Of a DNA stretch of 32,656 nt, positions 1 through 32,656 are shown piece after piece. A program made the translations under genes and the position numbers. The notes beneath the pieces were generated by a model. The model was not told where the DNA came from, searched no databases, and was given only the letters and a program-made list of their open reading frames with translations. Source of the stretch: Gammaproteobacteria bacterium (GTDB lineage Bacteria > Pseudomonadota > Gammaproteobacteria > UBA6429 > Thiohalophilaceae). The stretch covers positions 1 through 32,656 of the forward strand of contig JAFLJQ010000233.1 of NCBI GenBank assembly GCA_022712915.1, read 5' to 3'. The first letter of the stretch is position 1; the number at the start of each line of letters is the position of its first letter.

Positions 1-138
1 TTTTGCGCTTCTTTGCGACCTTTGCGGTAAAGGGTGTTTTACGAGCACTTTTCATGTCTCATACCCATTTCAACTTCCTCAAGCCTTTATGTGCCAGATA
101 AATACAAGGTTTTTTAGATTATTAGCGGGACAGCAGTG
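1..138 (+). mobile_element. Right end of a MITE-like element (second copy, truncated by window edge)
   Basis: This stretch aligns with the right-hand part of the complete element at 21674-21943. Both have TTCTTTGCGA, then GTGTTTTA, TTCATG and CCTCAAGC in the same order. Both end in a near-identical 31-nt block (111-141 here, 21916-21946 there) with two mismatches. The terminal repeat at 122-137 reads TTAGCGGGACAGCAGT, two changes from the other copy. Positions 1-29 hold a CGCAAAG-family arm in the TTTGCG orientation. The left end and left target duplication lie outside the window, so insertion cannot be proved for this copy. No protein is encoded; the 88-residue reading frame across it is an artefact. 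Confidence 0.65.
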
Positions 139-191
139 AAAGGGAATAATAAAGATCTTTTTCTTCCTATGAGGGTGATGAATTTGATGGG

Positions 192-452
192 TTAAGCTAT
201 CGAATGTTTTTTCATCCGATATAATAGCGCATTTCTGGTTAGTCCCAGCAAGCGTGCTGCCCTGCTCTGGTTGCCATGACTTTTGCCCAATGTTTGGTGG
301 ATGAGATCGGCTTCGAGATGACACAGGTGCTGTAATGCGGGGCATCGAGTCCGTGTTGGTGGGCCAGTTGGGTGGTGAGGTTGTGGATCAGGGTTTCAGT
401 AAAGACATTGAATATACTCAGACTTAAATGGCGGCTTCCGAAAAAATTTCAC
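192..452 (-). pseudogene. Decayed C-terminal remnant of an NtrC-type (Fis-fold HTH) regulator
   Basis: On the minus strand one frame reads LEADLIHQTLGK, then GNQSRAARLLGLTRNALL, then YRMKKHSIA and a stop at 192-194. This is the classic Fis-type helix-turn-helix that ends sigma-54-dependent activators. Upstream, from about 452 to 340, a different frame carries FNVFTETLIHNLTTQLAHQH, so a frameshift near 340 separates the two parts. A TGA closes the upstream frame just beyond. No AAA+ or receiver domain is present. I infer a gene fragment, not a functional small regulator. It lies about 55 bp from the MITE-like end at 138. Confidence 0.55.
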
Positions 453-578
453 ACAAGTGTACTGACTCGTTGGAAATATGACAAAAGCCCGTCAGATTAG
501 TTTATGACGCTAGTGGCCTGGTTGGCGTGAGGTAGATCAATCAACGGGGCAGGACAATCAAGATATCCTGATATTTCA

Positions 579-1439
579 TCAGGCAACTTGTTCGTAATAC
601 AGAATCTGTAAGGAGCCCTCGAGTAGTTTATGTACCTCTTCAGTGATTCGTTCCAGCATTCCCGGTTCCAGATCGAGGATGGACCAGGTGATATCCTGAA
701 TAGAATTATCATCATCCAATGAAAGGGGGGTCTGAATGTTGTTGGCAATAGCATCGGCAATATGAACAGCAGCGGTCTCCTTTGGGAAGTGGGTTGCTCG
801 AACAGGGTGGTGATGGTAACGGGCAGGTTCGATAAGTGAGTCGGGTAATTGCCATTGATTGAGCAACTCGGCACTGACATCTTCATGGGTAAATCCAAAA
901 ATGGATTTTTCAATGGTGGTATTTTTATAACCCGGTTCCGCTGATAATTCAATCACCTGAGTGGAGGCATCGGGGTGGGTCAGGTACATCACCAGTTTGC
1001 CAATGTCGTGTAACAGTCCTGCGACAAAAAAACGTTCACTATTATTGACCCTGAGGTGCAGGCCGATGGTTCTGGCGGCAATGGCAGTACAAATGCTGTG
1101 ACGCCAGAAGGTTTCCATTTTTACTACGGTATTATTGGACAGGTTGTAGAATTGACCAACCACCGCTGTAGCCAGTACCAGATCCCGTAATTGGCGGGTG
1201 CCGAGGATGGTGATGGCCATGGAGATGGTGTCGATGCGGGATGGAAAACCAAACATGGGGCTATTGACAACCTTTAATAAGCGGGCTGTTAAAACTGGAT
1301 CTTCACAAATTAGCTGACCTATGTCTGCTGCACTGGAATGGGGATCCTCGACCATCAGGTTTATTCTGTGGACAACATCGGGTAAAGAGATTAATTCGAG
1401 AGTGTCATCAATAAGCTCTTTGGCGGTCAACTTGGACAT
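579..1439 (-). CDS. HDOD domain signalling protein
   Basis: The 286-residue protein is essentially a single HDOD domain. The conserved DPVLTARLLKVVNSPMFG stretch lies at about residues 48-64, followed by the AITILGTRQLRDLVL block. An HD pair (FVAGLLHDIGK) is at 144-145, and a further H-rich segment lies near 208-211. HDOD proteins are typically regulatory, linked to c-di-GMP, chemotaxis or stress signalling, and most lack proven phosphodiesterase activity. The start is supported by AAGGAG about 11 bases upstream. A CCTGAT/ATCAGG hairpin (567-583) overlaps the stop codon. It is divergent from copA across 246 bp. Its partner or ligand is not visible. Confidence 0.85.
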   Translation of the reverse strand: MSKLTAKELIDDTLELISLPDVVHRINLMVEDPHSSAADIGQLICEDPVLTARLLKVVNSPMFGFPSRIDTISMAITILGTRQLRDLVLATAVVGQFYNLSNNTVVKMETFWRHSICTAIAARTIGLHLRVNNSERFFVAGLLHDIGKLVMYLTHPDASTQVIELSAEPGYKNTTIEKSIFGFTHEDVSAELLNQWQLPDSLIEPARYHHHPVRATHFPKETAAVHIADAIANNIQTPLSLDDDNSIQDITWSILDLEPGMLERITEEVHKLLEGSLQILYYEQVA

Positions 1440-1685
1440 CTATATTTTTCTCCTTGTAAAAAATATGGCCAACATGGCCCTTTATCTGTTTTCCTTCCCG
1501 GGAATACCCCTCACTATTTTCGTTGGTTTGTGGGGTGTTTGATGATAAGCAGGCGTGTCGCCTATAATATATAAATAGTGCATTGTTCAAGAGAATTCTA
1601 CATTTACAGGTTAACATTGAAGGCAAATTGTCATGAAATCGTCCACAAAAATTATGTTTATTATTCAAGTTTGCATATTTAAACT

Positions 1686-3920
1686 ATGAATACCGCCTCC
1701 AGAATTCGACTTTCTATCTCGGGTATGAGTTGTGCCGGCTGTGTCGGAACGGTAGAAAATGCGCTACGAAATGTCCCTGGTGTAGCTGAGGCGAATGTCA
1801 ATTTTGCTGAGCACACCGCTCTGGTTACGGGTGGGGTGGATAGTCAGGCTCTTATTGATGCGGTGAGCAAGGTCGGTTATACGGCTGCGGAATTGGCTAC
1901 TGAGGAGGCTGAACAGGAGAAAGAGGCCATTGAGCTGGCCTATTATCATGCCTTGTTACACAAGTCACTGGTGGCTGTCGTTGTTGGAGTGCCGTTGTTT
2001 ATCGGAGGCATGAGCGGTTGGTTCCCGGCGCTGGGTGAAGCCTATAGTCAACTAGTCTGGTTGCTGGCTGCGGCGGCAACACTCGGCGTAATGGTTTATT
2101 CTGGTGGTCATTTTTACACCAGCGCCTGGAATGCCTTTCGCCGTCACGCTGCCAACATGGATACTCTGATTGCCCTTGGTACGGGTGCTGCCTGGTTATT
2201 TTCCACCGTCATTAGCCTTATCCCCGAACTGGTGCCACCGATGGCCCGCCATGCCTATTTTGAAGCGGCAGTGATTATTATCGCCCTGATTAACATTGGT
2301 TCGGCTCTGGAAATGAAGGCTCGTGGTAAGACTTCCGAGGCCATTAAGCGCCTGATTGGTTTGCAGCCCAAGGTGGCTCTGGTGGTGCGTGATGGTAAGG
2401 AAAGAGAAATTCTGATTAGCGAGGTCGGCCTGGGAGAAACCATTCGCGTGCGCCCTGGGGAACGTATTCCGGTTGATGGGATGATTATTACAGGCCAATC
2501 CAATATCGATGAATCCATGTTAAGTGGTGAACCCATGCCGGTGAGTAAAGGTAAGGGTGATGACGTGACGGGTGGCACCATTAATGGTACCGGCAGTTTC
2601 TTGTTTCAATCCAAACGCATTGGCAAGGATACTGTATTGGCACAGATTATCGATATGGTGCGTCAGGCCCAGTCGAGCAAGCCGGCCATCGGTCGTATGG
2701 TGGATAAGGTTGCGGCGGTGTTTGTGCCGAGTGTGTTGATTATTGCGGTGATGACTTTTTTAGTTTGGTTTAATTTTGGTCCGGAACCGCGAGTCAGTTT
2801 TACCCTGGTGACGACCATGACGGTCTTGATCATTGCCTGTCCCTGCGCCCTTGGTCTGGCGACACCGATCTCGATCATGGTCGGCATCGGCAAGGCCGCA
2901 GAATCTGGCATTTTGATTCGTAACGGTGATGCCTTGCAGGAGGCGGGTCGCTTGACAACGGTGGTGCTGGACAAGACGGGCACTGTGACCGAGGGTAAAC
3001 CCGCTGTGACACAAATTATTGTTACGGATACGTTCTCGGAACAGGAAATATTACAGTACGCTGCTAGTCTGGAAGTGGCCTCGGAACATCCTTTGGCTCA
3101 GGCGATATTAAATGCAGCGACAAAACAATCCCTGCAAGTTATGGAGGTGGAAAAATTTAATGCCCTGACCGGTTATGGTGTGGAAGGGGTCGTCAATGGT
3201 ATGCCTGTTTTATTGGGTAATGCCCGTTTACTGGCACAAAACAAAATTCCCACTGGCAGCGTTCTTAATCAACTCACGATGTTGTCAGGCAAGGGACAAA
3301 CCCCCATGTTACTGGCCGTGGCAAGTAAACTTGTTGGTGTGATTGCGGTGGCCGATCCTATTAAGGTGGATTCGGCTCAGGCTATCAGGTGTTTACATCA
3401 GCTGGGTCTAAAGGTTGTGATGTTGACCGGTGATAACTTGGTGACGGCCAATGCTGTGGCCAAACAGGTGGGCATCGATGAGGTCATGGCCGAGGTCTTG
3501 CCGCGGGATAAGGATGAAAAAATTGCTGAACTGCAAAAGAAGGGGGAAGTTGTGGCCATGGTCGGAGATGGTATCAATGATGCTCCGGCTTTGGCACGTG
3601 CCGATGTCGGCTTTGCTATTGGTTCAGGAACGGATGTGGCGATAGAAAGTGCCGACATTACCCTGATGCGGGGTTCGCTTTATGGGGTGAGTGATGCCAT
3701 TGGTATATCTCGTGCGACAGTCAGCAATATTAAACAGAATTTGTTCGGTGCCTTTATCTATAATTCACTGGGCATCCCGGTGGCGGCGGGTATTCTGTTT
3801 CCATTTTTCGGGGTATTGCTTAACCCTATGATTGCTGGTGCAGCCATGGCCCTGTCATCTGTAACCGTTGTCAGTAATGCAAACCGTTTACGTTTTTATA
3901 AAGCATGGAGATCAAAGTGA
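1686..3920 (+). CDS. copA: Copper-exporting P1B-type ATPase (CopA)
   Basis: This protein pumps Cu(I) out of the cytoplasm across the inner membrane at the cost of ATP. The 744 residues start with one heavy-metal-associated domain (GMSCAGC, Cys16 and Cys19). An actuator domain with SGEP follows, then the membrane CPC motif (Cys385-Pro-Cys387), the phosphorylation motif DKTGT (Asp429), SEHPLA and GDGINDAP. The copper-specific residues YN in TM7 and MALSS in TM8 are present, favouring Cu(I) over Zn or Cd. Length fits one-HMA CopA proteins. No convincing Shine-Dalgarno precedes the ATG, but no later start keeps the HMA domain. A 29-codon membrane ORF overlaps its stop. I could not identify a clear CueR operator in the 246-bp upstream gap. 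Confidence 0.95.
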
Positions 3921-4009
3921 TGGATTGGCTGGTTAACCTGTTATGTCTTGCCTTAATCATTATGATTGTGGTTTGGTTCTGGTTAACAAAACCAGGATCG
4001 AAAGATTGA
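3920..4009 (+). CDS. Small single-span membrane protein overlapping copA stop
   Basis: This is a 29-codon ORF whose ATG overlaps the copA TGA (TGATG), the usual sign of translational coupling. The product starts MDWLVNLL, continues with a strongly hydrophobic run rich in I, V and W, and ends in the polar tail TKPGSKD. It therefore looks like one transmembrane helix with a short charged end. Similarly placed small proteins are known after Cu-ATPases (CcoS follows CcoI in cbb3-oxidase assembly clusters). This one lacks the acidic CcoS tail, so I do not assign that name. An AAAACCAG/CTGGTTTT hairpin (3988-4021) overlaps its end and may be a weak terminator. Confidence 0.5.
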   Translation: MDWLVNLLCLALIIMIVVWFWLTKPGSKD

Positions 4010-4257
4010 ATAACTGGTTTTGGATAAGAACTAATCAAGAAAATTAAAATCTAATATAGCGGTGTAAAAGACAAAGATTGTTTATTGGATAAACTAAAGA
4101 TTTTTGTGAATTCTGTGTTGATTATTACGATTTGTTTTGGAAGTTTGTTGTGTGCGACAGTACATTATTTATCAGGATGTGAAGTGAACAGAGATTAAGA
4201 GTCGTTGCGGAAGTTTGCTTAACTTGAAAATTTAAATTATTACAAAGGTTTTTTGTT

Positions 4258-5061
4258 ATGTCCTTTTTGGGAAAATTATTGGGAGCGGTATTTGGTTATA
4301 TGTTGTGGGGGCCTTTTGGTGCCTTACTGGGTGTGGCTCTGGGGCATCAATTTGATAAAGGTCTGCGGCGCACAGTTTTTCAGAGTCATGCCGATGTAGA
4401 GCATATTCAGGCCAGTTTTTTTACCACTCTGTTTTCGGTTATGGGGCATCTGGCTAAGGCCGATGGTCATGTTAGTGGCCATGAAATCGAGATGGCCAAA
4501 TCGGTTATGCAGCAAATGTCGCTGAATGAACAGCAGCGCAAAATGGCTGTTGATTTGTTCAATAAGGGCAAACAAGCTGATTTCCCTCTGGATTCAGCCC
4601 TACAGCAATTTCGCCGTGTGACTAATGGGCAGCGTAATTTGGTTCGAATGTTCATGGAGACTCTCCTGTACGCGGCCTATGCTGATGGTGAGGTGCATGT
4701 TAAGGAAGAGCATCTTTTGAAGCATGTTGCGCATGGTTTAGGAATGACGCCTTACCAACTGGCGCAACTGGAAGGCATGGTACAGGCACAACGGGCCTTT
4801 CATCAGGGACGAGGAGGTCATTATGAGGCAGCCCGACCGCGGGCTGATTTATTGCAGGAGGCCTATCAGTTACTTGGTGTGACAAGTGATGCCAGTGATG
4901 CTGAAGTCAAGAAGGCCTATCGCCGTCAAATGAATCAGCACCATCCGGATAAATTGGTCGCCAAAGGCTTGCCGGAAACGATGGTCAAAATTGCCACAGA
5001 AAAGACTCAGGAGATCAAGGCAGCCTACGACACGATCACACAATCCAGAGATAACCATTGA
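4258..5061 (+). CDS. djlA: DjlA-type membrane-anchored J-domain co-chaperone
   Basis: The 267-residue protein stimulates DnaK from the inner membrane and is linked in E. coli to envelope stress and capsule signalling. Residues 1-30 form a Gly-rich hydrophobic anchor (FGYMLWGPFGALLGVALGH). A TerB-like helical domain occupies about 50-180, with the repeated acidic pattern KADGHVSGHE and YADGEVHVKE. A linker follows, then a C-terminal J domain from about 200 with the HPD motif at 229-231 and DKLVAKGLP as in E. coli DjlA. Domain order and length match DjlA. AAAGG precedes the ATG. The 248-bp upstream gap is AT-rich and holds no gene I can support. Confidence 0.93.
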   Translation: MSFLGKLLGAVFGYMLWGPFGALLGVALGHQFDKGLRRTVFQSHADVEHIQASFFTTLFSVMGHLAKADGHVSGHEIEMAKSVMQQMSLNEQQRKMAVDLFNKGKQADFPLDSALQQFRRVTNGQRNLVRMFMETLLYAAYADGEVHVKEEHLLKHVAHGLGMTPYQLAQLEGMVQAQRAFHQGRGGHYEAARPRADLLQEAYQLLGVTSDASDAEVKKAYRRQMNQHHPDKLVAKGLPETMVKIATEKTQEIKAAYDTITQSRDNH

Positions 5062-5127
5062 AAAAACTGTAGTATTCATTACTATAGTTACCTTGCGGTC
5101 ACTAATTGAAAGAAAGTCCTATTACGT

Positions 5128-6423
5128 ATGAACCTGTCTCTTTTTCAACGCTTGACGACCTCTGAGATGGATCAATACCTTAGTGAGATTGATCTGGCTC
5201 TGGAATATCACACCCGCTGGTTGGCGGCCGTCAACCGGACGCTGGTATGTCGTGATCTGGAGGACATGCGGCACTTTAGTCAGGATCTGTTGCACCATTG
5301 TTATTTTGGTCGCTGGTATGCCAGTGTTGAGCAAGTGGATTTGATCAAGGAACAGCCGTATCAGTTGATAGGTGTTATACATGCACAACTTCATGAGCGG
5401 GTGAGTGTGCTGATCGACAAGGTGCAACACGGTAAATCATTATCAATTCATGATTATGATCAATTTACTGATGTAACCAAGGCTTTCCGACAGGCAGTGA
5501 ATGATTTGAAAGGGATCATTAAACATGATCTGAAATTGATTGCGACCTTGATGGGCAAGATATTTGAATATGCAGAAGAGGGGGTGATCATAACTGATAA
5601 GAAGGCCAATATTCTTCATGTCAATCCGGCCTTTTGCAAGGTGACGGGATATACTCGTGATGAAGTTTTGGGAAAAACCCCGCGTATTCTTTCTTCCGGT
5701 CGACAGGGCAAAGCCTTTTATGAAGGTTTTTGGAGTGATTTATTACACAACAACCATTGGGAAGGGGAGATATGGAACCGTCGTAAGGATGGTAAAATAT
5801 ATCCTGAGTGGTTAAGTGTTACTGCCGTTATGGATGATGACAGTATTGTGAATCACTATGTGGCTATTTTTTCTGATATTAGTTCACAAAAAGATAGTGA
5901 AGAGCGGCTCTATTATCTTGCTCATTACGATCACCTCAGCAGGCTTCCTAATCGTCTGGCATTTCATGATCGTCTGCATCAGGCCATTTCAAGTGCTAGA
6001 CGCAGTAAAAATGAAGTAGCGGTGATGTTTCTCGACCTGGATGGCTTTAAGCAAGTGAATGATACGCTGGGGCATAATGCAGGAGATGAAGTTATACGGG
6101 AAATTTCGGCCCGTTTAGGTTTAGCCATGCGTGAGTCTGATGCCATTGCCCGTTTTGGTGGGGATGAGTTTACGGTGTTGCTGGCTGAGGTTGAGGCGCG
6201 AGAAGGGGTTGAGGTTGCGGCGCAAAAGATCATCGAGGCCGTGTCTGAACCCATACACATTGAAAATACTGTTGCACAGGTTACAACCAGCATTGGTATC
6301 AGCCTTTATCCGCAGGATAGTGATGATATCGATACCCTGATTCGTCAGGCAGACATGGCCATGTATGCCGCCAAGGAGTCAGGTAAGAATAAATACCTTT
6401 TTTTTGATAAAGGAACGTCTTGA
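5128..6423 (+). CDS. CZB-PAS-GGDEF diguanylate cyclase, probably metal-sensing
   Basis: This predicted cytoplasmic enzyme makes c-di-GMP from two GTP. Residues 20-100 match a chemoreceptor zinc-binding (CZB) domain with His28, Cys58 in the CxFGxW block, His85 and His89. From memory, the zinc ligands of E. coli DgcZ are H22, C52, H79 and H83, which gives the same spacings of 30, 27 and 4. A PAS domain follows (about 140-255: NPAFCKVTGYTRDEVLGKTP), then a GGDEF domain with the intact motif at 344-348. An RxxD inhibitory site (RESD) lies five residues before it. No membrane segments are visible. It sits 66 bp after djlA and converges on the CopD-like gene. I infer zinc or copper control of cyclase activity; the ligand is not shown by sequence. 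Confidence 0.9.
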   Translation: MNLSLFQRLTTSEMDQYLSEIDLALEYHTRWLAAVNRTLVCRDLEDMRHFSQDLLHHCYFGRWYASVEQVDLIKEQPYQLIGVIHAQLHERVSVLIDKVQHGKSLSIHDYDQFTDVTKAFRQAVNDLKGIIKHDLKLIATLMGKIFEYAEEGVIITDKKANILHVNPAFCKVTGYTRDEVLGKTPRILSSGRQGKAFYEGFWSDLLHNNHWEGEIWNRRKDGKIYPEWLSVTAVMDDDSIVNHYVAIFSDISSQKDSEERLYYLAHYDHLSRLPNRLAFHDRLHQAISSARRSKNEVAVMFLDLDGFKQVNDTLGHNAGDEVIREISARLGLAMRESDAIARFGGDEFTVLLAEVEAREGVEVAAQKIIEAVSEPIHIENTVAQVTTSIGISLYPQDSDDIDTLIRQADMAMYAAKESGKNKYLFFDKGTS

Positions 6424-6424
6424 G

Positions 6425-6886
6425 TTAGCTTGCCAGGAAACGTCCGCTACTGGCGATCAGGATAACAATCAAACCTAGTATCGTATTGATTCCCACCAGA
6501 ATTCGGATCTGAGCCAGACTTTTGCCGCCTGCGGGCCAGTTTTTATCGGCGACGGCTTGTTTTAAACGTTTGTAAGGTGCGAAGAATACGTGTAGATAAA
6601 TCAGAATCATCAGGCTACCGAGACCATTCATTGCATGAATGTATATCGGGCTGTTGGCCATCCCGCCAAATACATTAAATATCATCCAGTAGCCGGTTAG
6701 TGGCAGTGTGATGACGGCAACCCAGACAAAGGGAAAGAACCTGCCGAATACATGCCCCCATAGTGGTAATCGCAAAGGTGGCTCGAGGAGGTTTGCGGCT
6801 ACCGGGCGCAGACAAACATAAGCGAAAAACATTCCACCGACCCAAATGGTGGCAGCGAGAACGTGCAGTGCAATCATGATGGTCAT
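6425..6886 (-). CDS. CopD-like integral membrane protein
   Basis: The 153-residue protein has about four hydrophobic helices and the N-terminal signature MIALHVLAATIWVGGMFFA, with an early His and a WVGG turn. This is characteristic of the CopD/YcnJ-like and related DUF families of small membrane proteins. Further histidines lie in the second and third helices (GHVFGRF, IYIHAMNG) and could bind haem or metal. Family members have been linked to copper uptake or haem handling, but this short form is not functionally defined. The stop lies one base past the diguanylate cyclase stop on the other strand. It is 30 bp downstream of the DUF3530 gene on the same strand, so the two are probably cotranscribed. 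Confidence 0.75.
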   Translation of the reverse strand: MTIMIALHVLAATIWVGGMFFAYVCLRPVAANLLEPPLRLPLWGHVFGRFFPFVWVAVITLPLTGYWMIFNVFGGMANSPIYIHAMNGLGSLMILIYLHVFFAPYKRLKQAVADKNWPAGGKSLAQIRILVGINTILGLIVILIASSGRFLAS

Positions 6887-6916
6887 TATTTTTACCTTAT
6901 AATTATTTTATTGTGC

Positions 6917-7723
6917 TTACTTTACCTTAACTTCAGTACCGGCGGCATTTTTTGCCAGCCAGCCTCGCACCCGTTTGACCAGCACGGCATCGGTATAATT
7001 AAAGAAGTGATCGGCCCCTTCTATTTTTAACTGGGTATACTGTGTATTTTTTGCCTTGGTGGCGGCTGTTTTGCGGGCCTTGGCTGAGTTGATGACGCTG
7101 GGCAGGTCACGACCGCCATAAATGTCCAGTACAGGTAAGGTGATCTTTCTGAGTGAAAATGTATTATCCATTTTAGAATTACTTTTGTGTTGGCTCATAC
7201 CGATACCCACAAAGGCGGTCACAGTCGAATCAGGTTTGTCAGATAAATAAAAGGTAGCCATGGATGCCCCCATACTATGGGCGACAATGACAATATTCTG
7301 TAGACCTTTCATTTTCAGGTAATCGACACCTGCCTGGATACGTGGATGGACTTCATTAAACAGTGGTGCATAGTCTTCACTTTTGGCATCATTGGTCAGA
7401 ATGGGCATTTGCAGTGACAGGGTTGCCCAGCCGTAGTCAGGCAATTGCGTCCGCAGGGGTTGGATTACCTCGGGCCAGGCAGGGTGAGCACCAATGCCGT
7501 GCAAGATAATGGCTCCGCCCATGGCTTTTTCAGTGCTATGTTCGGCAAAAATTCCTAAAAATTCGTTGGTTCCAGCCTTGAGCTTGACAGCATCGCCGAT
7601 GATTAAGGCATCAACGATCTGTGCCTCCCAGCGTTTTTCTTTATCCATGTCTGAAGCATGGGTATGGAGGCTAAAGAGAAACACAAATAGATAAAAACAG
7701 CTGCGGCTAAGTTGGTCAACCAT
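6917..7723 (-). CDS. DUF3530-type exported alpha/beta hydrolase
   Basis: The 268-residue protein begins with a hydrophobic stretch (SCFYLFVFLFSLHTHAS) that looks like a signal peptide, so it is probably periplasmic. The fold is alpha/beta hydrolase. A nucleophile elbow AHSMGAS holds the Ser; YGGRDLPS gives a candidate Asp and EGADHFFN the His, so the catalytic triad looks complete. An HGIGAHPAWP block precedes it, resembling an oxyanion-hole segment. The substrate is unknown. AGGGG is placed about eight bases before the ATG. It is followed on the same strand by the CopD-like gene. Confidence 0.8.
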   Translation of the reverse strand: MVDQLSRSCFYLFVFLFSLHTHASDMDKEKRWEAQIVDALIIGDAVKLKAGTNEFLGIFAEHSTEKAMGGAIILHGIGAHPAWPEVIQPLRTQLPDYGWATLSLQMPILTNDAKSEDYAPLFNEVHPRIQAGVDYLKMKGLQNIVIVAHSMGASMATFYLSDKPDSTVTAFVGIGMSQHKSNSKMDNTFSLRKITLPVLDIYGGRDLPSVINSAKARKTAATKAKNTQYTQLKIEGADHFFNYTDAVLVKRVRGWLAKNAAGTEVKVK

Positions 7724-7900
7724 GGTAAAACCCCTACTTCATCCAGTATTGAATGATTATAAGGGTAGCGGAAAAATGTCGGTATACAAAATGCTGAAAA
7801 TTCCCCGTTAATCGGGTAGAGTGGGCGGTTCGAATTTTTGGGGTATCCGGGTAGTTGCTACCACGGGGTACGGGTAAATAATAAATGAGAGGAAATAGTT

Positions 7901-8590
7901 ATGGCAGATAATCTGATTGCCCCCTCCATTCTGTCCGCTGATTTTGCGCGACTGGGTGAGGAAGTTGATAATGTATTGAAGTCAGGTGCTGATGTTGTGC
8001 ACTTTGATGTGATGGACAACCACTATGTCCCTAACCTGACTATCGGGCCGTTGGTCTGCGAAGCCCTGCGCAAGCACGGTGTCACCGCACCTATCGATGT
8101 ACATCTGATGGTTAAACCGGTGGATCGCATCATCCCGGACTTCGCCAAGGCTGGCGCGACTTATATTACCTTCCACCCGGAAGCCTCTGAGCACGTTGAC
8201 CGCACCCTGCAACTTATTCAGGGTGAAGGGTGTAAATCCGGTCTGGTATTTAATCCTGCGACCTCTCTTGATGTGCTGAAATATGTGATCGATAAAGTTG
8301 ATATGATTTTACTAATGTCGGTTAACCCTGGCTTTGGTGGACAGAGCTTTATCCCGGCGACACTGGATAAATTGCGTGAAGCCCGTAAGATCATCGATGC
8401 CTCCGGCCGTGATATTCGTTTAGAAATCGACGGTGGGGTGAAGGTTGATAACATTCGTGAGATCAAAGAAGCCGGTGCCGATACCTTTGTCGCAGGTTCC
8501 GCCATCTTCAGTGCCAAAAAAGACAGCGATGCCAATGATTACGATACTGTTCTTAAGGCAATGCGGGATGAATTGGCAAAGGCTAAGTAA
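7901..8590 (+). CDS. rpe: Ribulose-phosphate 3-epimerase
   Basis: This enzyme interconverts ribulose 5-phosphate and xylulose 5-phosphate in the pentose phosphate (and, where present, Calvin) pathway. The 229-residue TIM barrel starts [17 protein letters not shown]. It carries the metal and catalytic blocks [25 protein letters not shown] and [15 protein letters not shown], then LEIDGGV and the phosphate-binding AGSAIFS. Length and motifs are typical. AGAGGAAA lies before the ATG. A small GGGTAG/CTACC hairpin lies in the 177-bp upstream gap. gph follows 145 bp later, separated by a CGCAAAG-type repeat. The rpe-gph-trpE order is known from other gammaproteobacteria. Confidence 0.96.
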
Positions 8591-8644
8591 TTTTAAACGC
8601 AATGTGTAGTTTTATAGTTGAGAGTGAATAATGTAGGGGTTGTA

Positions 8645-8716
8645 AAGACGCAAAGAACGCAGAGAATTTACAATTATTTGTCTTTGCGTCCTCTGCGGCT
8701 TTGTGAACTTTGCGTT
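8645..8716. repeat. CGCAAAG-family inverted repeat between rpe and gph
   Basis: The left arm is GACGCAAAGAACGCAGAG (8648-8665). The right arm (8680-8716) holds CTTTGCGTC, CTCTGCGG and CTTTGTGAACTTTGCG. The two arms are reverse-complementary in short tandem units around a small AT-rich loop. The same unit vocabulary recurs at 1-29, 11041-11068/11451-11478, 12127-12166, 21716-21740 and, as a CACGAAG variant, 14657-14726. All are outside genes. It ends about 20 bp before the preferred gph start and could fold in the rpe-gph mRNA. Confidence 0.75.
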
Positions 8717-8735
8717 GAATTGTGGTAAGGGACAA

Positions 8736-9428
8736 ATGTTAAATACACCTGAAATGATTTTGATCGATGTGGACGGTACGCTGGTGGACAGTGTGCCGGA
8801 CTTGGCTTTTTGCGTCGATGAGATGATGACGGCCCTTGAGATGCCGGTGCATGGCGAGGCCAAGGTTCGCGAATGGGTCGGTAATGGCGTCGAGCGCCTG
8901 ACCTGCCGCGCCCTGATTGGGCAGTTGGACGGCGAGCCTGATGAGGGGTTGTTCGAAAAGGCCTATCCGATTTTTCTGGAATTGTATGCCGACAATACCA
9001 GCAAGCGCAGCGAGCTTTATCCCGGTGTGGCCGATGGGCTGGCCTATATGAAAGATGTCGGTTACAAACTGGGTTGTGTGACGAATAAGGCTGAGCAGTT
9101 TACCGTGCCTTTATTAAGGGATTTGGGGGTGAGTGATTACTTCGAGATTGTGATCAGTGGTGATACGCTGCCAAAGAAAAAACCTGACCCTTTACCCTTG
9201 TTGCATGCCGCCAAGTTTTTTGGTGTTGAACCAGCAAAGGCGTTGATGCTGGGTGATTCAGTGAGTGATGTAAAGGCGGCGCGGGCGGCTGGTTTTCAGA
9301 TTATCTGCATGAGCTATGGCTATAATCATGGTGTCGATATTCGTGACGCCAATCCTGATTTAGTGATTGATTCCATGCTTGAATTGCGTGATATTTTACC
9401 TGTTATCAAACAGCCTGGTGTGGCATAA
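8736..9428 (+). CDS. gph: Phosphoglycolate phosphatase (HAD superfamily)
   Basis: This enzyme hydrolyses 2-phosphoglycolate to glycolate. The HAD core is clear: motif I DVDGTLVDS near the N-terminus, motif II in CVTNKAE, the Lys in KKKPDPLPLL, and motif IV GDSVSDVKAA. The cap region is of Gph type. I place the start at 8736, not 8703, because TAAGGGA sits just upstream and the extra 11 residues would come from the CGCAAAG repeat. This gives 230 residues, close to the family length. It follows rpe and precedes trpE. A glcF-like gene, whose family uses glycolate, lies about 15 kb away. Confidence 0.92.
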   Translation: MLNTPEMILIDVDGTLVDSVPDLAFCVDEMMTALEMPVHGEAKVREWVGNGVERLTCRALIGQLDGEPDEGLFEKAYPIFLELYADNTSKRSELYPGVADGLAYMKDVGYKLGCVTNKAEQFTVPLLRDLGVSDYFEIVISGDTLPKKKPDPLPLLHAAKFFGVEPAKALMLGDSVSDVKAARAAGFQIICMSYGYNHGVDIRDANPDLVIDSMLELRDILPVIKQPGVA

Positions 9429-9435
9429 GGTATAC

Positions 9436-9541
9436 TAATCAGAGATGAATATTTGGACAACAACGGTGACCAAACGATGGCGCGTTTAGGCGTGAGCATG
9501 GTTGTTAATATCGTATTGTTAAGGTATTCATCTCTGGATTA
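9436..9541 (+). promoter_or_regulatory. trpE leader with inverted repeat covering the ribosome-binding site
   Basis: TAATCAGAGATGAATAT (9436-9452) pairs with GTATTCATCTCTGGATTA (9524-9541): five pairs, a one-base bulge, eleven pairs and a G-U. The right arm contains GGA (9536-9538), the likely Shine-Dalgarno of trpE, whose ATG is at 9546. The left arm contains the start of a 14-codon ORF with two Trp codons. A weaker inner pairing AACAAC/GTTGTT lies at 9459-9464 and 9501-9506. There is no GC-rich stem followed by a T run, so classical terminator-type attenuation is not visible. A TATACT at 9431-9436 could be a -10 box; a transcript starting there would keep only the inner part of the left arm. 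Confidence 0.55.
9445..9489 (+). CDS. Candidate trp leader peptide (14 residues, two Trp)
   Basis: The ORF reads MNIWTTTVTKRWRV and stops with TAG. Trp at positions 4 and 12 of 14, directly upstream of trpE, is what a ribosome-stalling leader would show. Leader peptides and attenuation are known for trp genes in enterics and for trpE and trpGDC in Pseudomonas. The Shine-Dalgarno is poor (AAGG lies 14 bases away), which weakens the call unless initiation is leaderless. A ribosome stalled at Trp4 (9454-9456) would cover the left arm of the inverted repeat and free the trpE ribosome-binding site. Confidence 0.5.
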   Translation: MNIWTTTVTKRWRV

Positions 9542-9545
9542 GAAA

Positions 9546-11030
9546 ATGGACGAACAAAAATTTAATTCGCTTGCTAAAGAAGGCTACAACCGCATCCCGC
9601 TGATGTGCGAAGTTCTGGCCGATCTTGATACCCCTCTCAGTACCTATCTTAAACTGGTCAATGGACCTTATTCTTATCTGTTTGAATCAGTGCATGGCGG
9701 TGAGAAATGGGGTCGCTATTCCATTATTGGTCTGCCCTGTCAGAGGGTAATTAAGATATTTGGGCATGAAGTTCAGCAATGGGTGGATAATCAACAAGTT
9801 GAATCAACAACGGTTGATGATCCTCTCGCCTGGATTGAAAATTTTTATGACAGTTTCAGGATTGCCGAGATTGATGGTTTACCGCGTTTCAATGGCGGGC
9901 TGGTGGGATACTTTTCTTATGACACTATTCGTTATATAGAACCCCGTCTGGCCGAGTGTCCTAATCCAGATGAATTGCAGACGCCGGATATTTTGCTCAT
10001 GGTTTCGGACGAAGTGGTGGTGTTTGATAACCTCAGCGGAAAATTGCATGTCATTGTCCATGTTGATCCTGCACAGAGTGGATCCAGGGCAAAAGGTCAG
10101 GCTCGATTAAACGAACTGGTAAAATTGCTGGATAAACCCGTTTATCGGCATGTTGCGCCGCGGACATTCAAGGTTGATGAAGCAGATTTTGTCTCCGGTT
10201 TCACTCAGCAAGCCTATGAAGATGCCGTACGGCGTATCAAGCAATACATCATCGAGGGAGATGTGATGCAGGTGGTGATCTCACAGCGTCTGTCTATTCC
10301 TTTTCATGCGCCACCCTTAAACCTGTATCGCGCATTACGAAGTCTTAATCCATCACCCTATATGTATTATCTGGATCTGGATGATTTTCAGATCGTAGGT
10401 TCATCACCTGAAATCCTGGTGCGCCTGGAAGATGGTGATGTGACAGTACGGCCGATTGCCGGTACCCGACCTCGTGGACATACCGAAGCCGAAGACAATG
10501 CACTGCAAGATGAGTTGCTGGCCGACCCTAAAGAGTTGGCCGAACACCTGATGCTTATCGATCTTGGTCGTAATGATGCTGGACGCATTGCCGAGATCGG
10601 CACCGTGGAGCTGACTGAGAAAATGAGCATCGAACGTTACTCTCATGTCATGCATATTGTCTCCAATGTGATCGGCAAACTGAAAAAAGGCATGACCGCC
10701 ATTGATGTTTTACGTGCGACCTTTCCGGCCGGAACGGTCTCAGGTGCGCCCAAGATCCGCGCCATGCAGATCATTGATGAACTGGAACCCGTCAAACGTG
10801 GTGTTTATTCCGGTGCCGTTGGCTATCTAGGTTGGGGCGGCAACATGGACACGGCCATTGCCATACGCACCGCCGTGATAAAAGACGGTCAGTTACATAT
10901 TCAGGCTGGTGCGGGTATCGTGCATGATTCCGTGCCACGCAACGAATGGGACGAAACCATGAACAAAGGTCGCGCCGTATTCCGCGCCGTGGCCATGGCC
11001 GAAGCCGGGCTGGATGGCGCACATCGATAG
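9546..11030 (+). CDS. trpE: Anthranilate synthase component I
   Basis: TrpE converts chorismate to anthranilate using ammonia supplied by TrpG, the first step of tryptophan synthesis. The 494 residues match family length. The N-terminal part has [20 protein letters not shown], which includes the region that binds feedback tryptophan. The catalytic chorismate-binding domain shows [29 protein letters not shown], and [11 protein letters not shown] followed by AGAGIVHDS. The start follows GGATTAGAAA and is controlled by the leader described upstream. trpG would normally be close; here a GxxExxY gene intervenes, so TrpE and TrpG are encoded 465 bp apart. Confidence 0.97.
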
Positions 11031-11040
11031 GTCGGTGTAG

Positions 11041-11068
11041 ATAACGCAAAGGAAACAACACAAAGGAA
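11041..11068. repeat. Left CGCAAAG arm flanking the GxxExxY gene
   Basis: The sequence has AACGCAAAGG and ACACAAAGG units just after trpE and directly before the GxxExxY start. It is in inverted orientation to the CTTTGCGTCTCTGCATTC arm at 11451-11478. Together they bracket the gene. No flanking target duplication is evident by eye. Confidence 0.65.
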
Positions 11069-11074
11069 TGTGGC

Positions 11075-11449
11075 ATGATTGAAAATGAGGTATCCGACAA
11101 AATTATTGGTGCGGCTATTGAGGCTCATAAAATTTTAGGCCCTGGACTTTTGGAATCTACTTATCACGCATGTTTAAAACGTGAATTAACAGTAGCAGGA
11201 ATACAGTTTGAAAGTGAAGTACCTGTTGTTGAATATAAAGGTTATTTAATTAATGATGCGTGCAGAGCTGATTTGTTGGTTGAAAATAGAGTTATTGTTG
11301 AGTTAAAAGCTGTAGATATGTTAGCAAATAAACACAAAGCACAATTATTAACATATTTACGCTTGATGAAACGTAAACTTGGATTGTTAATTAATTTTAA
11401 TGAAGTAATGCTGAAAAACGGAGTGAGGCGGGTTGTCAATGATTTATAA
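11075..11449 (+). CDS. GxxExxY family protein (PD-(D/E)xK nuclease-like)
   Basis: The 124-residue protein carries the naming motif GLLESTY (Gly24, Glu27, Tyr30). It also has a nuclease-like pattern, with RADLLVE (Asp66) and VELKA (Glu76, Lys78), resembling a PD-(D/E)xK active site. The family is widespread, sporadic and of unknown function. Codon use is visibly more AT-rich than in trpE and trpG, with many TTA, AAA, ATT and GTT codons, which suggests transfer. The gene lies between trpE and trpG, bracketed by inverted CGCAAAG-type arms. From general experience such genes often sit beside these repeats; I could not verify this here. The start follows AAAGGAATGTGGC. Confidence 0.85.
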   Translation: MIENEVSDKIIGAAIEAHKILGPGLLESTYHACLKRELTVAGIQFESEVPVVEYKGYLINDACRADLLVENRVIVELKAVDMLANKHKAQLLTYLRLMKRKLGLLINFNEVMLKNGVRRVVNDL

Positions 11450-11450
11450 C

Positions 11451-11478
11451 TCTGCATTCTTTGCGTCTCTGCATTCTA
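11451..11478. repeat. Right CTTTGCG arm flanking the GxxExxY gene
   Basis: TCTGCATTC, TTTGCGTC and TCTGCATTC units begin two bases after the GxxExxY stop and end 16 bp before the trpG ATG. They are reverse-complementary in type to the arm at 11041-11068 and to the right arm between rpe and gph. The trpG ribosome-binding site (GAGG) starts just beyond. Confidence 0.6.
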
Positions 11479-11494
11479 TTCATGAGGCTGACAA

Positions 11495-12100
11495 ATGCTT
11501 CTAATGATCGACAATTATGATTCTTTTACCTATAACTTGGTGCAATACTTTGGTGAGTTGGGTGCGGATGTGCAGGTCTATCGTAATGATCAGATTAGTA
11601 TTGCTGAGATTGAACAGTTAGGGCCGGATCATCTGGTGATCTCACCGGGCCCCTGTACGCCCAATGAGGCGGGAATTTCTGTTGAGGCAATTAAACATTT
11701 TGCCGGTAGGCTGCCAATACTGGGTGTTTGTCTGGGTCATCAGAGCATGGGTCAGGCCTTTGGAGGTAAGATCATTCATGCCGGTGCCATCATGCATGGC
11801 AAGACCTCGATGGTTTATCATAATAATGTAGGTGTGTTTGAAGGTTTGAATAATCCTTTTGAGGCAACTCGTTATCATTCGCTGGTGATTGAACAGGACA
11901 GCCTGCCCGATTGTCTTGAGGTAACGGCCTGGACTCAGGATGATAATGGTAATCTCGATGAAATCATGGGCGTGCAACACAAAGAATTTATGTTAGAAGG
12001 CGTGCAGTTTCATCCGGAATCTATCCTTACCGAGCATGGGCATGACATGCTGCGAAACTTCCTTAAGAAAACTTTGGGTAAGCGGCAGGTTCGAGAATAG
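11495..12100 (+). CDS. trpG: Anthranilate synthase glutamine amidotransferase component
   Basis: TrpG releases ammonia from glutamine for TrpE, and in many bacteria also for PabB. The 201 residues form a class-I amidotransferase with an N-terminal [19 protein letters not shown]. The oxyanion loop is [11 protein letters not shown]. The nucleophile is Cys79 in GVCLGHQS, and the His173/Glu175 pair lies in FHPES. It is a single-domain TrpG, not fused to TrpD. The ATG is preceded by GAGG. Normally it would lead a trpGDC operon; here a transporter gene and a CGCAAAG-type arm separate it from trpD. Confidence 0.96.
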
Positions 12101-12126
12101 CAAATATATATCAGCGTTGGTGTTAT

Positions 12127-12166
12127 AAACGCAAAGGTCGCAAAGACATGAAGAACACAAAGAGAA
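12127..12166. repeat. Single-arm CGCAAAG repeat downstream of trpG
   Basis: AAACGCAAAGGTCGCAAAGA (from 12128) is followed by ATGAAGAACACAAAGAGA. This is the left-arm orientation of the family; I see no right arm nearby. It lies in the 268-bp gap between trpG and the transporter gene. The gap also holds a CCGGGC-TATT-GCCCGG hairpin (12327-12342) without a T run, just upstream of the transporter. Confidence 0.65.
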
Positions 12167-12368
12167 AATTTAATACAATTTATTTTAGATAGGCGGCAGG
12201 TTGCCGAATTGAAAAATGCAACAAAATCGGCATTATAAATAAAACATCGAGCCTGTAAATTAAATTGTGTAACTGCTCATTAATTAATATCCCAATTAAT
12301 ATTTAGAGTATTTTGACTCTTTTAGGCCGGGCTATTGCCCGGGTTACAATTTTAAACACAAGGCGTGT

Positions 12369-13577
12369 ATGCCCAGGCCACTGCAAAATAAATTCGTGAT
12401 TGTTATTATCACCATGCTTGCTATGGTGGCTCCGTTTTGTATCGATACTTACTTGCCGTCTTTCCCTAGTATCGCCACCGATCTGGATGCCAGTCCTGTT
12501 CAGATGCAACAGAGTCTGAGTTTGTATTTACTCGGCTTTGCGGTGATGACGTTGTTTTATGGTTCCGTATCCGATTCGCTAGGGCGTCGTACCGTGATTT
12601 TGTTTGCCCTAATCGGTTTCAGTCTGACGTCTATTGGATTGGCACTGGTAAATGATATTGAACTGTTTTTATTGCTACGTTTGATACAAGGGGCTTTCGC
12701 CAGTGCCGGTATCGTGGTGGGGCGGGCCGTAGTACGCGATTTATTTCATGGTCATCAAGCGCAACAGGTGATGTCCACAGTCATGTTATTGTTTGGTATT
12801 GCCCCGGCGATTGCCCCGGTGATCGGTGGCTTGTTTGAAGTCGCATTTGGCTGGCGAGCGATTTTTATCTTTCTTGCTGCGTGGGGTGTTGTGCTGATTT
12901 TGTTAGTGTTTTGTGGTTTACGGGAAACCCTGCCAAAAGAGCGGCGTCATTCCATGCATCCGCTTGTGCTGTTAAAAAATTATGCTCATGCCCTGACGCG
13001 CTTCCATTTTCTGGAGTTGGCGCTGATCGTTGCGTTTAACTTTGGAGGTTTTTTTCTCTATATTACCGCCGCGCCTCAACTCATGTTCAAGCATCTTGGC
13101 TTGGGGGCGGGAGATTTTTATATCATGTTTGTGCCTATGGTCGGCGGCATGATGCTTGGAGCCTTTTTGTCAGGACGTACCGCTGGACGTATCTCGGTAC
13201 GGCGTGCCCTGCAGGTCGGTTACGCCACTATGCTGGTGGGTGCCGTATTGAATATTAGTCAGGCCTTATTTATACCGGTGTCACCTTTTTATGTGATCGC
13301 ACCCTTGGTGGTGTACGGCATGGGCATGAGTTTTTGCATGCCCATGTTGTCGATCCTGGGGATGGATGAGCTACCCAATCACCGTGGCCTGGCCTCTTCG
13401 TTACAAAGCTGTGTCCATATGAGCATGAATGCGTTAATTGCCGGTGTGGTGGTACCGCTGGTATTTGATACTATTCTGCATCTGGCCCTGACCATGTTGG
13501 TGATGTATAGCATTGCCTTGTTGTTGTTTATTAATGTCAATCGGCGAAAATCTCTAGAATATATGATTGACCCATAA
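12369..13577 (+). CDS. Bcr/CflA-type multidrug efflux MFS transporter
   Basis: The 402-residue protein has about twelve hydrophobic helices. It has the Bcr/CflA signature [14 protein letters not shown] in the first periplasmic loop and the MFS motif [17 protein letters not shown] between helices 2 and 3. [21 protein letters not shown] and PAIAPVIGG follow in helices 4-5. Members export drugs such as bicyclomycin or chloramphenicol, or metabolites such as cysteine; the substrate here is unknown. AAGG lies shortly before the ATG. Its placement between trpG and trpD is unusual and suggests insertion into an ancestral trpGDC operon, or possibly a role in exporting an aromatic compound (speculative). 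Confidence 0.87.
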
Positions 13578-13638
13578 AATAGGGCACGCGACAATTTGTC
13601 TCTTAAACTTGTATGAACACATAATAAAGGGTAACGCA

Positions 13639-14658
13639 ATGGATATGATCTCTGCCATACGGGCTGTAACCGAGCATCAGGATTTGGGTGCTGATGAAAT
13701 GACCTCTGTGATGCGTACCATCATGACTGGCGAAGCAACGCAGGCTCAGATTGGCGGGTTCCTCATCGGTCTGCGCATGAAGGGAGAGAGCATCGACGAG
13801 ATTGCCGCCGCCGCCGGGGTGATGCGTGACCTGGCTGCTGGTGTAAAGGTCAGTGGCGATCATGTGGTCGATATAGTCGGCACTGGTGGGGATGCCACCA
13901 ATACCTTTAATATCTCCACTGCCTGTACCTTTGTGGTGGCGGCGGCGGGCGGTACGGTGGCTAAGCACGGTAATCGCTCGGTATCGAGCAAATCAGGTTC
14001 GGCCGATGTACTCGAGGCTGCCGGGGTGAAACTGGATCTGAGTCCGGAGCAGGTCGCCCGTTGCATCAACGAGATTGGTGTTGGTTTCATGTTCGCCCCC
14101 ATGCATCATAGCGCCATGAAACACGCCATTGGCCCGCGCAAGGAAATGGGGATTAGAACCATTTTTAATATCCTGGGGCCACTGACCAACCCGGCAGGGG
14201 CACCGAATCAGTTACTTGGTGTTTTCAGTGTTGATCTGGTGCAACCCCTGGCTGAGGTGCTCAATAAACTGGGCAGTCATCATGTGCTGGTCGTTAATGC
14301 CGAGGATGGTATGGATGAGATCAGTATCGGTGCCCCAACTCAGGTGGCTGAACTAAAGGGCGGCAAAGTGAGTACTTACCAGATTACGCCAGAGCAGTTT
14401 GGTTTTAAGACCGCCGATATCAGGTCGCTGGCCGTGGACAGTGCCGGGCAGTCATTGGCTGTGGTCAAAGATGTTCTGCAAGGTAAAACTGGCCCTGCGC
14501 GGGACATTGTCGCCCTCAATGCCGGTGCCGCGATTTATGCCGCTGACCTGACCGATACACTACAAGCCGGTATCATCATGGCACAGGACGTCATCGACAG
14601 CGGTGCGGCCATGGCTAAACTGGATGCTCTCGTGGCTTTGTCTAACAGTCTAAATTAA
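13639..14658 (+). CDS. trpD: Anthranilate phosphoribosyltransferase
   Basis: TrpD joins anthranilate to phosphoribosyl pyrophosphate, the second committed step of tryptophan synthesis. With the start at 13639 it is 339 residues, the usual length; AAAGGGTAACGCA precedes this ATG. The longer frame beginning at 13567 overlaps the transporter and is not supported. Motifs include [18 protein letters not shown] (PRPP and anthranilate binding), [19 protein letters not shown], the [12 protein letters not shown] block and the GPLTNPAG loop. trpC follows 79 bp later across a strong CACGAAG inverted repeat. Confidence 0.96.
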
Positions 14659-14726
14659 CCACGAAGATGCGAAGTCACGAAGAATTTAATTTCTTTGTCT
14701 TGCTTCGTGTCTTTGTGCTTTCGTGG
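14657..14726. repeat. CACGAAG-type inverted repeat between trpD and trpC
   Basis: The left arm ACCACGAAGATGCGAAG plus TCACGAAG (14658-14682) pairs imperfectly with the right arm CTTCGTGTCTTTGTGCTTTCGTGGT (14702-14726). This gives roughly 25 bp of complementarity around an AT-rich loop. It begins at the last bases of the trpD stop and ends 12 bp before the trpC start. It is a sequence variant of the CGCAAAG family seen elsewhere in the window. In the trpDC mRNA it should form a large hairpin. Confidence 0.75.
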
Positions 14727-14737
14727 TGAAAAAGCAA

Positions 14738-15535
14738 ATGAGCAATACCCCCGATATCTTGAAAAAAATCCTCGATCGCAAGGCTGAGGAGGTCGCAGAT
14801 CGAAAGGCCAGGGTTTCCCAGGCTGAGCTGCTAGAGCGAACTAAATCTGCTTCGCCGGCACGTGGCTTTGTGGCATCCATTGAAAAGAGTATTGCCGAGG
14901 GCCGGGCAGCGGTGATCGCCGAGATCAAGAAGGCCTCGCCCAGTAAGGGGGTGATGCGGGAGCATTTTGTCCCGGCCGAGATTGCCGAATCTTATGCTCG
15001 GCACGGTGCGAGCTGTCTGTCAGTACTTACTGACATCGATTTTTTTCAGGGTAGTGATGACTATCTGCTACAGGCCCGGGCGGCCTGTTCTTTGCCGGTG
15101 ATTCGCAAAGATTTCATGATTGGCTCCTACCAGGTCTATGAGGCAAGAGCCATGGGGGCCGATTGCATCCTGCTGATTGTTGCGGCTCTAAGTGATAGTC
15201 AACTCAGTGAATTGACCGACCTTGCGAGTCAATTACAACTGGATGTGCTGGTCGAGGTGCATGATGCTGAGGAACTGCAACGGGCCCTACGGTTGGAAAC
15301 GACGTTAGTGGGGATCAATAACCGCAACCTGCGAAGCTTTGAGACATCTTTGAATACCACGCTGAACCTGCTGGATGATATCCCCGATGATCGCATCGTG
15401 GTCACCGAAAGTGGTATCCATACCCGGCCTGATGTGGCCCTGATGCGTGATCATGCGGTGAATGCTTTTCTGGTTGGGGAGGCTTTTATGCGGGAAACCG
15501 ACCCGGGCGAGAAGCTGGCCGAATTGTTTTCCTGA
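14738..15535 (+). CDS. trpC: Indole-3-glycerol phosphate synthase
   Basis: TrpC closes the indole ring, converting the rearranged carboxyphenylamino-deoxyribulose phosphate to indole-3-glycerol phosphate. The monofunctional 265-residue protein carries [13 protein letters not shown] near its start, [14 protein letters not shown] (catalytic Lys and Glu) and [14 protein letters not shown]. Further blocks are [36 protein letters not shown] and [10 protein letters not shown] chose the ATG at 14738. A GTG at 14723 lies in the right arm of the CACGAAG repeat and would add only five residues. The ribosome-binding site is weak. No trpF, trpB or trpA is in the window. Confidence 0.96.
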
Positions 15536-15583
15536 CATGGATTTTTAAAGTTTGCAGAGGCAGACCAAGGTGTTTCTCCGATC

Positions 15584-15611
15584 AAAAAGGGCAAACACAG
15601 TTGGTTTGCCC
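15584..15611 (-). terminator. Rho-independent terminator of crp
   Basis: GGGCAAAC (15589-15596) and GTTTGCCC (15604-15611) form a perfect 8-bp stem with a 7-nt loop. On the minus strand it is followed by TTTTT, so it terminates crp, whose stop is 25 bases upstream on that strand. On the plus strand there is no T run, so it is unlikely to end trpC transcripts efficiently. Confidence 0.8.
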
Positions 15612-15635
15612 TACAGGAAAATAATGGTGTGAGTC

Positions 15636-16277
15636 TTAACGGGTGCCGAATACGACGATGGTCTTTCCTTTAACGGAAATCAGGCCTTGTTCTTCCATGC
15701 TCTTTAATACACGGCCGACCATTTCACGGGAACAGCCGACAATACGGCCAATTTCCTGGCGCGTGATACGGATCTGCATACCATCGGGGTGGGTCATGGC
15801 GTCGGGTTGTTTACACAGGTCGAGCAGGGTGCGGGCAACACGACCGGTGACATCCATAAAGGCTAGGTCACTGACCTTACGGCTGGTGCTGCGCAGGCGG
15901 GTGGCCATTTGGCTTGCCATAGCAAACAACACATCGGGGTGCTCTTCGTAGAGCTGGCGAAATTTGGTGTAGCTCATTTCGGCAACTTCGCAGGGAGTAC
16001 GGGCACGAACCCAGGCGCTACGGTGGGGTTCTTCCTCGAAAAGGCCCATTTCACCGAAAAAATCACCTTTATTCAGGTAGGCCAGTACGATTTCACGGCC
16101 ATCTTCATCTTCGATCAAAACGGTCACGGAACCACCCACGATGTAATACAACACATCGGGTTTGTCACCAGCGTAGATAATGACGCTTTTGGCTGGATAC
16201 TGTCGACGATGACAATGTTCCAGGAACTGATCCAGGGAATCAATGCCGGTCCGAGAGGTTATCGGTAACTCTGCCAT
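15636..16277 (-). CDS. crp: CRP/Vfr-type cyclic-AMP receptor transcription factor
   Basis: The 213-residue regulator binds cAMP and then TGTGA-type DNA sites. The N-terminal beta-barrel has [18 protein letters not shown] and the phosphate-binding cassette [20 protein letters not shown], with the Arg expected for cAMP binding. The C-terminal winged helix is [20 protein letters not shown], very close to E. coli CRP and Pseudomonas Vfr. The ATG at 16277 is preceded by AGGAG, so the longer frame from 16295 is not needed. It is divergent from the OsmC-like gene across 253 bp, an arrangement also seen for E. coli crp and yhfA and for Pseudomonas vfr. Confidence 0.94.
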
Positions 16278-16530
16278 GTTGCTCCTGCTTATCATAATTT
16301 CTTTTTCCGTCCTAATGATATACCAATGTGCTGTTCAAGCGCCAAGCTTAATCCATCCACCTCAAATAAACTGAGAATGGTGTCACTGGCCATAAACAGA
16401 TATGCTTCGGTTTGTGACTGAAAAGCCGTTTTTGGCCAGCTTGGCTGCCGGTATCGTTAGGACTCGCTCTTTATAGAGTTCTTTATCGACGGATACGGCT
16501 AAACAATTACCTTTTTTTGGAGATGTTTGT

Positions 16531-16947
16531 ATGAAGGCTCGCGTCAAGTGGTTGCAGGATGTAACTTTTGTGGGGGAATCGGCCAGTGGTCATGCGGTGG
16601 TGATGGATGGCCCCTTGGAGCATGGCGGGCGAAATATCGGTATTCGGCCTATGGAAATGCTGTTGCTTGGTTTGGGGGGATGTACATCCTTCGATGTCAT
16701 AAGTCTGCTCAAAAAAAGCCGCCAGGCAGTGGTCGATTGTGAGGTTCAGTTAGAGGCCGATCGTGCCGATACGGAACCCAAGGTGTTTACGAGGATCCAT
16801 GTCCATTTTGTCATCACGGGAAAAGATCTATCCGAAAACCATGTTAAACGCGCCGTACAGCTGTCTTCAGAAAAATATTGCTCTGCCTCGATTATGTTGG
16901 GCAAGACGGCCGAAATTAGCCATGATTATGAGATACGAGAAGCTTGA
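16531..16947 (+). CDS. OsmC-family protein (YhfA-like)
   Basis: The 138-residue protein is an OsmC/Ohr fold with two conserved cysteines, Cys51 in GLGGCTSFDVISLL and Cys117 in EKYCSASIM. In OsmC and Ohr these act as a thiol peroxidase pair; the YhfA branch is less well understood. GGAG lies eight bases before the ATG. A second frame starting four bases earlier is a shadow. Its location next to crp matches the conserved crp-yhfA neighbourhood. It may be cAMP-CRP controlled, but I see no convincing TGTGA palindrome in the gap. Confidence 0.9.
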   Translation: MKARVKWLQDVTFVGESASGHAVVMDGPLEHGGRNIGIRPMEMLLLGLGGCTSFDVISLLKKSRQAVVDCEVQLEADRADTEPKVFTRIHVHFVITGKDLSENHVKRAVQLSSEKYCSASIMLGKTAEISHDYEIREA

Positions 16948-17112
16948 AGTCGCCACTGGAGTCATGCTGGTGATATTGTAAAAATAATCAAAATGCTCAT
17001 TTATTTCATATAAACTCTGCTTTGCCAACCTTTTGTGACTTGTCCTTATTCGCGTGGTCAACTAACTCAGTCGCTTTCTTATAAATCAATTAACAATGTT
17101 GAGAAATATTAT

Positions 17113-18741
17113 ATGTCCAATTTTTCCCTGGTGATAGACGCCTATTATCATGCCTGGTTCCGTTTTTATCCTGAGGTCGCGGTCGATCTGGGTATTGATG
17201 GTTATAGTGAGTTACTCCGACCTTATGGCTCTGATGAGCGGGGTGCGTTGATTGCTTTGCATGAAAAACTCTTGTCTGCTTTAGACGAGATTGATGAAGA
17301 GGAATTGGATGACGAGCAAAAAATAGATATGGCCTTGTTGCATGGCCGTGTCATGCTTGATATGAAAGACATGAATGAGTGTGACTGGCGGCTTCGCGAC
17401 CCTGGTCGCTATCTTCCCGTGCATGCTATTTATCAATTAACGGTGCGTCCGGTATCTGATCTGAAAGCGGCCTTTACTTCTCGCTTGCAAGCCATACCGG
17501 ATTACCTGCGTGGAGCCCGTTCACAATTGATGCAGGAGCCGGAACAGATACCGGCCATTTGGCTTGAGTCAGCCACTACTGAGGCGAAAGAGGGGGCGCA
17601 TTATTTCCGAAGTCTGGAGAAACATCCAGAGTTCTCCCGCTATAGTATTGCTCAGTTATTGGAAGAGGCTGCCCATGCCTTGGAAGATTTTGCCCGTTTT
17701 CTGGAATCGGACATTGCAGCCCATGCCAAAGGTAGTTTTGCCCGTGGTCTGGATTATTACAATATGCTTTTATCACATCGTCATTATCTGGACATTGATG
17801 CGGATACCCTACACAAATTTGGTGAAGATTTATTTGATCAAACATTGGCCGAGCTACGCGAAGTGACTCGTCAGTTGCGTGGTGATGAGGATATTGCGGC
17901 CATGACGGCTTCATTGTCATCACAACAACCAGATAATTCAGACCTGATTTGCAATTATCGGCAGAGCATGGAGGCGGCGAAAAAATTTGTTATTGATAAA
18001 CAACTGGTCTCAATCCCTACCCGTGAGCAGTTGAAAGTGGTCGAGACGCCGGTCTTTTTGCGGCACGTGATTCCCTTTGCTGCTTACCTGGATCCGGCAC
18101 CAAATGACCCTGAGCAGAGCGGCCAATACTATGTGACACCATCCGCACAGAGTGAAAGGAGCGAGCATAACGCCATTAGCATCAAACACACCTGTGTGCA
18201 TGAGGCCTGGCCTGGGCATCATTTGCAGTTTGTCACAGCCAATTTGTGTCCTACATCCAATACCCTGCCACGGTTGATTAATGCCTCAGCAACACTCTAT
18301 GAAGGCTGGGCACTTTATTGTGAGCAATTGATGCATGAGCAGGGTTTTTTGGATCAGCCGGAATCGGCCTTTGTCTTGTTAAAGGATCGCTTATGGCGCG
18401 CCCTTCGTGTCATGCTTGATGTTGAAATGCAAACGCGAGGGCTTGGAATTGAACAGGCCGCTGAAAAAATGCAAACATTATTGGGCTTTAGTCACCAGGA
18501 AGCCATCGCTGAATTAAGCTGGTATTCCCAGGCACCTGGTGTGCCGATGGGCTATGCGACAGGCTGGGCACTGATTAATGCTACTCGCTCTCGTTTGCAA
18601 ACCCTGAATAAGGATTTTGATCTCAAGCAATTTCATGATCAGTTGCTCTCGGCGGGCTCCATTGCGCTGCCATTTGTGGTTCGTAGTCGTTTTGGGCAAC
18701 CGTTGTGGGAAAGTGTGCGGCGAGAGGTTTTTCAAAACTGA
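17113..18741 (+). CDS. DUF885 family protein (putative zinc peptidase-like)
   Basis: With the start at 17113 (MSNFSLVID) the product is 542 residues. The family hallmark HEAWPGHH near the middle-to-C-terminal part, followed by EGWALYCEQLM, suggests a metal site related to HExxH-type peptidases (His, His and a downstream Glu). The C-terminal segment PMGYATGWALI is also typical. Substrate and biological role are unknown for most members. No signal peptide is visible, so it is probably cytoplasmic. Upstream sequence up to 17035 is open in frame but lacks family similarity and a ribosome-binding site; I treat it as non-coding. The start has only a weak GAGAAA. Confidence 0.82.
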   Translation: MSNFSLVIDAYYHAWFRFYPEVAVDLGIDGYSELLRPYGSDERGALIALHEKLLSALDEIDEEELDDEQKIDMALLHGRVMLDMKDMNECDWRLRDPGRYLPVHAIYQLTVRPVSDLKAAFTSRLQAIPDYLRGARSQLMQEPEQIPAIWLESATTEAKEGAHYFRSLEKHPEFSRYSIAQLLEEAAHALEDFARFLESDIAAHAKGSFARGLDYYNMLLSHRHYLDIDADTLHKFGEDLFDQTLAELREVTRQLRGDEDIAAMTASLSSQQPDNSDLICNYRQSMEAAKKFVIDKQLVSIPTREQLKVVETPVFLRHVIPFAAYLDPAPNDPEQSGQYYVTPSAQSERSEHNAISIKHTCVHEAWPGHHLQFVTANLCPTSNTLPRLINASATLYEGWALYCEQLMHEQGFLDQPESAFVLLKDRLWRALRVMLDVEMQTRGLGIEQAAEKMQTLLGFSHQEAIAELSWYSQAPGVPMGYATGWALINATRSRLQTLNKDFDLKQFHDQLLSAGSIALPFVVRSRFGQPLWESVRREVFQN

Positions 18742-18937
18742 GCTTGTCAGGCCATGACATCTTGCAAGATATTTTGTTAGGATACAGATTCTACTTTGGT
18801 CTTTGTCACAATTTTAAAGAGAGCTAAGACTGGGAGATTGATGGGCCCCCCGTAATTTATGCGACACTCGGGTCTGAGAATAAATCTGGATGCCTGTGGA
18901 TATATTGTGTTGTCTTACCTGATCGGGAGGTCGTGTC

Positions 18938-19891
18938 ATGGCTCATATTATTAAAATAGCGTCAGGATTTGTTTTTGTACTGGTGGGACTGGCCTGTCTG
19001 GCTTTACCACTTACGGCTGTTGCAGGGGATACCGGTTGTTTTACCTGTCACCAATATCCTGGTCTTGTCCGACTGGAAAAAACGGGAGCTATGAAGGTTT
19101 TGCATATTGACAGCGAATCTTATTTCAACTCATCCCATGGTGAGTTGGGTTGTCGTGAATGTCATACTCGGATTAACAAAATCCCTCATGCCGGTGAAAA
19201 TAAAACCACATGTCAGACGGCACATTGTCATGCGTCTAAAAAGGATGAGGCATTGCTCTCTGCAAGCAAGGGTGAAAAAATTCATGCTGGGCAGCAGTCT
19301 GCGTTAACCCATGTCAAAGCGCAATCATCGTGTAATCTTTGTCATCCTATCTACCCGCACAGCAAAGAAGTTTTTGCCAGGGTAGTGTTGAACTTGCATA
19401 CCACTTATATTATCTGTGAGGTTTGTCATTATAAGAAAGAAAAGTTTGAAGAGATTAGCTATGACTGGATCACGACAGATGAGATCAAGTTCATGGGAAA
19501 ACCCTTTGGTTCTTTTTATGACCCACGCAAGAAAAGTACTGCAAAACTGACGAATACATTGTCACGTATTGCGCCCTATGTGACCAAGGATGGAAAAAAG
19601 ACCTTGTTGATGCATTCCTGGGACATGGGCAAGACACGTGTTTATGAAGATAAAAAAACCGAAATGAATCTGCAACAGAAAAAGTTTGGCATGCGTCATC
19701 TGCATCGGGATATCGGCAAAATGGAGGTCGTAAAGGCTTGCGATGCCTGCCATGCCAAGCAGGGGATGCTCGATTTTCGCCAACTTGGTTTTTCAGAGAT
19801 AAGGATCAAACATCTGTTAAATATTAATACTAAAGGTATTTTACAGAAATACAAAACTTTTTACATGCCAAGCATTTTTGGACAAAAGTAA
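18938..19891 (+). CDS. Exported multihaem (hexahaem) cytochrome c
   Basis: The 317-residue protein begins with a signal peptide ending at about residue 29 (LPLTAVAG). Haem motifs are CFTCH (34-38), CRECH (72-76), CQTAHCH (92-98, a C-x4-CH spacing), CNLCH (132-136), CEVCH (160-164) and CDACH (268-272). That predicts six c-type haems in the periplasm, five canonical. The gap from 165 to 267 carries no haem motif and may be a binding or membrane-associated domain. I cannot place it in a named family; a role in periplasmic electron transfer is inferred. A GGGAGG ribosome-binding site supports the start, and a terminator-like hairpin follows. No other respiratory genes are adjacent. Confidence 0.88.
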   Translation: MAHIIKIASGFVFVLVGLACLALPLTAVAGDTGCFTCHQYPGLVRLEKTGAMKVLHIDSESYFNSSHGELGCRECHTRINKIPHAGENKTTCQTAHCHASKKDEALLSASKGEKIHAGQQSALTHVKAQSSCNLCHPIYPHSKEVFARVVLNLHTTYIICEVCHYKKEKFEEISYDWITTDEIKFMGKPFGSFYDPRKKSTAKLTNTLSRIAPYVTKDGKKTLLMHSWDMGKTRVYEDKKTEMNLQQKKFGMRHLHRDIGKMEVVKACDACHAKQGMLDFRQLGFSEIRIKHLLNINTKGILQKYKTFYMPSIFGQK

Positions 19892-19917
19892 TGCGGGAGC
19901 AGTTTAAACTTTGAAAT

Positions 19918-19952
19918 AACCAGCAAGAGATAGCCGTTCGTGGCTGGTTTTT
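19918..19952 (+). terminator. Probable terminator after the cytochrome gene
   Basis: AACCAGC (19918-19924) pairs with GCTGGTT (19943-19949), and the sequence runs on as TTTTT. An inner AGCC/GGCT pairing lies within the 18-nt loop. It is located 27 bp after the stop codon, as expected for a Rho-independent terminator, though the loop is long. Confidence 0.6.
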
Positions 19953-20461
19953 GTCGGACTCGAGGTCTTTATCTAATTTATATCATGAAAATTGATCACT
20001 CTACGGCTGGTTTCCGTTGTTAGTGAAGTTGATCGTTTCTGTGGCCTTGGTGATTCGGGTATGACCGAGGCAATAGTCTTAGATGTTCTCCTGCTCAGAC
20101 TGCTAGTTGGACGATGTTTTGTACCTGGAATGAACCTTTTTTGTTGTGCCGTGCTACAAGAGCGACTTAATGATATTTTGTCATTTTATTGCTTGTGAAA
20201 TTTTGTTTTATTGTCATATGTTTGAACCCTTTTAGCCTCATTTGTCAGGCAGACATATATCTGCTTTAAAAGTACGATATGTTTATGTTGTTGAAAATAG
20301 AGAATTTTTTTTCATATATCTATTTTGTTGTGATGGACTTGCCTGGGAAGTCAGATGAAATGGAAAAAAGATGTGAAAAAAGGTTATCAAAGAGGTGTTT
20401 TTCGCTAAAATGCGCCACCCCGCCAGTCCATGCTGGATAGGGGTTATGAGACTGGAGCAAA
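19953..20461. other. Intergenic region between cytochrome and VOC genes
   Basis: About 500 bp without a gene I can support. A 68-codon frame at 19992-20198 has no ribosome-binding site, an odd Leu/Val/Cys composition and no recognised motif, so I leave it out. The 60 bases before 20462 probably hold the leader of the VOC gene, including GGAG close to its ATG. I see no convincing promoter, repeat or RNA gene. Confidence 0.5.
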
Positions 20462-20851
20462 ATGACAAGACCCCCTGCCACATCCGGCATGCGCCATCTG
20501 GCGATCTGTGTTTATGAGCTAGAGGCTTGTGAACATTTTTATGTTGCCTTACTGGGCATGGACGTTGAGTGGCGGCCCGATAAAGACAATGTCTATTTGA
20601 CCTCCGGTAATGACAATCTGGCCCTGCATCGGGCAAATGAGCTGATGCTGGGGCCACAGAGGCTGGATCATCTCGGTTTTATTCTCAACCGACTTGAAGA
20701 TGTGGATGTCTGGTATGACTTTTTACTAGTGCATAATATTGTCATGAAGACCAAACCTAAGTCCCATCGTGATGGGGCTCGTAGTTTTTATTGTCTCGAC
20801 CCTGATGGTAATACTGTACAGATGATCTTCCACCCACCACTGGTTTCGTAA
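20462..20851 (+). CDS. VOC (glyoxalase/bleomycin-resistance fold) protein
   Basis: The 129-residue protein shows the vicinal-oxygen-chelate pattern. MRHLAICVYELEACEHFYVA comes at the start of the first beta-alpha-beta-beta-beta unit, LDHLGFIL at the start of the second, and DPDGNTVQMIF at the end. Two metal-binding histidines are in place, but the usual terminal Glu is replaced by Gln (TVQMIF), so metal binding may be altered. The substrate is unknown. GGAG precedes the ATG. speD begins 14 bp after its stop, so the two are probably cotranscribed; I know of no functional link between them. Confidence 0.8.
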   Translation: MTRPPATSGMRHLAICVYELEACEHFYVALLGMDVEWRPDKDNVYLTSGNDNLALHRANELMLGPQRLDHLGFILNRLEDVDVWYDFLLVHNIVMKTKPKSHRDGARSFYCLDPDGNTVQMIFHPPLVS

Positions 20852-20865
20852 GAGGTTTATGTTGA

Positions 20866-21663
20866 ATGCCACGTCTTGATAAAAAACTAAAGCTGCATGG
20901 TTTTAACAATCTGACCAAGACCCTGAGTTTTAATATCTATGATATTAACTATGCTGATACCCCTGCACAGCAAAATGATTATATTGAATATATTGATGAG
21001 GAATATAATGCGGCACGTCTGACGGGCATCCTATCTGAGGTGACGAGTATCATTGGTGCCAATATTCTCAATGTTGCCCATCAGGATTACGATCCGCAGG
21101 GTGCCAGTGTCACCATGCTGATCTCAGAAGAGCCCGTGGCCTCAGAACATATCAGTAATGAAGAGATGCCCGGCCCCTTGCCTGAAACGGTGGTGGCCCA
21201 TCTCGATAAGAGCCATATAACGGTCCACACCTATCCGGAGAGTCATCCTGATACGGGTATCAGTACCTTCCGTGCCGATATTGATGTGTCGACCTGCGGA
21301 CGTATTTCACCGCTACGCGCCCTGAATTTTTTGATACACAGTTTTGATTCGGACATTGTGATCATGGATTATCGGGTGAGGGGATTTACCCGTGATGTGC
21401 GTGGCCGTAAGTATTATATTGACCATGAAATAAATTCTATTCAGAATTTTATTGCTCGAGATACTAAAAATATTTACCAAATGGTCGATGTGAATGTATA
21501 TCAGGAAAATATTTTTCATACCAAAATGATGTTGACGGAATTTGAACTGGATAATTATTTGTTCGGTATGGATGCCACTGATTTGGGGTCTAGTGTGCGC
21601 AAGAAAATTAAAAAACGCCTGAAACAGGAAATGTTAGAAATTTTCTCTGGCAGAAATATTTAG
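20866..21663 (+). CDS. speD: S-adenosylmethionine decarboxylase proenzyme (E. coli type)
   Basis: SpeD decarboxylates S-adenosylmethionine to provide the aminopropyl donor for spermidine. The 265-residue proenzyme matches the long gammaproteobacterial class. It should self-cleave between Lys115 and Ser116 in [16 protein letters not shown], turning Ser116 into the pyruvoyl group. Cys144 ([11 protein letters not shown]) is the expected catalytic Cys. Start [18 protein letters not shown] resembles E. coli SpeD. The conserved crp ... speD ... coq7 neighbourhood is retained. A MITE-like element has inserted two bases after the stop codon. No speE is in the window. Confidence 0.96.
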
Positions 21664-21664
21664 T

Positions 21665-21673
21665 AAATGAGAT
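21665..21673. repeat. Left target-site duplication of the MITE-like element
   Basis: AAATGAGAT is repeated in direct orientation at 21944-21952, immediately outside the two inverted ends. It starts one base after the speD stop codon. Confidence 0.75.
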
Positions 21674-21943
21674 TACTGCTGCCCCGTTAAGTATTTGATC
21701 CATTTTAAAGATCTAAACCGCAAAGGGCACAAAGGATTGCAATGTTGTTTTGTTTTATATTAGAGGGAAATTAGAGGTTATCCGAAGACTTCAAGCTCAT
21801 TTTTTATGAATGACCGAATTTATTTTTTCTTTGCGATAAAATGTGTTTTATAAACAATGTTCATGTTCATGCTTATTCAACCTCCTCAAGCTGTTGTACT
21901 CGGTAGACACATGACTTTTTAGATTATTAACGGGGCAGCAGTG
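21674..21943. mobile_element. Complete 270-bp MITE-like element with 16-bp inverted ends
   Basis: The ends ACTGCTGCCCCGTTAA (21675-21690) and TTAACGGGGCAGCAGT (21927-21942) are perfect inverted repeats of 16 bp. The element is flanked by AAATGAGAT at 21665-21673 and again at 21944-21952, a 9-bp direct repeat as expected for a target-site duplication. Inside are CGCAAAG-type arms at 21716-21740 and 21827-21837. No transposase is encoded, so movement must have been in trans. A homologous right end is at 1-138. The 82-residue minus frame crossing it shares residues with the frame at 79-345 only because both cross this element. Confidence 0.8.
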
Positions 21944-21952
21944 AAATGAGAT
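21944..21952. repeat. Right target-site duplication of the MITE-like element
   Basis: AAATGAGAT, identical to 21665-21673. The 134 bp from here to coq7 contain a GAAAATC-GAA-GATTTTC hairpin (22039-22055) but no gene. Confidence 0.75.
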
Positions 21953-22086
21953 ACAAATAAAAAGGGGCGTATCTTTATTCATTTGATTTCTTGGGGGCGT
22001 TATTCTTCGCAGCTTGCTGTGATTAAGAAGTTTGTAGTGAAAATCGAAGATTTTCGAGCGGCGGGGATGTTTAATTTGTATCTGTT

Positions 22087-22731
22087 TTATACCCAATAAG
22101 TTGTTTTAGTCATGATTTTTGAGGTTAGGCCCATGAATGTTTTGACCGGCCCAGGTAGTTCTGCGCCACCGGCATGCAATGCAACGGTGGCATGGTGAGC
22201 TTCATCTAATTTCATTTGTTCCAGAATGGCGTGGCTCTTTTGATCTTGCTGGTTGATTTGTGCCATGTGGTCGTCCAAATGTCGGACAACCTGATGCTCC
22301 GTTTCTGCCACAAAGCCCAGACTCCATTTGTCACCAGCAATCCCAGCTATTGCACCGATGGTCAGGGAGCCAACATACCAGAAGGGGCTGAGCAGGCTGG
22401 TATGGGTGTTTAGTTCTTTACAGCGCTGCTCACACCAGGCCAGGTGATCGTTTTCTTCAAGGGCAGCCCGCTCCATTTTGCTGCGGACTTCGGGTAGGCG
22501 TGCTGTTAGAGCCTGGCCTTGATAAAGCCCCTGGGCTGAGACCTCACCCGCATGGTTAATGCGCATCAGTCGGCCGGCAAGCTCTTTGTCCATTTCGGGT
22601 AGTTCGATTTCGGCTTTACGGTTAGCCGGGTTCGGACGTTCCGTTAGTGGCGGATTGCCTAACACGGTGCGTAGACCGGCATCAAATTGCTGGATGAGTT
22701 TATCAAAGGGGCTGTATTGTCGATTTTGCAT
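22087..22731 (-). CDS. coq7: Demethoxyubiquinone hydroxylase (Coq7)
   Basis: Coq7 carries out the O2-dependent hydroxylation late in ubiquinone synthesis, at the inner membrane. The ferritin-like di-iron motifs are MRINHAGEVSAQ, EENDHLAWCEQR (ExxH) and DEAHHATVA, and the C-terminus KIMTKTTYWV is typical. I favour the ATG at 22731 (MQNRQYSPFDK, 214 residues), which lines up with homologues. An ATG at 22755 would add eight residues, but it lies only 15-18 bp from the terminator of the upstream barrel gene. Neither start has a strong ribosome-binding site. Its presence implies aerobic respiration with ubiquinone. Confidence 0.93.
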   Translation of the reverse strand: MQNRQYSPFDKLIQQFDAGLRTVLGNPPLTERPNPANRKAEIELPEMDKELAGRLMRINHAGEVSAQGLYQGQALTARLPEVRSKMERAALEENDHLAWCEQRCKELNTHTSLLSPFWYVGSLTIGAIAGIAGDKWSLGFVAETEHQVVRHLDDHMAQINQQDQKSHAILEQMKLDEAHHATVALHAGGAELPGPVKTFMGLTSKIMTKTTYWV

Positions 22732-22767
22732 AAGCAGGGAAGATACAAGATACATCGTTGGGCTTCA

Positions 22768-22802
22768 AGAAAAAAGGTGGACAAATTTAGCTGTCCGCCT
22801 TT
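22768..22802 (-). terminator. Rho-independent terminator of the 22839-23360 gene
   Basis: On the minus strand AAAGGCGGACA (22802-22792) pairs with TGTCCACCTTT (22783-22773) with one mismatch and an 8-nt loop, followed by further T residues. It lies 37 bases after the barrel-protein stop and directly before coq7, so coq7 needs its own promoter inside or just after it, or depends on read-through. Confidence 0.7.
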
Positions 22803-22838
22803 GTATTTTGAGAGGGAAATCAACCGATGAGTATTTTT

Positions 22839-23360
22839 CTAAAAAGCGATATTGACCCCTGCCGATAGTACGGTGATGTCGGTGGTGGTTGTGGTGTCCA
22901 TAACATCTGTATATGTTTCCCATTCCAGACGAAAGTCGATATTCAGTAATAAATTGTATTCAACACCAAAGCCAAATTTTGAGCTGGTTCCACTTTCTGT
23001 TAAACCACCGGTGTAGTCTGCATTCCAGTTAAATAGGCCTGCTTTGGCAAAGACATTGACCAGACCTGCGGGAAGATAGAGAACGGCATCGACGGATGTG
23101 CCATCTATGGCTATAGCATCAGAATAATATTTACCTAAATCAACCTGGGCGACTTCAACGGCAATGGGTCCCAGAATGCGATAGCCCGCATAGACCTTTG
23201 CTGCGGTGTCATCATCTGTTGGGGTCAGATCGACTATCTCAGCTTTCCCCGCACTGACTCCCGCATAAATGCCGAGCAGAGAGGCTGCGGAACTTGTCGT
23301 AGACCACAGTAGTGTCGTTATAAGGAATATGCCTAGTAGGGTGTTATGTTTGGGTTTCAT
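22839..23360 (-). CDS. Outer-membrane beta-barrel protein (first of three)
   Basis: The 173-residue protein has a signal peptide (LGIFLITTLLWSTTSSAAS). The mature part is a small 8-stranded OmpA-like or OMP_b-brl barrel with alternating hydrophobic strands and a terminal Phe (ITVLSAGVNIAF), the usual Bam recognition end. YAGVSAGKAEI near the mature start and GPIAVEVAQVDLGKYY in the middle recur in the next gene (YAGVSAGQATL, GPFAVEVSHVNLGTYF). AAGGAG lies before the ATG. The function is unknown; such barrels include adhesins and structural proteins. Confidence 0.8.
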   Translation of the reverse strand: MKPKHNTLLGIFLITTLLWSTTSSAASLLGIYAGVSAGKAEIVDLTPTDDDTAAKVYAGYRILGPIAVEVAQVDLGKYYSDAIAIDGTSVDAVLYLPAGLVNVFAKAGLFNWNADYTGGLTESGTSSKFGFGVEYNLLLNIDFRLEWETYTDVMDTTTTTDITVLSAGVNIAF

Positions 23361-23449
23361 TGTTTGATTGCTCCTTATTGATGTCTACATGATCAAAAAA
23401 TGCACTCTGTATTGTGCTTGGTTTGTTTCGTACAGAGGGAACATTCTCT

Positions 23450-23986
23450 CTAAAAGCTAATGCTGATACCGACCGAGAGCAGGGTCATATCATTACCGCT
23501 CGTGGCATCCACCTTGCCAACATCAGTATAATTCTCCCATTCGGCCCTTACGGTCTGACCTGTCAACAGGATGTACGTTGCGGCAAAACCATAAGAGGTG
23601 TCGGTACCGGTGGTTGAAGCGTTTGAGCTGTGCTTAACGTCCCAACTGAAGACGCCCACCTTGGCCAGGCCTGCCAGGCGGCTGGTGAAGGGTAGCTTGC
23701 CGACCAGGTGCAGGGCATTACCACTGATCTCTCTTTCACTTGTTGTACCGTCAAAGTACGTACCTAGATTGACGTGGCTGACTTCAACGGCAAACGGGCC
23801 GGTGGCATGCAGGCCACCAAAGAGTTTGTAGCCCACGGCGGTTTCGTCTGGGTTACCTTGTCGTTTGAGTGTGGCTTGACCTGCACTCACCCCGGCATAG
23901 GCTCCTGCATTCGCATGAACCTGCATGGGAATGAAAAAGACCATGCCTAAAATAAATATTGATATGTGGTGGCTGAGTTTGTTCAT
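23450..23986 (-). CDS. Outer-membrane beta-barrel protein (second of three)
   Basis: With the start at 23986 (AAGGAACAAAATA upstream) the product is 178 residues. It has a signal peptide ending near VHANA and a small barrel that closes with MTLLSVGISISF. It is clearly related to the protein at 22839-23360, sharing the YAGVSAG opening, the GPFAVEVSHVNLGTYF block and the tail with the pattern L-S-x-G. The frame extends upstream to 24064 but that part lacks signal-peptide character. No catalytic motif is visible. Spacing of 89 bp to the next barrel gene leaves room for separate regulation. Confidence 0.8.
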   Translation of the reverse strand: MNKLSHHISIFILGMVFFIPMQVHANAGAYAGVSAGQATLKRQGNPDETAVGYKLFGGLHATGPFAVEVSHVNLGTYFDGTTSEREISGNALHLVGKLPFTSRLAGLAKVGVFSWDVKHSSNASTTGTDTSYGFAATYILLTGQTVRAEWENYTDVGKVDATSGNDMTLLSVGISISF

Positions 23987-24194
23987 TATTTTGTTCCTTG
24001 CGCGTTGCATGAAAATACATATAGAAATATTAGCAACGATTATGCCATTTGCAGGTTCTGACACAAAAAAAGGGCCTTCAAGATGTAAAAAAACAAATCT
24101 AGCTGGAAACGGGTGTTTGAGCGGGTGGGATTTGCCTGTCAGGAGGCAAATATGTGCCGTGGTAATATGCTGTTATTGACGATAAAGCCCATGT

Positions 24195-24731
24195 TTAAAA
24201 GACGTAACCAATACTTAAAATAGTAACATCGTCGCCATACAGGGTGTATTCGATCTCCAGAACAGCCGCCCCCTGGCGAAGCCCCACACCGATTCCAGCA
24301 GAACCTTTAGTGCTGTCCTGAATGACGATATCATTAAGCTGGATAACTTGGTTTGCAGCACCTATTTTCCCTTTTACATAGGCTTTGCTGCGTGTGCGTC
24401 CTGTCAGATACAAGCCGGTGGTTTCAACCTCGTACGTGGACACGGTTGATGAGCCCGAGTTGTTGACCTTTTCCTTGGCGGTGGTCTGGGTGTATTTGAG
24501 CTCGGTGCCTGCCCAGAGAGACTCGCTGGAATAAATCCGCATGCCAACTTTAACGCCAAAGCTGGTGGCATCCTGATATTCCTGCGTTGCTGTATTTTTA
24601 ACGCGGGTCTGACCACCGCTCAGTCCAAAATAGTAGTCTTGTTCCCTCGCTTCGGCGTCATTAAAGCTGGTAATAAAAATAAACGAGAGCAAGGCTGAAT
24701 AGACAAAAAACTCTTTAATATGTGTCGTCAT
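24195..24731 (-). CDS. Outer-membrane beta-barrel protein (third of three)
   Basis: The start at 24731 is supported by AGGAAAAGAG. The 178-residue product has a signal peptide (SALLSFIFITSFNDAEA), a mature start YYFGLSGGQTRV and a C-terminal strand VTILSIGYVF ending in Phe. It keeps the G-x-S-x-G opening and the L-S-x-G closing strand of the two neighbours, but the middle is divergent, with SLWAGTELKYTQT strands. I infer an older duplication. Function unknown. Confidence 0.75.
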   Translation of the reverse strand: MTTHIKEFFVYSALLSFIFITSFNDAEAREQDYYFGLSGGQTRVKNTATQEYQDATSFGVKVGMRIYSSESLWAGTELKYTQTTAKEKVNNSGSSTVSTYEVETTGLYLTGRTRSKAYVKGKIGAANQVIQLNDIVIQDSTKGSAGIGVGLRQGAAVLEIEYTLYGDDVTILSIGYVF

Positions 24732-24811
24732 GCTTCTCTTTTCCTGTGGCAATGGTGATTTATGTTTGCTTGTCAGTATAGAGTAAGTCTGTGGCATACC
24801 AAAAGAACAAG

Positions 24812-26059
24812 CTAGAATATTATCTGATTGACCAGCAGTGATACTGGATGACTGTAATGAGTCTTGTTGTTTAAGCCCGCATTAATATGAAGACCACAAC
24901 CTATATTCGTGGTGCTGACAATATCCACCGTCAGGTGTTCAATAGCATCGAGCGTGGTTTGGCGAATGACACTGGCCAGTTTGGGTTGGCTAAGCATGTA
25001 ACTGCCTGCTGCCCCACAACAACCCGTTTCGGCGGGAATAGACGTGATTTGCAGTTCAGGAATATGTTTGAGCAAGGCCATACTGGCATCGGCTTGTCGT
25101 AGATTATTACGCATACTACAGGGGGTATGAATGGCAACATGTTTTGCCAGAGGGGTGAATTGAAATGAGCTCAACTCTTCATTAGACAGGAAGGCCGTGA
25201 TTTCCTTGACTCGTTTTGCAAATAAGTTGGCTTGCTCCGCTGTTTTTTCATCTGACCAGGGCAGGTTTGAATAGTCATGTAATTGGGCACCACACCCACT
25301 GGCGATATAGATGATCGTATCGAGATCGGTAAAGGTTTGTATATTCTGCATCGCCAGAGAACGGGCTGATTCAAGTTGTCCCTGATGCTGGTGAAGTGCG
25401 CCACAGCAGGTTTGTTGCTCAGGCACCACGACATCATAGCCCAGTCGTTGTAGCAAGCGGATGGTTTTTTGTAAGGTAGGCTGATCAAACAGGTTTCCTG
25501 TGCAGCCAACAAATAATCCGAGCCTGCCCTTGGATGGGATATCAGAGGGGTAGTTTGGTTTGAAGTCTTGGTAAGGCAGTATGGGTGGTAGCAAGTTGTC
25601 AAACTGATTGAGGCGGAGGTATTTTAATAACCCGCTGATGCGTAATATTTTTTGCAGGCCTGTTTTTTGGTAATAATGAAGTAATGTTTGCAGGTACTTT
25701 TGTATATTTTTGTTATGCGTTAGTTTTAAACCTGTTTGGTTTAAGTGTTTTTTCAGACCCGTGACGGGAACTTGCTGGCGGAGTAATTGCCGGGACTGAT
25801 CCAACAGATAGCCATAATCCACCCCGGATGGACAGACTCGCTCGCAGTTGCGGCAGCCCAGACAATGAGCAAGGTGTTTATTGAGTTTGTCACTGGCACT
25901 AATTTGTTGGTTGGCCAGGGCTTGTATCAGGCTAATACGTCCGCGAGGAGATTCATTCTCATCCTGAAAGAGGCGATATGTCGGGCAATGGGGCAGACAC
26001 AGGCCACACTTGACACACTGATCTGCTTTTAGGTTGATAGTTGAGGTGAAATTTGACAA
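24812..26059 (-). CDS. glcF: GlcF-like iron-sulfur subunit (glycolate oxidase type)
   Basis: The 415-residue protein has two N-terminal 4Fe-4S motifs, CVKCGLCLPHCPTY (Cys15, 18, 21, 25) and CLGCRNCERVCPSG (Cys66, 69, 72, 76). Two CCG domains follow (QTCCGALHQHQG and TGCCGAAGSY, with TPCSMRNN). This is the GlcF architecture, in which the subunit passes electrons from glycolate oxidation to the membrane. No glcD or glcE lies nearby, so it may act with subunits elsewhere or be another member of the LutA/GlcF group. Gph, which makes glycolate, is about 15 kb away. It is divergent from the ferredoxin-like gene. Confidence 0.82.
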   Translation of the reverse strand: MSNFTSTINLKADQCVKCGLCLPHCPTYRLFQDENESPRGRISLIQALANQQISASDKLNKHLAHCLGCRNCERVCPSGVDYGYLLDQSRQLLRQQVPVTGLKKHLNQTGLKLTHNKNIQKYLQTLLHYYQKTGLQKILRISGLLKYLRLNQFDNLLPPILPYQDFKPNYPSDIPSKGRLGLFVGCTGNLFDQPTLQKTIRLLQRLGYDVVVPEQQTCCGALHQHQGQLESARSLAMQNIQTFTDLDTIIYIASGCGAQLHDYSNLPWSDEKTAEQANLFAKRVKEITAFLSNEELSSFQFTPLAKHVAIHTPCSMRNNLRQADASMALLKHIPELQITSIPAETGCCGAAGSYMLSQPKLASVIRQTTLDAIEHLTVDIVSTTNIGCGLHINAGLNNKTHYSHPVSLLVNQIIF

Positions 26060-26199
26060 GGGTTGGCTTCAGTTTTAAAGTTTTTCATATTGTAAGGAGA
26101 CAGTATCTATCTTGCCAGAACATTTTATGATGAGATTTTTGCATGCAAAGGTCTCATAATAGTTGTCGACCTGTAATACAGTAGATGAGCGAGGGTGTT

Positions 26200-26523
26200 G
26201 TGTCTTTTTATAAATATCATGTGTTTTTCTGTACTAATCAGCGCGATACAGGCGAGTCCTGCTGCGCCAATTTTAACGCCAGGGCCATGCGTGATTACGC
26301 TAAGAAACGTAGCAAGGAGTTGGGTCTTGCCAAACCCGGTGGGGTGAGAGTCAACCTTGCCGGTTGTATGGGTCGCTGTGAACAGGGGCCGGTAATCGCT
26401 ATCTACCCTCAGGGTGTTTGGTATACCTATGTTGATCAGGATGATATCGAAGAAATTATTACTAGCCACCTGCAAAATGATCAGCCGGTTGAGCGGTTGA
26501 TGATCCAGGGTATCGACACATAG
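26200..26523 (+). CDS. Thioredoxin-like 2Fe-2S ferredoxin
   Basis: The protein has the Cys pattern of thioredoxin-fold 2Fe-2S ferredoxins: FFCTNQR near the N-terminus, SCC about ten residues later, and AGCMGRCEQGPVIAIYPQGV in the C-terminal half. Such proteins transfer electrons in the cytoplasm; the partner is unknown. I favour the GTG at 26200 because GAGGG lies just upstream. An ATG at 26185 adds five residues with no ribosome-binding site. Length is about 107 residues. Its TAG sits two bases before the ATG of the hydrolase, indicating translational coupling. Confidence 0.82.
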   Translation: MSFYKYHVFFCTNQRDTGESCCANFNARAMRDYAKKRSKELGLAKPGGVRVNLAGCMGRCEQGPVIAIYPQGVWYTYVDQDDIEEIITSHLQNDQPVERLMIQGIDT

Positions 26524-26525
26524 TG

Positions 26526-27164
26526 ATGACTGATCTCAAATGCAAAGATGGTCAGTTTTTGATCGATGGCTCCGCCGGTCAATTAGAACTGCAAATCAAT
26601 TATGCTCATGAATGCCCCGGCCAAAACCCGGTTGCCGTCATTTGTCATCCCCATCCTCTCTATGGCGGCAGTCTAACCAATAAGGTTGTGCATATGATTG
26701 CCCGGGCGGTTAATGATTTAGGCCTGGCCACCATACGGTTTAATTTCAGAGGTGTGGGTAAATCTGAAGGTCATTTTGATGATGGCCAGGGTGAAAGTGA
26801 TGATCTGGCGACTGTTGTTCACTGGGTGAGGGAAAAACACCCGGATTCGCCTATCTGGCTGGCCGGATTTTCCTTTGGGGCCTATATCGCGTTGAAAATG
26901 CATCAACGAGTTGAGGCACAAAAACTGTTGCTCGTGGCTCCACCTGTGACGCTCTATGATTTGGAAGGTGTTGCTGATGTGACTATCCCCTGGTGGGTGA
27001 TCCAGGGGGGACAGGATGAGGTGATTGACCCCCTGGCGGTGGATGACTGGGTCAAACAACATCCTTCCCCCCCTATATATGAATGGTATGAACCCGGTAG
27101 CCACTTTTTTCATGGCCAGCTTAATTATTTGCGTGATTTTGTCAAACGAGCCTGGGAAGTTTGA
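26526..27164 (+). CDS. Alpha/beta hydrolase, cytoplasmic
   Basis: The 212-residue protein is of the small CocE/YfbB-like alpha/beta hydrolase group seen in many gammaproteobacteria. It shows CHPHPLYGGSLTNKVVH, FNFRGVGKSEGHFDDGQGE and the nucleophile elbow AGFSFGAY with its Ser. Asp in QGGQDEVIDP and His in GSHFFHG complete the triad. No signal peptide is present. The substrate is unknown. It directly follows the ferredoxin gene (TAGTGATG), so the two form an operon. A GTG one codon earlier overlaps the upstream stop and is an equally possible start. Confidence 0.8.
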   Translation: MTDLKCKDGQFLIDGSAGQLELQINYAHECPGQNPVAVICHPHPLYGGSLTNKVVHMIARAVNDLGLATIRFNFRGVGKSEGHFDDGQGESDDLATVVHWVREKHPDSPIWLAGFSFGAYIALKMHQRVEAQKLLLVAPPVTLYDLEGVADVTIPWWVIQGGQDEVIDPLAVDDWVKQHPSPPIYEWYEPGSHFFHGQLNYLRDFVKRAWEV

Positions 27165-27347
27165 TCTTTCATTTTTATGTGAATTATCCACTTAACTATC
27201 AAAGAGTTCGTGTCGCGTGTTTAGCGGACGATTCACTGCTGGTGGGGCATAGTTGGATATTGATTTCTATGGCTGTGTTGACTTTTATTGAGTGATTTAG
27301 TATATTAGCAAATACTGAATTTACGGTTTAGTATGTATAATCATTCC
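27165..27347. other. Gap after the hydrolase gene, with candidate promoter
   Basis: No gene is visible in this 183-bp AT-rich stretch. TATAAT at 27336-27341 is a perfect -10 box, but the -35 region (TACTGA at 27313-27318) is poor. A transcript from it would run straight into the hairpin pair at 27353-27406. Confidence 0.4.
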
Positions 27348-27414
27348 CCCATCCGCCTATGTGTGGCGGTATAACTTTGAGCGCGGTTTCCCCTATTACC
27401 GCGCTCTTTTTTTT
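27348..27414 (+). ncRNA. Candidate short RNA or leader ending in a strong terminator
   Basis: Downstream of TATAAT (27336-27341) lies a CCGCC/GGCGG hairpin (27353-27369). It is followed by a perfect 9-bp terminator stem GAGCGCGGT/ACCGCGCTC (27379-27387 with 27398-27406) and eight T residues (27407-27414). A transcript starting about 27348 would be roughly 67 nt and fully structured. It could equally be the 3' end of the hydrolase mRNA, or an attenuating leader for rplM. The remaining 145 bp to rplM hold no gene. Confidence 0.35.
27379..27414 (+). terminator. Strong Rho-independent terminator upstream of rplM
   Basis: A perfect 9-bp GC-rich stem, a 10-nt loop and a run of eight T residues. 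It lies 215 bp after the hydrolase stop, further than usual for its 3' end. Confidence 0.88.
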
Positions 27415-27559
27415 GCCTTTTTCCCCAGAGATGGGTCAGAAGCGGGGTCATACTGCGGTTTGATATGAAATATCCTGCTTTTAGACTTGTAAGTTGTAGC
27501 TGATTTCATTAATATTCCGCCTCTTTTTTAAAATGAATTATCTGCGGGACCAGCACGTT

Positions 27560-27988
27560 ATGAAGACTTTTAGCGCAAAATCAGAGACCGTTAAACGGGA
27601 CTGGTATGTGATTGATGCCACAGACAAGGTACTTGGCCGCCTGGCAGTTGAAGTGGCCCACCGTCTGCGAGGCAAACACAAGGCGGAATATACGCCGCAC
27701 GTTGATACTGGCGATTACATCGTAATTGTTAATGCCGACAAGGTTGCCGTTACCGGCAACAAAGAAACCGATAAGCTTTATCAGCACCATACAGGTTATC
27801 CTGGTGGTCTGAAGACGATTACCCTGCAGAAGCTGCGTGCCAAGGCACCTGAGCAGATCATCGAAAAAGCCGTGAAGGGTATGTTGCCCAAAAATCCGCT
27901 GGGTCGAGCTATGTTCCGTAAGCTCAAGGTCTATGCAGGTTCAGAACATGGTCATGCAGCACAGCAGCCTAAGGCGCTGGCCATTTAA
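27560..27988 (+). CDS. rplM: 50S ribosomal protein L13
   Basis: L13 is an early-assembling 23S rRNA-binding protein. With the start at 27560 ([20 protein letters not shown]) the length is 142 residues, exactly as in E. coli. Typical blocks are [52 protein letters not shown] and [18 protein letters not shown] frame extension from 27533 is not conserved. It is followed after 24 bp by rpsI, the standard pair. In E. coli L13 represses its own mRNA through the leader; I did not identify such a site here. Confidence 0.98.
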
Positions 27989-28012
27989 TTTTAGCTATTA
28001 GGAAACAGATCC

Positions 28013-28405
28013 ATGGCAATAGAACAGCATTACAGCACCGGACGTCGTAAGACTTCTACCGCTCGAGTTTATTTGAGAGCCGGAAAGGGTGATATTCACG
28101 TTAACAACCTCCCTCTGGATGAATATTTTGGTCGTCAAACCGCTCGTATGGTTGTTCGTCAGCCACTGCAATTGACCGAAACATCGGACAAGTTTGATAT
28201 TATGGTTATTGTTTCTGGCGGCGGAAACACAGGCCAGGCCGGAGCCATTCGCCACGGTATTACCCGTGCCCTGCTGGTGTATGATGAAACTTTACGCCCA
28301 TCTCTGCGCCGTGCTGGTTATGTTACCCGTGATGCCCGTGAAGTGGAACGCAAGAAAGTCGGTTTGCACAAAGCGCGTAAACGTCCGCAATACTCGAAAC
28401 GTTAA
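28013..28405 (+). CDS. rpsI: 30S ribosomal protein S9
   Basis: S9 is a 16S rRNA-binding protein whose C-terminal tail reaches the P-site tRNA. The 130 residues match the family. It shows [20 protein letters not shown] near the start, [19 protein letters not shown] and [20 protein letters not shown], and ends KRPQYSKR with the terminal Ser-Lys-Arg. AGGAAACAG precedes the ATG. tRNA-Gln starts 52 bp after its stop, with no terminator between. Confidence 0.98.
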
Positions 28406-28457
28406 GGCTTTGGCCTTGATGGCGAGGAGGTCAACAGACCAGTTCCCATCGCACAAT

Positions 28458-28531
28458 TGGGGAATCGTCTAACGGCAGGACAACGGCCTCTGACGCCGTC
28501 AATCAAGGTTCGAATCCTTGTTCCCCAGCCA
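28458..28531 (+). tRNA. tRNA-Gln (anticodon CTG)
   Basis: The acceptor stem TGGGGAA/TTCCCCA pairs perfectly. The anticodon arm ACGGC-CTCTGAC-GCCGT gives anticodon CTG, which reads CAG. The T arm is CAAGG-TTCGAAT-CCTTG. The D arm is in place, discriminator G precedes, and CCA is encoded at 28529-28531. It lies between rpsI and a strong terminator, so it may be processed from the rplM-rpsI transcript. Confidence 0.95.
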
Positions 28532-28534
28532 ACC

Positions 28535-28565
28535 AAAAAGCCCATCTGCAAAGATGGGCTTTTTT
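28535..28565 (+). terminator. Rho-independent terminator after tRNA-Gln
   Basis: GCCCATC (28540-28546) pairs with GATGGGC (28553-28559) around a 6-nt loop, flanked by AAAAA and TTTTTT, so it may also work on the minus strand. Confidence 0.92.
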
Positions 28566-28785
28566 GTGGGTGGTGATTTTTTATATGACGTCAGTTAAAT
28601 ATTCACCAAATGGTTTGTTTTATGCCTGTCAGACTTTGTTTGTCTTTTGTTGATCAAAAAATATGGCTTATGAATGAAACGGCTCTGTTATTGTGGTGAT
28701 CGGTATTAACCTATATTATGAATTTGCAGTAAAATTATGCATTGGATGGTTTTGAACCACTTGTTTTGTTAGCCATTAGATAACT

Positions 28786-29445
28786 ATGAATCGAACAGTA
28801 TATAAGTACATGCACAGCAACCGCTTTATTGCGCTGTTTTTAATGCCGGTAATATTTTTATTATTGACCGCTTGTCAGGGACAAGCAGTTTATCGCGCAT
28901 ATAGTGGCGATCCCAGGCCTGCTGATAAGGTCGCCATGTTGACTGTGCCGGCTGAATTTAACCTGTTATACATTGATGGCGAGAAATATTCGTCTTTGTC
29001 AGACGGGGCCAGGCTTGAACTGTTGCCAGGTAAGCATCAGTTGGTCATTGAATATGATGTGTTTTGGGATATAACCAGCGATGTATATGATCGTGTGGTG
29101 TCACAACCGGTGATGTTGAGCTTTGAGTCCCTGCCTGGCCGGCGTTATAACCTGACATTCAAACTGCTCAAGGAACTCAAAAATGCCAAGGCTTACGCTA
29201 AGAAACCTGATGTTGAGATTGTTGACCTGGTTTCGCGTCAGAATGTGGAGGTTGCGCATAAGTACAAGTTGACAGACAAAGGCTATGTGGCCGCATTTGT
29301 GGCGGACAACCCGATGGTTGGCAAGAATGACAAAGGCAATGTACCTAAGATGTTAGAGTATTGGTGGCAGCAAGCCGACTATCAGCAGCAGCAATCTTTT
29401 CTGGATTGGAGCCGGTCACATGCTAAGCGGGCATCAGGCGAGTAA
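28786..29445 (+). CDS. YccT-like (DUF2057) lipoprotein
   Basis: The 219-residue protein carries a lipoprotein signal peptide with the lipobox LLTAC and acylated Cys30. The mature part starts with an extended linker and then VPAEFNLLYIDGEKYSSL and LLPGKHQLVIEYDVFWD. These are the typical opening strands of the DUF2057/YccT group, in which a periplasmic beta-rich domain resembles a PEGA-type fold. The family function is poorly known; YccT has been linked to curli inhibition in E. coli. The 220-bp upstream gap is AT-rich with no recognised site. Confidence 0.82.
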   Translation: MNRTVYKYMHSNRFIALFLMPVIFLLLTACQGQAVYRAYSGDPRPADKVAMLTVPAEFNLLYIDGEKYSSLSDGARLELLPGKHQLVIEYDVFWDITSDVYDRVVSQPVMLSFESLPGRRYNLTFKLLKELKNAKAYAKKPDVEIVDLVSRQNVEVAHKYKLTDKGYVAAFVADNPMVGKNDKGNVPKMLEYWWQQADYQQQQSFLDWSRSHAKRASGE

Positions 29446-30344
29446 ATAGTCAACATTGATCCTTGCACTACGGTGACAATTTTGGGCTGCTATGTTCTTT
29501 ATTTGTGGGGGTCATCAAAATAGGGTTTATTTTTTGTTAGTGCGGGCCAGCTGAGCTATGTCTTGCCTTTAGTATTTCAATATTTGGTACATTTTGGTTT
29601 GGGCAAAGTGACTTTAATATCTGGGTACCCATTTACGTGAACTTACGCCGCTATATTTTACAAGAAACATAATTGATTACATAAATGTATATGCCAATAA
29701 GTGCAGAGTAGTTTTGCTTTGGAATCAGTTAATTAAACTTGTTTTTTGTGCGTTGTATTTATGCAACGTTGTTCGAGAGCTCATTAATAACATTTATTTT
29801 ATACTGGCCTTTGTTTGGTGGTATGGAGAGACAAGCGTAAGCTTAAAATTAGCCAACTAATACAAATTTATCTGGTAAGAAGAGTAGTGAAATATGGATG
29901 ATTTTTAACCGTGTCTGTACAGGCTTCTGGCAATCCACTGAGTTGTCACTTAAATGTCATCTCATTTTGATAGATTTAGCTTCGTGCAGTATTGGCCTAT
30001 CTCATTGTCTACGGGGCAGAATCGCAGCTTAATTAATAACCACAAAAATATAGTTGACCTGTGATCAAGGCGACTAAGATTTTAATTGTGTGATCTGGAT
30101 CATACTGTGCGTGAACACGACTGATTATGATACCGGGGTTTAATTTTGACGCTACTTGTTTTGCCGGCATACTTATGTTTAGCTATCGGTATTATTATTA
30201 CTAAAACAGTAGTAATATAACGTGAATTGTTTACAGAATAAAAAATGTTGTGTATTGCCAACTATATAGGGTATAAAGCAACATGTTTAATTTACACACA
30301 GACTTACAGACTACTTATTCTTAACTACTAGGAGATTACACCAA
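29446..30344. other. 900-bp gap: porin upstream regulatory region
   Basis: I see no protein gene here. The proximal half contains the CRP-type site at 30089-30104, a TTGAC-CTGTG-ATCAA motif (30053-30067) and a possible -35 TTGACG (30146-30151) with a weak -10 near 30170. AGGAG before the porin ATG is good. The distal half (29446-30000) is AT-rich and featureless to my eye. Such a long gap could hide a small RNA. Confidence 0.5.
30089..30104. promoter_or_regulatory. CRP/Vfr binding site upstream of the porin gene
   Basis: TGTGATCTGGATCATA fits the CRP consensus TGTGA-N6-TCACA at nine of ten defined positions. The window's CRP homologue keeps the canonical recognition helix CSREMVGRV, so it should recognise such sites. 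It lies about 240 bp before the porin ATG; activation or repression cannot be told from position alone. Confidence 0.55.
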
Positions 30345-31412
30345 ATGAAAAAAAATCTTATTGCAATTGCTGTTGCGGGCGTATTAGCGGCACCTTTGGC
30401 AGCTCAAGCGGATCCAAGTGTTTATGGCCGTGTTGATATGAGCGCGGGCACATACGAGGACACCACTACTGCGGGTGGAACGGCTACTTCTGCTGCTGAT
30501 AGTTTTCAAGTCAAAAACCATGCCTCTCGTTTGGGTGTGAAGGGTTCACATGATCTGGGTGGTGGAATGACTGCCAAGTACCATATTGAATATGGTGTTA
30601 ACCCTGATGGCGACAGCACTCTGGATGAAACTAAAAGTGGTGTTGATTTAAATAATGATGGTGATACGAAAGATAAATTTAAATCTTCTGGTTTAACCCG
30701 TCGTAACCAGTGGGCTGGTATTGCCGCAGGTTGGGGTGAAGTACGCATCGGTCGTCATGATACGCCATTGAAAATGTCCCAGGGAAAATTCGACCAGTTC
30801 AATAATAGAACGGGTGATATTCGTTTTATCTCTGGAGGTGAGAATCGTCTTGATAATGTAATTGCCTACGTTGGCAAGTTTGGTGCGATTACGGTTGCAG
30901 CTGCGATAGTCCCAGGTGAAGGTGATGGTAAGAAGACTTCTGATGTCCCTGCTGGTTCCGGTACTGGTGATGGACCGGCTGATACTACGTCCGTAGCGGT
31001 TATGTATAAGGCAGGGCCATTGTATGCTGCTCTTGCTATGGATGCGTATGACAGCACTGATGGTGAAGAAACCGATACCCTGACCCGTGCCACTGCAACC
31101 TACAAGATGGGTAAGATGCAGGCGGGTTTCATGTATGAAACTGGCGGTTTTGGTACTAAGGATGATGAATATGACTTGATGGGTGTGAGCTTTGCTATGG
31201 GTGTGGGTAAAAATGCAGTTAAGGCACAGTACCTGACGAGAGAAGATTCTGCGACCGTGTCAACGGAGATGACGTCCATGTCTGTTGGTTATGATATAAA
31301 CCTCAGTAAGCAGGTTACGCCTTATGTTATGTATACGGTTAATGAAACAACAACCGGTACGACCACTAGGGAAATAACGCATCTTGCTGCAGGCCTGATC
31401 GTTAAGTTCTAA
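30345..31412 (+). CDS. General porin (Gram-negative porin, Porin_4 type)
   Basis: The 355-residue protein has a signal peptide cut after LAAQA, giving a mature start DPSVYGRVDMSAG that is typical of proteobacterial trimeric porins. HASRLGVKGSHDLGGGMTA, the RRNQWAGIAAGWGEVRIGRH block and an L3-like MSQGKFDQFNNRTGD loop are present. It closes with a C-terminal strand ending VKF. It forms water-filled channels in the outer membrane. AGGAG precedes the ATG, and a strong terminator follows. Acidic insertions (DLNNDGDTKDK) probably lie in a surface loop. Confidence 0.93.
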   Translation: MKKNLIAIAVAGVLAAPLAAQADPSVYGRVDMSAGTYEDTTTAGGTATSAADSFQVKNHASRLGVKGSHDLGGGMTAKYHIEYGVNPDGDSTLDETKSGVDLNNDGDTKDKFKSSGLTRRNQWAGIAAGWGEVRIGRHDTPLKMSQGKFDQFNNRTGDIRFISGGENRLDNVIAYVGKFGAITVAAAIVPGEGDGKKTSDVPAGSGTGDGPADTTSVAVMYKAGPLYAALAMDAYDSTDGEETDTLTRATATYKMGKMQAGFMYETGGFGTKDDEYDLMGVSFAMGVGKNAVKAQYLTREDSATVSTEMTSMSVGYDINLSKQVTPYVMYTVNETTTGTTTREITHLAAGLIVKF

Positions 31413-31451
31413 AGTAAGTATTGCGTTTTACACATAGTAAGGCGTTAATGG

Positions 31452-31476
31452 GCGGAACCTTCGGGTTCCGCTTTTT
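31452..31476 (+). terminator. Rho-independent terminator of the porin gene
   Basis: GCGGAACC (31452-31459) pairs with GGTTCCGC (31464-31471) around a TTCG tetraloop, followed by TTTTT. Confidence 0.92.
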
Positions 31477-31539
31477 ATTGCCTAGTGGAAAAAACTATTA
31501 TCTTTTATGGGTAACAGTTTATTGAGAGTGTTCTGAATT

Positions 31540-32031
31540 GTGCCTGCTGAAATGAAACGCCAATGTAAACCTTGCACGGCTTGTTGTGATGGTTGGGTGC
31601 GTATGGTAATTGGTGGTGTGGCGGTGTATCCAGGTCATCCTTGTCCCCACAGTACAGGCCAGGGTTGTGATGATTATCAAAATCGACCTGTTGAGCCTTG
31701 TCATAAATTTATTTGTGGTTGGGTGCAAGAAGGCAGTCCCATGCCCGATGATTTTCGCCCAGATATGGTGGGTGTGATGGTCTTACCTGACGCCCGTCGT
31801 TGGCAGAATTTACCGGTGGATGTTGCGGTACCTGTGGGCCGTTCTATTCCTGAGGCATCACTGCAATGGTTAAAACAATTTGCCATGCAGGCTGGTCGGC
31901 CGCTTATTTATCTGGAACAGAATAATGATGAAAAAGATTTTCGACAAGATCAAAACCTGCTGGCCTATGGTCCCCCAGAATTTCAGTCAGAGATCCGAGT
32001 ATTGCTTGAGGCGGGGGAGAGGTTATGGTGA
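31540..32031 (+). CDS. Cysteine-cluster (YkgJ-like) protein
   Basis: The 163-residue protein has an N-terminal cluster CKPCTACCDGW and further Cys in HPCPHSTGQGCDDYQNRP and EPCHKFICGW, resembling YkgJ-type zinc/iron-binding proteins. The C-terminal two thirds have no recognised motif. The predicted location is cytoplasmic. The start is uncertain: GTG at 31540 or ATG at 31552, four residues later; neither has a good ribosome-binding site. It is a solitary gene after the porin terminator. The function is unknown. Confidence 0.65.
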   Translation: MPAEMKRQCKPCTACCDGWVRMVIGGVAVYPGHPCPHSTGQGCDDYQNRPVEPCHKFICGWVQEGSPMPDDFRPDMVGVMVLPDARRWQNLPVDVAVPVGRSIPEASLQWLKQFAMQAGRPLIYLEQNNDEKDFRQDQNLLAYGPPEFQSEIRVLLEAGERLW

Positions 32032-32656
32032 AGTACCTGCTGTGCCGTTATTAATTGGCGGCCATTAATTTTTCACTGACTGTTAAATCTGGTTTACTTG
32101 ATTATAAAATATAAATAATCTTGCCTCTAAAAATAACTTAGCCTGTTTTCACGGGTAAATACGGGTCGCACATGCCACCAGTAACCTGACAGGAATTTTC
32201 GACGCCCAGTGCCTTTGGTTAAATCGACAGAGAAATTTATTGATATACCCTTGTCAATATTTTCCTTGTACACCATGAAGCGTGCCCAGTAAAAACCGTT
32301 TGAGGTGGTCAATGATGATGTGTATCTGTATCACTATATCCCCCTGTCCGACTTCCTCGGCTAGCTCTGGTCACTATGGAGGACTTTTTTTTGAGCGTGC
32401 TTGCCTTTTTGTTTTTGCTTAACAAATGTATCTCTTTGTAAATTGAAGTCGGTTTTTCTGCTGAATAAGCAGGCATTGAAGGTTAGGGCATTCCGCCAAC
32501 AATACAATGTATTTCTGGCTCTTCAGGAAAATCTGTGGGTAAATAATGGATGATTTAATAAGAATTGATTCACATTGAACTTCGATCCATGATGGTAGTT
32601 ACCAGACCACTATCAAAAAAAGAAGCCCAATGCGAATAAGAACATTACTTAACGAT
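32032..32656. other. Terminal 625 bp with no firm gene
   Basis: A minus-strand frame at 32127-32312 encodes 61 residues (GYWWHVRPVFTRENRLSYF at its end) with ordinary codon use. It starts only at TTG and has no ribosome-binding site. It may be the tail of a lost gene. On the plus strand, ATG at 32630 after AAAAAAAGAAG opens MRIRTLLND to the window edge and could start the next gene. Nothing else is recognisable. Confidence 0.3.

Follow-up and report, generated by a model that had tools for sequence, protein, structure and literature searches.

A 270-bp MITE behind speD and its probable IS4Sa-like partner in a gammaproteobacterial genome

The window, i.e., the whole stretch of DNA analysed here (32,656 nucleotides), comprises the entire contig C39 of a gammaproteobacterial assembly of 274 contigs and 4,236,486 bases. 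Within it two host genes converge on a common intergenic gap: speD, encoding adenosylmethionine decarboxylase (20866-21663, + strand; TIGR03331), lies upstream, and the gene for a coq7-type monooxygenase (22087-22755, - strand) lies downstream. An earlier note on this DNA had described in the gap a 270-bp MITE-like element framed by a 9-bp duplication, and we located exactly such an element at 21674-21943 (+ strand), with a copy of the target duplication AAATGAGAT on its left (21665-21673) and another on its right (21944-21952). The terminal inverted repeats occupy 21674-21690 (left, + strand, TACTGCTGCCCCGTTAA; family consensus CACTGCTGTCCCGTTAA) and 21927-21943 (right, - strand). The perfect inverted ends of 16 bp given in the note are exact: ACTGCTGCCCCGTTAA occupies 21675-21690, and 21927-21942 is its reverse complement without a mismatch. 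In the family consensus each end is one base longer (17 bp), and in the window copy the outermost pair is mismatched, the left outermost base being T and not C. At position 9 both ends of this copy also carry C, where the consensus has T, and overall the copy differs from the family consensus by 6.7% (aligned, ungapped columns). The alignment further placed in its interior a CGCAAAG-type inverted tract, a motif found family-wide, with a left arm (ccgcaaagggcacaaag) at 21718-21734 and a shortened right arm (tctttgcga) at 21828-21836 (both + strand). No open reading frame of at least 80 aa in the ORF list lies wholly within the 270 bp, in agreement with the note's statement that no transposase is inside. 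The insertion does lie directly behind speD as the note had it, although the distance is one base, between the stop codon (TAG, 21661-21663) and the duplication, rather than two.

Scanning the window for the end motif (at most 3 mismatches) gave three occurrences against 0.07 expected. The third, at 122-138, is part of a second copy of the family (1-138, + strand), of which only the right part is present since the contig end cuts it. This partial copy is identical over its 138 bp to copies on two other contigs (C22 and C122), and these identical copies probably represent a recently active subfamily that broke the assembly. The flanks of the C22 and C122 copies differ from that of the window copy. 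Tracts of the cgcaaag or cgaag type also occur in or near intergenic gaps at about 8641-8720, 12130-12145 and 14656-14740, and the end-motif scan of the window found no MITE end near them.

The element belongs to a large family in its own genome, where the earlier note had proposed to look for further copies. Counting the window copy itself, a DNA search returned at least 40 strong matches, with E values between 3.6e-148 and 3.7e-55 (40 of 127 candidates were scored), together with 4 weak ones covering the ends only. At up to 3 mismatches, the end motif was found 170 times against 9 for the reversed pattern (some of the 170 being IS ends), and searches with subterminal sequences recovered 53 left and 55 right ends against none in the controls. 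We then built a profile from 28 aligned copies (27 distinct, as two loci represent one copy) and ran it against the window and part of the own-genome stretches that had been fetched. This yielded 93 family matches, whole or partial, of which 49 were full length, with a common interior and lengths of 264-303 bp; the others are fragmentary, a few with weak scores of 25-40 bits, and some that lie next to each other may be pieces of one copy. When lists were compared by eye, 72 of the 90 matches to the CGCAAAG-type tract in this genome fell in or beside profile matches and 18 lay elsewhere. Seven of these 18 (two each on C144, C173 and C230, and C273:122) resemble further MITE copies and lie outside the searched stretches, so the true copy number is probably higher than the profile count.

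To characterise the target site, we compared the two flanks of each full-length copy. At 9 bp, 17 of the 49 pairs were exact (window copy included), 7 had one mismatch and 25 had two or more, while at 7, 8, 10 or 11 bp none of the 49 was exact; among mismatched left-right pairs, used as a control, only 6 of 2352 were exact at 9 bp and 20 had one mismatch. The duplication length is therefore 9 bp. In about half of the copies the duplication has been lost or exchanged, and its decay bore no relation to divergence from the consensus (Spearman 0.20, p 0.18). The target preference is palindromic, with AT.....AT across the 9 bp preceded by T and followed by A. When the 12 full-length copies sitting in a shared target repeat (see below) were left out, the remaining 37 kept this preference (A at the first duplicated base in 33/37, T at the last in 28/37) and 15 of them had exact duplications, which means that the shared repeat is not its sole source. 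These counts also bear on the possibility that the inverted and flanking repeats are a product of chance. Short repeats alone can be, but the excess of end motifs in the window, the 93 family matches, the own-genome search, the 170 against 9 end motifs and the duplication counts refute this explanation here, and we give it practically no weight.

We next asked what the site looks like without the element. Among 90 speD loci scanned, 47 carried both speD and coq7 (window included; some genomes are represented twice), and the two genes are convergent in 46 of them. The element is absent from the three nearest relatives, two of the same genus with gaps between the genes of 49 nt (L163/L172) and 26 nt (L165/L173), and the next one (L164/L175) with a gap of 12 nt; by the same measure the window gap is 429 nt, and gaps in more distant loci range from 17 to over 2,000 nt. 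At the L163 site, which reads AATATT ACTAAATAAGGTATC, a duplication-like sequence, AAATAAGGT, is present once. The empty site that the note had suggested seeking was thus found, and neither of the two observations it had named as telling against a MITE, i.e., a lack of other copies and the presence of the flanking repeats at element-free sites, was made, so its reading of a transposed MITE stands. A further piece of the window gap, 21953-22086, is likewise missing in the three nearest relatives and has one partial copy (89%) at C100:3662-3738; the site has hence undergone more than one change. Separately, the window SpeD is two residues shorter than in the three nearest relatives (3' end 21655-21664), and its stop codon precedes the duplication.

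To find a possible source of transposase, we scanned for the end motif the 30 loci returned out of 31 DDE_Tnp_1 matches in the own genome. One of them, C170:800-2073, is a 1274-bp IS with a DDE_Tnp_1 match and the same ends as the MITE, the kind of element that the earlier note had proposed to look for; its transposase is IS4-type but broken by at least one in-frame stop, and its flanks differ by 2 mismatches in 9 bp. A search of the genome with this IS gave 14 matches. One relative of this IS (C90), at 73% DNA identity, has an open frame of 364 aa that matches the NCBIfam IS4 family, Pfam DDE_Tnp_1 and part of DUF4372 and carries the YREK motif as YKARWDVELLFKWIK; the end-motif scan found no recognisable second IS end there. 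Left IS ends at the edges of four contigs (C26, C180, C20 and C91) are 98.4-100% identical to one another, and right ends on five (C227, C268, C271, C220 and C90, all except C90 at contig edges) are 96.7-100% identical. We infer that these left and right ends belong to one IS, and the occurrence of near-identical ends at eight contig edges suggests recent activity of an element whose middle the assembly failed to resolve. Neither the 30 DDE_Tnp_1 loci nor the 14 matches included a complete, uninterrupted copy. One further candidate for a parent IS with MITE ends, on C108 (L039), was rejected as it is half of a MITE plus a different IS with its own end sequence; at L039 655-2533 a MITE copy is interrupted by this unrelated IS, whose end sequence is repeated.

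Intact IS with these ends were found in related genomes only. One (L276, genome G022) is 1271 bp long and has an open frame of 384 aa with the Y..R...E......K signature YKARWQVELFFKWIK and the spacing D65D102E; its flanks do not match each other, and no solved structure matched its transposase up to E 1. The other (L287, genome G037, from another family of the class) is also 1271 bp long, with a frame of 397 aa and an exact 9-bp duplication, ATTCATTAA. De Palmenaer et al. 2008 (PMC2266710) define the IS4Sa subgroup by ends of the form CA------T, a length of 1150-1750 bp, the YREK motif and direct repeats of 8-10 bp. The partner IS agrees with all four: its ends fit CA------T (CACTGCTGT), its size is 1271-1274 bp, its 9-bp repeat is exact in L287 (with two mismatches in C170 and none recognisable in L276), and YREK and D(60-110)D(100-150)E are both present in L276 and YREK in C90, the broken C170 frame being left out. 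By ends, size, motif and repeats it thus appears to fit the IS4 family, subgroup IS4Sa. The earlier note had argued that a 9-bp duplication limits the transposase families that could mobilise the element, and duplication and ends together do indicate one kind, the IS4-type. The window element itself differs from the IS4Sa elements of that description (PMC2266710) in having no transposase, a length of 270 bp and C instead of T at position 9.

Two plasmid-borne relatives of the IS were compared with it. The annotated transposase of ISAbe18, on an Acinetobacter plasmid, matches the C90 frame (49.5% over 90%), and its ends begin with CACTGCTGTCCC, like those of the partner IS; the inner end bases differ, and the flanking repeat is 10 bp long (ATCATTAGGG). 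The other relative, which is unannotated and aligned in five pieces, comes from an Agarilytica plasmid; its left end is the same over all 17 bp, its right end shows one mismatch, and it has a 9-bp repeat, TATTGCTAT.

We also found that the insertion point of the MITE often lies at a constant position within another repeated element. A flank could be read for 89 elements (88 MITE, 1 IS), and by a loose criterion it matched an arm of this second repeat in 24 of them, against 1 of 139 reversed flanks. After dropping three (C64, C73 and C83) in which the match was not at offset 9, 20 of the 88 MITE elements and the C170 IS remained, all at the same point and in the same register; one of the 20 (C1:5771) is a 54-base fragment that could be an IS end instead. 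Both arms of the repeat are in register for 6 of the 20 and for the IS, and one flank only for the rest. The repeat also occurs unoccupied at 15 places in the same genome (reversed control 0). It is 129-268 bp long, with inverted ends GGGCACTTCTATAAAT, and a 4-bp duplication accompanies 10 of the 13 copies with clear ends (2 of the 15 were dropped as their ends were unclear). Given its own inverted ends and 4-bp duplications, we consider the second repeat to be MITE-like but of another family.

Recurrent insertion of IS into dispersed (REP) repeats is known, for example for ISRm22 and ISPpu9 (PMC1525189). ISRm22 is placed in IS4Sa, a subgroup for which conserved target arms are reported in some members, including ISRm22 itself (PMC2266710). 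Insertion at a dispersed repeat is common to those IS and the elements described here; compared with what is stated of the REP targets (PMC1525189), the target here differs in its length (129-268 bp), in carrying inverted ends of its own along with 4-bp duplications, and in receiving both a MITE and its IS partner. The docking is therefore a new instance of a described behaviour, the twist being that it brings together three elements: a MITE, its IS and a second MITE. The window element is likewise of an ordinary kind, since IS4Sa elements and insertion into dispersed repeats have already been described.

From the anatomy, the copies, the 9-bp duplications, the ends and target point shared with an IS and the element-free site, all of which were observed, we infer that an IS4Sa-like transposase moves the MITE. 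Specifically, we hold with high confidence that the 270-bp element is a MITE most likely inserted in trans by an IS4-family (IS4Sa-like) transposase. The enzyme, supplied by an IS4Sa-like IS, would act on the 17-bp ends of the element and would cut the target with a 9-bp stagger, producing the 9-bp duplication; in this instance the element landed immediately behind the speD stop codon, in the gap between converging genes. Studied IS4 members transpose by cut-and-paste, and the MITE would presumably move in the same way. An alternative explanation is that the element is the decayed remnant of a full IS that lost its transposase gene at the speD site, as its ends and duplication are those of an IS4Sa-like IS. 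However, the 49 full-length copies, with their common interior and narrow length range, require spread as a short element, and a comparison of the element with the IS loci (L031-L074) matched MITE pieces only (L039, L052 and L053), which makes local decay very improbable. MITE and IS share only about 18 terminal bases; the MITE is thus not a simple deletion of the C170 IS, and its interior is of other origin.

Another explanation is that the element has been kept for a function, either as a new end of the speD transcript or as a shield between the convergent transcription of speD and coq7. The widening of the gap to 429 nt from the 12-49 nt of the three nearest relatives would agree with this, though the stretch at 21953-22086 contributes to it, as would our finding that the whole element folds better than shuffled sequences on both strands (z -3.2 and -3.7). 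By contrast, the + strand interior without the ends folds no better than shuffles (z +0.8), meaning that the excess on this strand comes from the terminal repeats, which transposition needs in any case; a scan of 21500-22200 showed nothing resembling a terminator or promoter, and the flanks of family copies elsewhere in the genome are varied. We thus rejected a functional speD terminator or promoter within the element and regard retention for function as unlikely, if less so than local decay of an IS. A new 3' end of the speD mRNA, which the earlier note had suggested, is possible, with no support from the sequence, and the insertion is probably without consequence for the SpeD protein. Under the preferred reading, that of a MITE moved in trans, the element is most likely unimportant for speD itself. 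The fixed point inside the second repeat makes it a little more interesting. One genome holds a MITE family, its likely partner IS and a defined target, with 15 empty and about 20 occupied target repeats, so that one can test directly here how targets are chosen and how MITEs arise from common ends.

To see how widely these ends occur, we searched 58 genomes, own included, and found the 17-bp end (at most 2 mismatches) in 24. From 36 loci we obtained 20 distinct end pairs. Two of these are IS and the other 18 are short elements (61-261 bp); among the 18 the 9-bp duplication was exact in 9, had one mismatch in 3 and had 2 to 7 mismatches in 6. No match of these to the window MITE extended beyond 28 bases at E 1e-4. 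Cross-matching the interiors of the 18 showed that 12 share one other type and 3 a second, two elements (L272 and L290) joining their types only by about 30 to 40 bases. The window MITE was found at E <=0.001 in none of the 57 other genomes (at most 13 candidates scored per genome), its end pattern had no exact match in genome_contigs (a collection that may exclude the own genome), and the best match in plasmids was a single one of 35 bp (E 0.9). We lean slightly towards a broader picture. Within this bacterial family, unrelated interiors would have been joined again and again to one set of IS4Sa-type ends, giving each lineage its own MITE families; in the window species, MITE and IS alike would favour docking inside a second MITE unrelated to the first, with mobile elements thereby stored within mobile elements and genes spared.

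Two further ideas about the family were not retained. The first, that MITE interiors derive from repeats that also occur alone, rested on three interior motifs, which gave 1, 2 and 1 matches in 80 named speD loci (426,350 bases); in no case was an end motif present within 300 bases, five single-base shuffles each gave 0, and the numbers are too few for a claim. The second, end-to-end correction, was suggested by matching changes in both ends of one copy, such as the C at position 9 in the window copy; such changes were seen 5 times in the 49 copies against 3.5 expected, and 26% of shuffles reach 5.

No description of the window MITE family was found among the open-licence matches listed on MITEs with IS4, REP targets and nested MITEs, as far as their titles and the beginnings of their abstracts tell. 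The nearest parallel, compared by description only, is the hupL MITE of Candidatus Thiomargarita nelsonii, also a family of MITEs that occurs on many contigs, there in a sulphur gammaproteobacterium. In its description (PMC4853749), a 10-bp direct repeat shares one base with a 19-bp inverted repeat, and no parent IS was found in that organism. Finally, one of the short elements from the genomes surveyed here, a 129-bp element at L291 129-257, has long identical inverted arms (92 of 129 positions self-complementary), lacks a duplication and resembles an IS end (76% over 101 bp); it may represent a step from IS to MITE.
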